This document shows positions 1-64,000 of a DNA stretch of 64,000 nucleotides, one piece after another (the stretch's first letter is position 1; every line of letters begins with the position of its first letter). The position numbers were made by a program, and so were the translations under genes. The notes under the pieces were generated by a model. That model had not been told where the DNA came from, ran no database searches, and saw only the letters and a program-made list of their open reading frames with translations. The stretch is from Meridianimarinicoccus sp. MJW13 (lineage in GTDB: Bacteria; Pseudomonadota; Alphaproteobacteria; Rhodobacterales; Rhodobacteraceae): assembly GCF_014901205.1 (NCBI RefSeq), contig NZ_JACNMU010000003.1, positions 434,001 to 498,000 of the forward strand. Reading direction: 5' to 3'.

Positions 1-463
1 CTATGGCCTGCGGGTCCACACCATCGTGCGCGACACCGAAGCCGAGGCCAAGGAATACGCCGAACACCTGGTGTCGAAACTGGATGACGAATACGGCAAG
101 CTGATCCGCGAACGGGCGCATGATTCCGGCTCGCTGGGCGTTTCGCACCAGGCCCGCGCCCGCGAGCTGGCCGACAAGTTCGGCTATGTGGAGCCGCACC
201 TGTGGACCGGCATCGGTCGCGCCCGGTCGGGTTGCGGTGCGGCCCTGGTCGGATCCGTCGACCAGGTGCTGAGCGAGATCGAGGCCTATCGCAAGATGGG
301 CATGCGCGCCTTCATCTTCTCGGGCTACCCGCATCTGGAAGAATGCAGGATATTCGGGGAAAAGGTTCTACCTCATCTCAAGACCTGTTCGCTGCCCCAC
401 GCCTATGGCCGGGTGCCGGACAAGACCCCGATGACCCCTTTAGGAGCCGGAGAGCGCAAGTAA
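1..463 (+). CDS. LLM-class flavin-dependent monooxygenase, C-terminal part (SsuD-like)
   Basis: The gene enters the window already open, in the frame starting at base 2, and stops with TAA at 461-463. About 153 residues are visible. They match the C-terminal part of bacterial-luciferase-like FMNH2-dependent monooxygenases of the alkanesulfonate monooxygenase (SsuD) type: a segment on loading and release ending LVGSVDQVLSEIEAYRKMG, then FIFSGYPHLEEC and FGEKVLPHL, the usual last barrel strand and helix. The flavin and substrate site lies outside the window, so the substrate cannot be inferred from the protein. The stop overlaps the next gene's ATG by one base, and a flavin reductase able to supply reduced flavin follows two genes later, fitting a two-component monooxygenase. 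Confidence 0.85.
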   Translation, partial: YGLRVHTIVRDTEAEAKEYAEHLVSKLDDEYGKLIRERAHDSGSLGVSHQARARELADKFGYVEPHLWTGIGRARSGCGAALVGSVDQVLSEIEAYRKMGMRAFIFSGYPHLEECRIFGEKVLPHLKTCSLPHAYGRVPDKTPMTPLGAGERK

Positions 464-1356
464 TGGATCGTGTTTCCCTGTCCCCGACGCTGGACCTGTC
501 GCGCATCGTCTATGGCATGTGGCGTCTGGCCGATGATGACAACATCTCGCCCGCCCATGTGCAGGCCAAGATCGAAGCCTGTCTTGCGCAGGGCATCACC
601 AGTTTCGATCAGGCCGACATCTATGGCGGCTACACCTCGGAAGCGGTGCTGGGCAGCGCCCTGCGGGCCGCCCCGGCGCTGCGCGACCAGATGCAGATCA
701 TCACCAAATGCGGAATTGTGGCCCCGGCGGGACGCTATGCCGACGCGCGGGTGAAATACTATGACACCTCGCGGGCGCACATCGAGAAATCGGTGGAGTA
801 TTCCCTGCGCGAGATGGAAATCGAGCATATCGATCTGCTGCTGATCCACCGCCCCGATCCCTTCATGGATGCCGATGAAACCGGGGCTGTGCTGGATGAC
901 ATGGTGGCCTCGGGCAAGGTCGGGCATGTGGGCGTGTCGAACTTCCTGCCGGCGGATATGAACCTGCTGCAATCGCGCATGTCCTCGACAATGGTCACCA
1001 ACCAGATCGAGATCAGCCTTCTGGCCTCGGACCCTTTCCGCAATGGCGCGTTGGCCACGCTGATGCAGGCGGGCGTGGCGACGATGGCCTGGTCGCCGCT
1101 GGCCGGTGGTGCCTTGTTCGCCCCTGAAAACAGCGCCTTGCACGACAAACTTGCAACATTCGGCGAAAAGCATGACGTCGATGCCAGTGCCGTGGCGGTG
1201 GCCTGGCTGCTGGCGCATCCCGCCCGCATCCTTCCGGTCATGGGCACCAACAGCCTGGCACGGATTGCACGTTTGTCCGAGGCGTGCAAAGTGGAGATGT
1301 CGCGGGAAGACTGGTTCGACTTCTACACAGCGGCCCTGGGACAAGAGGTGCCCTGA
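463..1356 (+). CDS. Aldo/keto reductase (YdhF-like)
   Basis: A 297-residue NADPH-dependent aldo/keto reductase, normal length for the family. Family features: the Asp/Tyr pair in FDQADIYGGYTSE (about residues 46-58), a lysine in IITKCGI, the catalytic-His segment LLLIHRPDPFMD, VGVSNF, and AWSPLAGGALF in the cofactor-binding half. It resembles the YdhF subgroup, whose physiological substrates are mostly unknown. The ATG overlaps the preceding stop by one base (TAATG) and the flavin reductase begins three bases after its stop, so it is translationally coupled in this operon. It may reduce an aldehyde or ketone released by the upstream monooxygenase; that is inference. Confidence 0.85.
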   Translation: MDRVSLSPTLDLSRIVYGMWRLADDDNISPAHVQAKIEACLAQGITSFDQADIYGGYTSEAVLGSALRAAPALRDQMQIITKCGIVAPAGRYADARVKYYDTSRAHIEKSVEYSLREMEIEHIDLLLIHRPDPFMDADETGAVLDDMVASGKVGHVGVSNFLPADMNLLQSRMSSTMVTNQIEISLLASDPFRNGALATLMQAGVATMAWSPLAGGALFAPENSALHDKLATFGEKHDVDASAVAVAWLLAHPARILPVMGTNSLARIARLSEACKVEMSREDWFDFYTAALGQEVP

Positions 1357-1358
1357 GC

Positions 1359-1874
1359 ATGGACGGGAGCAGCGCGATTTCGATAGAGACATTCCAGCCC
1401 GCACCCGATACGCAACGGGCCTATCGCACCGCGCTTGGCTCGTTCGGCACCGGCGTCACGGTCATCACCACGACCACCGACCTTGGCCCCTGCGCCATCA
1501 CCGTCAACAGTTTCGCCAGCGTCTCGCTGGACCCGGCCCTTGTGCTGTGGTCGGTGGACAAGGCTTCGGACCGTTGCGCCGCCTTTGCCGAAGCCAGCCA
1601 CAGCGCGATTCACGTCCTGGAACGCAGCCAGCAGGATCTGGCATGGCGTTTTGCCCGCGACGGCTTTGATTTCGCGCAGACCGACTGGCAGCCCGACGGC
1701 AATGGTGTGCCCTGTCTGGACGGTTGCCTGACACGCTTTGATTGCGAAACCGTGGCCACCCATGATGGCGGGGATCACATCATCCTCGTGTCGAAAGTGT
1801 CCAGCGTCTCGGCGCGCCACGGCCTGCCCCTGCTGTTCGTGCAGGGCAAATTCGGAAGTTTCTCCACCTCCTGA
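1359..1874 (+). CDS. Flavin reductase-like protein (FMN-binding split barrel)
   Basis: 171 residues of the flavin reductase DIM6/NTAB family. The N-terminal half carries the typical run YRTALGSFGTGVTVITTTT followed by GPCAITVNSFASVSLDPALVLWSV, where the flavin phosphate and isoalloxazine bind. Such proteins use NAD(P)H to reduce FMN or FAD for a partner monooxygenase, and the LLM-class enzyme at the start of the window is the obvious partner. I chose ATG 1359 because it lies two bases after the aldo/keto reductase stop and gives the usual family N-terminus; longer in-frame readings run into that gene. Confidence 0.85.
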   Translation: MDGSSAISIETFQPAPDTQRAYRTALGSFGTGVTVITTTTDLGPCAITVNSFASVSLDPALVLWSVDKASDRCAAFAEASHSAIHVLERSQQDLAWRFARDGFDFAQTDWQPDGNGVPCLDGCLTRFDCETVATHDGGDHIILVSKVSSVSARHGLPLLFVQGKFGSFSTS

Positions 1875-1934
1875 GCATACGGGAGGGGAGTGCAAGGGTC
1901 GCAACGTCGGCCCGATCAGGGAGGATCACGGCGG

Positions 1935-2591
1935 ATGCCCATTCTGCTGGCGCTGTTGCGCCCGTTCGAGATCGTCAACACCGCCATGGGGCGGCTGGGC
2001 CGGGGCGTGACCGTGGTGGCCATGGCGCTGATGGTGATTGTGATCCTGATCCAGGTGGTGTTCCGCTACGTGCTGAACAATGCCCTGCCCTGGCCCGATG
2101 AGGCCGCGCGCTTCCTGATGCTGTGGATGACCGGGCTGATCGCGCCCTACGCCTTTCGCCGGGGCGGCTTCGTTGCCATCGACATGGTCGAGCGCGCCCT
2201 GCCAAAACGGCCGGCGGCCCTGTTGTCGCTGGTCCTGCTCAGCCTGTCGCTGGTGGTGCTGATCGTCGGCGTGCGGCTGGGCTACAACCACACCATGTCG
2301 GGCTGCCTGTTCAAAAGCTCGACCCTGTGGATGCCCTTCACCTTCAGTTTCGCGATGCCCCTGCCCGGTCTCGACATGTCGCTGACCCTGTGCACCAAGG
2401 CGGATGCGGCCTTTGGGCTGACATGGGGCTGGGCCAAGATGCCGCTGGCGATGATGTATGCCTCGCTCTACGTTGGGCTGATCCTGCTGGTGCTGGTCAA
2501 TGTCGAATTGCTGCTGCGCGGGCTGGCGACCCTGCTGGGCCGCGAAGATCACCTGCGCCCGCTGCCGCGCGATGTCGTGGAGGCCGAGTGA
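1935..2591 (+). CDS. dctQ: TRAP transporter small permease (DctQ family)
   Basis: 218 residues with four predicted membrane helices. The first helix is followed by the DctQ signature FRYVLNNALPWPDEAARFL and then the second helix with MLWMTGLIAPY. This small integral subunit pairs with DctM in tripartite ATP-independent periplasmic transporters. ATG 1935 is preferred over upstream in-frame starts because AGGGAGG sits about ten bases before it. It is longer than many DctQ proteins because of a loop around residues 120-160. The stop overlaps the dctM ATG (TGATG). Confidence 0.88.
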   Translation: MPILLALLRPFEIVNTAMGRLGRGVTVVAMALMVIVILIQVVFRYVLNNALPWPDEAARFLMLWMTGLIAPYAFRRGGFVAIDMVERALPKRPAALLSLVLLSLSLVVLIVGVRLGYNHTMSGCLFKSSTLWMPFTFSFAMPLPGLDMSLTLCTKADAAFGLTWGWAKMPLAMMYASLYVGLILLVLVNVELLLRGLATLLGREDHLRPLPRDVVEAE

Positions 2592-3880
2592 TGCTGATCT
2601 GGTTCCTGCCCGTCTTCCTGATCTTCCTGATGGTCGGCCTGCCGGTGTTCTTCGCGCTGCTGGTCGCCCCCGGCCTGCTGTTGTGGCTGAACGGGCAGGA
2701 ACGCGACATCGCCCTGCTGTATCGCAACGTCTACAACGGCATGGACAGCTTCCCGCTGATGGCCATTCCCTTCTTCATGCTGGCGGGCGAGCTGATGAAC
2801 CGTGGCGGCATCACCGAACGGCTGGTGGAATTCGCCCAAGCCCTGATGGGCCATCTGCGCGGCGGGCTGGCGCATGTGAACGTGCTGTCGTCGATGCTGT
2901 TTGCCGGGCTGTCGGGATCGGCGGTGGCGGACACCTCGGCGCTGGGGTCGATGCTGATCCCGGCGATGGAACGTCAGGGCTATACCCGCCGGTTCGCCGC
3001 CGCCATTACCGCGGCCAGTTCGGTGATCGGCCCGATCATCCCGCCCTCGGGCATCATGATCATCTATGCCTATGTCATGGGCGAAAGCGTGGCCGCGCTG
3101 TTTCTGGCGGGCATCGTGCCGGGGATCATGGTCGGGGTCGGGCTGATGCTGATGGTCAAGGTCATGGCCGACCGCTATGACTTTCCCATCGCCTCGGCCA
3201 AGACCACGTGGCGGCAACGCGGGCAAGCCAGCCTGCGCGCCTTCTTCCCGCTGATGACCCCGGTCATCATCCTGGGCGGCATCCTGGGCGGCGTCTTCAC
3301 CCCGACCGAGGCCGCAGCCGTCGCCGTCGCTTATGCCACGTTCATCGGCTTTTTCATCATGGGCAGCCTGAAACTGTCGGAACTGCCCGACGTGCTGGCG
3401 AAAGCCGGGACAACCTCGGCGGTGGTGCTGCTGCTGGTCGGGGCGGCCATGGCCTTCAAGACCGTGGTCAGCCTGTCCCATGCGCCCGAGATCCTGGCCG
3501 AATTCATCCTTGGCCTCAGCCAGAACCCGCTGATCCTGCTGTTCCTCATCAACCTGCTGCTGTTCGTCGTCGGCATGTTTCTGGACGCAGGCCCGGCGAT
3601 CATCATCCTGGGGCCGATCCTGGGGCCGATCTTCGTGGATCTGGGCGTTGACCCGGTGCATTTCGCCATCATCATGAGCGTCAACCTGACCGTGGGCCTG
3701 GCCACGCCGCCCATGGGGCTGGTGCTGTTCGTCGCCTCGTCGGTGTCGGGCGAACGGGTCGAGACGATTTCCAAGGCCATCCTGCCGTTTCTGGCCGTCG
3801 AGGTGGTGGTGATCTTCCTGATCACCTTCGTGCCGGCCTTCTCGATGACCATCCCCCGCCTCGCGGGCTTCGTGAACTGA
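2591..3880 (+). CDS. dctM: TRAP transporter large permease (DctM family)
   Basis: 429 residues, normal for DctM, hydrophobic throughout with about 12 membrane segments. Family signatures are visible: FPLMAIPFFMLAGELMNRGG, SGSAVADTSALGSMLIPAM, and SSVIGPIIPPSGIMIIYA in the first half, echoed by FTPTEAAAVAVAYA and VNLTVGLATPPMGLVLFV in the second half, in line with an internal inverted repeat. It is the ion-coupled translocation subunit working with DctQ and the binding protein DctP encoded 29 bases downstream. Confidence 0.92.
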   Translation: MLIWFLPVFLIFLMVGLPVFFALLVAPGLLLWLNGQERDIALLYRNVYNGMDSFPLMAIPFFMLAGELMNRGGITERLVEFAQALMGHLRGGLAHVNVLSSMLFAGLSGSAVADTSALGSMLIPAMERQGYTRRFAAAITAASSVIGPIIPPSGIMIIYAYVMGESVAALFLAGIVPGIMVGVGLMLMVKVMADRYDFPIASAKTTWRQRGQASLRAFFPLMTPVIILGGILGGVFTPTEAAAVAVAYATFIGFFIMGSLKLSELPDVLAKAGTTSAVVLLLVGAAMAFKTVVSLSHAPEILAEFILGLSQNPLILLFLINLLLFVVGMFLDAGPAIIILGPILGPIFVDLGVDPVHFAIIMSVNLTVGLATPPMGLVLFVASSVSGERVETISKAILPFLAVEVVVIFLITFVPAFSMTIPRLAGFVN

Positions 3881-3909
3881 GCAACCAAAACAACTACAGG
3901 GAGAGAGAC

Positions 3910-4965
3910 ATGCTCAAGAACCTATCCAAACCGCTTCTGGCTGCGGCCCTTGCGGTCACGCCGATGGCGTCCATGGCGGCAGACTACACGCTGCGCGCCA
4001 CCGCGAATTCCAACGAGAACGATGAAGACTATGACGGTCTGGTCGTGTTCAAGAATTATGTCGAGGCCGCGTCGAACGGCGCCATCGAGGTTGAGCTGTT
4101 CATCGGCACGCAGCTTTGCTCGAAAGGCGCGGAATGTCTTCAGGGCATCGCCGATGGCTCCATCGACATCTACATCTCGACCTCGGGCGGCGCGGCGGGG
4201 ATCTTCCCCTATGTGCAGGTGTTGGACCTGCCCTATCTGATGGCCGACGACCGCATCGCCGAAGCTGTTCTTCAGGGCGATTTCACCCGGACCATGCGCG
4301 ACATGGCGCTTGAGGATTCCGGCGGCACCATCCGCCTGATGACCATCGGCAACACCGGCGGCTGGCGCAACTTCGCCAACACCAAGCGGCGGGTGCAGAC
4401 CCCGGCCGACATGGAGGGGCTGAAGATCCGCACCGTGGTCGCCGACCTGCCGCAGGAACTGGTGCGCGCGCTTGGCGCCTCGCCCACCCCGATCCCGTGG
4501 CCGGAACTGTTCACTTCGTTCCAGACCGGCGTTGTCGAAGGCTCCAAGAACGGCATCACCGACATCATGGGCATGAAGTTCCCCGATGCCGGCCTGCAAT
4601 ACGTCACGCTGGATGGCCACGCCTACATGGGCGCCCTGTGGTGGATGAACAACGCCCGCTTCATGGAGATGCCCGAAGACCTGCGCCGCGTCGTGGTCGA
4701 TGGGTTCTACGCGCTGCAACAGGCCACCTTCGCCTCGCCCAAGCGCAAATCCATCGCCGCCTATGAGGAATTCGTTGCCGGTGGCGGCGACCTGTATGTG
4801 CCGACGCCCGAGGAAAAGGCTGCGTTCAAGGACGCCGCCGCACCGGTCTACGATTGGTTCAAGCAGAACGTGGAACGGGGCGAGCCGATCTTCACCGCCC
4901 TGACCGAGGCCGTGGCCGAGGCCGAAGCGGAACTGGACGCCGCGCGCAGCGCCGACCTGCAATAA
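3910..4965 (+). CDS. dctP: TRAP transporter solute-binding protein (DctP family)
   Basis: 351 residues with a Sec signal peptide ending near MASMAA (about residue 24). The mature part follows the DctP fold: FKNYVEAASNGAIEVELF, the DGSIDIYIST region, and PADMEGLKIRT, whose arginine normally salt-bridges the substrate carboxylate. A carboxylate-bearing organic anion is therefore a likely ligand. A cysteine pair (CSKGAEC, about residues 74-80) is unusual in the family and could form a disulfide near the site. GGGAGAG lies just before the ATG. Its context with a monooxygenase, aldo/keto reductase and flavin reductase suggests the imported compound is their substrate. Confidence 0.9.
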   Translation: MLKNLSKPLLAAALAVTPMASMAADYTLRATANSNENDEDYDGLVVFKNYVEAASNGAIEVELFIGTQLCSKGAECLQGIADGSIDIYISTSGGAAGIFPYVQVLDLPYLMADDRIAEAVLQGDFTRTMRDMALEDSGGTIRLMTIGNTGGWRNFANTKRRVQTPADMEGLKIRTVVADLPQELVRALGASPTPIPWPELFTSFQTGVVEGSKNGITDIMGMKFPDAGLQYVTLDGHAYMGALWWMNNARFMEMPEDLRRVVVDGFYALQQATFASPKRKSIAAYEEFVAGGGDLYVPTPEEKAAFKDAAAPVYDWFKQNVERGEPIFTALTEAVAEAEAELDAARSADLQ

Positions 4966-4973
4966 TCCCCCCA

Positions 4974-5003
4974 GCGGGCCAGCCCGGCATCGGGTTGGCC
5001 CGC
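4974..5003 (+). terminator. Strong hairpin after dctP
   Basis: A 13-base-pair stem (4974-4986 with 4991-5003, one G-T pair) with a GCAT loop starts nine bases after the dctP stop. No T-run follows, so it may be a weak or Rho-assisted terminator or an mRNA 3' stabiliser. Confidence 0.55.
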
Positions 5004-5115
5004 GACCCTGCTTGACGCGCACGTAACGCTGCGTCACACCCCGTTATTCTCCCCTTCACTCCATTGAGCGCATGCTCAGCAGCGCCCATATGAAGAGTAG
5101 AACGAGGAGAAACCG

Positions 5116-5721
5116 ATGACCTTCAATCGCATGGCATTTCTGGCAGCCTTTTCCGCCCTGACCCTGGGTGCTGCACCGGTCGTGGCAGCCACTGTTGTCG
5201 CGGATGAAGCGGTATTGGGCGAGTTTGGCAACAACCCCAAACAGTCCGCCATTTTCGACAAGGACGTGGGCACCGTGATTGGTGGCCAGAAGAACAATGG
5301 CGACAGCGATTTCCTGTTCTTTGACGGGTTTGAAGACGGCACCACCTCACTGGACTTCACTTTCACCAATGTTGGCGGTGACTGGGGCGGCCTGAACCTG
5401 CGCATCAAGGACAAGGCGTTCAAGAACAAGAACGACTGGTGGCCGCTGGAATTCTCGGGCACCTACGCCGGCCTGACCGACAGCAATCCGCTGAAGATCT
5501 CGTTCGCGCTGGACGGCTACACTGGCCCGCTGGCCGTGGCGATCGACTTCTTCCACGCCGATTTCAAGAACGGCAATGGCGTCGGCTACGTCATCACCAA
5601 GGCAGGTGGCCTGCCGCCGAGCACCGCGCCGGCACCAATCCCGCTGCCCGCAGGGCTGCCGTTGATTGCATCCGGGCTTGGCGCGCTGGTTCTGGCACGG
5701 CGCTTTCGCCGCAAGAGTTGA
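5116..5721 (+). CDS. Secreted protein with VPLPA-CTERM-like sorting signal
   Basis: 201 residues with an N-terminal Sec signal peptide (cleavage near PVVAA, about residue 25) and no recognised catalytic domain. The C-terminus has the tripartite layout of exosortase-type sorting signals: a short motif (APIPLPAGLPL), a hydrophobic helix (LIASGLGALVLA) and a basic tail (RRFRRKS). This matches the VPLPA-CTERM class common in Rhodobacterales. The middle part is rich in beta strands, Asp, Asn and Gly. GAGGAG precedes the ATG. Function is unknown; it is presumably cell-surface or extracellular. Confidence 0.8.
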   Translation: MTFNRMAFLAAFSALTLGAAPVVAATVVADEAVLGEFGNNPKQSAIFDKDVGTVIGGQKNNGDSDFLFFDGFEDGTTSLDFTFTNVGGDWGGLNLRIKDKAFKNKNDWWPLEFSGTYAGLTDSNPLKISFALDGYTGPLAVAIDFFHADFKNGNGVGYVITKAGGLPPSTAPAPIPLPAGLPLIASGLGALVLARRFRRKS

Positions 5722-5766
5722 CGATCTGGGCCGGGGCCCCCTCCTCACCCCGGACGGATCCGATCA

Positions 5767-5795
5767 GGCAGGCCTCACGGCCTGCCTTTTCTTTT
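5767..5795 (+). terminator. Intrinsic terminator
   Basis: A perfect 8-base-pair stem GGCAGGCC/GGCCTGCC with a TCAC loop (5767-5786) is followed by TTTTCTTTT. It ends the transcript of the 5116-5721 gene, between two convergent genes. Confidence 0.85.
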
Positions 5796-5816
5796 CGGGA
5801 ACCGGCGCGCGGGGCA

Positions 5817-6512
5817 TCAGACCTGCCGCCGGCGCCGCATCCAGCCCAGCCCGACAAGCCCGGCCAGCCCCGATCCCAGGGCCAACGCCGCAGGCGGCAC
5901 CGGCGCCGGGTGGACGGATTCGAACCGGATATCGACCCGTTCGAAGATCGTGTAGCGATCATTGTCCGGATCGATCAAATGGGTGTCCACATGGGTTCCG
6001 AACTTGCCAATGAACGTATCGTAGTGGCCCGGCGACGGCCCATCGCCGGCGCCCGAGACATGCGGTTCATCCACGTTGAACAACCAGACCCGGATCCGCC
6101 GCCCATCAAGCTGAGGCACCTTGTTCCCGTTCTGGTCGTACTTGATGCGCAGATAATCCGACGCGGTGAAGCTGAGGGCCGGTGACATGTACAGGCTGAT
6201 CCCCTCGTTTGCATGCGGGTGGGTCAGGTGCTGGTAGGAAATGGGCGTGAAACTCATGGTTTCGGACCCGGCCTTGCTGGCATCGCCCGAGAATGTTACG
6301 GACCCTCTCACTTCCCAGTACCCGCCCCCCAACGTAAACGGCACGGTTTCGGTATAGGGTCTCTCCGGGCGGCTGCTTTTCAGCTCGATCCTGAACTGGA
6401 AGGCGGATCTGTAGACCTCATCGGTATTCGGCGTGATCTCGGTGGCGGACATCACCACGGCCATTGCGGCCCCCGGCCAAAGCAGCGCCACGAGCAGTAG
6501 TATCCTCAGCAT
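5817..6512 (-). CDS. Secreted protein with PEP/VPLPA-like C-terminal anchor
   Basis: 231 residues from ATG 6512, which places a signal peptide (MLRILLLVALLWPGAAMA) at the N-terminus; longer in-frame readings only add a Pro/Arg-rich stretch upstream. The C-terminus reads HPAPVPPAALALGSGLAG, then a hydrophobic stretch and RRRRQV, an exosortase-like sorting signal variant (VPPAA in place of VPLPA). The middle has no catalytic motif I recognise. It is convergent with the 5116-5721 protein of the same general build, and a third lies at 8490-9272. Confidence 0.75.
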   Translation of the reverse strand: MLRILLLVALLWPGAAMAVVMSATEITPNTDEVYRSAFQFRIELKSSRPERPYTETVPFTLGGGYWEVRGSVTFSGDASKAGSETMSFTPISYQHLTHPHANEGISLYMSPALSFTASDYLRIKYDQNGNKVPQLDGRRIRVWLFNVDEPHVSGAGDGPSPGHYDTFIGKFGTHVDTHLIDPDNDRYTIFERVDIRFESVHPAPVPPAALALGSGLAGLVGLGWMRRRRQV

Positions 6513-6688
6513 CCCACGTCCCCCTGATTGTGCGGATGGGACACGGCGGTACGGGTGCTTGGGGCTGTTGAACCCCGGTCCGCCTGGGCCGTGTCTGCCT
6601 GACATTCTGCAACCATAGCGGAAAATGGCGTTTGGGTCACGCGACCCGCATAAGGCCGCGCTTGACAGCAGCGCCCGGGCGGTCCCCC

Positions 6689-7180
6689 CTAGCGGAACGG
6701 ATACATCCAGACCCGGTAATCATCGATCATCACATGCGCCTGCGCGATTTCCTCTGCCGTCATCTTCTTGACCACCTCTTCCTGGCTGATCGCCGCGTCG
6801 GGGTCGCCGCCGATGGCGGACAGCACGTACCACGCATAGGCGCGCACAAGGTCGGGGGCGGGCATGCCGCGACCGACTTCGTAGTACCAGCCGACGCCCG
6901 ATTGCGCGCCGGGATGGCCCTTCATCGCCGCCCGCAGATACCAGTCGAAAGCGCGGTGGTCATCCCGCGCCACCCCCAGCCCCATGGCATACATGACGCC
7001 GATCAACTCTTCGGCCTCGGCATTGCCCGACCGGGCCGCAGGCCACAGCGCGGCGCGGGCGTCCTCGAAGGCGCCGGCCTCCATCAGGTCGCGCGCCTCT
7101 TCCAGATCCGCAAGGACCGGTCCGGCCAGCGCCAGACACACCGCAAACGCGGCGGCCCCAAGGCTGTGGTTCTGGGTCAT
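6689..7180 (-). CDS. Secreted Sel1-repeat (TPR-like) protein
   Basis: 163 residues with a signal peptide (about residues 1-22, ending GPVLA). Two to three Sel1-like repeats follow: NAEAEELIGVMYAMGLGVARD, then AFDWYLRAAMKGHPGAQSGVGWYYEVGRG, then a partial one with AYAWYVLSAIGGD. Sel1 repeats form alpha-solenoids for protein contacts, here in the periplasm. ATG 7180 is chosen because it gives the signal peptide. The start overlaps the divergent di-haem protein's proposed GTG start by 15 bases. Confidence 0.75.
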   Translation of the reverse strand: MTQNHSLGAAAFAVCLALAGPVLADLEEARDLMEAGAFEDARAALWPAARSGNAEAEELIGVMYAMGLGVARDDHRAFDWYLRAAMKGHPGAQSGVGWYYEVGRGMPAPDLVRAYAWYVLSAIGGDPDAAISQEEVVKKMTAEEIAQAHVMIDDYRVWMYPFR

Positions 7181-8485
7181 TTCCTGCTCCTTCCCCTGGC
7201 GGCGATGGCCGAGCCGCACCTCTTTCCCTTGCCGGAACCGATCACGGCAGCAGACTTCCACCCGTTCGATCCCGCCAAGGCGAAACTGGGCCAGTTGCTG
7301 TTCTTCGACAAGATCCTTTCGGGCAACCGCAACATCGCTTGCGCCACCTGCCACCATCCCAAGCACGCGGGCAGCGACGGGCTGAGCCTTGGCATCGGCG
7401 AAGGCGGCGTCGGTCTTGGCCCCGACCGCACGGCGGGCAGCGGCCCGGATCGCATCGCCAAACGCATCCCGCGCAACGCCCCCAGCCTGTGGAACCTCGG
7501 GCACCGCGACATCAAGGTGATGTTCCACGACGGGCGGTTGGAGTCGTCAAACCTTTACGGCAACGCCTACAACTCTCCGGCGCAGGAATGGCTGCCGCCG
7601 GGGCTGGACACGCTGATCGCGGCGCAGGCGGTGTTTCCGCTGGTGGCGCAATTCGAAATGGCGGGCAATCCGAAAGAGAACGAGATCGCCGGCGCGGTGC
7701 ACGACCGCATCGACGCGGCCTGGCCGATCCTGGCCAAGCGGGTGCGCATCCTGCCTACCTATGGCGCAGGCTTCGTGGCCGCCTTCGACACCATCGACCG
7801 CCCCGAGCAGGTCACCATCGTCGAGGTGGCCGAGGCCATCGGTGACTATATCAACGCCGACTGGCGCAGTTTCGACAGCCCCTTCGATGCCTATCTGGCC
7901 GGCGATCCCGACGCCCTGGACCCCCAGGAACAGACCGGGCTGGAGTTGTTCTATGGCAAGGCCGGATGTGCGCGCTGCCATTCCGGCCCGTTGCTGACCG
8001 ATCAGGATTTTCATGCCATCGGCCTGCCGCCCTTCGGGCCGGGCCGCACCCGCGCCTTCGATCCGCATGCCCGCGATGTCGGGCGGATGGGCGAAAGCGA
8101 CCGTCTGGAGGATGCCTACCGCTTCCGCACGCCCTCGCTGCGCAACGTGGCGCTGACCGGGCCGTGGGGGCACAACGGCGCCTACCCGACCCTGCGCGGC
8201 ATTGTCGAGCATCACCTCGATCCAGACGCGGCGCTGGTCCGCTGGACGCCGCAAATGGCGGGTCTGCCCGAGGCGCCCTGGCTGGCCGCCACCGATTTCA
8301 TCGTCTGGCAGGATCGCGCGGAACTGGCCCGCCAGGCGGCGCGGCGCGACATCGCCCCGGTCAATCTGACCGGGGCCGAGGTCGATGCCCTGCTGGCCTT
8401 CCTGCACGCGTTGACCGGCACCACCGCCGGGCAGCATCCGCTGGGCCGGCCCGATGCCGTGCCCAGCGGTCTGCCGGTGGATTGA
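7166..8485 (+). CDS. Di-haem cytochrome c peroxidase/MauG family protein
   Basis: 439 residues with two CXXCH haem c sites: CATCH at residues 59-63 and CARCH at 268-272. LGQLLFFDKILSGNRNIAC and the second-domain TPSLRNVALTGPWGHNG place it in the bacterial cytochrome c peroxidase/MauG family, periplasmic enzymes reducing peroxide or doing haem-based oxidative chemistry. The start is uncertain. GTG 7166 gives a short hydrophobic leader ending AAMA before EPHLF; ATG 7205 would leave no export signal, which a haem c protein needs. It is divergent from the Sel1 protein. Confidence 0.85.
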   Translation: MVLGHFLLLPLAAMAEPHLFPLPEPITAADFHPFDPAKAKLGQLLFFDKILSGNRNIACATCHHPKHAGSDGLSLGIGEGGVGLGPDRTAGSGPDRIAKRIPRNAPSLWNLGHRDIKVMFHDGRLESSNLYGNAYNSPAQEWLPPGLDTLIAAQAVFPLVAQFEMAGNPKENEIAGAVHDRIDAAWPILAKRVRILPTYGAGFVAAFDTIDRPEQVTIVEVAEAIGDYINADWRSFDSPFDAYLAGDPDALDPQEQTGLELFYGKAGCARCHSGPLLTDQDFHAIGLPPFGPGRTRAFDPHARDVGRMGESDRLEDAYRFRTPSLRNVALTGPWGHNGAYPTLRGIVEHHLDPDAALVRWTPQMAGLPEAPWLAATDFIVWQDRAELARQAARRDIAPVNLTGAEVDALLAFLHALTGTTAGQHPLGRPDAVPSGLPVD

Positions 8486-8489
8486 GCCG

Positions 8490-9272
8490 TCAGCCGCGCC
8501 CGCGCCGCCGCTTCCGCACACCGGCCAGCGCCAACAACCCGCCGATCATCAACGCGCCTCCTGCCGGCAGGGGCACCGCTGTGCTTCCGTTGCCGGACGC
8601 CGGGGCCAGAGCCGACGATCCCGCCGCGATATCGGTATAGTAGCGCACCGTCCCGCTGGTCCGCCCCCGCAGCTCGGGCGACAGGGTGAAATAGTGCTGG
8701 ATCGCGCCGTTGCCGCCGTTCCAGTTCAGCAGCTCCAGCACCGCGCTCACGTCAAATGTACCACCAACCGCCACCTTGCCGCCGTTGATGCCCCCCGAGT
8801 CATGGTCGAAACTGCTGCCCGGCGACCCGACGCGACCGATCTTGCTGCGCGTCTCGCCATTGACCGTGGCCGTCAGCTTGCCTGCCTTGCTGTATTTGCT
8901 GTCGCCCGCAGCATAGCCCACATCGACGCCGTAATAGCGCACCAGCCGGGCAAAGACCTTCATCTCCTCGGGCGGCTTGCGTCCGCGCTCCTTGCAGACA
9001 TTGTCCAGCCCCGGATCGGCGAAATCGCTGAGCACACTATAGGTCTTTGCTTCGAAGTTGATCGGCGACGCAAGATCATACTGCGGGCGACCATTCTTGT
9101 CGGTCTGGCCGTTGGGCGTGTGCTTCTGAGGCGTCAGCGCGCTGCCATAATTGGTATCGGGATCGAGTGTGATATTCCAATCCACATCATGAGTGTGCAC
9201 GCAATCGCGCGTGCCCGCCTGGGCAGAGGTGGTCGCGCACAGGGCGGCCAGCAGGACAACAACAGGTTTCAT
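8490..9272 (-). CDS. Secreted protein with VPLPA-CTERM sorting signal
   Basis: 260 residues. ATG 9272 follows AAGGAA and opens a signal peptide (MKPVVVLLAALCATTSAQA). The C-terminus is a textbook VPLPA-CTERM: AVPLPAGGALMIGGLLALAG then RKRRRGRG. This class is thought to be recognised by a dedicated exosortase in Rhodobacterales; none is present in this window. The body contains two cysteines likely paired in the periplasm and no catalytic motif I recognise. It converges tail to tail with the di-haem protein, four bases apart. Confidence 0.8.
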   Translation of the reverse strand: MKPVVVLLAALCATTSAQAGTRDCVHTHDVDWNITLDPDTNYGSALTPQKHTPNGQTDKNGRPQYDLASPINFEAKTYSVLSDFADPGLDNVCKERGRKPPEEMKVFARLVRYYGVDVGYAAGDSKYSKAGKLTATVNGETRSKIGRVGSPGSSFDHDSGGINGGKVAVGGTFDVSAVLELLNWNGGNGAIQHYFTLSPELRGRTSGTVRYYTDIAAGSSALAPASGNGSTAVPLPAGGALMIGGLLALAGVRKRRRGRG

Positions 9273-9806
9273 CGGGAACTTTCCTTGGACAATGGGCACG
9301 GATCAGCCGCGCCACTCAACTTCCGGGTGCACCATAGGGGCCATGCAACGACTTCGTAAACGTGCATTTGAGAATGTGTTTTTTTATGCGCTGCTGGCGC
9401 GGTTGGTGTAACAAAATTGCGCCGGCAGAATCATGCGGCGCAACTAACCTTTGGTCGGTGGCAGGGACACAGCCGAGGGGCGCTTCAAGAGCGCTGGAGA
9501 TTTTGTCACACCACACTGCGGATGACGTGTATTACAGATTCCTGTTTACTGACAAAGCGCAGCAGACCAGGCGCGGATGAGCAACAGCCCGAAATCCTTG
9601 CGAAATTCCTAACCGTGAACGACTTTACAGCTTTTCGATGAAAGCGGCAAAATCGTTGACAAAAAAGGCGTGGAATATCTACGACTTATTCTGGTGTTTT
9701 CAAAAGGTGATAAAGTGACTACGGGACAGTCGGGACATGTGCTCATATCCGCATTGCTGCGGGCGCATGACTGAACGCGAAGTTGACTAATGACGGGAGG
9801 ACTCCG
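9273..9806. other. 534-base gene-free region upstream of acs
   Basis: No convincing gene. The stretch from about 9340 to 9780 is visibly AT-richer than its surroundings and must hold the promoters of acs and of the divergent secreted protein. The best sigma-70-like -35 element for acs is TTGACA at 9656-9661, followed by a weak AT-rich -10 candidate around 9674-9681 at shorter than ideal spacing. Small reading frames here have no ribosome-binding site or recognisable composition. Confidence 0.5.
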
Positions 9807-11771
9807 ATGACGGGTCAAAGTCAGGACACAGCAACCTATCCGCCGAGCGCTGAGATCGCCGCAAACGCGCATATTGATGCCGAAACCTACAATCGTATGT
9901 ACGCGGAGTCGATTTCCGACCCCGAGGTCTTCTGGGGCGAGCACGGCAAGCAGCTGGACTGGATCAAGCCGTATACCAAGGTCAAGGACACAACCTTTGA
10001 CTTCGGCAAGGTGTCTATCAAGTGGTTCGAGGACGGCACCCTGAACGTCTGCGCCAACTGCGTGGATCGCCACCTTGAAACCCGTGGTGACCAGACCGCC
10101 ATCATCTTCGAACCCGACAACCCCGAAGAGCCGGCGCAGCACATCACCTACAAGGCGCTGCACACCGAAGTCTGCAAGATGGCCAACATCCTTGAGGGCC
10201 TTGGCGTCCGCAAGGGCGATCGCGTCGTCCTGTATCTGCCGATGATCCCGGAAGCCGCTTACGCCATGCTGGCCTGCGCCCGGATCGGGGCCATCCACTC
10301 GATCGTTTTCGCCGGCTTCTCGCCGGATGCCCTGGCCGCCCGTGTGAACGGCGCCGACGCCAAGGTCGTGATCACCGCCGACTACGCCCCGCGCGGCGGT
10401 CGCCAGACCCCGCTGAAGTCGAACGCCGACGCCGCCCTGCTGCACTGCAAGGACACGGTCAAATGCCTGGTGGTCAAGCGCACCGGTGGCCAGACAACCT
10501 GGGTTGATGGCCGCGACTACGACTATTCGGAACTGCACGCCGAAGCCGACGATCACAGCCGTGCCGTGGAAGTGAACGCCGAAGATCCGCTGTTCGTGCT
10601 TTACACATCTGGCTCGACCGGCCAGCCCAAGGGCGTCGTGCACAGCTCGGGCGGCTACCTTCTGTATGCCGCCATGACCCACAAGTACGTCTTCGACTAC
10701 AAGGAAGGCGATGTCTTCTGGTGCACCGCGGATGTGGGCTGGGTCACCGGCCACAGCTACATCGTCTACGGCCCGCTCGCCAATGGCGCCACCACGGTGA
10801 TGTTCGAAGGCGTGCCGACCTACCCCGACGCCTCGCGCTTCTGGGAAGTCTGCGAAAAGCACAAGGTCAACCAGTTCTACACCGCGCCGACCGCCATCCG
10901 CGCGCTGATGGGCAAGGGCACCGAGTTCGTCGAGAAAGCCGACCTTTCCAGCCTGCGCATCCTCGGCACCGTGGGCGAGCCGATCAACCCGGAAGCCTGG
11001 AACTGGTACAACGACAATGTCGGCAAGGGCAAATGCCCGATCGTCGACACCTGGTGGCAGACCGAAACCGGCGGTCACCTGCTGACCCCGTTGCCCGGCG
11101 CCCATGCGCTGAAGCCCGGATCGGCCATGAAGCCCTTCTTCGGCGTCGAGCCGGTGGTTCTGGACCCGCAGTCGGGCGAGGAAATCCACGAAAGCCCGGC
11201 CGAAGGCGTGCTTTGCATCAAGGCCAGCTGGCCCGGTCAGATGCGCACCGTCTATGGCGATCACGAACGTTTCGAGAAGACCTATTTCTCGGACTACAAG
11301 GGCTACTACTTCACCGGTGACGGCTGCCGCCGCGATGCCGATGGCGACTATTGGATCACCGGCCGCGTCGATGACGTGATCAACGTGTCCGGTCACCGCA
11401 TGGGCACCGCCGAGGTCGAAAGCGCGCTGGTGGCACATGCCAAGGTCGCCGAGGCCGCCGTGGTGGGCTATCCGCACGACATCAAGGGCCAGGGCATCTA
11501 CTGCTATGTCACCCTGATGAACGGCGTCGAGCCGACCGAGGAGCTGCGCAAGGAACTGCGCACCTGGGTCCGCACCGAGATCGGCCCGATCGCCGCACCG
11601 GATCTGATCCAGTGGGCGCCCGGCCTGCCCAAGACCCGTTCGGGCAAGATCATGCGCCGCATCCTGCGCAAGATCGCGGAAGACGATTTCGGGGCGCTCG
11701 GCGATACTTCGACGCTGGCCGAACCGGCGGTGGTCGATGATCTCATCGAAAACCGCATGAACAAAAAATAA
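9807..11771 (+). CDS. acs: Acetyl-CoA synthetase
   Basis: 654 residues, the expected length for AMP-forming acetate:CoA ligase. It turns acetate, ATP and CoA into acetyl-CoA, AMP and pyrophosphate. Signature motifs: the phosphate loop [22 protein letters not shown] in the adenylate site, [20 protein letters not shown] with the hinge Asp, [10 protein letters not shown], and the C-terminal [13 protein letters not shown] whose lysine (residue 614) is catalytic and the usual acetylation control site. GGGAGG six bases before ATG 9807 fixes the start. adk begins three bases after its stop, so the AMP produced could be recycled at once. Confidence 0.97.
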
Positions 11772-11774
11772 GTC

Positions 11775-12464
11775 ATGGACGGAGCAGACATCGTGACCAC
11801 GACACCCGCAGTCCTCATCCTTCTCGGCCCTCCGGGCGCCGGGAAGGGCACCCAGGCCCGCATGCTGGAAGAGAAATTCGGCCTCGTCCAGCTGTCCACC
11901 GGCGATCTGCTGCGCGCGGCGGTTGCCGCGGGCACCGATGCCGGCAAGACCGCCAAGGCGGTGATGGAGGCGGGCAAGCTCGTCTCCGACGAGATCGTTC
12001 TGGCCATCCTGAAGGATCGCCTGGCCGAGGATGACACCCAGAAGGGTGTCATTCTGGACGGCTTCCCCCGCACCACCGGCCAGGCCGAAAGCTTGGACGC
12101 GCTGCTGGAAGAAACCGGACAGAAGATCAACGCCGCGATCTCGCTGGACGTTGAGGACGAAGCCATGGTCGAGCGGGTTTCGGGCCGCTACACCTGCGCC
12201 AAATGTGGCGAAGGCTACCATGACAGCTTCAAGCAGCCCGCCGTTGACGGGACCTGCGACAAATGCGGAGGCACGGAGTTCAAGCGCCGGGCCGACGACA
12301 ATGCCGAAACCGTGCGGTCCAGGCTTGAAGCCTACCACGCGCAAACGGCGCCGCTGATCGACTACTACGACGCCAAGGGTGTCCTGCAACGCGTTGACGC
12401 CATGGGCGACATCAGCGCGATCGCGCAGGGCCTCGGTCGCATCGTGGAAGCCGCTTCGGCATAA
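11775..12464 (+). CDS. adk: Adenylate kinase (zinc-lid type)
   Basis: 229 residues. The P-loop GPPGAGKGT, LSTGDLLRA, ILDGFPRT and the LID are all present, and the LID carries two CXXC pairs (CAKCGEGYH and CDKCGG) that normally hold a structural metal, as in other alphaproteobacterial enzymes. It interconverts ATP plus AMP and two ADP. ATG 11775 gives a short extra N-terminus; GTG 11793 is an alternative start. Adk is classically in a ribosomal-protein operon, so a copy directly behind acs suggests a dedicated role in removing Acs-made AMP. Whether another copy exists elsewhere cannot be seen here. Confidence 0.95.
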   Translation: MDGADIVTTTPAVLILLGPPGAGKGTQARMLEEKFGLVQLSTGDLLRAAVAAGTDAGKTAKAVMEAGKLVSDEIVLAILKDRLAEDDTQKGVILDGFPRTTGQAESLDALLEETGQKINAAISLDVEDEAMVERVSGRYTCAKCGEGYHDSFKQPAVDGTCDKCGGTEFKRRADDNAETVRSRLEAYHAQTAPLIDYYDAKGVLQRVDAMGDISAIAQGLGRIVEAASA

Positions 12465-12470
12465 GGGAGA

Positions 12471-12507
12471 GCCGGCTCCCCCCGGTGGGACTTGGGGGGG
12501 GGTCGGC
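12471..12507 (+). other. Long GC hairpin between adk and the symporter genes
   Basis: A 13-base-pair stem (12471-12483 with 12495-12507, including two G-T pairs) containing a C6/G8 tract and an 11-base loop, starting six bases after the adk stop. There is no T-run, so it could be a partial terminator, a 3' end stabiliser for acs-adk mRNA, or a processing site separating acs-adk from the transporter genes. Confidence 0.5.
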
Positions 12508-12588
12508 AGAGCAACCGCTTTCATCATTGGATTTTGGAACGCACTGTTCCGGGCTCCGGGAAAGCATGTCTTAAAGGGAGAGACCGCT

Positions 12589-12846
12589 ATGGCGGATAAT
12601 TCGTCCAACAACGCCTACTGGCAAGCGAACCTGAATATCATCAAGGTTTGCCTCGCCATTTGGGCCCTCGTTTCCTTCGGGTTCGGCATCCTGCTGCGCC
12701 CGCTCCTCAAGGGTATTCCGGTGGGTGGCACCGACCTGGGCTTCTGGTTCGCCCAGCAGGGCTCCATCCTGGTATTTCTTGCCATCATTTTCTTCTACGC
12801 ATGGCGCGTAAACAAGCTCGACGCAGAGCACGGCGTCGAAGAGTAA
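12589..12846 (+). CDS. Sodium:solute symporter small subunit (DUF4212)
   Basis: 85 residues with two membrane helices (about 17-37 and 55-77), matching the DUF4212/VC_2705-type small subunit: YWQANLNIIKVCLAIWALVSF, then FGFGILLRPLL, then LGFWFAQQGSI. This small protein always accompanies a particular SLC5-like symporter, encoded 13 bases downstream here. AAGGGAG lies eight bases before the ATG. It is probably needed for assembly or activity of the transporter. Confidence 0.9.
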   Translation: MADNSSNNAYWQANLNIIKVCLAIWALVSFGFGILLRPLLKGIPVGGTDLGFWFAQQGSILVFLAIIFFYAWRVNKLDAEHGVEE

Positions 12847-12859
12847 GGGACAGGGAACG

Positions 12860-14644
12860 ATGGATCAGTTTACCCTCAACTTGCTGGTGGTCGGCGCGAC
12901 GTTCGCGCTCTACATCGGCATTGCAATCTGGGCCCGTGCGGGCTCGACCTCGGAATTCTATGCAGCCGGTCGCGGTGTGCACCCGGTTGTCAACGGGATG
13001 GCCACAGGCGCTGACTGGATGTCTGCCGCTTCGTTCATCTCGATGGCCGGCCTGATCGCCTTTGGCGGCTATGCAACCTCGTCCTACCTGATGGGCTGGA
13101 CCGGTGGTTACGTGCTTCTGGCCCTGCTGCTCGCGCCCTACCTGCGCAAGTTCGGCAAGTTCACCGTGCCGGAATTCATTGGCGACCGTTTCTACAGCCC
13201 GACCGCGCGCCTGGTGGCCGTGGTCTGCCTGATCACTGCCTCGATCACCTATGTGATCGGTCAGATGACCGGTGTTGGCGTTGCCTTCTCGCGCTTCCTG
13301 GAACTGGACAACACCACCGGCCTGCTGATCGGCGCCGCCATCGTGTTTGCCTACGCCGTTCTCGGCGGCATGAAGGGCGTCACCTACACGCAGGTGGCTC
13401 AGTACTGCGTTCTGATCACCGCCTACACCATCCCGGCGGTCTTCATCTCGCTGCAGCTGACCGGCCACGCCATCCCCGGCATCGGCCTGTTCGGCAACGA
13501 CGTCGCCTCGGGCGAGCCGCTGCTGACGCGCCTGAACCAGGTGGTCACCGATCTGGGCTTTGCGGACTACACCGCGCAGGACGGCACGCCGTCTTCGGTC
13601 ATCAACATGGTGCTCTTCACCTTCTCGCTGATGATCGGTACCGCGGGTCTGCCCCACGTCATCATCCGCTTCTTCACCGTTCCCCGCGTGGCTGACGCCC
13701 GCTGGTCGGCAGGCTGGGCCCTGGTCTTCATCGCCCTGCTGTACCTGACGGCTCCGGCTGTTGGCGCCATGGCACGTCTGAACCTGGTCGACACCATCTA
13801 TCCGAACGGTGTTGCCGAAGAGCCGATCGAATACGCAAGCCGTCCCGACTGGATGACCAACTGGGAAAAGACCGGCCTGCTGAAGTTCGAAGACAAGAAC
13901 GGTGACGGCCGCATCCAGTGGTACAACGACGCCAACTCCACCTTCGACGCCGATGTGGCCACGCCGCGCGGTTGGAAAGGCTCCGAGCTGACGGTGAACC
14001 GGGACATCATCGTTCTGGCCAACCCTGAAATCGCACAGCTGCCCGGTTGGGTTCTGGCAATCGTCGCCGCCGGTGGTCTTGCCGCCGCGCTGTCGACCGC
14101 TGCCGGCCTGCTGCTCGCGATCTCGTCCTCGGTGTCGCACGACCTGATCAAGGGTCAGCTGAACCCCGGCATCTCGGAAAAAGGCGAACTGCTCTGGGCG
14201 CGTATCTCGATGGCGGTTGCCATTGGTGTCGCAACCTACCTCGGCCTCAACCCTCCGGGCTTCGCTGCTCAAACCGTGGCTCTTGCCTTCGGTCTGGCTG
14301 CCGCGTCGATCTTCCCGGCGCTGATGATGGGCATCTTCGTGAAGCGCATCAACAACAAGGGTGCTGTTGCCGGCATGGTGTCGGGTCTGCTGTTCACGCT
14401 GGTCTACATCTTCATGCACAAGGGCTGGTTCTTCATCGCAGGGACCAACCAGTTCCCTGACACCATCCAGGGGTCGCTGCTGGGCATCCAGTCCACCGCG
14501 ATCGGTTCGATCGGTGCCCTGGTGAACTTCGTGGTCGCCTACTTCGTGTCGAACGCCACGGAAGAGCCGCCGCAGGAGATCCAGGATCTGGTGGAAAGCA
14601 TCCGCGTCCCGAAAGGTGCCGGCGCTGCTGCCATCGACCACTGA
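12860..14644 (+). CDS. Sodium/cation:solute symporter, probable acetate permease (VC_2705-type large subunit)
   Basis: 594 residues with about 13 membrane helices, SLC5 family. Features include FYAAGRGVHPVVNGMATGADWMSAASF at the N-terminus, GLPHVIIRFFTVP, and AALSTAAGLLLAISSSVSHDL, the serine-rich segment of the sodium site. It differs from E. coli ActP by a hydrophilic insertion (about residues 320-390) containing an EF-hand-like loop DKNGDGRIQWYND (345-357), probably outside the membrane. Given acs and adk upstream, acetate or another short carboxylate is the likely substrate. Translation follows a GGGACAGGG-like site. Confidence 0.9.
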   Translation: MDQFTLNLLVVGATFALYIGIAIWARAGSTSEFYAAGRGVHPVVNGMATGADWMSAASFISMAGLIAFGGYATSSYLMGWTGGYVLLALLLAPYLRKFGKFTVPEFIGDRFYSPTARLVAVVCLITASITYVIGQMTGVGVAFSRFLELDNTTGLLIGAAIVFAYAVLGGMKGVTYTQVAQYCVLITAYTIPAVFISLQLTGHAIPGIGLFGNDVASGEPLLTRLNQVVTDLGFADYTAQDGTPSSVINMVLFTFSLMIGTAGLPHVIIRFFTVPRVADARWSAGWALVFIALLYLTAPAVGAMARLNLVDTIYPNGVAEEPIEYASRPDWMTNWEKTGLLKFEDKNGDGRIQWYNDANSTFDADVATPRGWKGSELTVNRDIIVLANPEIAQLPGWVLAIVAAGGLAAALSTAAGLLLAISSSVSHDLIKGQLNPGISEKGELLWARISMAVAIGVATYLGLNPPGFAAQTVALAFGLAAASIFPALMMGIFVKRINNKGAVAGMVSGLLFTLVYIFMHKGWFFIAGTNQFPDTIQGSLLGIQSTAIGSIGALVNFVVAYFVSNATEEPPQEIQDLVESIRVPKGAGAAAIDH

Positions 14645-14664
14645 TCTGGTCCTGAAAAGATCCG

Positions 14665-14687
14665 CCGGGGCGCCCTTCGCGCCCCGG
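14665..14687 (+). terminator. GC hairpin after the symporter gene
   Basis: A 9-base-pair perfect stem CCGGGGCGC/GCGCCCCGG with a 5-base loop, 20 bases after the stop. No T-run follows, so complete termination is unlikely and read-through into the DUF294 gene is plausible. Confidence 0.45.
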
Positions 14688-14748
14688 CCGCAGCCATCGC
14701 TGGGCGCGGCACAGGCTGCGCCCGGCTTCTTCCCCAAAGGAGCTTTCG

Positions 14749-16575
14749 ATGGAAGTCACCACCGAAGCAGTGCGCACGTTTCTTTCCGCCCTGCACCCCT
14801 ATGACGCCCTCCCCCCCGAAGACCTGAACCGGGTTGCCGACGCCTTCACCGTCGACGCGCGCGCCAAGGGCGATACGATCTATTCCATCGGCGACAAGCT
14901 CCCGGGCCTCTATGTCATCCTAGACGGCTCGGTCGAGATCCACGATACCCAGGGCGGCCAGCTTTCGCTGCTGGGTCCGCGCAACAGTTTCGGCGAACGC
15001 GGCCTGTTCCGGGACGGCACCGCCGTCACCAACGCCCTCGCCGCCACCGATGTTTCCCTGCTGATCCTGCCGGTGACCGAGGTCACCCGCCTGCTGGACA
15101 CGCAGCCCGCCTTTGCAAGATTCTTCGATCGCGGCACCTCGGGCGACAAGCCCAACACCCTGTCGCTGGCCACCACGCAGGTGTCGAACCTGCTGACCGG
15201 TCCGCCCGTGTCGTGCCCGCCTACGACCTCGATCCGCGAGGCCGCGCGGCAGATGCGTGAAAAGAACATCTCAAGCCTGGCCGTGGTCGAGGATGGCGTC
15301 CTGAAGGGCATCGTCACCACCACCGACCTGTCGCATCGGGTCGTGGCCGAAGGCATCGATTCCGCGCTGGATGTGTCGCGGATCATGACACCGCAGCCGA
15401 TCACCCTGCCCCCAGACGCGCTGGCCTCGGACGTGCTGCACGTGATGCACGAACGCCATATCGGTCATCTGCCCATTGCCGAGGGCGACAAGATCCTCGG
15501 CATGGTCACCCAGACCGACCTGACCCGCCTGCAGGCGGTCACCTCGGCGCAATTCGTTTCGGACATCGCCTATGGGCGCACCCCGGCCGCGCTGGCCAAG
15601 GTCACCAAGCAGATCCCGCAGTTGCTGGTGCAACTGGTGGGGTCCGGCAACCCGCACGAGGTCGTCACCCGGCTTATCACCGACATCGCCGATGCCGTCA
15701 CCCGCCGCCTGCTGACGCTGGCCGAAGCCAAGTTCGGCCCGCCCCCGGTGCCCTATTGCTGGCTTGCCTGTGGCAGCCAGGGCCGCCGCGAACAGACCGG
15801 CGTGTCGGATCAGGACAACTGCCTGTTTCTCGACGATCGGGTCACCGCCGAGGACATGCCCTATTTCGAGAAGCTGGCGAAATTCGTCTGTGACGGGCTG
15901 AACACCTGCGGCTATGTCTATTGCCCCGGCGACATGATGGCGACGGCGACCCGCTGGCGTCAGCCGGTGCGGGTCTGGCGCAGCTATTTCGAAGGCTGGA
16001 TCGTCAAGCCCAGCCCCGAGGCGCAGATGCTGGCCTCGGTGATGTTCGACCTGCGGGTGATCGGCGGCGACGCCAGCCTGTTCGACGGGCTTCAGCGCGA
16101 GGTTCTGGCCAAGGCCTCGGCCAATTCGATCTTCGTGTCGCACATGATCGCGAACTCGCTCAAGCACACGCCGCCGCTGGGACTGCTGCGCGGCTTTGCC
16201 ACCATCCGCTCGGGCGAGCACAAGAACCGCATCGACCTCAAGCACAACGGCGTTGTGCCGATCGTCGACCTTGCCCGGATCTATGCGATCCAGGGCGAAT
16301 TGACCGCCGCCAACACCCGCGCCCGCCTGGTCGAGGCCGAGGCCAAGGGCGTGCTGTCGAAGTCCGGCGGCAGCGACCTGATGGATGCCTATGACCTGAT
16401 CGCCCAGACCCGTCTGGACCATCAGGCCAAGCTGGTGCGCCACGGCGCGGCCCCTGACAACTTTCTTTCACCGACAGAATTGTCCGACTTTGAGCGAAGT
16501 CATCTTCGCGACGCTTTCGTCGTGGTAAAGACGCTGCAATCGGCTCTTGGACATGGACGCGGCATGATCGGTTAA
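14749..16575 (+). CDS. cNMP-binding/CBS/DUF294 nucleotidyltransferase-like protein
   Basis: 608 residues, cytosolic. Domains in order: a cyclic-nucleotide-binding beta barrel (about 10-125, with LYVILDGSVEIHD and FGERGLF), a CBS pair (about 155-265, ending GIVTTTDLSHRV and GMVTQTDLTR), a DUF294 nucleotidyltransferase-like domain with GSQGRREQTGVSDQD (about 340-354) and a C-terminal helical DUF294_C region. The layout resembles the GlnD/KNTase superfamily linked to nucleotide-sensing CBS domains, so it may modify a partner in response to adenine nucleotides. AAGGAG precedes the ATG. This family commonly neighbours DUF4212/symporter genes. Biochemical target unknown. Confidence 0.9.
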   Translation: MEVTTEAVRTFLSALHPYDALPPEDLNRVADAFTVDARAKGDTIYSIGDKLPGLYVILDGSVEIHDTQGGQLSLLGPRNSFGERGLFRDGTAVTNALAATDVSLLILPVTEVTRLLDTQPAFARFFDRGTSGDKPNTLSLATTQVSNLLTGPPVSCPPTTSIREAARQMREKNISSLAVVEDGVLKGIVTTTDLSHRVVAEGIDSALDVSRIMTPQPITLPPDALASDVLHVMHERHIGHLPIAEGDKILGMVTQTDLTRLQAVTSAQFVSDIAYGRTPAALAKVTKQIPQLLVQLVGSGNPHEVVTRLITDIADAVTRRLLTLAEAKFGPPPVPYCWLACGSQGRREQTGVSDQDNCLFLDDRVTAEDMPYFEKLAKFVCDGLNTCGYVYCPGDMMATATRWRQPVRVWRSYFEGWIVKPSPEAQMLASVMFDLRVIGGDASLFDGLQREVLAKASANSIFVSHMIANSLKHTPPLGLLRGFATIRSGEHKNRIDLKHNGVVPIVDLARIYAIQGELTAANTRARLVEAEAKGVLSKSGGSDLMDAYDLIAQTRLDHQAKLVRHGAAPDNFLSPTELSDFERSHLRDAFVVVKTLQSALGHGRGMIG

Positions 16576-16614
16576 CACTTCGGTCCGCCGCTGCGGACCA
16601 CCCTGGGAGGATAC

Positions 16615-17145
16615 ATGTTTCTAGAACTCTTCGCGACGTTCGCGATCGGCCTTGGCGCGGCAGGGGTGATCCTGCTGGTGAATCTGCTCGTCGGCAAACG
16701 GCTGCCGCGCTGGTTTCTGCCGGCCGGGGCGGGTCTGGCCATGATCGGGTTTTCGGTCTGGTCGGAATACACCTGGTACGACCGCACCACGACCACCCTG
16801 CCCGAAGAGATCGTCGTCGCCTGGGCGCATGAAACCTCTGCGTTCTACAAGCCCTGGACCTATGTCTCGCCGCAGGTGGATCGCTTCGTTGCCGTGGATC
16901 TGGAAACCATCCGCACCAACGACGACCTGCCCGGCCAACGCATGGTTGACCTGTTTTTCTTCGGACGCTGGGCGCCGGTCCGGCAGATCCGGGTTGTCAT
17001 CGACTGCGCCAACAACCGCCGTGCCGACCTCATGGAGGGGGTCGCCATGGATGCCAACGGCAATGTGGAGGAAAGCGCGTGGATTCCGCTGGAACCGGAA
17101 GATCCGGTTCTGCTCAAGACCTGTGAGGAGGAGGTATTGGGATGA
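16615..17145 (+). CDS. Conserved membrane protein of unknown function
   Basis: 176 residues. Two N-terminal membrane helices (about 5-25 and 34-50) are followed by a soluble part of about 125 residues with two cysteines (VVIDCANN, LLKTCEEE). I do not recognise a family. GGGAGG precedes the ATG. Its last bases overlap the next gene (ATGA), so it is translationally coupled to the receiver-like protein and, through it, to the sensor-exonuclease; a role in that signalling unit is a reasonable guess. Confidence 0.7.
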   Translation: MFLELFATFAIGLGAAGVILLVNLLVGKRLPRWFLPAGAGLAMIGFSVWSEYTWYDRTTTTLPEEIVVAWAHETSAFYKPWTYVSPQVDRFVAVDLETIRTNDDLPGQRMVDLFFFGRWAPVRQIRVVIDCANNRRADLMEGVAMDANGNVEESAWIPLEPEDPVLLKTCEEEVLG

Positions 17146-17537
17146 CAAGGACATTGACATGCAATGGACACGAGGCCCGCGTGGCCCTGCTGGGGCTGGA
17201 TGACACGCTGGGCGATGCCATCGCGCAAAGCCTCAGCCGCGACGGCTGCGCCATGACCCGCGCCCCCTGCGCCACCAGCGCTGTGCCAAGGCTGTGCGAA
17301 TGCTGCCCCGATGTGATCGTGCTGGAAACCCGGACCAGCGACATGTCGGCCTTCGGCGTCGCACAGGCGATCCGGCAAAACCGCGATCTGGATCATGCCC
17401 GCCTGCTGGTGCTGCAGAATTCGGGCCGCGCCATCGACAAGCGCCGGGCCCGTGCCATGGGTGCCGACGGCTTCCTGTCCATGCCCTTCCCCATGTCGTC
17501 GCTGCGCATCGAGGTCGGACGGCTGCTGGAGGCCTGA
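17142..17537 (+). CDS. Degenerate response-regulator receiver protein
   Basis: 131 residues, a single receiver-like domain without an output domain. The fold pattern is kept: VALLGLDDTLGDAIAQSL (acidic pair), CCPDVIVLETRTSDMSAFG (strand 3), ARLLVLQNS (strand 4) and GADGFLSMPF (strand 5). The phospho-accepting Asp at the end of strand 3 appears to be Glu (VLET), and the conserved Lys before Pro-Phe is Met. It therefore probably cannot be phosphorylated normally and may be locked in an active-like state. It starts inside the previous stop (ATGA) and ends three bases before the sensor-exonuclease gene. Confidence 0.75.
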   Translation: MTRTLTCNGHEARVALLGLDDTLGDAIAQSLSRDGCAMTRAPCATSAVPRLCECCPDVIVLETRTSDMSAFGVAQAIRQNRDLDHARLLVLQNSGRAIDKRRARAMGADGFLSMPFPMSSLRIEVGRLLEA

Positions 17538-17540
17538 CCG

Positions 17541-19640
17541 ATGTTCCACTCCCTGTCGCTACGGCTGAGAATATTCCTGTTCTTCGCCTTCCTGGGCTGC
17601 GGATCACTGGCCATTCTGGCCGGCAGCCTCGCCTTCGCCGCCTCCCGCATGGATCCGGCGCACCCTATGGCCGCCCTGACCACCGGCGGCATCATGGCCG
17701 GGTTCCTGACCGCCGCCCTTGTCGCCGGAATCTGGTACCTGTTTGACGAAAACGTCGCCCGCGCCATCGAACGTCTGTCGGCCGAACTGCGCGCCCGCGC
17801 CCATGCGGATATCTCCCGCGATCTGGACGCCGCACCGGCCAAATACCTGGGCGATCTGGCCCCCGCCGCCGGCGAATTGACCAGGACCCTGTCCTCGGCC
17901 CGCACCGAGCTTGAGGAAACCGTGGCCGAGCAGACCGGCCGGCTGAAGGAACAGACCGCGCAGCTGACCGCGCTGCTGTCGGATGTGGACATGGGGCTGA
18001 TCCTGTGTTCCCCCAGCCACCAGATCGTGTTCTACAACCCGACTTCGGTGGATCTTCTGCAAGACACCGGGCGGCCCCGGCTGGACCGGATGATCTTCGA
18101 CCTGCTGCACGAACGTCCGATCCGGCGCACCTATGAAACACTGCTGAAGGCCGAACGCGGCGAACGGCACCGGGATGTGCTGGTCTCGACCGTTGGCTGT
18201 GGCCGCACCATCGCGGCGCATATGCGGCTGGTCAGCGGGGCGCTGGGAATGGGGGAAAAGCCCGGCTATGTGCTGACCCTGCGCGACGTGTCCAAGGACA
18301 TGAAGCTGCACAGCGAACGTGAACGTCTGCTGACCGAAACCATCGACTCGGTGCGCCTGCCCGCCGCGCGCCTGCAGGCGGTGCTGGACCTGATCAACGA
18401 TCCGGTCGGCGGTTTTGCCGATCACGGCGAGGCGCTGAAAGCCGAAGCCGCAGGCCTGGTCGAGGTCGTCAACACGCTGGCCGAACGCCACGATGCCAAT
18501 CAGGACACCTGGTGGCCGATGCAGGACGTGCGTGCCTCGCAGATGATCGACGCGATCCGCGGCCATCTTGGCCCCGACGCGCTGCCGCTGGACGCGCCCA
18601 GCCCCCACATCAGCCTGCGTTGCGACGGCCTGGCCCTGTCCGGCCTTCTGGCCTCGCTGATCGAAAAGATCACCGAACTGCATCTGGCAAAGGCGCTGTC
18701 GCTGACCGTCGAGATGGAGGGCCCCGGCGCCTTGATCTCGCTGCATTGGGATGGCGACGCGCTGCCGATCCCGGCGCTGCGCGAGGTTCTGGATGCGCCG
18801 CTGGAAGACGGTCCCTTCGAGATCACCGGGCAGGAGATCCTGGACCACCACAACGCCGACATCTGGCCCGAAACCACGGACACGGGGCAAGCCGCTTTGG
18901 TGCTGCCCATCGCCGAGGCGCGCGCGGTCGAGGCGCTGGGATCGCTGAAACCCGGCTACGGGCGGCCCACGGTCTTTGACTTCGATCTGCTGACCCAGGT
19001 CCGCGACGGCGCGGTGACCGGCAAGAAGCTGTCGGAACTGACCTATGTGGTCTTTGACACCGAAACCACCGGGCTCGATCCCAAGGGCGGCGACGAGATC
19101 GTGCAGATCGCCGCCGTGCGTCTGCTGAATGGCAAGCGCGTGGATGGCGAGGTGCTGGATCAGCTGGTCGATCCCAAACGTTCGATCCCGCCCAAATCCA
19201 CCGAGATTCACGGCATTACCGAGGACATGGTGCAAGGCATGCCGACCATCAAGGAGGCCGGGGCGCAGTTTCACCGCTTCTGCGAGAACGCCGTGCTGGT
19301 CGCCCACAACGCGCCCTTCGACATGGCCTTCTTCCATCGCCATGCCGACATCATCGGTGCGCCGTTCGATCACCCGGTGCTCGACACGGTGCTGCTGTCG
19401 GCGATCCTGTTCGGCCAGAACGAAGAGCACACGCTGGATGCGCTGGCCGACCGCTTCGGCGTGGTGATCCCGGCCGAGGTCCGCCACACCGCCTATGGCG
19501 ACACCGTGGCCACCGCCGAGGTGTTCCAGCGGATGCTGGCGATGCTGGAAGCGCAAGGCATGACCACCTATGACGACGTGGTCGCCGCGATGACCAAGAA
19601 CGCCCGCCTGATGCGCGAGATGAAGGCCCGCGTCGGCTGA
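17541..19640 (+). CDS. Membrane pseudo-kinase fused to a DnaQ-type 3'-5' exonuclease
   Basis: 699 residues. Two membrane helices (about 10-32 and 45-67) enclose a very short outside loop, followed by a HAMP-like linker and coiled coil (about 68-150), a PAS-like domain (about 150-250, DMGLILCSPSHQIVFYNP) and a region in the place of a histidine kinase core (about 260-480) that lacks a clear phospho-accepting His and nucleotide-binding boxes. The C-terminal 200 residues are a complete DEDDh exonuclease: FDTETTG (D506, E508), NAPFDMAFF (D594) and HTAYGD (H649, D654), like DNA polymerase III epsilon. Exonuclease catalysis looks intact; sensing input and substrate are unknown. Confidence 0.88.
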   Translation: MFHSLSLRLRIFLFFAFLGCGSLAILAGSLAFAASRMDPAHPMAALTTGGIMAGFLTAALVAGIWYLFDENVARAIERLSAELRARAHADISRDLDAAPAKYLGDLAPAAGELTRTLSSARTELEETVAEQTGRLKEQTAQLTALLSDVDMGLILCSPSHQIVFYNPTSVDLLQDTGRPRLDRMIFDLLHERPIRRTYETLLKAERGERHRDVLVSTVGCGRTIAAHMRLVSGALGMGEKPGYVLTLRDVSKDMKLHSERERLLTETIDSVRLPAARLQAVLDLINDPVGGFADHGEALKAEAAGLVEVVNTLAERHDANQDTWWPMQDVRASQMIDAIRGHLGPDALPLDAPSPHISLRCDGLALSGLLASLIEKITELHLAKALSLTVEMEGPGALISLHWDGDALPIPALREVLDAPLEDGPFEITGQEILDHHNADIWPETTDTGQAALVLPIAEARAVEALGSLKPGYGRPTVFDFDLLTQVRDGAVTGKKLSELTYVVFDTETTGLDPKGGDEIVQIAAVRLLNGKRVDGEVLDQLVDPKRSIPPKSTEIHGITEDMVQGMPTIKEAGAQFHRFCENAVLVAHNAPFDMAFFHRHADIIGAPFDHPVLDTVLLSAILFGQNEEHTLDALADRFGVVIPAEVRHTAYGDTVATAEVFQRMLAMLEAQGMTTYDDVVAAMTKNARLMREMKARVG

Positions 19641-19668
19641 GCGGACATCAGTGGTACGGACACAAACG

Positions 19669-19693
19669 GGGCGGCCTCAGGGCCGCCCTTTTT
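19669..19693 (+). terminator. Intrinsic terminator after the acetate block
   Basis: An 8-base-pair perfect stem GGGCGGCC/GGCCGCCC with a TCAG loop followed by TTTTT, 29 bases after the exonuclease stop. It closes the + strand operon against the convergent liv operon. Confidence 0.88.
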
Positions 19694-19719
19694 CGTGCCG
19701 ATCCCGGTCGGCGGCGGTG

Positions 19720-19742
19720 GGCTGCGGGCCAGCCCCGCAGCC
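19720..19742 (-). other. Hairpin downstream of livM
   Basis: A 9-base-pair perfect stem (19720-19728 with 19734-19742) with a 5-base loop, 51 bases past the livM stop on the - strand. No T-run, so its role in ending the liv transcript is uncertain. Confidence 0.4.
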
Positions 19743-19793
19743 ATACACCAGCCATACCTTTTCCAGACGCTTTCCAGCCCCGGTTTTCGGCCC

Positions 19794-20921
19794 TCAGCCG
19801 CGCTTGCCGCGCAGCCGCCCGACCACCCCTGTGGGGAAGAAATAGACGCTGAGCACGAACAGCACCCCCAGCCACAACAGCCAGCGATCCGGGTTCAGCA
19901 GGTCCGCCGCATAGGGCACATCCGCCAGCCCGGTGGCCGCGCCCGCCATCAGGTCTTTCAGGTAATTCTGTGCCAGCATCAGCACCACCGCGCCGATCAC
20001 CGCGCCATAGATCGTGCCCATGCCGCCGATCACCACCATCAGCAGGATGTCGATCATGATCTCGAAGCTCAACACCGTGTCCGGCCCCACATAGCGCAGC
20101 CAGATCGCGAACAGCGACCCCGCCAGCGCCGCGAACACCGCCGACAGAACCGTCACCCCGATGCGGTAGCTGACCACCCGATAGCCGATGGCCTCGGCCC
20201 GGAAATCATTCTCGCGGATCGCCTGCAGAACCCGTCCGAAGGGCGAGTTCACGATCCGAAGCATCAGTAGAACAAGGATCAGGGAGCCTGCAAAAACAAG
20301 GTAGTAGTTGGCGATCTTGCCGCTGATCCGGTCGCCACCGAGGGTCAGCATCGCCGGTCCCTCCTCGGTTCCGGGCGCCACCGCTTCGGGCAGCGCAATG
20401 CGCCATTCCGGCGCCTGTCCATAGGTCACCGCCGCCGTCAGTTCGCGCGGGATGCGATAGGTCAGCCCGTCCTCGCCCCCGGTCAGAACCGAAAGCTGCG
20501 AGACCAGCACCGCCACCGCCGAAGCCACCGCCAGTGTAATCATGGCAAAGAAGATCGCCCGCACCCGTAGCGAAAACAGCCCGATCACCGCCGCCAGCAG
20601 TGCCGCCCCCAGCGCCCCGGCCCCGGCGCCCATCGCCAGTGCCTCGAAGCTGCGGCCCATGTGAATCGACGCCAGCGCCACGCCGTAGGCTCCGAAGCCG
20701 AAGAAGATCGTATGGGCGAAACTGACCACGCCGGTATAGCCCAGCAGCAGATCGTAGCTGGCCACCAGCACGATGAAGACACAGATCCGCGCCGCCGTAT
20801 CCAGCGCGCGGGTGCCTTCGAACAGGAAGGGCGCAAAGGCCAGGGACAGGAATATCCCCAGCAATATCAGCGACAAGAGGACAGAACCGGGTTTGTCACC
20901 GGACAGCAACTTGACCATCAT
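19794..20921 (-). CDS. livM: Branched-chain amino acid-type ABC transporter permease (LivM)
   Basis: 375 residues with about ten membrane helices. LivM features: ASYDLLLGYTGVVSFAHTIFFG near the start, the EAA-like cytoplasmic loop FGRVLQAIRENDFRAEAIGY that contacts the ATPases, and VVIGGMGTIYGAVIGAVVL. A periplasmic insertion of about 70 residues (around 165-235) is longer than in E. coli LivM. ATG 20921 overlaps the livH stop by four bases (ATGA); a second ATG at 20918 is an alternative. Confidence 0.92.
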   Translation of the reverse strand: MMVKLLSGDKPGSVLLSLILLGIFLSLAFAPFLFEGTRALDTAARICVFIVLVASYDLLLGYTGVVSFAHTIFFGFGAYGVALASIHMGRSFEALAMGAGAGALGAALLAAVIGLFSLRVRAIFFAMITLAVASAVAVLVSQLSVLTGGEDGLTYRIPRELTAAVTYGQAPEWRIALPEAVAPGTEEGPAMLTLGGDRISGKIANYYLVFAGSLILVLLMLRIVNSPFGRVLQAIRENDFRAEAIGYRVVSYRIGVTVLSAVFAALAGSLFAIWLRYVGPDTVLSFEIMIDILLMVVIGGMGTIYGAVIGAVVLMLAQNYLKDLMAGAATGLADVPYAADLLNPDRWLLWLGVLFVLSVYFFPTGVVGRLRGKRG

Positions 20922-22048
20922 TTCGCCCTCACCACCGGCAACATGCCCTGCGGCCGCCACATCAGGATCAGCACCATCAGGCCGATGTTGGACACCAGCG
21001 CCATCTTCGGTTCCAGAAAGGCGGTGTAGTTCTGGGTCAGCCCCACCAGCAGCGCGCCGATGAAACAGCCCTCGACCGATCCCAGCCCGCCGATGATCAC
21101 CACGATGAACACCAGAACCATCAGTTCGGCGCCCATCTGGGCGGTGACGACCTCCTGGTACATGGCCCACATGACGCCGCCCAACCCGGCCAGTGCCGAA
21201 CCCGCGACGAAGACCAGCACGAAGATGCGGCTCAGGCGATAGCCCATCGCTTCGACCATTTCACCGTTCTGCACCCCGGCGCGTACGATCAGCCCGATGC
21301 GGCTGAAGCGCAGCACCAGCCCCATCAGCGCAAAGACCACCAGCCCCACGGCCACCGCCAGCAGGCGGTATTTCTCCAGCGCCGCGCCCTGCCACGTCAG
21401 CGCGCCCTTCAGGGTCTCGGGGCGGCTGAGGAATATCTCGTCCGGGCCCCAGATCACGTGGATCAACTGCTCGGCGATGATCAGCCCGCCCATGGTCACA
21501 AGGATCTGTTTCAGATGCGCGCCATAGACCGGGCGCACGATCACCCGTTCGAACACCAGCCCCATGGCCCCGGTGGCGGCCATCGCCGCCAGCACCGCCA
21601 GGGCCACGGCGGCCAGGTTCAGCCCGAGATCCGGCGCGCCGACCCAACTGGCATAGGCGAACAGCACGCTGGCCCCGACGAAGGCGCCGACCGAGATGAA
21701 GGCCCCATGGCCGAAGTTGATCACATCCATCAGCCCGAAGACCAGCGTCAGCCCCGAGGCCATCAGGAAGATCATCATCCCCATCGCCAGTCCCGACACC
21801 GTCAGGGTCAGCCAACTGGGCTGGATCGCGATGGCGGCCATGGGCAGGCCCGACCATGTGGCCGGGTCCAGCAGCGCTGCCCACCCGGCGCCCTCGGGCA
21901 GGCTGGCCTGCAGCGCCATGGCCACAAGGCCAAGGATCACCAGCCCCGGCACCAGCAGAAGCGGCACCAGCGCCGGAAAGCGGCGTCCGCCGATCCGGCG
22001 GGGCGTGGTGGCGTGGATCGCGCCCACGTCGGGGGTGCTGCTGCTCAT
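20918..22048 (-). CDS. livH: Branched-chain amino acid-type ABC transporter permease (LivH)
   Basis: 376 residues. After a polar N-terminus and a first helix, the typical LivH core appears: SGLAMGMMIFLMASGLTLVFG, DVINFGHGAFISVGAFVG, the ATPase-contact loop RAGVQNGEMVEAMGY and VVIIGGLGSVEGCFIGALLVG. It is about 80 residues longer at the N-terminus than E. coli LivH, a common feature of this permease subgroup. The start overlaps the livF stop by four bases and the gene is coupled to livM. Confidence 0.92.
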   Translation of the reverse strand: MSSSTPDVGAIHATTPRRIGGRRFPALVPLLLVPGLVILGLVAMALQASLPEGAGWAALLDPATWSGLPMAAIAIQPSWLTLTVSGLAMGMMIFLMASGLTLVFGLMDVINFGHGAFISVGAFVGASVLFAYASWVGAPDLGLNLAAVALAVLAAMAATGAMGLVFERVIVRPVYGAHLKQILVTMGGLIIAEQLIHVIWGPDEIFLSRPETLKGALTWQGAALEKYRLLAVAVGLVVFALMGLVLRFSRIGLIVRAGVQNGEMVEAMGYRLSRIFVLVFVAGSALAGLGGVMWAMYQEVVTAQMGAELMVLVFIVVIIGGLGSVEGCFIGALLVGLTQNYTAFLEPKMALVSNIGLMVLILMWRPQGMLPVVRAK

Positions 22049-23571
22049 AGGGCCTCCACGTTCAGTCCAAGGTAGCGCGCCTGCAGGTCGGGCGATCCGG
22101 CAAGTTCCGCCATCTCCCCCGCCCAGACGATGCGGCCGTCTTCCATCACCGCCGCGGTGTCGCCCAGTTCAGCGGCCACGGCGAAATTCTGTTCCACCAT
22201 CAGGATCGAGGCGCCCTGCGATTTCAGATCCTTCAGCGCGCCCGCCAGCGAAGTGACGATGGCCGGGGCAAGACCCTTGGTGGGTTCGTCGATCAGGTAC
22301 AGGCGGCGTTTCTCGATCACCGCGCGGGCCACCGACAGCATCTGTTTCTGGCCGCCCGACAGGGTGCCGGCCCGCGCCCGCCAGAATTGATCCAGCGCCG
22401 GGAATACACGGAAGATCCAGTCCAGCCGGTCGCGGCTGATCCGGCCGCTGCGGGCGGCCAGCGCCATGTTCTCCGCCACTGTCAGATCCGCGAAGATGCC
22501 CATGTCCTCGGGCACGAAACCGATGCCCGCCCGCGCAATCCGGTGCGGCCGCTGGCCCTGAATTTCCTGCCCGCCAAGGGTGATCGTGCCGGCGCGGGCG
22601 CGCCACAGCCCCATGATGGTGCGCAGCGTCGTGGTCTTTCCGGCGCCGTTGCGGCCCAGCAGCATGGTGACGCCGCCGGTGGGCACCTCAAGATCGACCC
22701 CGTGCAGGATGTGATAGCGGCCGATATCCGTGTGCACCCCGGACAGGCGCAGCAGGGCCGGGCCGCGCGGGGCCAGAATGGACGGGGTCACGGGCAGCGG
22801 CGTCTCGGGCAGCGGGGGGACCAGCGTCACGCCCGGATCCTCCGGGTCCTCCCAATAGGTGACCGGCGGTTCCACCCGGATGTGGATCGGCTGATCGTCG
22901 ACGGCGGCGGAACCAGGGTCCACGCCGTCGTCCTGGTCCTCGACCTGGTGATATTCGCTCAGGACAAGGGGGCCGGTTTCCGCGGGGATGGCGTCATCGT
23001 CAATGGCAGGCGCGTCGATGGCGTGGGGCGCATCCTCGCTCCAGTCTTCCTCCGCGTCCTGATGTTCAAGGAAGTCCGGTTCGGCGGGAACCTCGTCCTC
23101 AGCCGGGGCATCTGCGACGTCGCCGTCCTGCACTTCGGGCGCGAAACCGTCCCGTGCCTGGAACGGGTCGGGATCGGGTTCCGGATCTGCCTCCGGGCCC
23201 GGTTCGGGATCCGGTTCAAACGCGGGGTCTGACCAAGATGCGGGCTCTGGCTCCGGCGCAACCTCGGCAACAGGGTCCATGTCGGGCCATGCCTCTTCCC
23301 GCACATCCTCGGGCGCAGGCTCGGGAGCGGGCGCAACCGGGGCGGGCTCTTCCCCAGCGGCGCCAAAGGGCCGGGCGGCCAGTCGGCCGGCCTCTTGCAG
23401 CGAGGCACCGGGTTCGGGCGGTGCGAATTCCTCGCTCACCGGAGGCGGCGCTTCGGCCCTGGGCTTGGGCGCTTCGGCGGGCTGTTCGCCACGGGCGCGG
23501 GCGCGAGCAGCGTCCATGGCGGCGGCCAGGCGGTCGACCCGCAGGTTGATCTTGTCTTCGTCGTCAGACAT
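22045..23571 (-). CDS. livF: LivF-type ABC ATPase with a long acidic N-terminal extension
   Basis: 508 residues, about twice the usual LivF length. Residues ~272-508 form a standard ATPase: LLGRNGAGKTTTLRT (Walker A), LSGGQKQMLSVARAV (signature), LYLIDEPTKGLAP (Walker B) and VEQNF (switch His replaced by Gln-Asn-Phe as in LivF). Residues 1-271 are low-complexity, rich in Pro, Glu, Asp and Ala, including many PEPDP-like units, with an N-terminal basic helix (INLRVDRLAAAMDAARARAR). ATG 23571 is the only good start; it overlaps livG by eight bases. The extension is continuous with no stop or frameshift sign, so it seems real. Confidence 0.9.
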   Translation of the reverse strand: MSDDEDKINLRVDRLAAAMDAARARARGEQPAEAPKPRAEAPPPVSEEFAPPEPGASLQEAGRLAARPFGAAGEEPAPVAPAPEPAPEDVREEAWPDMDPVAEVAPEPEPASWSDPAFEPDPEPGPEADPEPDPDPFQARDGFAPEVQDGDVADAPAEDEVPAEPDFLEHQDAEEDWSEDAPHAIDAPAIDDDAIPAETGPLVLSEYHQVEDQDDGVDPGSAAVDDQPIHIRVEPPVTYWEDPEDPGVTLVPPLPETPLPVTPSILAPRGPALLRLSGVHTDIGRYHILHGVDLEVPTGGVTMLLGRNGAGKTTTLRTIMGLWRARAGTITLGGQEIQGQRPHRIARAGIGFVPEDMGIFADLTVAENMALAARSGRISRDRLDWIFRVFPALDQFWRARAGTLSGGQKQMLSVARAVIEKRRLYLIDEPTKGLAPAIVTSLAGALKDLKSQGASILMVEQNFAVAAELGDTAAVMEDGRIVWAGEMAELAGSPDLQARYLGLNVEAL

Positions 23572-24328
23572 TGGCCTGTGCCCGTCCCATATAGGCTTCC
23601 TGCACGATGGCCGAGGCCATCACGTCCCGCGGGGCGCCATCGGCCACAAGCGCGCCGTTGTGCAGCACGATGATCCGATCCGCCAGCGCACTGATGACAT
23701 CCATCTTGTGTTCCACCAGCAGGATGCACTTGCTGCGGTCCTGCGACAGCCGCCCGATCAGGTCCAGCACCACCGGCGCATCATCGGGCGACATGCCCGC
23801 GGTGGGTTCGTCGAACATGTAGACCTTGGGATCCATGGCGATCAGCATCGCCACCTCAAGCTTGCGCTGGTCGCCGTGCGGCAGTTCGCTGACCGGCTTG
23901 TCGGCCTGCACGCGCATCTGTACCTGGTCCAGCGCCTGATGCGTCATGTCGCGCATGTGATCGTCACTGTCGGCCAGCCGCAGCAAGCGTCCGCCTTTGC
24001 GCTGATGCGCCTGCACCACCAGACGGACGTTTTCATAGACCGTCAGGTCGGGAAACAGGTTGGTCAGTTGAAAGCCGCGCCCCAGTCCCATGCGCGTGCG
24101 CGTCGAGGCGGGCTTGCGGCTGATGTTGCGCCCCTCCAGCAGAACGCGCCCGCGCGTGGCCGCGATCTGTCCCGAGATCAGGTTGAAATAGGTGGTCTTT
24201 CCGGCCCCGTTGGGTCCGACGATCGCGGTCAGCTCGCCTGCCCGAAAGCCTGTGCTGATCCCGTCTACCGCCACGTGACCGCCAAACTGGACGGTCAGGT
24301 CACGGGTCTCCAATACCATATCGGCCAT
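23564..24328 (-). CDS. livG: Branched-chain amino acid-type ABC transporter ATPase (LivG)
   Basis: 254 residues with Walker A IVGPNGAGKTTYFNLISG, the Q-loop region GRGFQLTNLFPDLTVYENV, a signature region ELPHGDQRKLEVAMLI (PHGDQ in place of the usual SGGQ, as often in this family), Walker B VYMFDEPTAGMSP and the switch histidine in LLVEHKMD. ATG 24328 gives the expected start; GTG 24337 in the same frame is an alternative. It should form a heterodimer with LivF on the LivHM permease. Confidence 0.93.
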   Translation of the reverse strand: MADMVLETRDLTVQFGGHVAVDGISTGFRAGELTAIVGPNGAGKTTYFNLISGQIAATRGRVLLEGRNISRKPASTRTRMGLGRGFQLTNLFPDLTVYENVRLVVQAHQRKGGRLLRLADSDDHMRDMTHQALDQVQMRVQADKPVSELPHGDQRKLEVAMLIAMDPKVYMFDEPTAGMSPDDAPVVLDLIGRLSQDRSKCILLVEHKMDVISALADRIIVLHNGALVADGAPRDVMASAIVQEAYMGRAQANV

Positions 24329-24349
24329 TGCCGTCACTCACCCGTCCGC

Positions 24350-24382
24350 AGCGCCCCGCCGTTGCACAAGGCAGGGCGCGCT
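24350..24382 (-). other. Intercistronic hairpin between binding-protein gene and livG
   Basis: On the - strand the five-base space after the substrate-binding protein stop leads into a stem of about 11 pairs (24370-24382 with 24350-24360, two single-base bulges) and a 9-base loop. Such hairpins often protect the abundant binding-protein mRNA 3' end, giving more binding protein than membrane subunits. Confidence 0.5.
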
Positions 24383-24387
24383 ACCTG

Positions 24388-25560
24388 TCAATTGCGAACC
24401 GGGATCGGCATGTCGTCGATCGTAAGCTCACGTACCAGTTCAGGAATACCCCATTCCACGTTCTCGTCCACCTTGATCTTGAAATGATACATGGACTGCA
24501 GCGCCTGATGATCCTCGGCGCGGAAGGTCATCGTGCCCTTGGGGGTTTCCCACGACATGCCTTCCATGGCGGCGATCAGTTCCTCGGTGTCGGTAGAGCC
24601 TGCGGCCTTGATCGCCTCGACCACGGCGATGCCGGCGCTCATGCCGCCCGCGGTGAAGAAATCCGGCGGGCTGTCGTAGCGGCTGATATGTTCGGTCACC
24701 AGCCAGTCGTTCACCGGGTTCTGCGGGATTTCATAGTAGTAATAGGTCGCGCCTTCCATGCCCGGCAGTTCCTTATAGGCCTTCAGCGCCGCCAGGATGT
24801 TGCCGCCCGTGGCGATGTCGATGCCGAAGCGCGACGGCTCCATCGCGTTGATCTTGCTCATCGGGTTGCCGCCTCCGGCCCAGATGATGAACAGCTTTTT
24901 CTCGCCGTCCACGTCCTTCATGGCGTTGAAGATCCGCTCGGCGGCGGCGGTGAAATCGGTGGTGTCCGTCGGCACGAATTCCTTGTGGACCAGCGCCGCG
25001 CCGGTGCCGGTCAGTGCCTCCTCGAAGGCGGCCACGCCGTCGCGGCCAAAGGCATAGTCCTGCGCCAGCGTCGCCACGCTCACCCTCTCGCCCCCCAGCG
25101 CCACGGCATTGGCGATGGCATCCTGGCTGGAGTTGCGCGAGGTGCGGAAGATGTAGCGATTCCAGTTGGCCCCGGTGATGCTGTCGGCCACCGCTGGCTC
25201 GACGATCAGGATCTTCTCGTATTCCTCGGCCACCGGCAGCATCGCCAGCGCCACGCCGGAACTGACCGGGCCGACCGCCAGATCGACCTCGTCATCGCCA
25301 TAGGCTTCTTCCAGCAGCGCCCGACCGATGTCGGGCTTCAACTGGGTGTCCTTCTCGATCACCACGATCTTCTCGCCGTCGATTTCCATGGTGCCGCCGG
25401 TGGCGTATTCCAGACCCATCATCAGGCCCGCATGGGACTGCTTGGCATAGGCCTCGAACGGGCCGGTCTTGCCGTAGACATGGGCGATGGTGATGTCGGC
25501 GGCGGCAGGCACGGCCAGCAGCGCCGACAGGGCAACCGCGCCAAAGCGGGTGAATTTCAT
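24388..25560 (-). CDS. Liv-type ABC transporter substrate-binding protein
   Basis: 390 residues with a signal peptide (MKFTRFGAVALSALLAVPAAA). The mature protein is a type I periplasmic binding protein: ITIAHVYGKTGPFEAYAKQ, EVDLAVGPVSSGVALAMLPV, YIFRTSRNSSQDAIANAV and TLAQDYAFGRDGVAAFEEA. This subgroup includes proteins for amino acids, amides and aromatic acids, so the ligand cannot be fixed from sequence. ATG 25560 is preferred because it starts the signal peptide. It is the first gene of the operon with livG, livF, livH and livM. Confidence 0.9.
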   Translation of the reverse strand: MKFTRFGAVALSALLAVPAAADITIAHVYGKTGPFEAYAKQSHAGLMMGLEYATGGTMEIDGEKIVVIEKDTQLKPDIGRALLEEAYGDDEVDLAVGPVSSGVALAMLPVAEEYEKILIVEPAVADSITGANWNRYIFRTSRNSSQDAIANAVALGGERVSVATLAQDYAFGRDGVAAFEEALTGTGAALVHKEFVPTDTTDFTAAAERIFNAMKDVDGEKKLFIIWAGGGNPMSKINAMEPSRFGIDIATGGNILAALKAYKELPGMEGATYYYYEIPQNPVNDWLVTEHISRYDSPPDFFTAGGMSAGIAVVEAIKAAGSTDTEELIAAMEGMSWETPKGTMTFRAEDHQALQSMYHFKIKVDENVEWGIPELVRELTIDDMPIPVRN

Positions 25561-25681
25561 GGTCCAACTCCCTGAATACCGGCCCAAATGCCGGTGCATT
25601 TCCGGGAAGCCTAGGCAAGCGCAACGCCCCGATCAACCCGTTTGACGGGACGGGGCTTAACGGGACGGCGCGCGAATGCGG

Positions 25682-26095
25682 TCAGCTGGCGAAAATCCCG
25701 TCGGTGTCGGCAAAACCCTTCACCTCGATGGGATTGCCGCAGGGGTCGCGGAAGAACATGGTGCTTTGCGCGCCGGGCTGGCCTTCGAACCGGCGCGACG
25801 GCGGCAGCACGAAGTCGATCCCGGCCTCGGTCAGCCGCGCGGCCAGCGCCTCCCAGTCGGCCATCGCCAGAACCACGCCGAAATGCGGCATCGGCACCAT
25901 GTGGTCGCCCACCTTGCCGGTGTTGCGGGTTTCCAGAATCGGACCAAGATGCAGCGACAACTGATGGCCGAAGAAATTGAAATCCACCCAGGTGTCGGTG
26001 CTGCGCCCCTCTTCGGCCCCCAGCAGCCCGCCATAGAAGGCGCGGGCGTCATCCAGATCGGCCACATTGATGGCCAGGTGAAAGGGCATGGGCAT
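25682..26095 (-). CDS. VOC family (glyoxalase/bleomycin-resistance-like) protein
   Basis: 137 residues. Paired beta-alpha-beta-beta-beta modules are visible: FHLAINVADLDDARAFYGGLL in the first and FRDPCGNPIEVKGF in the second, with metal-ligand candidates His7 (FHL), His54 region (LSLHLG) and Glu (NPIEVK). These folds host lyases, dioxygenases and binding proteins, so no specific reaction is claimed. It is divergent from the sulfhydrylase-like gene, with 77 bases between the two starts. Confidence 0.8.
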   Translation of the reverse strand: MPMPFHLAINVADLDDARAFYGGLLGAEEGRSTDTWVDFNFFGHQLSLHLGPILETRNTGKVGDHMVPMPHFGVVLAMADWEALAARLTEAGIDFVLPPSRRFEGQPGAQSTMFFRDPCGNPIEVKGFADTDGIFAS

Positions 26096-26172
26096 TGCGG
26101 ACTCCTATGGCTGCTTGTCGGCGCGAAAACCTTCACTTACTGCTACTTTGGCGACACCACAGGGAGAGAGCA

Positions 26173-27465
26173 ATGTCCGACACGGCAAAACTAGGTTTCG
26201 ACACGCTGCAGATCCACGCAGGCGCCAGCCCCGATCCGGCCACCGGCGCCCGGCAGACACCGATCTACCAGACCACGGCCTATGTGTTCCGCGATGCCGA
26301 TCACGCCGCAGCGTTGTTCAACCTGCAAGAGGTCGGCTACATCTATTCGCGCCTGACCAACCCCACGGTTGCGGTGCTGGCCGAACGCATCGCCACGCTG
26401 GAAGGCGGCGCCGGAGCGGTGTGCTGTTCGTCGGGCCATGCGGCGCAGATCATGGCGCTGTTCCCGCTGATGGGACCGGGCAAGAACGTGGTCGCCTCGA
26501 CCCGTCTGTACGGCGGCACGATCACCCAGTTCAGCCAGACCATCAAGCGTTTCGGCTGGTCGGCCAAATTCGTCGATTTCGACGATGTGGAGGCGGTGAA
26601 AGCGGCCATCGACGACGACACCCGCGCGGTGTTCTGCGAATCCATCGCCAATCCGGGCGGCTACGTGACCGACCTGCTGACCATCGCGGGCATCGCCCAT
26701 GACGGCGGCGTGCCGCTGATCGTCGACAACACCTCGGCCACGCCCTACCTGTGCCGCCCGATCGAACATGGCGCCGACCTGGTGGTGCATTCGACCACCA
26801 AGTACCTGACCGGCAACGGCACCGTCACCGGCGGCTGCGTCGTGGACAGCGGCAAGTTCGACTGGTCGGCCAGCGACAAGTTCCCCTCGCTCAGCGCGCC
26901 CGAGCCCGCCTACCACGGCTTGAAGTTCCACGAAGCCCTTGGCCCGATGGCTTTCACCTTCCACTCCATCGCCGTGGGTCTGCGCGATCTGGGCATGACC
27001 ATGAACCCGCAGGCAGCGCATTACACGCTGATGGGGATCGAGACCCTGTCGTTGCGGATGCAGCGCCACGTGGAAAACGCGCAGGTCATCGCCAACTGGC
27101 TGGAAGATGACGACCGCGTCGATTTCGTCACTTACGCCGGGTTGCCCTCGTCGCCCTATTACGACCGGGTTCAGGCGCTGTATCCCAAGGGCGCGGGGGC
27201 GCTGTTCACCTTCGCCATCAAGGGTGGCTACGAGGCCTGCGTGAAATTCGTCGACAGTGTCGAGATCTTCAGCCATGTGGCCAACCTTGGCGACACCCGG
27301 TCGCTGGTGATCCATTCGGCCTCGACCACGCACCGGCAGTTGACGCCCGAGCAGCAGGAGGCCGCCGGCGCGGCCCCCAATGTGGTGCGTCTGTCCATCG
27401 GCATCGAAGACGCCGAGGACCTGATCCACGACCTTGACCAGGCCCTGGCCAAGGCCACCAGCTGA
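26173..27465 (+). CDS. O-acetylhomoserine sulfhydrylase / PLP Cys-Met metabolism enzyme
   Basis: 430 residues of the Cys/Met metabolism PLP family, closest to O-acetylhomoserine aminocarboxypropyltransferase (MetY). Evidence: LQIHAGASPDPATGARQTPIYQTTAYVF, the tetramer motif YSRLTNPTVAVLAERIATLEGG, SSGHAAQ around the cofactor phosphate, VDNTSATPYLCRP with the PLP Asp, and the Schiff-base lysine in HSTTKYLTGNGT. It would make homocysteine from O-acetylhomoserine and sulfide; methionine gamma-lyase activity cannot be excluded. AGGGAGAG precedes ATG 26173. Confidence 0.88.
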   Translation: MSDTAKLGFDTLQIHAGASPDPATGARQTPIYQTTAYVFRDADHAAALFNLQEVGYIYSRLTNPTVAVLAERIATLEGGAGAVCCSSGHAAQIMALFPLMGPGKNVVASTRLYGGTITQFSQTIKRFGWSAKFVDFDDVEAVKAAIDDDTRAVFCESIANPGGYVTDLLTIAGIAHDGGVPLIVDNTSATPYLCRPIEHGADLVVHSTTKYLTGNGTVTGGCVVDSGKFDWSASDKFPSLSAPEPAYHGLKFHEALGPMAFTFHSIAVGLRDLGMTMNPQAAHYTLMGIETLSLRMQRHVENAQVIANWLEDDDRVDFVTYAGLPSSPYYDRVQALYPKGAGALFTFAIKGGYEACVKFVDSVEIFSHVANLGDTRSLVIHSASTTHRQLTPEQQEAAGAAPNVVRLSIGIEDAEDLIHDLDQALAKATS

Positions 27466-27471
27466 TCGGTC

Positions 27472-28167
27472 TCAGTCGAGGGCGATGACCAGCGTCACCC
27501 GCGCGGTGACCTGCAGTTCGCCCTCGGCCACCGGCACCGCCGCATCGGCCATCAGCGCCCGGCCCGCCATTTCGGGCCGGGGCATCCCGCCGCCCTGTTC
27601 GCTCAGGCTCAGCACTTTGCCCAGTTCGACCCCGGCCGCGTCCGCGTAAAGCTTGGCCGAGGCCAGCGCATCGGCCACCGCCGCCTTGCGCGCCGCATCG
27701 CGCAACCCGGCGGGATCGGCGATGTCGAAGGTCAACCGCGAGATGTCATTGGCCCCGGCCTTGACCAGCGTGTCGATGACCGGCCCCACCCGCGCCAGAT
27801 CGACCAGTTCGACCGCCACCTCGCTGCGTGCCTCGAATCCGATCACCGCCAGCGGATCGACGCCAGGGTCATTGCGGTTGGGCCGCAGCGGCATCAAGCC
27901 CAGCGACTGGGTCTGGATCTTCTCGGGCGCGATGCCTTCGGCCTTCAGCGCCGCCAGCACCGCCGCCATCATGTCCGACATGGCCGCCAGCGCGCCCTCG
28001 GCGGTGTCGGCGCGCGCCACCGCGCCGGCCTGCAAGCGCGCCATGTCGGGGGCCGCGGCCACGCGGCCTTCCCCGGTCACGGTGATGCTGCGCTGCGGCG
28101 TGTCGGCACCGGCGGCCCCGGCCATCAGCATCGCGCTCAGAAGAAGTGGGATCAGCGGTCTGGTCAT
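27472..28167 (-). CDS. Periplasmic SIMPL-domain protein (DUF541)
   Basis: 231 residues with a signal peptide (about 1-21, ending GAAGA). SIMPL/DUF541 pattern: ITVTGEGRVAAAPDMARLQAGA, then KIQTQSLGLMP, then AVADALASAKLYADAAGVELGKVLSLSE. Members are exported, oligomeric proteins linked to oxidative stress defence in E. coli (YggE) and signalling in eukaryotes; no enzymatic activity is known. It converges with the sulfhydrylase-like gene (six bases apart) and is divergent from the GspC/PilP-like gene. Confidence 0.85.
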   Translation of the reverse strand: MTRPLIPLLLSAMLMAGAAGADTPQRSITVTGEGRVAAAPDMARLQAGAVARADTAEGALAAMSDMMAAVLAALKAEGIAPEKIQTQSLGLMPLRPNRNDPGVDPLAVIGFEARSEVAVELVDLARVGPVIDTLVKAGANDISRLTFDIADPAGLRDAARKAAVADALASAKLYADAAGVELGKVLSLSEQGGGMPRPEMAGRALMADAAVPVAEGELQVTARVTLVIALD

Positions 28168-28289
28168 GCGGTTTTCCTTTGGTTGAGGGTGTTTTCAGGT
28201 CCGGTAGGGCCTGTCCTGCCTTTCCAGATATGGTAGCATTCTGGAAAACAAACCGCGCTATGCAGCGGCAAGGCAGTCCGGACAGGCAA

Positions 28290-30209
28290 ATGACGCAACG
28301 ATGTGCTCTCGACCTCTCGGAAGAGTGGGCAACGCTCCTGGTTCCCCAGGGCCGGGGCTGGGCACGGCTGGGCCGTACGCCGCTGGCCGGCGACGGGCTG
28401 CAAAACCGGCTGTCGGCACTGTTGCGTCTGGGCGCGGGGCATCTGGACACGCCCCTGGACGCCCTGGATCTGCTGGTGGCGCTGCCCCCCGACCAGATGA
28501 CCTATGCCGCGCTGTCGATGCAGGAGATCGGCGAGACTGCCGAAGATCCCACGGCCCGGCTGATCGCGGTTCTGTGTGCAAAGCATCCGCATCTGACCGA
28601 CGCCATGGCGCTGGACTGGGACTTGCAGGGCGGCTGGTTCCTGATCGCCGCCGCACCGCGCGTGGTGGTCGAGGAAGCCACGACCTTCCTGCAGGCTTGC
28701 GGTGCCGCGCCGTCGGCCTTCACCGCGCGCCCCGAACCCGGCCAGTTCCCCGATCAGCCCGACCTTGGCGGATTGCGTCCCCCGGACGGCGCCCAACCCT
28801 GGCCGCCCCTGCCCGATCCCGAGACCGCGCCCGGCGTGACCGAGCAGCCTGTCGAGCCGCCAGTTGCGTCCGTCCCGTCACCGCCGCCTGTGGCCGCGCT
28901 CACCCCGGCCCGCATCCGCGCCGATGAGGTCGCCCGCCGCGATCCCGAAAATCTGCGCACCCTTGACGAGATCGAGGCCGAGGATCCGCCACCCCGCATC
29001 AAGCGCGCCGTGGCCGCCCGCAGCCTGCGCCACCGGCTGACCCCTGGTCCACGCCTGCGCATTGCTGCCGCGCTGACCCTGGTGCTGGTTGCCGGTCTGT
29101 CTGTGGCCGCGCTGTGGCCCGTCGACGATATGGCCAAGGGGCCCGCACCCGAATCCCCGGCCCAGATCATCGCCGCAGAGCCGGATGAGCCCATCGTGGC
29201 CGAAATCGCGGCGGATGAAGACGAAAGCGGCGAGAGCATCACCGCCGCCGCCGATCCGGTCGAGGCGACACGCACCGCCGATCAGCCGCCGCCGTTGCCC
29301 GAGGATCTGACGGTCTTCTACAGCCCGGCGCCGATCCTGACCCAGCCGCTGGACGAACAGGATCTACTGGACCTTGCAATGCCGGGGCTGGATCCCAGTT
29401 TTCGCACCGATGCGCTGGCACTGGCCGATCTGACCACCTGGCGCGCCGACAGCCTGCCCGCTTCGCCCCAGCCGCCGGGGGCCGCCGCTCAGATCTTCGT
29501 GGTGGACGACCGCGGGCTGGTCCGCCCCAGCGCCGATGGCACCCCGACCCCCGACGGCGTACTGGTGTTCGAAGGCCAGCCGCCCGGCGAGGCCCGCCCG
29601 CGCCCGGAACGTGAAGAGCCCGTCGCGGTCACCATCGTGCTGACCCGCGCCGGTCTGGCCGAGGATCATCCGCTCAGGAACGTCGCGCCGCGCGCGCGCC
29701 CGCAGGGTCTGGACGAGAAGTTCGAGCGCGCCGCCCTTGGCGGCAAGACCAAGACCGAACTGGCGCTTTACCGCCCGGTACCGCGCCCTGCTTCGGCACA
29801 AGACGCAGTGCGCGACGCGCCGGCCACCGCGCAGGCCGTCAGCCAGGCCCCGCGCCCCAAGGCGCGCTCGCCACAAGCCGCGCAACGTTTCGCCGCCGCC
29901 AGCGTCGCCAAGCCCGCGCCGCAGGTGATCCGGCAGGATCAGGTCGAGACCGCCACGGCGGCCTCGCCGAAAAAGGTGGCGAAACAGGCCACCCGTGGCA
30001 GCGGGATCGACCTGAACGAGATCAATCTGCTGGGCACTTTCGGATCCAGCCGATCGCCGCGCGCCCTGGTGCGCCTGGCGTCGGGACGGGTCGTCAATGT
30101 CGAGGTCGGCGATCGCATCGACGGCGGCAAGGTGTCGGCCATCAAGGAGGGCCGGCTGAGCTATGTGAAGGGCGGGCGCAACGTGACCCTGACCATGCCG
30201 CGCGGCTAG
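28290..30209 (+). CDS. Large single-pass protein with GspC/PilP-like C-terminus
   Basis: 639 residues. The N-terminal 160 residues are soluble, followed by a Pro-rich stretch, one membrane helix at about 255-275 (LRIAAALTLVLVAGLSVAAL), a long Ala/Pro/Glu-rich periplasmic linker, and a C-terminal domain INLLGTFGSSRSPRALVRL plus ASGRVVNVEVGDRIDGGKV that resembles the periplasmic homology region of PilP/GspC. Homologues in Rhodobacterales are often labelled translation initiation factor 2, for which I see no support: there is no GTPase motif. ATG 28260 is an alternative start. Possible envelope-spanning scaffold; function unknown. Confidence 0.7.
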   Translation: MTQRCALDLSEEWATLLVPQGRGWARLGRTPLAGDGLQNRLSALLRLGAGHLDTPLDALDLLVALPPDQMTYAALSMQEIGETAEDPTARLIAVLCAKHPHLTDAMALDWDLQGGWFLIAAAPRVVVEEATTFLQACGAAPSAFTARPEPGQFPDQPDLGGLRPPDGAQPWPPLPDPETAPGVTEQPVEPPVASVPSPPPVAALTPARIRADEVARRDPENLRTLDEIEAEDPPPRIKRAVAARSLRHRLTPGPRLRIAAALTLVLVAGLSVAALWPVDDMAKGPAPESPAQIIAAEPDEPIVAEIAADEDESGESITAAADPVEATRTADQPPPLPEDLTVFYSPAPILTQPLDEQDLLDLAMPGLDPSFRTDALALADLTTWRADSLPASPQPPGAAAQIFVVDDRGLVRPSADGTPTPDGVLVFEGQPPGEARPRPEREEPVAVTIVLTRAGLAEDHPLRNVAPRARPQGLDEKFERAALGGKTKTELALYRPVPRPASAQDAVRDAPATAQAVSQAPRPKARSPQAAQRFAAASVAKPAPQVIRQDQVETATAASPKKVAKQATRGSGIDLNEINLLGTFGSSRSPRALVRLASGRVVNVEVGDRIDGGKVSAIKEGRLSYVKGGRNVTLTMPRG

Positions 30210-30334
30210 GATTGCGCCCGGCGCGGTCACAAGCGCGTGGGATGGCCGCATCTGCGCAATGACCAGTGGCGGCCCCGCAGCCAGCACGGCACAGTGGGAT
30301 AAACCCGCATCGCATTCCACCACACCGAGGGACC

Positions 30335-32263
30335 ATGGAAAGTTTCCTGTTTCAGGCCGTGATCTATCTTCTGGCCGCCGTCCTGGCGGTGCCCATTGCG
30401 TCGCGCCTGGGATTGGGGTCGGTGCTGGGCTACCTGCTGGCCGGTATCCTGATCGGACCGGTACTGGGGGTGGTCGGCAGCGAGACCGAGAGCCTGCAGC
30501 ATTTTGCCGAGTTCGGCGTGGTGATGATGCTGTTCCTGATCGGGCTGGAGCTTGATCCCCGCGCCCTTTGGGCGATGCGACACCGGCTGATCGGCATGGG
30601 CGGGTTGCAGGTGGTGCTGTCCACCGGCGCAATCATGGCCGCCGCCATGGCGCTGGGGCTGACATGGTCGGCGGCGCTGGCGGTGGGTCTGGCGCTGTCG
30701 CTGTCCTCGACCGCGATCGTGTTGCAGACCTTGTCGGAAAAGCGGCTGATGCAGACCAATGGCGGGCGTGCCACCTTCGCGGTGCTGCTGACGCAGGATG
30801 TGGCCGTGATCCCGATGCTGGCACTGCTGCCGCTGCTTGCACTTGGCGGTGTCGACCCGCATCCGGTCGCGGCCCATGACGTTGCCGGACATGGTGCCGC
30901 CACCACGAGCGGAATGATGGAATTTGCCAACTGGGCCCGTGGCCACATCAGCCAGTTGCCCGTCTGGGGCGAGGCGCTGGTGACCATGGCCGCCCTTCTG
31001 GGCATCATCCTTGCGGGCATCTTCCTGACCCGGCCGGTGTTCAACGCCATCCACGCCACCCGTCTGCGCGAGATGTTCACGGCGCTGGCCCTGCTGATCG
31101 TCATCGCCATCGCCTGCCTGATGCTGATCCTGGGCGTATCGCCCGCGCTTGGCACCTTCCTGGCAGGGGTGGTGCTGGCCAACTCGGAATTCCAGCACGA
31201 GATGGAAACCGCGCTGGAGCCCTTCAAGGGCCTGCTTCTGGGGCTGTTCTTCATCACCGTCGGCGCCGGCATGGATGTGACCACCTTCCTGGCGCAGCCC
31301 TTTCAGCTTCTGGCGCTGACCCTGGCGCTGATGTTTACCAAGGGCGCGATCCTGCTGTTGCTGGCCCGCATCTTCCAACTCAAGGGGCGCGATCAGCGAT
31401 TGTTCACCCTCGGGCTGGCACAGGCCGGGGAATTCGGCTTCGTACTGGTCGGGTTCAGTCTGCAACGCGGCGTGATCCCACCGGAATACCAGCAGGTCAT
31501 CTATCTGGTCATCGCCCTGTCGATGTTGCTGACACCGCTGTTTTTCATCGCCTACGAGATCCTGTCCAAGCGCATCCGTTCGGAAGAACCGCTCGACCAG
31601 CCGCCCGACCAGATCCAGCAGGAAGGCCCGATCATCATCGCGGGCGTCGGCCGCTTTGGGCAGGTCGTCAACCGCATGGTGCAGATGAGCGGCTTTCGCA
31701 CCACGGTTCTGGACAACGACCTGAACACCATCCGCCTGATGCGGCAGTTCGGCTTCAAGGGGTTTCTGGGCGATCCCACTCGCCCCGACCTGCTGCGCTC
31801 GGCCGGGTTGATGGAAGCGCAGGTGCTGGTGGTGTCGATGGACGACAAGAACGCCTCGACCCGGATCGTGCGCTATGCGCGCCGGGTGCGGCCCGATCTG
31901 CATATCGTCGCCCGCGCCCATGACCGTGTGCATGTGTTCGAACTGTATCGCGCCGGAGCCAATGACATCGTGCGCGAGATGTTCGACAGTTCGCTGCGCG
32001 CCGCGCGCTACGTGCTGGAAAACATGGGGCTAAGCGAGTTCGAGGCCAACGAGCTGGAAACCCTGTATTACAAGCTCGACCGGAAGGCCCTGCGCGAACA
32101 GGCCGAGGTCTGGAAACCCGGCGTGCCGGTGACCGAGAACGCCGCCTATATGGCACGGGCCAAGCAGTTCAGCCGCGAATTGGAAACCGCGCTGGTCAGC
32201 CAGGTGGAGCGCAAGGACGGCTCCTTCGAGGACAAGGAACCGATCCCCGCCCCGAAGAACTGA
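30335..32263 (+). CDS. Kef-type monovalent cation:proton antiporter with RCK domain
   Basis: 642 residues. About 12-13 membrane helices (1-405) with CPA2 features: GYLLAGILIGP, FGVVMMLFLIGLELDP, LSLSSTAIVLQTL, LLTQDVAVIPMLALLPL and AQAGEFGFVLVGFSL. A TrkA-N/RCK domain follows (about 430-560) starting IIIAGVGRFGQVVNRMVQMSG, a nucleotide-binding GXGXXG fold. This is the KefB/KefC type, potassium efflux coupled to protons, usually gated by glutathione adducts. GAGGGA precedes ATG 30335. It converges with cobT, three bases apart. Confidence 0.92.
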   Translation: MESFLFQAVIYLLAAVLAVPIASRLGLGSVLGYLLAGILIGPVLGVVGSETESLQHFAEFGVVMMLFLIGLELDPRALWAMRHRLIGMGGLQVVLSTGAIMAAAMALGLTWSAALAVGLALSLSSTAIVLQTLSEKRLMQTNGGRATFAVLLTQDVAVIPMLALLPLLALGGVDPHPVAAHDVAGHGAATTSGMMEFANWARGHISQLPVWGEALVTMAALLGIILAGIFLTRPVFNAIHATRLREMFTALALLIVIAIACLMLILGVSPALGTFLAGVVLANSEFQHEMETALEPFKGLLLGLFFITVGAGMDVTTFLAQPFQLLALTLALMFTKGAILLLLARIFQLKGRDQRLFTLGLAQAGEFGFVLVGFSLQRGVIPPEYQQVIYLVIALSMLLTPLFFIAYEILSKRIRSEEPLDQPPDQIQQEGPIIIAGVGRFGQVVNRMVQMSGFRTTVLDNDLNTIRLMRQFGFKGFLGDPTRPDLLRSAGLMEAQVLVVSMDDKNASTRIVRYARRVRPDLHIVARAHDRVHVFELYRAGANDIVREMFDSSLRAARYVLENMGLSEFEANELETLYYKLDRKALREQAEVWKPGVPVTENAAYMARAKQFSRELETALVSQVERKDGSFEDKEPIPAPKN

Positions 32264-32266
32264 GGC

Positions 32267-33286
32267 TCAGCCGTCAGCGACCCCGGCTTCGGCAAAGGTC
32301 GCCATGCCGGAATGGCACGCGACAGCCCCTTGCAGAACCCCGATGGCCAGCGCCGCGCCCGAGCCTTCGCCCAGGCGCATCCCGAGGCTGAGAAGCGCGG
32401 GCTTGTGCAGCGCGTCCAGCAGCCGCTGGTGCGCCTGCTCGGCCGAGCGGTGTCCGGCCACGCAGTGATCCAGCGCACCGGTCCGGGCTTTCTCCAGCAC
32501 CGCCGCCGCCGCGCAGCAGATGAAGCCGTCCAGGATCACCGGAATGCGCAGGCTGCGCGCCCGCAGGATGGCCCCGGCCATTGCGGCGATCTCGCGCCCG
32601 CCGAGAGCTTGCAGCACCTGCAACGGGTCGCCCAGCAGATCGGCATTGGCCGTCAGCCCGTCCGCCACCACCTGCGCCTTGGCCTCAAGGGCTGCGCCTT
32701 CGACACCGGTGCCGCGCCCGGTCCAGGCGCGTGCAGTGCCCCCGAACAGGGCCAGCGCGATGGCGGCCGCGGACGTGGTATTGCCGATGCCCATTTCGCC
32801 GGTGACCAGAAGGTCGGCGTCCGGGTCTACGCCCTGCCAGCCAGCGCTGAAGGCGGCGCAGACCTCGGCTTCGCTCATCGCCGGACCTTGGGTGAAATCC
32901 TGCGTCGGGTTCTGCAGATCCAGCGGCACCACGATGAAGGTGGCGCCAAAGCACTTGGCCAACTGGTTGACTGCCGCCCCGCCGGCTTGGAAATTGGCCA
33001 CCATCTGCACCGTGACTTCGGGCGGGAAGGCCGACACGCCACGTGCGGCGACACCGTGATTGCCGGCAAAGACCAGAACCTGCGGCGCGCGAACGACCGG
33101 GCGATGATCGCCGCGCCACCCGGCGTACCAGATCGCCAGATCCTCCAGCCGCCCCAGCGCACCGGGAGGTTTGGTCAACTGGCCGTTGCGGTTTTGCGCC
33201 CGCACCAAAGCCCCCTCATCGGGGTTCGGAAGCTGACGCAGGATCTTGTGGATCTGCGAAAGCGACTGAAAGGGTTCCTGGGACAT
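32267..33286 (-). CDS. cobT: Nicotinate-nucleotide:dimethylbenzimidazole phosphoribosyltransferase
   Basis: 339 residues, normal for CobT. The enzyme makes alpha-ribazole phosphate for the lower ligand of cobalamin. Seen: [83 protein letters not shown] and [13 protein letters not shown] with the catalytic glutamate. It is divergent from cobS, whose product uses alpha-ribazole, with a 66-base shared promoter region. No cobalamin riboswitch fits in that gap. Confidence 0.96.
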
Positions 33287-33352
33287 GCGCAGCCTCGTTG
33301 CTTTTGTTCCGGCGGGACGTTAACGGCGAACAACACAGAGGAAAACCGCCAA

Positions 33353-34114
33353 GTGACCGCACCCCGACCTGCCCTTCTGGACCCCGCCGATCCGGCCCTG
33401 GCCCTGGGTCTTCTGACCCGCCTTCCGGTGCCCGTGGCGATGGATACCGCGCAACGACGCGGGGCGCGTGCCGCCTGGGCCTATCCGCTGGCGGGGCTGG
33501 TGGTGGGGGGGGTGGCGGCGTTGCTGATGCAGGCCGCGCTGTGGATGGGTCTGCCGGAAAACCTGTCGGCGGGACTGGCGCTGGGGCTGATGGTGGTGCT
33601 GACCGGAGCGATGCACGAGGACGGTCTGGCCGATTGCGCCGATGGCTTCTGGGGCGGCTTTGCCCGCGACCGACGGCTTGAGATCATGCATGACAGCCGC
33701 ATCGGCACCTACGGCGTGCTGGCACTGGTTTTGGTGGGGCTGTTGCGCTGGCAGGGGCTGGCCGAGCTGGTCCGGCACTGGCCGGTGCTTCTGGCGGTCG
33801 GGATGCTGTCGCGCGCCGCGATGGTGGTGGTCTGGGCCGCACTGCCCGCGGCGCGAAACGACGGGCTGGCGCGTTCGCTGGGACAGCCGCGCCCGGCCAC
33901 GGCGGCCGTGGCTTTGGGTCTTGCCGTCGCCGGAGCCTGGGCCTGTCTGGGCAGCAGCGTGATGGTTGCGGCGTTGGCCACCGCAGCCGCTGCTGTTGGC
34001 GTGGCATTGCTGGCCCGCGCCAAGATCGGCGGCCAGACCGGCGATGTGCTGGGCGCCACGCAACAAATCGCCGAAGTCGCCGCCCTGCTGAGCCTGTCCG
34101 TGTTGCTGACATGA
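33353..34114 (+). CDS. cobS: Adenosylcobinamide-GDP ribazoletransferase (cobalamin synthase)
   Basis: 253 residues with about six membrane helices. CobS joins alpha-ribazole to adenosylcobinamide-GDP, the last step of cobalamin assembly, in the inner membrane. The signature HEDGLADCADGFWGGFARDR, then RLEIMHDSRIGTYGVLAL and KIGGQTGDVLGATQQIAE, are all present. I take GTG 33353 as the start, with AGAGGA about ten bases before it. cobU and other late cobalamin genes are not in the window. Confidence 0.93.
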   Translation: MTAPRPALLDPADPALALGLLTRLPVPVAMDTAQRRGARAAWAYPLAGLVVGGVAALLMQAALWMGLPENLSAGLALGLMVVLTGAMHEDGLADCADGFWGGFARDRRLEIMHDSRIGTYGVLALVLVGLLRWQGLAELVRHWPVLLAVGMLSRAAMVVVWAALPAARNDGLARSLGQPRPATAAVALGLAVAGAWACLGSSVMVAALATAAAAVGVALLARAKIGGQTGDVLGATQQIAEVAALLSLSVLLT

Positions 34115-34115
34115 G

Positions 34116-34141
34116 AAAGCCGCCCCCGAAGGCGCGGCTTT
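34116..34141. terminator. Hairpin between convergent cobS and carD
   Basis: Stem AAAGCCGC/GCGGCTTT (34116-34123 with 34134-34141) lies directly after the cobS stop and 23 bases past the carD stop. The A-rich left and T-rich right arms suit termination in both directions. Confidence 0.6.
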
Positions 34142-34164
34142 GAAAGGCTTGAAAAGCTGGGTGC

Positions 34165-34674
34165 TCAGGCGGCGCGGCTCAACAGAACCTCGCCCACGGC
34201 CTTCTGGGCTTCATCCTCGCCCGAGCCTTTGACGGCGGCCACTTCGCGGGTCAGACGCTCCAGCGCGGCTTCATACAGCTGGCGCTCGGAATAGCTCTGC
34301 TCACGCTGATCGTCGGCGCGGTGCAGGTCGCGGACCACCTCGGCAATGGCGATCAGATCGCCCGAGTTGATCTTCTGTTCGTATTCCTGCGCCCGGCGCG
34401 ACCACATGGCTTTCTTGACCTTGGCCTTGCCCCGCAGGATTTCCATCGCGTGGCTGATCACGTCCGGGGTCGACAACGCCCGCAGACCCGCACCGGCCGC
34501 CTTTGCCGTCGGCACCCGCAGGGTCATCTTGTCCTTCTCGAACGAGATCACGAAAAGTTCGAGCTTGAGACCCGCAACTTCCTGCTCTTCGATCGAGACA
34601 ATTTTTCCGACGCCATGGGCCGGGTAGACAACGTAATCATTGGCACGGAAATCCGGCGTATACTCTTGGCTCAT
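34165..34674 (-). CDS. carD: CarD/CdnL-family RNA polymerase-binding regulator
   Basis: 169 residues. The N-terminal Tudor-like RNA polymerase-interacting domain is clear (FRANDYVVYPAHGVGKIVSIEE, then LFVISFEKDKMTLRVP), followed by the helical domain with the conserved tryptophan in VKKAMWSRRAQEYEQKINSGD. CarD/CdnL proteins bind the polymerase beta subunit and stabilise open complexes at growth-related promoters. ATG 34674 is preceded by AAGGAAG. Its leader contains a promoter and a strong terminator (separate entries), so it may be controlled by attenuation. Confidence 0.93.
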   Translation of the reverse strand: MSQEYTPDFRANDYVVYPAHGVGKIVSIEEQEVAGLKLELFVISFEKDKMTLRVPTAKAAGAGLRALSTPDVISHAMEILRGKAKVKKAMWSRRAQEYEQKINSGDLIAIAEVVRDLHRADDQREQSYSERQLYEAALERLTREVAAVKGSGEDEAQKAVGEVLLSRAA

Positions 34675-34735
34675 CTGGTGGTCTTCCTTGCTCTGGTCCG
34701 CGTCAGATCCCGTGCAATGATCGGGTTCCGAGGCG

Positions 34736-34774
34736 AAAAAAGAAACGTGCTCGCACACCGAGTGCGAGACGTTT
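34736..34774 (-). terminator. Strong intrinsic terminator in front of carD
   Basis: On the - strand a stem of 13 pairs (AAACGT plus CTCGCAC against GTGCGAG plus ACGTTT, one bulged C, 5-base loop; 34743-34774) is followed by C and six Ts (34741-34736). On the + strand no T-run follows, so it acts on - strand RNA. It could end fdxA transcripts, a small RNA started at about 34797, or act as an attenuator for carD. Confidence 0.8.
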
Positions 34775-34802
34775 CCGGACGGTTATAGTTCGCTGACCAA
34801 AA

Positions 34803-34830
34803 TATATAGCACATATACGCAAAAATTCAA
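34803..34830 (-). promoter_or_regulatory. Candidate sigma-70 promoter upstream of carD
   Basis: - strand TTGAAT (34830-34825), a 16-base spacer and TATATA (34808-34803), in a clearly AT-rich patch. A start near 34797 would give about 60 nt up to the terminator's T-run or about 120 nt of leader to the carD ATG. Confidence 0.55.
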
Positions 34831-34889
34831 AGCCCCGCATGTCGGCACGGGAAATGCCGCTGTGCAGGGCGCAGGTCTGGCGGCGGAAA

Positions 34890-35228
<339 letters not shown>

Positions 35229-35278
35229 GGGGCGCACTCATCCGTTTGTTTGGCGTTTCCCTACTCCGCCGCGCCCGA

Positions 35279-35674
35279 TCATTCAAGCCGAGCCTGTTTG
35301 GCCGCACGTGCGGCACGGCGGTCGCGGCTGTCGGGGCGGCCCTGTACCGGGCGCGGGGCACTGTCATCGCGCGGCGCCTGCGGGGTCAGGTCTTCGTAAA
35401 GCGCCTGTGCCTCGGGTGCCGGGCCGCGCCGGTCGGCCAGGGCGAGGATCTTGATGATTCGCACCGTTTTCGCCTGCGGAAAGGTCAGCACATCGCCCGC
35501 ACGAATGGCCTGGGCCGCCTTTCTGGCGTGCTGGCCGTTCACCCGCAGGTGCCCGGCCGCCACCACGGCGCTGGCCTTGCTGCGGGTCTTGAAGAACCGC
35601 GCGTGCCAGAGCCATTTGTCGACGCGCATGGAGGGATGCTCCGACGCGTCGATGCCGGTGTCAGGTCTTGTCAC
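35279..35674 (-). CDS. S4-domain RNA-binding protein (Hsp15-like)
   Basis: 131 residues. The S4 domain is plain: MRVDKWLWHARFFKTRSKA, then GHLRVNGQHARKA, then AGDVLTFPQAKTVRIIKI. E. coli Hsp15 (HslR) has the same build and rescues blocked 50S-nascent chain complexes. The C-terminal 40 residues are basic and Pro/Arg-rich. GTG 35674 overlaps the helicase stop by 14 bases; ATG 35629 right at MRVDKW is a serious alternative. Coupled to the upstream helicase gene. Confidence 0.85.
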   Translation of the reverse strand: MTRPDTGIDASEHPSMRVDKWLWHARFFKTRSKASAVVAAGHLRVNGQHARKAAQAIRAGDVLTFPQAKTVRIIKILALADRRGPAPEAQALYEDLTPQAPRDDSAPRPVQGRPDSRDRRAARAAKQARLE

Positions 35675-38666
35675 GCAGCCCCATCAGCGCAGCGGCAAAG
35701 GGATTGTCCGGATCGATCGGCTTTTCGGCCTTCTTCGGACGCGCTGAATAGGTCTTGGCACCCTGCGGCGGACGTTTGCCCTTGCCCTTGCCGCCCTGGA
35801 ACTTGCCGCCGGGCTTGTCGCCACGCGGCTTGCCGTCGCCGCGCGGTTTGCCACGGGCGGGTCGATCACCGGGAGCACCTTCGCGACGGCCCTGTTGCGG
35901 ACGTCCGCCCTGACGGCGGCGCGGTGCCCAGGTGAAGGTGTAGAACACCTCGATCTCGGGCTCGGCCGGCGCGTCGGCGTCACTGGCTTCGGCAGCGGCC
36001 TCGATGGCCACCTCCGCCGGTTCCTCGGGAGCGGCTTCGGTTGCCGGTGCCTCGGCCGAAGTGTCCGCGCTGACGGGGGCTTCTTCTGTGGGGGCTTCCG
36101 CGGCGGGGGCCTCGGCGGGGATTTCCGCCTCTGCCGCGGTCTCAGCGGCCGCGTCCGTTTCCGGTTGCGCAACCGTTGCGTCGGCCTCGGAGGCTGCTTC
36201 TGTATCCGTCTCTGGCGTCTCGGCCCCGGCGCTGGCGTCCGGTTCCGTTGTGGCTTCGGGCGCGGTTTTCGCCTCGACCGGTTGCGGGCGCGCCTTGGGG
36301 CGCTCGTCACGTTCCGCCTTGTAGCCCAGCCCCTGCATCAGCCCCGCGAATTGTTCCAGCGTCATGCCGGTGATCGACAGCATGTCGGGCGTGGCTTCGA
36401 AGCCACCGCGCGTGTCCTGCGCGCGCAGCAGATCGGCCAGACGTTCCAGCATGTCGATGCGAATCGCCCGCTCTCCGGCGGCGCGATAGCCAGCCATGGT
36501 GTGATAGCCCTCGGGGACATCGGTCGCGGTCGGCACGGTCACCAGACCCGGCGGCGGGCTGGAGGGGAATTCATCCAGACCCTGCGCCAGCGACCACAGC
36601 ACCAGCCGCAGCCGCGTCGGCGCCGGCTTCAGCAGCAGCGGCATGAAGATGGTGAACTGGCCGAAACGGATGCCATGCTTGCGCAGCATGCCGCGCGCTT
36701 CCTGGTCCAGCTCCTTGACGTCACCCGCGACCTCGTCGCGCGGCACCACGCCATTGCCTTCGACCATGCGGAAGGCAAAGCCACGGGCCAGCCCGGTCAG
36801 GGTCTCGTCCCGTTGCAGGTTCAGCAGCGGTTCGAACAGGGTCGCAACCTTGCGGTCGATGAAATGCTGCAGGCGGCGTTCCACCTTGGCGGCCACATCG
36901 GCACCGGCTTCGTCATCGACGAACGCCTTGACCTGCGGCTTCAGCGGCTCGGATCCGGCAACCAGCTTGCCCACCGCGTGTTCGCCCCACATCAGCCCGC
37001 CCTGATCGGTATAGTCGATCTCGCTGTCGGGCGCGTTGTAGAACTTGTCGGCACGCAGATGAAAATGCGGGGCCAGTGCCTGAAGGCTGGCCTGCCGCAA
37101 TGTCTTGGCTTCATCGGGGGAGCCGGATTTGTCCTGGATGAAGCGAAATCCTTCCAGCCGTCCGACGAACTGTTCCTCGACGGTGACTTCGCCCAAATCG
37201 TTTACTTCAGCCACAAGGCTCTCCCTCTGCTTCAACCGGCGCAACAACACGGATGTGCGCCGATCAACAAATCTTTGTGTGAGACGCGCATGAAGCGCAT
37301 CCGACAGGCGGTCTTCTACAGCCCGAGTGACCTCACGCCAATGGGCTTCATCGTCCAACCAGCCTTTCCGCTGAGCCACATATGTCCAAGTGCGGATATA
37401 TGCCAGTCGTTTCGACAATGTGTCGATATCGCCTTCGGTCCGGTCGATGCGTTTGACCTGCCGCGCCATCCAGTCGTCGGGAATGCGGCGCAATTCGAGC
37501 AGGTCGTTGAAAATCGTCTCAAGCAGCGTGGCATGTTCGGCATGGCTGATGCCCCGGAAGTCGGGGATCCGGCACACGTCCCACAGCAGGCGCACCGCCT
37601 GCGGGTCGCTCAGCCGGGCCCGGATGGCCCCCACTTCGGCCAGCGTCTTCAGCGCCATCAGGTCGTCGGCTTCGCGCGCGCGGGACAGCCATTCGTCGTC
37701 GGTGCGCTCTTCAAGCGAGCCGATCAGCCGGCCCACGGTGCCGAAATCCAGCCGCGCGTTGCGCCATTGCAACTTCTTGACCGGCACGAAGCGGTTGGCG
37801 GTGATGGCCTGCGCCAGATCCTCGGGCAGCGGGCGGGCCTCGCCGGTGACGCCGAAAGTGCCGTTCTGGGTGTGGCGCCCGGCGCGACCAGCGATTTGCG
37901 CCAACTCGTTGGGTTGCAAGGGGCGCATCCGGCGGCCGTCGAACTTGGACAGCGATGAAAACGCCACGTGCTGGATGTCCAGGTTCAGCCCCATGCCGAT
38001 GGCATCGGTGGCGACAAGGTGATCGACCTCGCCGCTTTGATACAGTTCCACCTGCGCGTTACGGGTGCGCGGGCTGAGCGCGCCCATCACCACCGCCGCC
38101 CCGCCCTTCTGGCGGCGCAGCAGTTCGGCGATGGCATAGACGTTTTCCACCGAGAACCCGACGATGGCCGAGCGTGCAGGCATCCGGCTGATCTTCTTGG
38201 CGCCGATATAGGTCAGTTCGGACAGGCGGTCGCGATGGGTGAAGACGACGCCGGGCACCTGTGCGGCGATGGCACTGCGCATGGTGTCGGCCCCCAGAAA
38301 CAGGGTTTCCAGCAGGCCACGGGCGCGCAGCAGGCGGTCGGTGAACACATGGCCGCGTTCGGGATCGGCGCACAGCTGGATCTCGTCCACGGCCACGAAA
38401 TCCGCGCCCATGCCCTCGGGCATCGCTTCGACGGTGCAGACCCAGTATTGCGCCCGCTCCGGCACGATGCGTTCCTCGCCGGTGATCAGCGCCACCACCG
38501 AGGGGCCGCGTTTTTCCTTGACCCGGTCGTAAACCTCGCGCGCAAGCAGCCGCAGCGGCAGGCCGATGACCCCGGTGCGATGCATCAGCATCCGTTCAAT
38601 GGCGTAATGGGTCTTGCCGGTGTTGGTGGGGCCAAGCACCGCTTCGATGCGACTGCTGCCAGACAT
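35661..38666 (-). CDS. Suv3-like DExH/D RNA helicase with acidic and basic tail
   Basis: 1001 residues. The helicase core (about 1-400) has Walker A GPTNTGKTHYAIERM, the DEAD-box variant VAVDEIQL, and the motif VI stretch QIAGRAGRHTQ, as in mitochondrial Suv3, an RNA helicase partnered with RNA degradation. About residues 400-790 form the Suv3-type helical C-domain. Residues ~800-930 are a low-complexity Ala/Glu/Thr region, and the last 70 are Arg/Gly/Lys-rich (RRRQGGRPQQGRREG), a likely RNA-binding tail. ATG 38666 follows AAGGGG. Coupled to the S4-domain gene. Confidence 0.9.
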   Translation of the reverse strand: MSGSSRIEAVLGPTNTGKTHYAIERMLMHRTGVIGLPLRLLAREVYDRVKEKRGPSVVALITGEERIVPERAQYWVCTVEAMPEGMGADFVAVDEIQLCADPERGHVFTDRLLRARGLLETLFLGADTMRSAIAAQVPGVVFTHRDRLSELTYIGAKKISRMPARSAIVGFSVENVYAIAELLRRQKGGAAVVMGALSPRTRNAQVELYQSGEVDHLVATDAIGMGLNLDIQHVAFSSLSKFDGRRMRPLQPNELAQIAGRAGRHTQNGTFGVTGEARPLPEDLAQAITANRFVPVKKLQWRNARLDFGTVGRLIGSLEERTDDEWLSRAREADDLMALKTLAEVGAIRARLSDPQAVRLLWDVCRIPDFRGISHAEHATLLETIFNDLLELRRIPDDWMARQVKRIDRTEGDIDTLSKRLAYIRTWTYVAQRKGWLDDEAHWREVTRAVEDRLSDALHARLTQRFVDRRTSVLLRRLKQRESLVAEVNDLGEVTVEEQFVGRLEGFRFIQDKSGSPDEAKTLRQASLQALAPHFHLRADKFYNAPDSEIDYTDQGGLMWGEHAVGKLVAGSEPLKPQVKAFVDDEAGADVAAKVERRLQHFIDRKVATLFEPLLNLQRDETLTGLARGFAFRMVEGNGVVPRDEVAGDVKELDQEARGMLRKHGIRFGQFTIFMPLLLKPAPTRLRLVLWSLAQGLDEFPSSPPPGLVTVPTATDVPEGYHTMAGYRAAGERAIRIDMLERLADLLRAQDTRGGFEATPDMLSITGMTLEQFAGLMQGLGYKAERDERPKARPQPVEAKTAPEATTEPDASAGAETPETDTEAASEADATVAQPETDAAAETAAEAEIPAEAPAAEAPTEEAPVSADTSAEAPATEAAPEEPAEVAIEAAAEASDADAPAEPEIEVFYTFTWAPRRRQGGRPQQGRREGAPGDRPARGKPRGDGKPRGDKPGGKFQGGKGKGKRPPQGAKTYSARPKKAEKPIDPDNPFAAALMGLRDKT

Positions 38667-38712
38667 GAGACCCCTTTCCTTCGCCGCCGGAATGCCCGCC
38701 GGGATCCGCGTG

Positions 38713-39273
38713 TCAGAGGGCGGTTTCGCCCAAGCGGGCTTCAAGCCGCTTCATCGCATCTTTTACGTTCGGGCGGTGGGGATGTATAGCGTTGACCATA
38801 CGATAGGCATCCAGCGCGCGGGCCTCGTCGCCGATCTGTTCCAGAATCATCCCCAGTCCGCTCAACGCCCCGAAATGGCGCGGGTTCAGGGCCAGGGTCG
38901 CCTCGATGTCGCGCAGGGACAGGCCCAGCAGACCGGCCTGGAAATAGGCGGTGGCGCGGGCGTTGTAGCCTTCGGCGAAGTCCGGTGCGTGGTCGATCAG
39001 GGCGGACAGATGGTCGATGGCCGCCGGCATGTCCCCGGCCGTCATGGCCTGGCGGCCGCGCTCCAGCAACAGATCGGCGGTGTCGGACCCGGATTTCGAC
39101 CAGATGCCCCAGATCTCGTTCTCGACCTGCTGCCAGTTGGCCAGTTCGGGATCGGCAAGCCGGTCGAACAGCCTGTCGAGCGGCGCCTCCTCGGCCAGCG
39201 CCATGGTGGAAAACCCCACTGCCACAAAAAGTGTCGCTACGGCGTATTTGATCTGGGTCCGAATACTTCGCAT
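38713..39273 (-). CDS. Periplasmic TPR protein
   Basis: 186 residues with a signal peptide (about 1-27, ending STMALA). Three TPR-like helical pairs follow: DTADLLLERGRQAMTAGDMP, AIDHLSALIDHAPDFAEGYN and RDIEATLALNPRHFGALSGLG. TPR solenoids mediate protein contacts; no partner is evident. ATG 39273 gives the signal peptide. It is 46 bases upstream of the helicase gene on the same strand and divergent from the SCP2 gene. Confidence 0.85.
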   Translation of the reverse strand: MRSIRTQIKYAVATLFVAVGFSTMALAEEAPLDRLFDRLADPELANWQQVENEIWGIWSKSGSDTADLLLERGRQAMTAGDMPAAIDHLSALIDHAPDFAEGYNARATAYFQAGLLGLSLRDIEATLALNPRHFGALSGLGMILEQIGDEARALDAYRMVNAIHPHRPNVKDAMKRLEARLGETAL

Positions 39274-39337
39274 ATGGCGAGGATAGCGCAAAACATGTTC
39301 CCGTCGATAGCCGCGGGAATGCAACAGGAGAGCACAA

Positions 39338-39625
39338 ATGAGCGATGTTATTGCAGGAGCCGTCGAGAAACTGGCCGAAAAGATGCCCAACGGCTTCGAC
39401 GGGGTGGCCCGTTTCGATATCGAGGGCGAAGGCTCGATCATGGTGGACAGCGACGGCGTGCGCGCTGGTGCGGAAGACGCCGATGTGACGTTGATCGCCG
39501 ACGAGGACACGTTCCGCGAGATGATGTCGGGCGAACTGGACCCGACCTCGGCCTACATGGGCGGTCGCCTGAAGATCGACGGCGACCTTGGGTTGGCGAT
39601 GAAACTGGGCTCCTCGCTGTCGTGA
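39338..39625 (+). CDS. SCP2 sterol-carrier-like domain protein
   Basis: 95 residues, a stand-alone SCP2 domain: FDGVARFDIEGEGSIMVDSDG, DADVTLIADEDTFREMMSGE and DPTSAYMGGRLKIDGDLGLAMKLG. These bind lipids or acyl groups in a hydrophobic tunnel. Its last bases overlap the alpha/beta hydrolase start (GTGA), so the two are made together, suggesting lipid or lysophospholipid handling. Confidence 0.9.
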   Translation: MSDVIAGAVEKLAEKMPNGFDGVARFDIEGEGSIMVDSDGVRAGAEDADVTLIADEDTFREMMSGELDPTSAYMGGRLKIDGDLGLAMKLGSSLS

Positions 39626-40566
39626 GATTTGGCCCGGCCCCGTTCCATACCCCGTCGTCGCAGGCCCCCGAGGGGGCCGAGGCGCATTGGGCCGAGGCTA
39701 GCGACGGCGTGCGGCTGCGGGTGGGGCGTCTGGCGACAGGGCCACGGGGCACGGTTCTGATCCTGCCGGGACGGACCGAGTACCTTGAGAAGTACGGGCT
39801 TCCCGCCGCCGAGTTTCTGGCACGCGGCTATGGATCGGTGGCCGTCGACTTTCGCGGTCAGGGGCTGGCCGACCGGCCGCTGACCGATCCCGCCATCGGG
39901 CATGTCGAGGATTTCGCCGAGTATCAGTGCGATGTGGCGACCCTGCTGGCCTATGCCGCGCATCATGACATGCCGCGCCCCTGGGTGCTGCTGGGTCATT
40001 CCATGGGCGGCGCCATTGGCCTGCGCGCCGTTCTGAACGGTCTCGATGTGACCTCGGCGGTGTTCTCTGCGCCGATGTGGGGCATCAACATGTATCCCGG
40101 CGTGCGCCCGGCAGCCTGGGGTTTGGGCTGGCTGGCGCACAAGACCCGCCTGAACCGATGGATCACCCCGGGCATGTCGCGTGAAACCTACGTGCGGCTG
40201 GCGGATCCGACAGACAACTGGCTGACCACGGATCCCGAGATGATCGCCTATATGCGGCGGCAGCTGGACGCAGTACCGGGGCTGGATCTGGGCGCGCCGT
40301 CGGTGCCCTGGCTTTACCGCGCGCTGGTCGAATGCCGTGCGCTGCGCCGAATCCGCGATCCCGGCATCCCGACCCTGACCGTGGTGCCGACACGGGACGA
40401 AATCGTTTCGGTGCCCGACATGACCCGTCAGGGCCGCGAGATGACCGGCGGCCAGATCGAGATCATCGAGGGCGGCCGCCACGAGACGATGATGGAAACA
40501 CCCGCGCGCCGAAAACAGTTCTTCGACCGCGCAGCAGCTTTCTTCGACCAGCATCGCGGCACCTGA
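39622..40566 (+). CDS. Alpha/beta hydrolase (lysophospholipase/PldB-like)
   Basis: 314 residues. The catalytic triad can be followed: the nucleophile elbow GHSMGG, Asp in VVPTRDEIVS and His in GGRHETMMETP. The Asp-Gly segment VAVDFRGQGLADRP and the cap region are of the lysophospholipase/monoglyceride lipase type. GTG 39622 overlaps the SCP2 stop (GTGA), the best supported start. The 3' end overlaps the tail of the - strand gene 40463-41266 by 104 bases. Confidence 0.88.
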   Translation: MRFGPAPFHTPSSQAPEGAEAHWAEASDGVRLRVGRLATGPRGTVLILPGRTEYLEKYGLPAAEFLARGYGSVAVDFRGQGLADRPLTDPAIGHVEDFAEYQCDVATLLAYAAHHDMPRPWVLLGHSMGGAIGLRAVLNGLDVTSAVFSAPMWGINMYPGVRPAAWGLGWLAHKTRLNRWITPGMSRETYVRLADPTDNWLTTDPEMIAYMRRQLDAVPGLDLGAPSVPWLYRALVECRALRRIRDPGIPTLTVVPTRDEIVSVPDMTRQGREMTGGQIEIIEGGRHETMMETPARRKQFFDRAAAFFDQHRGT

Positions 40567-41266
40567 GGCGTCCGCGTCCGCGCAGGCCGACGCCGGTCAG
40601 GGCTACCAGTCCGCTGATCCCGTACACCAGCGCGCCCGACAGGGGCACCGGGCCCGGCGTGGACGAAACGAACCTGCGCTGCACCTGTATCGCTGCCCCG
40701 GACATGGCCTGCGCCCCATAGCGCGGCGCATCGAGGGGTCGAGGGCTGTTGTAGTCATAGCTGGCGATCTCGGCCCCGGTGAGCGGATCAAGGTTGAACA
40801 GCCCCGGCAATGTGAAGGACAGCCGCGCCAGCGGCGTTGTCGCCCCCGAAGCAGCGGTAAAGACCTCGACCCCGCCGCGCAGGCCAAAGCCCGCCCCGCT
40901 CTGGATCACCAGCGCATCCGTCATCACGCTGTGCGAGATCCGCATTCCTGACATGGACAATCCCGCGATATCAGCGGTTTGCATGGAGACACTGACCCCA
41001 GTCACCGCAGGTTGCCGCAGCCCGAAGGCAAAGGCCTGATCGACCGGTGTGCGATAGGTCAGGTGAAATCCCATATCCATGCGCGTGATCGGCGCAGGGC
41101 CGCCAACGGTGGCCGTCGGCATCACCCCGGCCCAGAAATTCGACTGGTACGAAAAGTCCTGAAACACCACGTGGATGGCATCCACCCGCGTGGCCGCCCC
41201 TGCCGGAGACAGCGCCAGCAGCAACGCCACAATGCCCCCCTGAACGCCAACCCTCAAGCACCGCAT
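40463..41266 (-). CDS. Secreted protein with VPLPA-like sorting signal and extra C-terminal tail
   Basis: 267 residues from ATG 41266, which follows GGAGAG and opens a signal peptide (about 1-25, ending AGAA). The body is beta-rich without catalytic motifs. A sorting-signal-like end occurs early: GPVPLSGALVYGISGLVALTG, then RGRGR. Instead of stopping there the frame runs on for about 33 basic residues and overlaps the hydrolase gene by 104 bases. Such signals normally lie at the very end, so either the tail is clipped, or the stop was lost by mutation or a sequencing error. Confidence 0.7.
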   Translation of the reverse strand: MRCLRVGVQGGIVALLLALSPAGAATRVDAIHVVFQDFSYQSNFWAGVMPTATVGGPAPITRMDMGFHLTYRTPVDQAFAFGLRQPAVTGVSVSMQTADIAGLSMSGMRISHSVMTDALVIQSGAGFGLRGGVEVFTAASGATTPLARLSFTLPGLFNLDPLTGAEIASYDYNSPRPLDAPRYGAQAMSGAAIQVQRRFVSSTPGPVPLSGALVYGISGLVALTGVGLRGRGRLRCRDAGRRKLLRGRRTVFGARVFPSSSRGGRPR

Positions 41267-41401
41267 GATCCATACTCTCCCTGCCCGGACTGGCAGATCA
41301 CGCACACAGCACCTGTCGGCCAGAGTTCAAGACTCCGGCCCAGAGGTAGAAACCTTGGGTTGACGAAGGGTTAACCACGACCGGCGCGGGTGCCCTTTCG
41401 G

Positions 41402-44851
<3,450 letters not shown>

Positions 44852-44945
44852 GTCACCCTCCGGGGTGGTTGCGTGGTTCCGCGCCGTGACCTACCCGGCC
44901 CCACCGTCGTGTCAAGCACCCGGTCCGGCGGAGATCGGCGCGCCC

Positions 44946-44985
44946 GATTTCTTCTTGGCCAAAATACTCCCGCCGGAGGCACCCG
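44946..44985 (-). repeat. Rhodobacteraceae-type intergenic element (CCTCCGGCGGGAG + TATTTT)
   Basis: On the - strand the sequence GCCTCCGGCGGGAGTATTTT runs into GGCCAAGAAGAA. I recall very similar stretches in many Rhodobacteraceae intergenic regions. The short CTCC/GGAG stem and T-rich end suggest a terminator for the membrane-protein gene ending at 44995. Only one copy is in this window. Confidence 0.45.
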
Positions 44986-44994
44986 CCCCCGGCC

Positions 44995-45510
44995 CTAGAG
45001 CATCACCGCTGACAGGTTGTAGTACATTCCCCAGATGGCGCTGAAGAATACCGCCAGCAGCGCCAGCGCATGCAGCTTCCAGCGCAGGACGCTCAAGGCA
45101 CGCGGCAGGTCGTCCACGGTCATCTGTGCCTGCGCCATGTGCCGGGCTCCGCGCGCGGTTATCCAGGCGGCCAGCGCCAGCGGCAAGGCCAGCACAAGGA
45201 TGGCCTGGGCAAATTCCACGCGGTAGACGACAGACAGCAGGATCAGCCCGGTCAGCGCAAAGGCCCAGAACCCCACCAGGATCGGACCCAGGCCGTTCAG
45301 ATGCGCCAGATGACGGCTCACCATGATCTCGGTCAGGGCCGCCAGCCGTTCCCGCGCCGCGGGATCCTCGGCCCGCGCCGCCCGCAGCATGTCCACCGGG
45401 ATCCCCATCGGATAGGTCAGAACCCGCGACCAGATCACGCCCAGAAGGATCCAGTACCAGACACTGGAAAACGACCGCAGGTCGATCAGGTCAAGAATTG
45501 TCGTCGGCAC
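44995..45510 (-). CDS. Conserved membrane protein of unknown function
   Basis: 171 residues with four membrane helices (about 16-33, 73-96, 98-118 and 147-167) and a charged cytoplasmic loop (about 38-70, rich in Arg, Ala and Glu). No family recognised. ATG 45510 gives the N-terminus MPTTILDLIDLRSFSSVWYW. It lies between mfd and hemB, divergent from the latter with 127 bases between. Nothing in the neighbourhood suggests a role. Confidence 0.75.
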   Translation of the reverse strand: MPTTILDLIDLRSFSSVWYWILLGVIWSRVLTYPMGIPVDMLRAARAEDPAARERLAALTEIMVSRHLAHLNGLGPILVGFWAFALTGLILLSVVYRVEFAQAILVLALPLALAAWITARGARHMAQAQMTVDDLPRALSVLRWKLHALALLAVFFSAIWGMYYNLSAVML

Positions 45511-45637
45511 GGTATGGGATTCCCGTTCAAGTCTGTCTTCCAGCTAGCCCAATGCGGCGCGATTGCCCAGCCCCCGCCGCCTCTTGAGCCTGCCGCCCAT
45601 CGGTGGCAGTCAGGGAGCAGTCAGAAAGGATCCCAAG

Positions 45638-46636
45638 ATGACCGACGCCCATCGACAATACCTGCGCAATCGTCCGCGGCGCACGCGCCGGACCGCCGCC
45701 CTGCGCGGGCTGGTGCGCGAAACCACCCTGTCGGTGACCGATCTGATCTGGCCGGTCTTCGTGCGCGACGGTGACGGCATCGAAGACCCCATCGCCGCGA
45801 TGCCCGGCGTCTCGCGCCTGTCTGTCGACAAGGCGGTCGAGGCTGCCCGCATGGCCGCAGATCTGGGCATCCCGGCCATGTGTCTGTTTCCCTACACAGC
45901 GATGGAAGACCGCACCGAAAGCTGCGAGATGGCCTGGGATCCCGACAACCTGTCGAACCGCGCCATCCGGGCAATCAAGGCCGCCGTGCCCGAGATCGCG
46001 GTCATGACCGACATCGCGCTGGATCCCTATAACGCCAACGGCCATGACGGCATTGTCCGCGACGGGATGATCGTGAACGACGAAACCGTCGCGGCGCTGG
46101 TGCGTATGGGGCTGGCACAGGCCGAGGCGGGCGCCGACATCCTTGGCCCCTCGGACATGATGGACGGGCGCATCGGTGCCATCCGCGACGCGCTGGAGGC
46201 GGCGGGCCATTCCGACGTGGCGATCATGAGCTATTCGGCGAAATTCGCCTCGTCCTTCTACGGCCCGTTCCGCGACGCGGTGGGTGCCTCGGCAGCCCTG
46301 AAGGGGGACAAGAACACCTACCAGATCGACCCGGCCAACCGCGACGAGGCCCTGCGCATGATCGCCCGCGATCTCGACGAGGGCGCCGACATGGTCATGG
46401 TCAAGCCGGGCATGGCCTATCTCGACATCTGCACCCAGGTTCGCGACAGCTTCGGCGTGCCCACCTACGCCTACCAGGTGTCCGGCGAATACGCGATGCT
46501 GGAGGGGGCGGCCCGCAACGGCTGGCTGGATGGCGACAAGGTGATGATGGAAAGCCTGCTGGCCTTCAAACGCGCCGGCTGCAACGGCATCCTGACCTAT
46601 TTTGCCCCCCGCGCCGCGCGGCTTCTGGCCGGGTGA
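45638..46636 (+). CDS. hemB: Porphobilinogen synthase (delta-aminolevulinic acid dehydratase)
   Basis: 332 residues. HemB condenses two 5-aminolevulinate molecules to porphobilinogen, second common step to haem and bacteriochlorophyll. The two Schiff-base lysines lie in SYSAKFASSFYGPFRD and MVMVKPGMAYLDI. The metal site reads ALDPYNANGHDGIV without the three zinc cysteines, so this is the magnesium/potassium-type enzyme typical of alphaproteobacteria. GAAAGGA is seven bases before the ATG, fixing the start. Confidence 0.96.
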   Translation: MTDAHRQYLRNRPRRTRRTAALRGLVRETTLSVTDLIWPVFVRDGDGIEDPIAAMPGVSRLSVDKAVEAARMAADLGIPAMCLFPYTAMEDRTESCEMAWDPDNLSNRAIRAIKAAVPEIAVMTDIALDPYNANGHDGIVRDGMIVNDETVAALVRMGLAQAEAGADILGPSDMMDGRIGAIRDALEAAGHSDVAIMSYSAKFASSFYGPFRDAVGASAALKGDKNTYQIDPANRDEALRMIARDLDEGADMVMVKPGMAYLDICTQVRDSFGVPTYAYQVSGEYAMLEGAARNGWLDGDKVMMESLLAFKRAGCNGILTYFAPRAARLLAG

Positions 46637-46731
46637 TGCTGCGCTGCGGTGACACGGGGCGCGTTTCGCGCTAGACTGCGCGCCAATCGCGGGGCAACCG
46701 CTTCCGAGCAGTGAAAATCGAGGCAAAGACA

Positions 46732-47280
46732 ATGATCAACATGACGCGGCGTGGGCTGCTTCTGGGCGCGGGCGCGCTTCTGGCCGCCTGCGACAACTCC
46801 GTGGGCTCCAAAGGGGCGCAAACCATCGACACGCGGGTCGCCGCGGCGCTGGACTACATGTACAAGACCTATCCCGAAACCGCCGAATTGCGCGACAAAT
46901 CCGTCGGCATGCTGGTGATGCCGCTGGTAGGCGAGGCCGGGTTCATGGTTGGTGGCTCCTACGGCGAAGGCGCGCTGCAGGTGGCCGGGGTGACGGTGGA
47001 CTACTACTCGGCCACCCAAGGCAGCGTCGGGTTTCAGATCGGGGCGCAGCAATACGCCTACGTGCTGTTCTTCCTGACGCCCGAGTCCCTGCGCCGCTTC
47101 CGCACCTCGCCGGGCTGGGATGCCGGGGCGGCCGCGGAATTCACCGGTGGCGAGGTCGGCGGCGCGCTGAAGGCCAGCACCGTGACTTCGAATTCGGCCA
47201 TTGCCTTCCTGTTTGCGCAGCAGGGCCTGATGGCCGGGGCCACCATCGAGGGCACCAAGTACACCCGCATCCTGCGCTGA
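46732..47280 (+). CDS. YSC84/SYLF-domain lipoprotein
   Basis: 182 residues with a twin-Arg-like start (NMTRRGLLLGAG) and a lipobox LLAAC, so probably a lipid-anchored envelope protein. The rest resembles the YSC84/SYLF (BPSL1445-like) domain: MLVMPLVGEAGFMVGGSYGEGAL, VDYYSATQGSVGFQIGAQ and SNSAIAFLFAQQGLMAGATIEG. Some homologues bind phospholipids. ATG 46732 gives the signal; GTG 46711 would add seven residues. Confidence 0.85.
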   Translation: MINMTRRGLLLGAGALLAACDNSVGSKGAQTIDTRVAAALDYMYKTYPETAELRDKSVGMLVMPLVGEAGFMVGGSYGEGALQVAGVTVDYYSATQGSVGFQIGAQQYAYVLFFLTPESLRRFRTSPGWDAGAAAEFTGGEVGGALKASTVTSNSAIAFLFAQQGLMAGATIEGTKYTRILR

Positions 47281-47305
47281 TCGCACAAAGCCGGAATGCC
47301 CCTTG

Positions 47306-47327
47306 TCCCGCGCGCGCCTGCGCGGGA
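47306..47327 (+). other. Hairpin between YSC84 lipoprotein and acylase genes
   Basis: Stem TCCCGCGC/GCGCGGGA with a 6-base loop, 25 bases after the lipoprotein stop, no T-run. Confidence 0.35.
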
Positions 47328-47360
47328 TGATCCCGAAAGGACAGATTGCAGGAGCCTGCC

Positions 47361-49829
47361 ATGACTCGCGCCTTCCGCTGGGTATTGCGCCTCTTCCTGG
47401 CGGGCGTCGTGCTGTCCGCACTGGCCGCGACGCTGGCCTATTACCTCGCCACACGCTCGCTGCCCGACTACAGCGAAAGCTTCGAGCTTCCGGGCCTGTC
47501 GGCACCGATGCGGATCGTGCGCGACACCGCCAATGTGCCCCATGTCTTCGGCGCTACCGAGACCGACAGTTTCTTCGGCCTGGGCTTCGTCCATGCACAG
47601 GACCGGCTGTGGCAGATGACGATGATGCGGCGCACGGCGCAGGGGCGGCTGTCCGAGATTTTCGGCCCCCGCACCCTGAAGATCGACGAGACGCTGCGGC
47701 GGCTCGACATCTATCGGCTGGCCGTGCAATCGCAGGCCATACAGGACGACGCCACGCTGGCCGCGCTGGACGCCTATGCCGCCGGTGTCAACGCGTGGAT
47801 CGATCAGGTCAACACTGGCGCACGCGGACGCGGGGCACCCGAGTTCTTTCTGTTCCCCCCCGAGATCGCCCCGTGGCAACCATCGGATTCGCTGGCCATC
47901 GCCAAGCTGATGGCGCTGAAGCTGACAGCACACCTTCAGGACGAGGTTCTGCGCGCGCGCACCGCGCTGACCGTCAGCCCCGAGCGGCTGCGCGATATTC
48001 TGCCCGACGATCCCACGGGCGGGCTGGCGGTGCTGGCGGCACTTGGCCCCGCTCCGACCGCGGCCGACACCCAACTGGCCGGCAACCCCTTGCTGACGGA
48101 TCCGCTGTCACCCTTCTCGCCCCCGGCGCTGGCCGGGGCGTCGAACGTCTGGGCGGCGATGCCCGACCGCTCCACCACCGGGAGCACACTGCTGGCCAAC
48201 GATCCGCACCTGGGGCTGACCGCGCCGTCGATCTGGTACCTGGCCCGGATCGAGATTGCGGGCGGCGGCGTGATCGGCGGCACCATTCCGGGGATGCCGC
48301 TGATCCTTGTGGGCCGCAACGAGGATCTGGCCTGGGGGCTGACCAGCGCCTATGCCGACGACCAGGACCTGTATGTCGAGCGGCTCGACCCCACCAATCC
48401 CAACGCCTATGAAACCCCCACCGGGGCCATGGCACCGTTTCGCACCGAGGGCGCGCTGGTCCGCGTCAAGGGGGCCGAGCCGGTGACTCTGACCCTGCGC
48501 TGGACCGATCGCGGACCGGTGCTGCCCGGCGACCTGTTCGACCTGAACACCATCGTGCCCGCGGGCCATGTGGCCAGCCTGGCCTGGACCGCGCTGACTC
48601 CCGACGACCGCACCATGACCGCCGGGATGCACCTGATGCAGCAGCGCGCGGTGGCCCCCGCAATCGAGGCGATGGCCGAGTACGTCGCCCCCGCACAGAA
48701 CCTTGTGCTGGCCGACCGCGAGACCGTGGCGATGGTGATGATCGGCGCCCTGCCCCGACGCTCGGCCCAGCACGACAGCCTGGGCCGTCTGCCCGCGCCG
48801 GGATGGCGGGCCGAGAACCATTGGCAGGGCCGGCTGCCCTTTGACACGAACCCGCGTTTCACCGATCCCGACGGCGGCCTGCTGGGCAATACCAACAACA
48901 AGCCGCTGGAACGCGCCTTCCCGCTGCATGTCAGCTATGCTTGGGGCGACAGCCAGCGGGTGCATCGCTGGGAACGGCTGATGCGGAACCGCGAGGTGCA
49001 TTCGCGCGACAGCTTCATGGAAGCGCAGCTTGACACCATCAGCCCTGCCGCCCGCAGCCTGCTGCCCCTGATCGGTGCCGACCTGTGGTTCACCGGCGAG
49101 GCCGCCCCCGATGGCAGCCCGGCCCGCGCCCGGCGCGAGGCGCTGGACCTTCTGGCCAACTGGAACGGCGACATGAACGAACACATGCCCGAGCCACTGA
49201 TCTATGCGGCCTGGGTGCAGGCGCTGCAGCAACGGCTGATCGTCGACGAACTGGGCCGCGATCTGGCGGCCGCGTTCAGCCATCCCGACCCGATCTTCCT
49301 GGAACGGGTGTTTCGCGACGTGGACGGCGCCTCGGCCTGGTGCGATGTCAGCCGCTCTTCGGGGATCGAGACCTGCCGCGACATGGCCGAACGGGCGCTG
49401 GACGATGCGTTGCTGTGGATCTCCGAGACCTATCGCGGCGGCCTGGAAGGGCTGCAATGGGGCAGCGCCCATCAGGCCACCCATGATCACGAGGTGCTGG
49501 GCGGCATTCCGGGGCTGGGCTGGCTGGTCAATATCCGCCAGCCGACTTCGGGCGGCGATCACACCCTGAACCGGGGCCGCACCGCCGGGCTGGGCGCGCA
49601 GCCCTTCCTGAACGTGCATGCGGCGGGCTATCGCGGGGTCTATGACATGGCCGATCCCGACAGTTCGGTGTTTGTCATCGCGACCGGGCAGTCGGGGCAT
49701 CCGTTTTCGCGGTTCTACGACAATCTGGGCGAACGCTGGCGGCGCGGCGAGTACATCCCCATGTCGCTGGACCCGGCATTGGCCGAAGCCGCCGCCACCG
49801 GCGTGACCACCCTGCGCCCGGCCCCCTGA
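47361..49829 (+). CDS. Penicillin acylase family (Ntn-hydrolase) enzyme
   Basis: 822 residues with an N-terminal signal anchor (about 8-30). These are periplasmic Ntn-hydrolases made as one precursor that self-cleaves between alpha and beta chains. The probable cut is before the serine in LAGASNVWA (about residue 262), giving an N-terminal Ser nucleophile. Supporting motifs: ANVPHVFGATETDSFFGLGFVHAQDRLWQM, LANDPHLGLTAPSIWY, GTIPGMPLILVGRNEDLAWG and SGGDHTLNRG. Substrates in the family include beta-lactams and acyl-homoserine lactones, so quorum-signal cleavage is possible but unproven. GGAG precedes ATG 47361. Confidence 0.9.
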   Translation: MTRAFRWVLRLFLAGVVLSALAATLAYYLATRSLPDYSESFELPGLSAPMRIVRDTANVPHVFGATETDSFFGLGFVHAQDRLWQMTMMRRTAQGRLSEIFGPRTLKIDETLRRLDIYRLAVQSQAIQDDATLAALDAYAAGVNAWIDQVNTGARGRGAPEFFLFPPEIAPWQPSDSLAIAKLMALKLTAHLQDEVLRARTALTVSPERLRDILPDDPTGGLAVLAALGPAPTAADTQLAGNPLLTDPLSPFSPPALAGASNVWAAMPDRSTTGSTLLANDPHLGLTAPSIWYLARIEIAGGGVIGGTIPGMPLILVGRNEDLAWGLTSAYADDQDLYVERLDPTNPNAYETPTGAMAPFRTEGALVRVKGAEPVTLTLRWTDRGPVLPGDLFDLNTIVPAGHVASLAWTALTPDDRTMTAGMHLMQQRAVAPAIEAMAEYVAPAQNLVLADRETVAMVMIGALPRRSAQHDSLGRLPAPGWRAENHWQGRLPFDTNPRFTDPDGGLLGNTNNKPLERAFPLHVSYAWGDSQRVHRWERLMRNREVHSRDSFMEAQLDTISPAARSLLPLIGADLWFTGEAAPDGSPARARREALDLLANWNGDMNEHMPEPLIYAAWVQALQQRLIVDELGRDLAAAFSHPDPIFLERVFRDVDGASAWCDVSRSSGIETCRDMAERALDDALLWISETYRGGLEGLQWGSAHQATHDHEVLGGIPGLGWLVNIRQPTSGGDHTLNRGRTAGLGAQPFLNVHAAGYRGVYDMADPDSSVFVIATGQSGHPFSRFYDNLGERWRRGEYIPMSLDPALAEAAATGVTTLRPAP

Positions 49830-49834
49830 ACGCA

Positions 49835-49863
49835 AAAGACCCGGCCGCAAGGGCCGGGTCTTT
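49835..49863. terminator. Strong bidirectional-type intrinsic terminator
   Basis: A perfect 12-base-pair stem AAAGACCCGGCC/GGCCGGGTCTTT with a 5-base loop lies between the convergent acylase and RTX genes, with A-rich left and T-rich right arms. Confidence 0.88.
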
Positions 49864-49886
49864 CTGTTTGGGTCGAAAGGCCGGGA

Positions 49887-52010
49887 TCAGACGAAGTCGA
49901 AATCCGTCCCGGTGATCAGGCTGGCTTGCGTATTGGCCAGGGTGATCTGGTCGGTGCCACCGGCTGCCAGGGTGATGATCGTGTGCTGCCCGCTTTGGGT
50001 GATGACCAGATCACTGGTCGAATTCACCGTGCTGTGGCCCGAGAAGTCCAGCCGGTCGACGCCATCGGTGAAGTCCTTCACCACGTCGCGGCCAAACCCG
50101 TCGGTCCAGGCGAAAACATCCGCGCCAAGACCGCCAAGGTAGAAGTCGTTGCCCGCGCCACCGTCCAGCATGTCGTTGCCCGCGCCCGCGATGAGCGCAT
50201 CATCGCCCGCCGCGCCCAGAAGCGTGTCGTCATCGGCCCCGCCGAAGAACACGTCCGCATCGGACCCGCCGGTCAGCACATCGTTGCCAGCACCGCCCAC
50301 CAGCGTCACCGAGGTTGCCAGCCCGGTGGCGTCGATGGTGTCGTCGCCGGTCAGACCCATGATCCGCTCGACCCCGACCCAGCTGCCGACGTTCAGGCTC
50401 AGGCCGTTGGTGTCATAGATCACCGCCTTGTCGAACCCGGCCCCGCCGTCGCTGACCACATCGCCGCTTTCGCCGATGTAGAATACGTCGTTGCCGCCAC
50501 CGCCATCGAAGGTGTCGTTGCCCGCAGCGCCCAGCATGATGTCGTTGCCATCATTGCCGGTCAGCGTGTCATTGCCGTCGCCGCCGATCAGAACGTCATC
50601 TCCCGCGCCACCAGTCATCGTATCGTCGCCCGCGTCGCCGAACAGGAACACGGCCGAGGTCTGTTCCGAGGCATCCACGGTGTCATTGCCGGTGAAGCCG
50701 TTGACACGTTCGATCCCGCCCCATCCGGCCAGGGTCATCAGCAGCGACACGCCGCCTGCATCGTTGATCTGCGCCTTGTCGTACCCGGTGGTGCCGGTAT
50801 CGAGGACCAGATCGAAACCGTCGATCACGTAGAAATCCGAGCCGTTGCCGCCATCCATGGTGTCGATGCCGCTGCCGCCGAACAACTGGTCGTTGGAATC
50901 GCCGCCCAGAAGGGTGTCATTGCCCGATCCGCCGAACAGGAAGTCATTGGCAAAGCCGCCGGTCAGATGGTCGTCGCCAGCCTGCCCGAACAACTGGTCC
51001 GAACCGCCGCCGCCATCGATGGTGTCATTGCCGCCGCCTGCATTGACCGTGTCGTCGCCCGCCCCGACCGAGATCGTGTCGTCACCCGCATCGGTTGTGA
51101 CTACGTTGGCCGCGCCATTGCCCATGACTTCGGCGTCATAGTCGCCGATCAGGGTATAGTTCTCCATGGCGATCAGCGTGTCGCGGTTGGCCGCGTCTCC
51201 CTTGGCGCCGTGGTCGCCGGTGTTAAGGTTGACCTGCACAACGAACTGCTGGGCCGCCGCGCCGCTCAGATCCTCGATCAGCGTGTCGACACCATTGCCC
51301 CCGTTGAAGACATCGTTGCCGGTGCCGGCGCGGATGGTGTCATTGCCATCGTCGCCAAGGATCGTGTCATTACCCGCCAGACCGTCCAGCACATCGTCGA
51401 ACAGGGTGCCGCGCAGGCTGTTGTCGCTGCCGTCGCCATTGATGTCGGGCGCGCCCGCGGGATCCACCATTTCGCCGAACCACAGGTGAAAGATGGTGCC
51501 GCCGTTGGTGGAGATGCTGGGATCCAGTTCAACCCCGATGCCCATGGCATTGAAGTCGAAATTGGCCCAGGTGCCGCTGTTGATGAAGACGTTGTGATGC
51601 GGATCGGACGCCACGAAGGCGTTGAAGGCTTCCAGTACGGTGGCAGGACCGGCCACCGACAGTTCATAGCCGCGATCCAGACGCGTGGTCGCCGTGGCGT
51701 TGGGATCCACATAGGCCGTGCCCAGGCGCTGCGGTGCGTTATGCATGACGCCGGTGTTCGAATGGTCGTTGAAATAGACCGCATCGCTCCAGCTGTTGAG
51801 CGAGGCATTGGCCGGTTGCTGCAGGTTCGGTTCCCAGATGTTATAGAGCACATCCTGCGCGTGACGCCCGGCGACGGTGGTCAGGCTCTGCGACAGCTGG
51901 ATCGTATCCAGGCCAAGGGAGACACGGTAATCGTTGACGAGGTGGTAGAACTCCAGCTCTGCGGAACTGAGGGCATCACCGGGGGTGGGGGCATAGATAT
52001 CGACGGTCAA
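49887..52010 (-). CDS. CAP/SCP-domain protein with RTX repeats (type I secreted)
   Basis: 707 residues without a signal peptide. The N-terminal ~170 residues are a CAP (SCP/PR-1) domain: ELEFYHLVNDYRVSLGLDTI, VAGRHAQDVLYN, and a C-terminal GVELDP and FHLWFGEM. After that come many calcium-binding nonapeptides GGXGXDXLX (for example GDDTMTGGAGDDVLIGGDGN), ending in a hydrophobic, acidic tail (TGTDFDFV) typical of type I secretion substrates. The start is TTG 52010; an in-frame TGA lies four codons upstream and no ATG or GTG fits. No ABC exporter genes are near. Confidence 0.88.
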   Translation of the reverse strand: MTVDIYAPTPGDALSSAELEFYHLVNDYRVSLGLDTIQLSQSLTTVAGRHAQDVLYNIWEPNLQQPANASLNSWSDAVYFNDHSNTGVMHNAPQRLGTAYVDPNATATTRLDRGYELSVAGPATVLEAFNAFVASDPHHNVFINSGTWANFDFNAMGIGVELDPSISTNGGTIFHLWFGEMVDPAGAPDINGDGSDNSLRGTLFDDVLDGLAGNDTILGDDGNDTIRAGTGNDVFNGGNGVDTLIEDLSGAAAQQFVVQVNLNTGDHGAKGDAANRDTLIAMENYTLIGDYDAEVMGNGAANVVTTDAGDDTISVGAGDDTVNAGGGNDTIDGGGGSDQLFGQAGDDHLTGGFANDFLFGGSGNDTLLGGDSNDQLFGGSGIDTMDGGNGSDFYVIDGFDLVLDTGTTGYDKAQINDAGGVSLLMTLAGWGGIERVNGFTGNDTVDASEQTSAVFLFGDAGDDTMTGGAGDDVLIGGDGNDTLTGNDGNDIMLGAAGNDTFDGGGGNDVFYIGESGDVVSDGGAGFDKAVIYDTNGLSLNVGSWVGVERIMGLTGDDTIDATGLATSVTLVGGAGNDVLTGGSDADVFFGGADDDTLLGAAGDDALIAGAGNDMLDGGAGNDFYLGGLGADVFAWTDGFGRDVVKDFTDGVDRLDFSGHSTVNSTSDLVITQSGQHTIITLAAGGTDQITLANTQASLITGTDFDFV

Positions 52011-52276
52011 GATCGCTCACTTACCAGCCAATGCTGGATGCTGGAAAAAATTGGTACGAAGGCTGTCTAGCCCGGATATTCCCGGAAGGCCAGATTGTCA
52101 CCTTGCGGGCAGCCGGCCAACGGCAAGACATGCCGCTCCGCGTGTAAGGCTCCACTTTGACGCAAAGTTTTCAAAGCACAACTTCCACGCGGGAAACTGG
52201 TTAACCATGAGATGAATTTCGCTGTGCAAACAAGCGGAAACCCGCCACAGCGACGCTGCGGAAAGCAGAATTGGCG
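52011..52276. other. 266-base gap upstream of the RTX gene and downstream of hflX
   Basis: No gene seen. It should hold the RTX promoter on the - strand. A GC-poor patch with TTTTCAAAG and AATTTCGC occurs around 52165-52230, but no convincing -35/-10 pair. Confidence 0.4.
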
Positions 52277-53560
52277 CTAGAGGCGCGAGAAGGTCTCTTT
52301 CTGCCGCGCGGTCCAGCGCACGTCCAGGTCGACCCCGTCCTCGCCCTGCCGCTCGGCCTCGACCACGCCTTCGGCAAACAGCCACGCCCGGCGGCGGCCA
52401 TCGGAAAAGTCCAGATGCAGGGTGTCGTCCAGAACCGGATCGGAAATGCGGGTCGCGATTGCGGCCAGCAGATCGTCCAGACCCTCTCCGGTGATCGCCG
52501 AGATCAGATGCACGTCGGGCTGGCGCGGCGCCAGGGCGCGCAGACGCTCGGCGGCCTCGGCATCCAGACGGTCCAGCTTGTTCCAGACCTCGATCTGCGG
52601 CGTGTCGGGATCGACGCCAAGGCTTTCCACGATCTCGCGCACATCCTCGGCCTGGGCCTCGGTCTCGGGGTCAGAAATATCGCGCACATGGACGATCAGA
52701 TCGGCGGTCAGAACCTCTTCCAGCGTGGCGCGGAAGGCGGCGACCAGTTCGGTCGGCAGGGCGCTGATGAAGCCCACGGTGTCCGACAGGATGATCTTTG
52801 GCCCGTCCGGCAGGTCGATCGCCCGCATGGTCGGGTCCAGCGTGGCGAACAGCATGTCCTTGGCCATCACCGACGCCCCGGTCACGCGGTTGAACAGCGT
52901 CGATTTCCCGGCGTTGGTATAGCCCACCAGCGCGACAATGGGGAACGGCACCTTGGCGCGGGCAGAGCGATGCAATTCGCGGGTCTTGACGACCTTGTCC
53001 AACTGCCGCCGCAGCCGCGTGAGTTGTTCGTCGATGGCGCGGCGGTCGGCCTCGATCTGGGTTTCGCCGGGGCCGCCGACGAAGCCCAGCCCGCCGCGCT
53101 GCCGTTCCAGGTGGGTCCAGGCGCGGACCAGCCGCGTGCGCTGATAGCTGAGAGCGGCCATTTCAACCTGCAGCACCCCTTCGCGGGTGCGGGCGCGGTC
53201 CGAGAAAATCTCAAGGATCAGACCGGTGCGATCCAGGATCTTGACCTTCCAGTCCTTCTCCAGATTGCGCTGCTGCACCGGCGACAGGGGGCCGTCGACC
53301 AGCACCAGTTCGATGTCGTTGGCCTTGAACAGCGCGCCCAGTTCCTCAACCTTGCCGGTGCCGAACAGGGTGCCGGGACGCGGCTGGGTCAGGCGCACAA
53401 CATCGCCACCCACGACGTCCAGCCCCGGCAGCGCAGCGGCCAGGGCAACAGCTTCTTCCAACGCAAAACCGGGCGCGCGGCGCCCCGGTTTTGACCGGAT
53501 TTCGGGATGCAGGACCCAGGCGCGTGTCGGCTCCGGGGTGCGGGGGGCAGGCTCGGTCAG
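52277..53560 (-). CDS. hflX: GTPase HflX, probable CTG start
   Basis: 427 residues if read from CTG 53560; the first standard start (TTG 53461) would lose the conserved N-terminal segment [16 protein letters not shown]. Domains: the HflX nucleotide-binding N-terminus with [20 protein letters not shown], a helical linker ending [13 protein letters not shown], and the G domain with [21 protein letters not shown] and NKLDRL. HflX splits stalled or hibernating ribosomes. CTG overlaps the hfq stop as CTGA, and GAGG lies nine bases before it. The pair hfq-hflX is a classic arrangement. Confidence 0.93.
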
Positions 53561-53790
53561 TCTTCGCCCTCGTACAGGCTGATCGGCTGGCTGGGCATGA
53601 TGGTGGAAATCGCGTGCTTGTACACCAGTTGCGATTGTCCATCCCGGCGCAGCAGCACGCAGAAATTGTCAAACCATGTGATGACGCCCTGCAGCTTTAC
53701 GCCATTGATCAGGAATATCGTCACCGGAACCTTGGTTTTCCGAACGTGGTTCAGAAATGCATCCTGCAGGTTCTGACGGTCGGTTGCCAT
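53557..53790 (-). CDS. hfq: RNA chaperone Hfq
   Basis: 77 residues. Sm1 motif: [20 protein letters not shown], then [20 protein letters not shown]; Sm2: [17 protein letters not shown], including the YKHA residues of the proximal RNA-binding face. Forms a hexamer pairing small RNAs with mRNAs, in Rhodobacterales also tied to nitrogen regulation (nrfA). The ATG is clear and the gene is coupled by overlap to hflX. Confidence 0.97.
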
Positions 53791-53937
53791 TTTTTATAAA
53801 CCTTTTTGTTCTCGACCCGTGCTCTTGGGGGCATTCAATCGCGTTTCATGACTGCACGCAACAGGCGGTGAAGGCCAGACGGCGCGCGGGATGCGGAAAT
53901 ATCACTTCGCACTTGCAGCATTTTTGCATCGACAGGG

Positions 53938-55491
53938 TCAGGAGCGCCAGAATTCCGGGTTCAGCAGGGCGATCAGCGCCAGCGTTTCCAGCCGCCCCAG
54001 CACCATGGCCACGCACAACAGCAATTGCTGCGGGCCGCTCAGCAGCCCCAGTTCGATCGGCACATCCCCGGCAACGATGGTCAGCGGCCCGGTGGTGGTC
54101 AGCCCGGCGACGGTCAGCACGAGGCTGGTATCGAAATCGGCCCCCACCACCGCGAACGCCAGCATCAGCGCGGCGATGGTGACCGCGAAGATCATGAAAT
54201 ACAGCCAGGCCACATAGGCCGCCTCGGGCTTGAACCGGCGCAGGCGGGTGCCGGGATTGGCGACAATCGACGGGTGCACCAGCTTGGCCATCTCGAACTG
54301 GCTGTGACGGGCCAGCGCATAGACCCTGAGCAGTTTCACGCCCCCGGCGGTGGTCGCCACCCCGCCCCCGATCATCGCCAGCCCCATCAGGATCAGCCCC
54401 GGCGTGGTCAGCCCCGACCAGTTGCGCGCGGTTTCCCAGTCCGCCGAAATGAAGCCGCCGGTGCTGAGGAACGACAGGGTCATGAACTGCCCGCCCCAGT
54501 AGCCGCGCAGCGGTTGCAGATCCGTCGCCAGAACCAGCACCTCCAGCAGCGACACCCAATGCAGGCTGAACACCAGCAGCGGCACCACGGTGATCATCAC
54601 CACCGCCAGCCGCAGTTCGGGATCCTGGTACCATTTGCGGCCCAGCGGTGTCGGCACATCGCGGGCGAACAGGCCCCGGCTGAGAGCGAAGAACAGGAAC
54701 ATGAACAGCACGATCTCGCCGGCCAGCCCCGACGCGGCCTGCCCCAGCGTCGCCACCGGCGAAATCCCGCTGGTCGACAGCACCGACATGGCATGACAGG
54801 CGGCGATGAAGGGGGTCTCTCCCGCCACCAGCAGCGCCAGCCAGGCCACAAGGGTCAGCCCGGCATAGATCGGTGCCAGCGCCCGGCAGAATCGCCAGAC
54901 CCTCTGCATCGGGTATTCGGCCATGGTCGCGCGGCCAAGGGTGGCATCGCGGCCCAGCGACACCGAGGTCAGCACCAGTTCGAACCCGCCGATCCGCAGC
55001 GGTGCCAGGATGGCGATCGAGGCCACCCACATGATGAACCCGCCGTACCATCCCATCAGCGCCCGCCACAGATGCACCGTCTCCGGCACCCGCGACGGCA
55101 CCGAGAACACCGTGGCGCCAGTGGTGGTCAGGCTGGACACCATTTCCAGATAGGCGGAGCGGAAGCTCAGCCCCGGCATCGCCTCAACCACCGGCAGCGC
55201 CAGCATGACAGGCAACAGGGCGAAGGTGCCGACCAGCGACAGCAGCATGGCCCGCGCGGCGTTGTTCTGATCCATGGTCCAGACCGAAAGGCCGATGAAC
55301 ATGATGATCGTTGCGAAGGTCAGCGCGCCATACAGGAACGGCCGGCCGGCATCGTGATCGCCGACCCAGCCGGCATAGATCGCGGGCACCAGCATCAGCG
55401 CCGCCGCCACCGCCGCCGTCATCACCAGCAGCGGCAAACGGTCGTACCAGCGTTGATGCTGGGTCTTGCGGCGGATCCTAGAAGTAGTCAA
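53938..55491 (-). CDS. trkH: Potassium uptake channel protein TrkH
   Basis: 517 residues from TTG 55491, with about ten membrane helices. The four selectivity-filter P-loops are visible: SSLTTTGATVFS, SVLSTSGISPVA, LSFLSTGGFISA and AGLTTTGPLTIV, each with the potassium-coordinating Gly. TTG 55491 overlaps the trkA stop by 14 bases and has GCAGG upstream; ATG 55527 is a longer alternative deep inside trkA. Potassium is imported when TrkA permits. Confidence 0.9.
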   Translation of the reverse strand: MTTSRIRRKTQHQRWYDRLPLLVMTAAVAAALMLVPAIYAGWVGDHDAGRPFLYGALTFATIIMFIGLSVWTMDQNNAARAMLLSLVGTFALLPVMLALPVVEAMPGLSFRSAYLEMVSSLTTTGATVFSVPSRVPETVHLWRALMGWYGGFIMWVASIAILAPLRIGGFELVLTSVSLGRDATLGRATMAEYPMQRVWRFCRALAPIYAGLTLVAWLALLVAGETPFIAACHAMSVLSTSGISPVATLGQAASGLAGEIVLFMFLFFALSRGLFARDVPTPLGRKWYQDPELRLAVVMITVVPLLVFSLHWVSLLEVLVLATDLQPLRGYWGGQFMTLSFLSTGGFISADWETARNWSGLTTPGLILMGLAMIGGGVATTAGGVKLLRVYALARHSQFEMAKLVHPSIVANPGTRLRRFKPEAAYVAWLYFMIFAVTIAALMLAFAVVGADFDTSLVLTVAGLTTTGPLTIVAGDVPIELGLLSGPQQLLLCVAMVLGRLETLALIALLNPEFWRS

Positions 55492-56854
55492 TCGAGACCT
55501 GCAAAAGCCGTTCCACTTCCGGCACATCTTCCGACAACGCGAAGAAGGTGACCACGTCGCCCTCTTCGATCCGCGTGCCGCCGTGCGGGATGAGGATCTT
55601 GTCGCCCTTGCGCAGCGGCCCCATCAGCACGCCTTCGGGCAGGTCGATGTCGCGCACCTGCTGCCCGGCCAGCGTGGCGGTCTTCAGCACCTGCGCTTCC
55701 AGCACCTCGGCCTCGGCGTCGCCGATGGAATAGACACTGCGCACCCGGCCATGGCGGACGTGGCGCAGGATCGATGACACCGTGGTCGAGCGCGGGTTGA
55801 TATACGCGTCGATGTGCAACGGCCCCATCAGCGGCAGAAGCGCGGGGTCATTGACCAGCGAGATCGTCAGCGGACAGCCCAGCGACTTGGCCCGCACCGC
55901 CGTCAGCAGGTTGGTCTTGTCGTCATCGGTCACCGCCAGCAGCGCGTCGGCCTTCGTGATGTTGGCTTCGGCCAGAAGATCCGCGTTCAGCCCGTCGCCG
56001 TTCAGCACGATGGTGCGTTCCAGCGCCTCGGCGGCGGCTTCGGCCACCTTGCGATCCTTCTCGATCACCTTGACCCGTACCCGGTCGGTACGGGCTTCCA
56101 GCGCACTGGCCACCGTCAGGCCGACGTTGCCACCGCCGACAATGACCACGCGGGTCTGGCGGCTTTGGCTCTTGCCGAAGATTTCCAGCGCGCGTTGGGC
56201 GTCGTCGGTATGGCTGAACACATAGACCTGATCGCCGGCGAACAGCTGGTCGCGCGGCTCGGGCGCAAACAGCGTGCCCTCGCGGCGCACCCCCACGACG
56301 ATGGCGCGCAGGGTCGAGAACAGATCGGTCAACTGGCGCAGGGGCGTGTTCAGCACCGGGCAGTCGTCGCTCAGCTGCACCCCCATGAGCTGGGCCTTGT
56401 CGTCCAGAAAGCTCTCGATGTCGAAAGTCGAAGGTGCGGCCAGCCGCTGCAACGCCGCCTCGGCCACTTCCTTCTCGGGGCTGATGACCACGTCGATGGG
56501 CAGGTGATCGCGGCGATAGAGATCCGAATGGATGGTGTCGAGATAGCTTTGCGCCCGCAGCCGCGCGATCTTGCGCTGCACGCCGAAGACCGAATGCGCC
56601 ACCTGGCAGGTCACCATGTTGACCTCGTCCGAATAGGTGGCGGCAATGATCATGTCGGCGTCTTCCGCCCCGGCCCGTTCCAGCACGTTGGGATAAGAGG
56701 CAAAGCCGGTCACCCCGGTCACGTCCAGCTGGTCGGTGGCGCGGCGCACGAGTTCCTCGTTGTGGTCCACCACGGTGACCTCGTTGCGCTCTCCGGCCAG
56801 ATGGCGGGCGATCTGCCAGCCGACCTGCCCGGCGCCGCAAATGATGACCTTCAT
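55478..56854 (-). CDS. trkA: Trk potassium uptake regulatory subunit TrkA
   Basis: 458 residues, peripheral to the membrane. Two TrkA-N/RCK nucleotide-binding domains with CGAGQVGWQIARHL (about 7-20) and VGGGNVGLTVASAL (about 235-248), each followed by a TrkA-C domain, the second ending in GTRIEEGDVVTFFAL. Binds NAD(H) and gates TrkH. It starts 45 bases from the ntrX stop, in the same strand run. Confidence 0.94.
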   Translation of the reverse strand: MKVIICGAGQVGWQIARHLAGERNEVTVVDHNEELVRRATDQLDVTGVTGFASYPNVLERAGAEDADMIIAATYSDEVNMVTCQVAHSVFGVQRKIARLRAQSYLDTIHSDLYRRDHLPIDVVISPEKEVAEAALQRLAAPSTFDIESFLDDKAQLMGVQLSDDCPVLNTPLRQLTDLFSTLRAIVVGVRREGTLFAPEPRDQLFAGDQVYVFSHTDDAQRALEIFGKSQSRQTRVVIVGGGNVGLTVASALEARTDRVRVKVIEKDRKVAEAAAEALERTIVLNGDGLNADLLAEANITKADALLAVTDDDKTNLLTAVRAKSLGCPLTISLVNDPALLPLMGPLHIDAYINPRSTTVSSILRHVRHGRVRSVYSIGDAEAEVLEAQVLKTATLAGQQVRDIDLPEGVLMGPLRKGDKILIPHGGTRIEEGDVVTFFALSEDVPEVERLLQVSIDYF

Positions 56855-56899
56855 GCGCTACGCTCCCCGTGTCTGGCCCTGGGCGGGCCGACCAATGCG

Positions 56900-58309
56900 T
56901 TACTCTTCATCCGGCTCTTCAACCACCGCCACGCGCGCCCCGGCGCGGGTCGATGTGACGACGTTCAGCGATTTCAGCTTCCGGTGCAACGCCGAGCGTT
57001 CCATGCCGACGAAATTCGCGGTTCGCGAGATGTTGCCGCCGAAACGGTTGATCTGGGTCAGCAGGTATTCGCGTTCGAACAATTCACGCGCCTCGCGCAG
57101 CGGCAGCCGGGCAATGGCCGACGACAGCACCACGCGTTCATCCTCGTCGCCCGGTGCGGCATCCATGTTGGGCAGTTCGCGGGCCTGGATCTCGCCGTCG
57201 CCGGACCCCAGGATCAGCACCCGTTCGATCATGTTGCGCAACTGGCGGATATTGCCGGGCCAGACCATGGATTGCAGGGTTGCCGCGGCCTCCTCGCTCA
57301 GCGGGCGGCGGACCAGGCCATCGCGGTCGTGGAACTGGTCGATCAGATGCTCGGCGATCTCGGGAATGTCGGCGCGGCGTTCGTCCAGACCGGGAACCGC
57401 AAGGGGCACCACGGCCAGACGGTGGAACAGCTCCTGCCGGAACCGGCCCTGTTCGATCTCAAGCTCAAGATTGCGCGCGGTGGACGAGATGATGCGCACA
57501 TCCACCTTGATCCGCGCGGTGCCGCCGATGCGCTGGAACTGCTGTTCGACCAGCACCCGCAGGATGCGGGCCTGCGTGTCGGGGGGCAGGTCGCCGACCT
57601 CGTCCAGATACAGCGTGCCCTTGTCCGCCTGTTCCAGCAGCCCCGGTTCGACCCGCTGGCCGTCCGCCTCCTGCCCGAACAGGATGTGTTCCATCCGGTC
57701 GGGCGAGACCGAGGCGCAGTTGAGCATGACGAAACTGCCGCCCGCGCGCCCCGAATGGGCGTGGATATAGCGCGCCGCACTTTCCTTACCCGACCCCGGC
57801 CCGCCGGTCAGCAACACCCGGCTGTTGGTCTTGGCCACCTTTTCCAACTGGCTGCGCAGCAGCTTGAACGGCGGGCTGGAGCCGATCAGATCGCCGGTCG
57901 AAACCTCGGCGCGGCGCAATTCGGTGTTCTCGCGGCGCAGGCGCGAGGTTTCCATGGCGCGGCGGATGACCACCAGAAGCTGGTCGATGTTGAACGGCTT
58001 TTCGATGAAGTCATAGGCGCCCTGCTTGATGGCGGCGACCGCGATTTCGATGTTGCCATGCCCCGAGATGATGACCACCGGCACGTCCGGGGTTTCGCGC
58101 TTGACCTTGGTCAGGATGTCGATGCCGTCCATCTGGCTGTCCTTGAGCCAGATATCCAGGATCATCAGGCCGGGCAGCCCGTCGTCCAGCGCCTTCAGGC
58201 AATCGTCCGAGTTGCCGGCCAGACGGGTGGTGAACCCCTCGTCTTCCAGAATATCGGAAATCAGTTCCCGGATGTCACGTTCGTCATCCACGATCAGGAT
58301 ATCTGTCAC
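56900..58309 (-). CDS. ntrX: Response regulator NtrX (AAA+ type without GAFTGA)
   Basis: 469 residues. Receiver domain (about 1-120, acidic pair VDDERD, phospho-Asp in LMILDIWLKD, KPF), AAA+ domain (about 150-370: Walker A GGPGSGKES, Walker B LYLDEVGDLP, R-finger region WPGNIRQLRNMIERV) and a Fis-type helix-turn-helix (about 420-460). The GAFTGA loop needed for sigma-54 contact is absent: FGQEADGQRVEPGLLEQ stands in its place. It starts with GTG 58309, just behind the ntrY stop, and answers NtrY. Confidence 0.93.
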   Translation of the reverse strand: MTDILIVDDERDIRELISDILEDEGFTTRLAGNSDDCLKALDDGLPGLMILDIWLKDSQMDGIDILTKVKRETPDVPVVIISGHGNIEIAVAAIKQGAYDFIEKPFNIDQLLVVIRRAMETSRLRRENTELRRAEVSTGDLIGSSPPFKLLRSQLEKVAKTNSRVLLTGGPGSGKESAARYIHAHSGRAGGSFVMLNCASVSPDRMEHILFGQEADGQRVEPGLLEQADKGTLYLDEVGDLPPDTQARILRVLVEQQFQRIGGTARIKVDVRIISSTARNLELEIEQGRFRQELFHRLAVVPLAVPGLDERRADIPEIAEHLIDQFHDRDGLVRRPLSEEAAATLQSMVWPGNIRQLRNMIERVLILGSGDGEIQARELPNMDAAPGDEDERVVLSSAIARLPLREARELFEREYLLTQINRFGGNISRTANFVGMERSALHRKLKSLNVVTSTRAGARVAVVEEPDEE

Positions 58310-58349
58310 GGGTTGGCTCCCTTTTCGTTTATTGTCATGCCCGGTGTCA

Positions 58350-60593
58350 TCATTGCGCCGCGTCCTGCAGTTCATCGCCCGCGCGCGGCAGGGTCACGAC
58401 GACGCAGGCCCCCCGGTGCGCGCTGGGGCCGAAGGGGTCGGCATCTTCCAGCCGCACCCGTCCGCCGTGGTCGTCCACGATCTTCTTGACGATCGGCAGG
58501 CCCAGCCCGGTGCCGCCTTCGCGGTTGGTCACATAGGGTTCGAACAGCTTGGCCCGGTCCGGCGGGAAGCCCGCACCGTTGTCTTCGACCGTCAGGCGCA
58601 ACTGGTGGTCGAGGATTTCCAGCGACACCCGCACCTGTGCCCCTTCGTCCTCGGGACGATCCTTGCACGCCAAGGCCGCCTCGCAGGCGTTCTTCAGCAC
58701 ATTGACCAGTGCCCGCGAAATCAGCGTGGCGTCGAGATCGGCCAGCGCCGGTTCGGACGGCATGTCGCTGGTCATCTGCACCTCGGGCTGGCCCGTGGAT
58801 TGCAACAGCACGGCGTCTTTCACCAGTTTGGTCAGGTTTTCGCGTTCGGGTTCCGGCACGGGCATCCGCGCGAATTTCGAGAATTCGTCGACGATGCGGC
58901 GCAGGTCGCCGGTCTGGCGCACGATCACATCCGTGAGCTGCCCCAGTTTCTCGGCATCTTCGGCCTCCAGCGCGCGGCCGAACTTGCGGTTGATGCGCTC
59001 GGCCGACAGCTGGATCGGGGTCAGCGGGTTCTTGATCTCATGGGCGATGCGGCGGGCCACGTCGCCCCAGGCCGCCATCCGCTGCGCCGAGACCAGATCG
59101 GTGACATCATCAAAGGCCACCACGAAGCCCTCGATCACGCGGTCGTTGCCAAACCGCATTCCCATGCGCACCAGCAAAATGTCCTGCACCCCGCCGCGCC
59201 GCAGCTTGACCTCCTGCTGGGCGAAATCCTCGCGCCCGTGGCGCAGGGTTTCAAGAAGCGGCAGGAATTCGGGCACGACCTCGGCCATGGCGCGCCCGGA
59301 TACCGGTTCGTCCTCCATGAAGATCAGCCGCGCCCCGGACCGGTTGATGAAGTCGATGCGGCCATCCGCATCCAGCCCCATGACCCCGGCCGAGACCGAG
59401 GACAGCACCGAATCGAACAGGCGGCGGCGTTGTTCGTTCTTGGCATTGGTATCCAGCAGGGTCTGGCGCTGACGTTTCAACTGGCGGGTCATCTGGTTGA
59501 ACACGCGGCCCAGGACGGCGATCTCGTCATCGCCCTTCTCTTCGCGCACCCGCACTTCAAGATTGCCCTCGCCGACCTGCTGCGCGGCCCCGGCCAGACG
59601 GCCCACCGGGCGCGACAGCCGTTCGGCGAACCACAGCCCCAGCCAGACCGCCGCCAGCATCAGCATGACGGCAAAGCCAAGGTACAGCAGCGAGAACTCG
59701 AACAGCATCCGGCCACGATCGCGCTCAAGTTGCTGGTACAGTTGCGCGGTCTGCTGGGTATCATCCAGCAGATTCAGCAAGTCGCCATCGACCTGACGCG
59801 ACACCAGCAGATAGCGATCCACGAACGCGTCCAGATGGACCAGCGCCCGAAACTCGTTGGCATCCCAATCCTCGATCACCTGCACGCCATCGGTGCGCGA
59901 CGTGGTCAGCAGCCCCTGTTCCGGCGCATCATAGCCAAACAGGTAGGAACGTTCGCCACGGGCCCGGATCTCGGCCTGTCCGTCGATCACATAGGCCTCT
60001 TTCAGTCCGCGCTGGATCTGCGCCTGCCCCTGCGCCAGCACCTGCCGGAACTCTCCGTCCGAGACCACGAACACCCGCTGCTGCTGGGCGTTCAGCAGTT
60101 CCGCCAGTGCGCTGGCATCGGTCTTCAGGTCGCGGCGCTGTTCTTCCTGATAGGCTTCGGCGGCGTCCAGCGAGGCGCCGATCACCGATTGCACCCGTTC
60201 TGAAAACCAGCCCTCAAGCCCCATGTTCACCGTCAGCCCGGCGAAGACCGCCACCAGAACCGTGGGGATCAGCGCCACCAGCGTGAACACCCCGGTCAGG
60301 CGCAGGTGCAGCCGCGATCCGGCGGAATGCGCCCGTCGTGCCGCGATCATCCCGGCGATGCGGTACAGCACCAGTGCGGCAAGGGTCAGGATATAGACGA
60401 AGTCCAGCAGCAGCACGAAGCGCAGGCCGCCGCTTGACGATCCCAGCGCCAGAGGCCCGAGCACAAGGAAGGTCGCCACGGCCAGGGTCGGCCCGAGGAT
60501 CACCATGGCAAAGGTGGCCCCGGTTCGCACCCGTCGGCGGCGACTGAATTCGTTGAGCATGAGCCAGGTCGACCGACCCAGGTCTGCACGCAT
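58350..60593 (-). CDS. ntrY: Sensor histidine kinase NtrY
   Basis: 747 residues. Three to four N-terminal membrane helices (to about 140), a periplasmic sensing stretch, a further helix (about 300-325), HAMP (RLSRPVGRLAGAAQQVGEGN), PAS (about 395-500) and the kinase core: H-box [18 protein letters not shown]-box LVNVLKNACEAAL, G-boxes VEDNGAGFP and GGTGLGLPIVKKIV. Pairs with NtrX and has been linked to nitrogen, redox and exopolysaccharide control in alphaproteobacteria. ATG 60593 with GAGGTCC before it. Confidence 0.94.
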   Translation of the reverse strand: MRADLGRSTWLMLNEFSRRRRVRTGATFAMVILGPTLAVATFLVLGPLALGSSSGGLRFVLLLDFVYILTLAALVLYRIAGMIAARRAHSAGSRLHLRLTGVFTLVALIPTVLVAVFAGLTVNMGLEGWFSERVQSVIGASLDAAEAYQEEQRRDLKTDASALAELLNAQQQRVFVVSDGEFRQVLAQGQAQIQRGLKEAYVIDGQAEIRARGERSYLFGYDAPEQGLLTTSRTDGVQVIEDWDANEFRALVHLDAFVDRYLLVSRQVDGDLLNLLDDTQQTAQLYQQLERDRGRMLFEFSLLYLGFAVMLMLAAVWLGLWFAERLSRPVGRLAGAAQQVGEGNLEVRVREEKGDDEIAVLGRVFNQMTRQLKRQRQTLLDTNAKNEQRRRLFDSVLSSVSAGVMGLDADGRIDFINRSGARLIFMEDEPVSGRAMAEVVPEFLPLLETLRHGREDFAQQEVKLRRGGVQDILLVRMGMRFGNDRVIEGFVVAFDDVTDLVSAQRMAAWGDVARRIAHEIKNPLTPIQLSAERINRKFGRALEAEDAEKLGQLTDVIVRQTGDLRRIVDEFSKFARMPVPEPERENLTKLVKDAVLLQSTGQPEVQMTSDMPSEPALADLDATLISRALVNVLKNACEAALACKDRPEDEGAQVRVSLEILDHQLRLTVEDNGAGFPPDRAKLFEPYVTNREGGTGLGLPIVKKIVDDHGGRVRLEDADPFGPSAHRGACVVVTLPRAGDELQDAAQ

Positions 60594-60672
60594 GCCGGAC
60601 CTCGAACAGATTGATCGTCGCGTTGCCGCGGATGTCATACCTGCGGCAGGGCTGCAACGCCCTGTTGCACGC

Positions 60673-62040
60673 TTACATCAATTTTCGCCGGCGTGTCACG
60701 CGGATATCAAGGTCGGTGATCTTCTTGCGCAACGTATTTCGGTTGATCCCCAGCAGATCGGCGCATTTTGCCTGGTTTCCGCCGGTGGCATCCAGCGCGA
60801 TCTCGATCAGCGGCATTTCAACCTCGCGCAGGATACGCTGATACAGACCCGGCGGTGGCAGCACGCCGCCATGCAGATCGAAATAGCGTTTCAGATGCGC
60901 CCCGACCGAGGCCGACAGCTTGTCGGTATCGGCAGCCCGCCCGCCTATCGGCTCCATCGCCGGCTGGTTGCCCAGCACGTGTTCCACATCGGCCTTCGAG
61001 ATCTGATCTTCCGGGCTGGTCACCACAAGGCGGCGCACGGTATTTTCCAACTGCCGCACGTTGCCGGGCCAGGAATAGGCGCGGATCATCTCCATCGCGG
61101 TGTCGTCGAACCGACGGGCCGGGGCGCCGTCCCGCTCGGCGCGGGCCAGGAAATGATCGGCCAGAAGCGGAATGTCATCGACCCGTTCGCGCAGCGCGGG
61201 CACCTGCACCGTCACGCCGCTCAGCCGGTAATACAGATCCTGCCGGAAGCCACCGTCGTCGATGCGCCCGCTCAGATCCTCTTGCGAGGTGGCCATGATC
61301 CGCGGCGACGGATCGCCGAAACCGTCCAGCATCCGCACGACCCTGGCCTGCGCCTCAAGGTCGAAATCGCCGACCTCGTCGAACAGGATCGAGCCGCCGC
61401 GCGCCCGCGCCATCAGGCTGGCCGGGCCATCGACCCCAACCAGATCCGCCGCCGAGGCCACCACGAAGGGCATCGCCCGCCGATCGCTGAAGTCATGGAT
61501 GGCGCGCGCGATCAGCGATTTGCCGGTGCCGCTTTCGCCCGAGATCATCACCGACAGTTCGGTGTTCATCACCCGCGCCACCAGCCGGTACAGCGATTGC
61601 ATGGCCGGGGTGCGGCCCACCAGCGGCAGTTCGTCGGCGTCCTCGTCCACCGGATCGCGCTGCACCGGGGCGCGGCGCTTGACCTCCAGCGCGCGCCCGG
61701 CGCGTCGCATCAGGTCGGGCAGGTCAAAGGGCTTGGGCAGATAGTCGAAGGCTTCGGCCTCGGCCGCCTGGATCGCCGTCATGATCGTGTTCTGCGCCGA
61801 GATCACGATCACCGGCAGGCCCGGCCGCGCCTCGCTGATCTTCGGCAGGGTCTCCAGACCGTTGCCATCGGGCATGATGACGTCCGAGATCACAAGGTCG
61901 CCCTTGCCCTCTTCGACCCAGCGCATCAGCGTCATCAGCGAGGAGGTCGCATGCACCTTGCAGCCGGCGCGGGTCAGGGCTTGGGTCAGGACCGTGCGGA
62001 TCGTGCGATCGTCATCGGCCACCAGGATCGTGCCATCCAT
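60673..62040 (-). CDS. ntrC: Nitrogen regulation response regulator NtrC (GAFTGA-less)
   Basis: 455 residues. Receiver (VADDDRTI, phospho-Asp [17 protein letters not shown]), AAA+ (Walker [13 protein letters not shown], Walker [24 protein letters not shown]) and a Fis-type HTH ending [14 protein letters not shown]. The GAFTGA region is deleted: [17 protein letters not shown] follows the first strand directly. This agrees with Rhodobacter capsulatus NtrC, known to activate with the housekeeping sigma factor instead of sigma-54. ATG 62040 overlaps the ntrB stop by one base. Confidence 0.95.
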
Positions 62041-63125
62041 CAGGGCGTCTCCGTCTCTTCTTTGGGGGCGACAGGCAGGGAAATGCGGAACACGGTGCGG
62101 CCCGGCGTGCTTTCCACGCCAACCCAGCCGTCATGATCCGAGACGATCTTCGACACCAGGGCCAGCCCCAACCCGGTGCCGTTTTCGCGACCCGATACAA
62201 AGGGATCGAAGATGTCGTCGACGATATCGGCGGGAATGCCGGGTCCGTCGTCGATGATCTCGACCTGCAGGGGCAGCCGCGCGTGGCTGCCATCGCTGCG
62301 GCGCACGCGCAGCGCCATGTCATAGAAGGTGCGCAGGGTGATGGTGCCGCCATTCCGCGGATCCGAAGCTTCGGCGGCGTTCTTCATCAGATTCTGGAAC
62401 ACCTGCAACATCTGGTCACCGTCCACATGGGTGTTGGGCAGCGAGGGATCGTAGTCCTCGACGATCCGCATCCGCGCCGCGACGCCAAGGGCGGCGGACT
62501 TGCGGGCGCGATCCAGCAGATCGTGCAGGTTCACCGATTTGCGTTCCGGCGGGCGCAGGTTGCCGAATTGCTCGACCTGGTCCAGCAGCTTGGTGATGCG
62601 CCGGGCCTCGCCCACGATCAGATCGGTCAGTTCCAGATCCTCGCCGCGCAGCCCCATCGCCAGAAGCTGCGCCGCCCCGGTGATGCCCGCCAGCGGGTTC
62701 TTGATCTCGTGGGCCAGCATCTCGGCCATGCCGATGGCCGATTTCGCCGCCGATTTCATCGAATTGGCGCGATCCATGCGCTCGGCGATCTGGCGCGGCT
62801 CGAACAGCACCAGAACCAGCCCCGGATCGCGCATCACCGGCCCGATCTGCAGGTTGCATTGCGCCGGGGCGCGGTTGCCACTGCCCACATCCACGTCGTT
62901 GATATACAGGCCCGCCCTGTCCGAACGCACCCGCGCGAAGGCATCCTCCAGCGGCGCATCGACCATCACCTTGTCCCAGACCGGAGAGCCGCGCACCGAT
63001 TTGACCGAAGTGTTCAGGAAGGATTCCGCCGCCGGCGTCATGTCGAGGATCTTGTCCTCGGCATCGACCAGCACCGCCGGCACCGGCAGCGAGGCCCAAA
63101 GGGTGTCTCCCCAGGTCTCGGTCAT
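62040..63125 (-). CDS. ntrB: Nitrogen regulation histidine kinase NtrB
   Basis: 361 residues, soluble. PAS domain (about 8-115), H-box [21 protein letters not shown]-box [11 protein letters not shown], and G-boxes IIDDGPGIP and [14 protein letters not shown]. Phosphorylates NtrC under nitrogen limitation and is switched to phosphatase by PII. ATG 63125 overlaps the dusB stop by four bases (ATGA). Confidence 0.94.
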
Positions 63126-64000
63126 GCGGCCATCTCTGCATGGGCATCCAGCGCCAGGGGCAGCAGGACATGAACCTGCGCCGGGGCGGTGGCGGTCAGA
63201 ACTTCGCGCCGCAAGGGCGCGGGCGTGTTGGCGGTGTCCATGAACCAGCCCAGATGCTTGCGCGCGACGCGCAAGCCCAGGCTTGGGCCGTAGAAACGCA
63301 GCATGTCCTTGTGGTGGTCCTCGACCATGTCCACGAAATCTCTCCCTTGGGGAATCTCCGGCGCGGGCTGGCCGTGCAGATCGGCGGCGATTTCGGCCAG
63401 CGCCCAGGGCCGGCCTTGCGCCCCGCGTCCGACCATCACCCCGGCCGCGCCCGAGGCCGCCAGTGCCGCCCGAGCATCCGCACCGTTGCAAATGTCGCCA
63501 TTGGCCAGCACCGGGATGTCCAGCGCATCGACCACCGGGGCAATCGCTGCCCAATCGGCCCGCCCCCTGTAGAACTGGCAGCGGGTGCGCCCATGAACGG
63601 TCAGCATCTGCACCCCGGCATCGGCGGCGCGGGATCCCAGCTCTGCCGCATTCAGGCAGTCGTGATCCCAGCCCAGCCGGGTTTTCAGCGTCACCGGCAC
63701 CGACACGGCGGCCACCACCGCCTCGACCAGACGCAGCGCCAGATCCAGATCGCGCATCAGGGCCGAGCCCGACAGGCCGCCCACCACTTTCTTCGCCGGG
63801 CAACCCATGTTGATGTCGATGATGCGGGCGCCATTGGCCTCGACCATGCGCGCGGCCTCGGCGATCCAATAGGGATCGCGCCCGGCCAGTTGCACGGCGC
63901 TGCGGGTCTCGCCAAAGCCCAGTTCGGCGCGCTCACGCACGCCGGGCTTGGCCTGCACCATTTCCTGGCTGGCGACCATTTCCGACACCACCAGACCGGC
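63122..64000 (-). CDS. dusB: tRNA-dihydrouridine synthase DusB (NifR3), start outside window
   Basis: 292 residues visible; the N-terminus lies beyond base 64000 (the first visible codons read AGLVVSEMVAS). FMN-dependent reduction of uridine in tRNA. Seen: INMGCPAKKV, KTRLGWD, VHGRTRCQFYRG with the catalytic Cys, NGDICNGADA and GVMVGRGAQGRPW. Heads the ntrB-ntrC operon as in Rhodobacter, where it was called nifR3. Confidence 0.95.
   Translation of the reverse strand, partial: AGLVVSEMVASQEMVQAKPGVRERAELGFGETRSAVQLAGRDPYWIAEAARMVEANGARIIDINMGCPAKKVVGGLSGSALMRDLDLALRLVEAVVAAVSVPVTLKTRLGWDHDCLNAAELGSRAADAGVQMLTVHGRTRCQFYRGRADWAAIAPVVDALDIPVLANGDICNGADARAALAASGAAGVMVGRGAQGRPWALAEIAADLHGQPAPEIPQGRDFVDMVEDHHKDMLRFYGPSLGLRVARKHLGWFMDTANTPAPLRREVLTATAPAQVHVLLPLALDAHAEMAA

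Follow-up and report, generated by a model that had tools for sequence, protein, structure and literature searches.

A catalytically dead histidine-kinase transmitter as the putative input module of a membrane-anchored DEDDh exonuclease

The input module of a membrane-anchored DEDDh 3'-5' exonuclease encoded by Meridianimarinicoccus sp. MJW13 appears to be a catalytically dead histidine-kinase transmitter. The fusion gene lies in a window of 64,000 nucleotides, which is the whole stretch of DNA analyzed here (positions 434,001 to 498,000 of contig NZ_JACNMU010000003.1, assembly GCF_014901205.1) and to which all positions below refer. Alignments and structural models show a dead-kinase fold next to an intact predicted active site, a phylum-wide pairing with a receiver gene, and kinship with SLC5-type sensor kinases. 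A first-pass annotation, made from the sequence alone, had proposed a membrane-tethered nuclease under a sensor scaffold that is not a kinase, and this picture is well supported by the predicted fold, by the DEDDh site and by the location of the gene in an acetate/monocarboxylate operon. The genes from acs to the fusion form an operon-like row on the + strand (9783-19640), in which three bases separate the stop of the receiver from the start of the fusion:

9783..11771, + strand: acetate-CoA ligase (acs), start codon uncertain (TIGR02188, 1014.9 bits against a cut-off of 724.95)
11775..12464, + strand: adenylate kinase (family models), the only PF00406 match found in a scan of the window's genome
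12589..12846, + strand: symporter small subunit, DUF4212 / Na_symport_sm (Pfam, NCBIfam)
12860..14644, + strand: VC_2705-family sodium/solute symporter of the acetate type (TIGR03648, 830.1 bits against a cut-off of 320.75)
14749..16575, + strand: cNMP-binding / CBS / DUF294 nucleotidyltransferase-like protein with the GS-x(10)-DxD motif (Pfam)
16615..17145, + strand: 176-aa membrane protein, no family assigned, kept in 121 of 123 near loci
17142..17537, + strand: degenerate single-domain receiver (Pfam Response_reg, 28.1 bits, cut-off 30.2)
17541..19640, + strand: dead-kinase/exonuclease fusion protein, 699 aa (ORF list, Pfam, alignment, AF2)

The fusion protein was modeled at full length with AlphaFold using 17 related sequences. 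The resulting model is modest (pLDDT 73.2, pTM 0.35) and runs from two membrane helices through one long helix to the PAS-like domain, which is followed by a two-helix hairpin, an alpha/beta domain, a linker and the exonuclease. Together with the alignments and family models, it allowed the following parts to be assigned:

17559..17765, + strand: pair of predicted membrane helices (residues 7-35 and roughly 42-75), ends approximate (AF2, hydrophobicity)
17766..17981, + strand: long helix or coiled coil at the HAMP position, residues 76-147 (AF2)
17988..18290, + strand: PAS-like domain, residues 150-250 (AF2 fold; Pfam PAS below cut-off)
18291..18497, + strand: DHp-like helical hairpin, residues 251-319 (predicted fold, alignments)
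18345-18347, + strand: D269 in place of the phospho-accepting His (profile-profile alignment, 77-row alignment)
18354-18356, + strand: conserved R272 of the hairpin (alignments)
18522..18926, + strand: degenerate HATPase-like domain, residues 328-462, without N-box Asn, DxGxG and GxGLGL (fold, alignments)
18939..19025, + strand: low-confidence linker, residues 467-495, with a conserved R-P-x-x-[YF]-D-F motif (alignments, AF2)
19026..19556, + strand: DEDDh 3'-5' exonuclease domain, residues 496-672, with five of five catalytic residues (Pfam, alignments)

The two-helix membrane anchor of the first-pass annotation reappeared as predicted helices at residues 7-35 and at the start of 42-88, and its PAS-like domain as a predicted alpha/beta fold at residues 150-250, for which Pfam PAS scored 18.1 bits on the 699-aa protein against a cut-off of 22.6. 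Its HAMP-like linker was not confirmed: no HAMP model matched, and the long helix predicted there is of low confidence, with pLDDT under 50 at residues 88-115 and 139-149.

The exonuclease assignment was confirmed at the level of sequence. The catalytic residues D506, E508, D594, H649 and D654 lie at the positions first given for them, within a Pfam RNase_T match that covers residues 503-662 (120.5 bits, cut-off 24). All five are invariant in an alignment of 18 sequences, and in a larger set of 124 rows they are kept in 124, 124, 124, 123 and 123 rows, respectively, the sole exception being a gap. The site is therefore an intact DEDDh site of a predicted 3'-5' exonuclease. By sequence, the closest solved relatives are the DNA proofreading domains of PolC and epsilon (PolC exonuclease 2p1j, E 2.6e-28), and the broader TIGR00573 'dnaq' domain model was passed with 101.7 bits against 71.5. 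We rejected a plain PolC or epsilon exonuclease as the family assignment because the scores fall far under the NCBIfam family cut-offs, both for epsilon (TIGR01406, 112.5 against 222.7) and for PolC (NF001688, 152 against 873).

The region between the PAS-like domain and the linker had been described as kinase-like without a visible phospho-accepting His. Structure prediction of the isolated region (residues 253-466; pLDDT 84.3, pTM 0.65) bore this out by matching histidine-kinase-type cores. Among the best 50 Foldseek rows against the PDB, the titles of 44 name a kinase, a sensor protein, DivL or a phytochrome, and the other six belong to one hybrid response regulator, LvrB; the DivL structure 4q20 was matched at E 2.7e-9. 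The DHp and CA folds are thus present in the predicted model at modest TM-scores of only about 0.42-0.49 and an rmsd of 10-20 A, probably because the two halves are positioned differently. Profiles pointed in the same direction: with a profile of 25 dead-kinase rows, PDB kinases were matched at E 2e-10, DivL among them at 4.5e-8, and in a profile-profile comparison the dead-kinase profile aligned to the live kinases of fusion loci with 98.9% probability (E 2.9e-17). In that alignment, the His of the live kinases faces D269, and R272 and P274 stand in register.

The catalytic residues of a histidine kinase are missing from this fold. No HisKA, HATPase_c or other kinase model matched residues 253-466 in a Pfam scan at E up to 1, and the fusion protein was not picked up by a HATPase_c scan of the window's genome. 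Position 269 carries no His in any of the 77 long near rows (D in 42, E in 22, A in 6, others in the rest); D or E thus occupies it in 64 of the 77, and Tyr in none. In the distant set, 34 rows have a residue at the acceptor position, mostly Glu and never His. The N-box Asn and both G-boxes (DxGxG of G1 and GxGLGL of G2) are likewise missing in the aligned near and distant homologues, so that a search among them for homologues keeping the H- and N-boxes, which would have spoken against the first-pass annotation, came back empty. A kinase fold without phospho-His and an Arg at H+3, two features of a DivL-like receiver-binding pseudokinase, are both present. On these grounds, residues 253-466 are a predicted catalytically dead histidine-kinase transmitter.

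Within the window's family, 295 genomes were sampled and 134 of them carry the fusion gene at E 1e-60; a homologue search recovered long dead-kinase/exonuclease fusions in other families and classes of Pseudomonadota as well. The near set comprised the window and 123 loci, namely 100 of the 134 carrier genomes and 23 named loci, which overlap some of the fetched genomes; two of the named loci are from Rhizobiaceae (L025, L027). The carriers outside the fetched set were the window's own genome, G529 (long, at a contig edge) and 32 others, which are mostly C-terminal-only matches and probably short. Among the 123 near fusion sequences, 120 were distinct; the flanks downstream of unnamed loci extend only about 0.5 kb, and the fragments L015 and L023 were excluded. 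Depending on how long their dead-kinase region is, the 124 near loci were classed as long (78) or short (46). L113, with the fusion split over two ORFs, was counted as long with a receiver and left out of the trees and of the R272 count, and L185 (G855) belongs to neither the near nor the distant long counts. The short natural form has about 470 aa and lacks the dead-kinase region, keeping the membrane part, the PAS-like part and the exonuclease. At the level of sequence, these forms show that the putative dock is dispensable and that the predicted nuclease is the conserved core. Record names of the relatives read '3'-5' exonuclease' or 'exonuclease domain-containing protein'; the fusion gene is thus already annotated in records, yet without a description in the literature sampled.

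The long form is accompanied by a receiver gene. From BLAST hits at these loci we made a receiver profile, searched same-strand ORFs within 3 kb of the fusion with it, and found a receiver in 66 of the 78 long near loci (the window and L113 counted) versus none of the 46 short ones, which leaves 12 long near fusions without an adjacent receiver. A search of both strands over the whole fetched stretches revealed no receiver near the fusion in the short loci: any match was confined to one locus of 46 (L027, within a 567-aa frame some 7 kb away from where the fusion starts) and, among the receiver-less long loci, to one of 12 (L025, over 11 kb away). The long family fusion L185 has no receiver in its 1.5 kb flank. 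All 35 distant long loci have a receiver, which lies directly upstream in 34 of them and beyond the kinase, about 4.6 kb off, in the remaining one (L033, in L222). Four distant short-form loci (L031, L035, L041, L043) have no receiver within 1.5 kb; in two of these, L041 and L043, the wider stretches (L229, L230) contain a receiver and a kinase a little further away, so the receiver has another use there. A tree of the near loci contains four changes between long and short form, with two well-supported independent pairs of which the receiver follows in 0.9 on average. Because independent events are few, the raw counts overstate independence.

Distant receivers are canonical (Asp in 34 of 34, Lys in 34 of 34, Thr or Ser in 33 of 34), and the phospho-Asp is kept in 56 of 59 near rows. 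The receiver of the window has E62 for the phospho-Asp, Q92 for Thr and M114 for Lys, and that of its nearest relative (L003) also has Glu at the phospho-Asp position. As far as these residues tell, the window belongs to a lineage whose receiver has lost its phosphorylation residues. The first-pass annotation had called the fusion 'not a standard two-component output'. It overlooked the tie to two-component signaling through the receiver gene and, in distant loci, an intact kinase; the fusion is thus an indirect two-component output and not an alternative to one.

A link between receiver and dead transmitter is also visible at the residue level. In DivL, R553 lies three residues past the acceptor Tyr550 and is required for binding of DivK~P, which its replacement by Ala weakens (PMC4211667, available text). 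R272 occupies the same H+3 position and is the counterpart of R553. It is kept in 64 of the 65 long near fusions with a receiver versus two of the 12 without (Fisher p 6e-10, computed on related rows). W442 behaves alike (65/65 versus 0/12). On the tree, five pairs on supported branches compare receiver with R272, with 4.2 agreeing on average, none opposing and a median p of 0.125; with so few pairs, such independent-pair tests did not become significant. Where a receiver is present, the median length of the hairpin stretch is 73 residues (61-79), as against lengths of 23, 48, 48, 51, 53, 53, 54, 54, 55, 68, 71 and 76 where it is absent, i.e., 55 residues or less in nine of the 12 receiver-less long fusions. 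These alignments show that the receiver and the putative docking arginine were lost jointly.

Of 20 distant loci, 13 combine receiver and fusion with an intact kinase of 839-1041 aa (11 of the 18 whose fusion is long and both of those whose fusion is short); no kinase was found in the other seven stretches, several of which end at contig ends. All ten distant-locus kinases scanned with Pfam have HisKA and HATPase_c and none has a receiver domain. The sodium:solute symporter model passed E 1e-3 in four of the ten and its own cut-off in two, which makes the SLC5 label weak by Pfam. On plasmid p1 of Paracoccus methylovorus, the DUF294 gene, an 83-aa ORF, the kinase, the receiver and the fusion stand in one tight row. 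The genome of the window has a full-length relative on another contig (41-44% identity to the distant-locus kinases, intact boxes, no Pfam symporter match), which adjoins a gene for an ScfR-type regulator. When the dead-kinase profile was run against six genomes, the best non-self match was the SLC5-type kinase in all six, so the dead domain is probably a duplicate of it, that is, a paralogue of an SLC5-type sensor kinase. Co-occurrence of kinase and fusion was dropped as evidence since the SLC5-type kinase is found in 262 of 295 genomes of the family, fusion or not.

These observations suggest the following mechanism. An SLC5-type kinase would phosphorylate the single-domain receiver, which would in turn dock on the DHp hairpin of the dead transmitter in the way that DivK~P binds DivL. 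Docking would shift the dimer and the linker and thereby switch the exonuclease, in a direction that may be either on or off. Its substrate would most likely be 3' nucleotides of RNA, or tails added by the adjacent DUF294 nucleotidyltransferase. We regard the whole chain from SLC5-type kinase through receiver and dead-kinase dock to exonuclease as somewhat better than evenly probable.

Other explanations place the function elsewhere. Pseudomonas putida PP_0353 is a stand-alone exonuclease whose deletion impairs growth on pyruvate, not on acetate, and whose authors suggest mRNA degradation (PMC9927547, in the text available). Its linkage to DUF294 and an SSS symporter recurs at the window locus. 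By the same logic, the exonuclease of the fusion might trim carbon-metabolism mRNAs and the dead kinase might do no more than position it at the membrane. This would agree with the pyruvate phenotype and with the RNase_T-type DEDDh domain, but not with PolC and epsilon DNA proofreading domains being the nearest solved sequence relatives, and we consider it unlikely, if credible. The response to carbon state proposed in the first-pass annotation draws its only support from gene context and from the PP_0353 pyruvate phenotype (PMC9927547, same text). The signaling oligonucleotide that it proposed as substrate may be a further candidate.

The DUF294 gene offers a different role. Of the near loci, 122 of 123 have it, as do 15 of the 20 distant ones, and this conserved neighbor suggests nucleotide tails as the substrate. 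In the distant locus L243, exonuclease, two CBS domains and DUF294 form one natural chain (exonuclease-CBS-CBS-DUF294). Vibrio pelagius and a plasmid of P. aeruginosa each have a stand-alone exonuclease directly after DUF294, and the stand-alone exonuclease of L242, with the same neighbors, is 39.7% identical over 182 residues. The DUF294 protein could accordingly add nucleotides to a protein or RNA-tail target and the exonuclease remove them, in a cycle that controls the symporter and can be likened to GlnD-type cycles. Against this, Skermanella rosea has a DUF294-symporter cluster without an adjacent exonuclease among its annotated genes (an incomplete gene table). In addition, deletion of PP_0354 (DUF294) gave no phenotype in P. 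putida while deletion of PP_0353 did (PMC9927547, available portion), which disfavors an obligate cycle of nucleotidyltransferase and exonuclease. On balance, such a cycle is a doubtful reading. More doubtful still is a phylum-wide branch in which a symporter-like kinase would signal through the receiver to its dead paralogue and an exonuclease opposing DUF294, so that the addition and removal of nucleotides at the membrane would control nutrient uptake.

Alternatively, the dead transmitter may be only a dimerization spacer, with the PAS or membrane part as the input and the receiver serving another output of the operon. The short versions that dispense with the entire dead-kinase region, the twelve long versions without a neighboring receiver, and the combination of receiver and kinase with a short fusion in L229 and L230 are all compatible with such a spacer. 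However, a spacer leaves open why the receiver lies directly upstream at 34 of 35 distant loci and why docking Arg and hairpin are eroded in most receiver-less long versions while the exonuclease is not, and we deem it improbable. An active, if atypical, kinase is extremely improbable and was rejected: the predicted model retains the kinase fold, but the catalytic motifs are missing from the aligned homologues.

If the proposed chain is true, a nuclease joins the outputs of two-component signaling. The chain would also offer the pyruvate phenotype of PP_0353 a testable mechanism, and the DUF294/CBS proteins encoded in operons for acetate and pyruvate a testable function. Lineages that lack the receiver, or whose receiver lacks its phosphosite, provide natural controls for such docking.

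To our knowledge, only a handful of pseudokinases have been found to read a response regulator, with DivL as the model. DivL, which targets the kinase CckA, is not known to carry an enzyme. Like the fusion, DivL of Caulobacter has a kinase fold without phospho-His, PAS domains and the H+3 Arg, and it serves as the receptor of a single-domain receiver, DivK (PMC4211667, available text), which is the role proposed for the dead transmitter. The fusion differs from it in the attached nuclease, in an acceptor position that is mostly D or E and not Tyr, and in the loss of the ATP-site motifs. In the literature searched, which covers few subscription journals and some papers in part, we found no report of a dead kinase that reads a receiver and is joined to a nuclease. 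The components are each known, and their combination is DivL-type signaling with an effector that we did not find described for signaling of that kind in those sources.

With the exonuclease domains of DnaQ epsilon and PolC, the fusion shares fold and catalytic residues, but it has a membrane signaling architecture and scores far below their family cut-offs. PP_0353- and PA3232-type exonucleases also have DUF294 as a neighbor, joined in some species by an acetate-type symporter, and their metabolic context is the same (PMC9927547; PMC9765439); P. aeruginosa PA3232-PA3235 are up about 16-fold on propionate (PMC9765439, available text). In contrast to the fusion, no membrane, PAS or dead-kinase part and no receiver is reported for them in the available text of these papers, and the comparison with them is by description and gene context. 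The distant-locus kinases resemble the class of CrbS/CrbR and RpuS/RpuR, whose SLC5-like (SLC5/STAC) kinases sense acetate or pyruvate (PMC9100948, available text). On the one hand, these systems are built from hybrid kinases and LuxR-type regulators (PMC9100948, same text). On the other hand, the distant-locus kinases have HisKA and HATPase_c without a receiver domain (10/10), instead of the CrbS/CrbR-type hybrid architecture, and a single-domain receiver as partner. Finally, Osp of Rhodobacter sphaeroides is a degenerate single-domain receiver, like that of the window, which acts unphosphorylated on the transmitter of CckA (PMC9430884, available text). CckA, unlike the fusion, is an active kinase without a nuclease (PMC9430884, same text). 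By analogy, gating in the window's lineage is probably independent of phosphorylation, as is the action of Osp on CckA.

Across the complete genome of the window organism, PF00406 matched a single gene, that of the adenylate kinase at 11775-12464, which forms part of the acs operon; adk is present in 98 of the 123 loci of fusion relatives within and near the family. If this gene encodes the housekeeping enzyme, it would have been relocated to an acetate operon that produces AMP. The gene for the 176-aa membrane protein (16615-17145) occurs in 121 of these 123 loci and, in the window, lies between the DUF294 gene and the receiver and fusion genes; a Pfam search returned no match for this protein.

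At L113 (G406:C164), a locus of the long type with a receiver, two ORFs take the place of the single fusion gene, possibly owing to a frameshift or assembly error. In Mangrovicoccus ximenensis (L015:10001-10957) a fragment of the fusion covers residues 382-699, and no other operon genes were found across the 21 kb locus.

At L220:15035-19022, additional two-component ORFs adjoin a distant fusion: an ORF with two receiver-domain matches, one more receiver, and an ORF that resembles a second kinase. At L241:3322-8195, the intact SLC5-type kinase of the window's genome is adjoined by a ScfR-type (short-chain fatty acyl-CoA) HTH regulator, and none of the eight ORFs scanned was a receiver.

Skermanella rosea (L246) carries a DUF4212-symporter-DUF294 cluster with no exonuclease among the annotated genes beside it. 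At L243:5500-7617 (minus strand), one natural chain combines exonuclease-CBS-CBS-DUF294, close to an SSS symporter.
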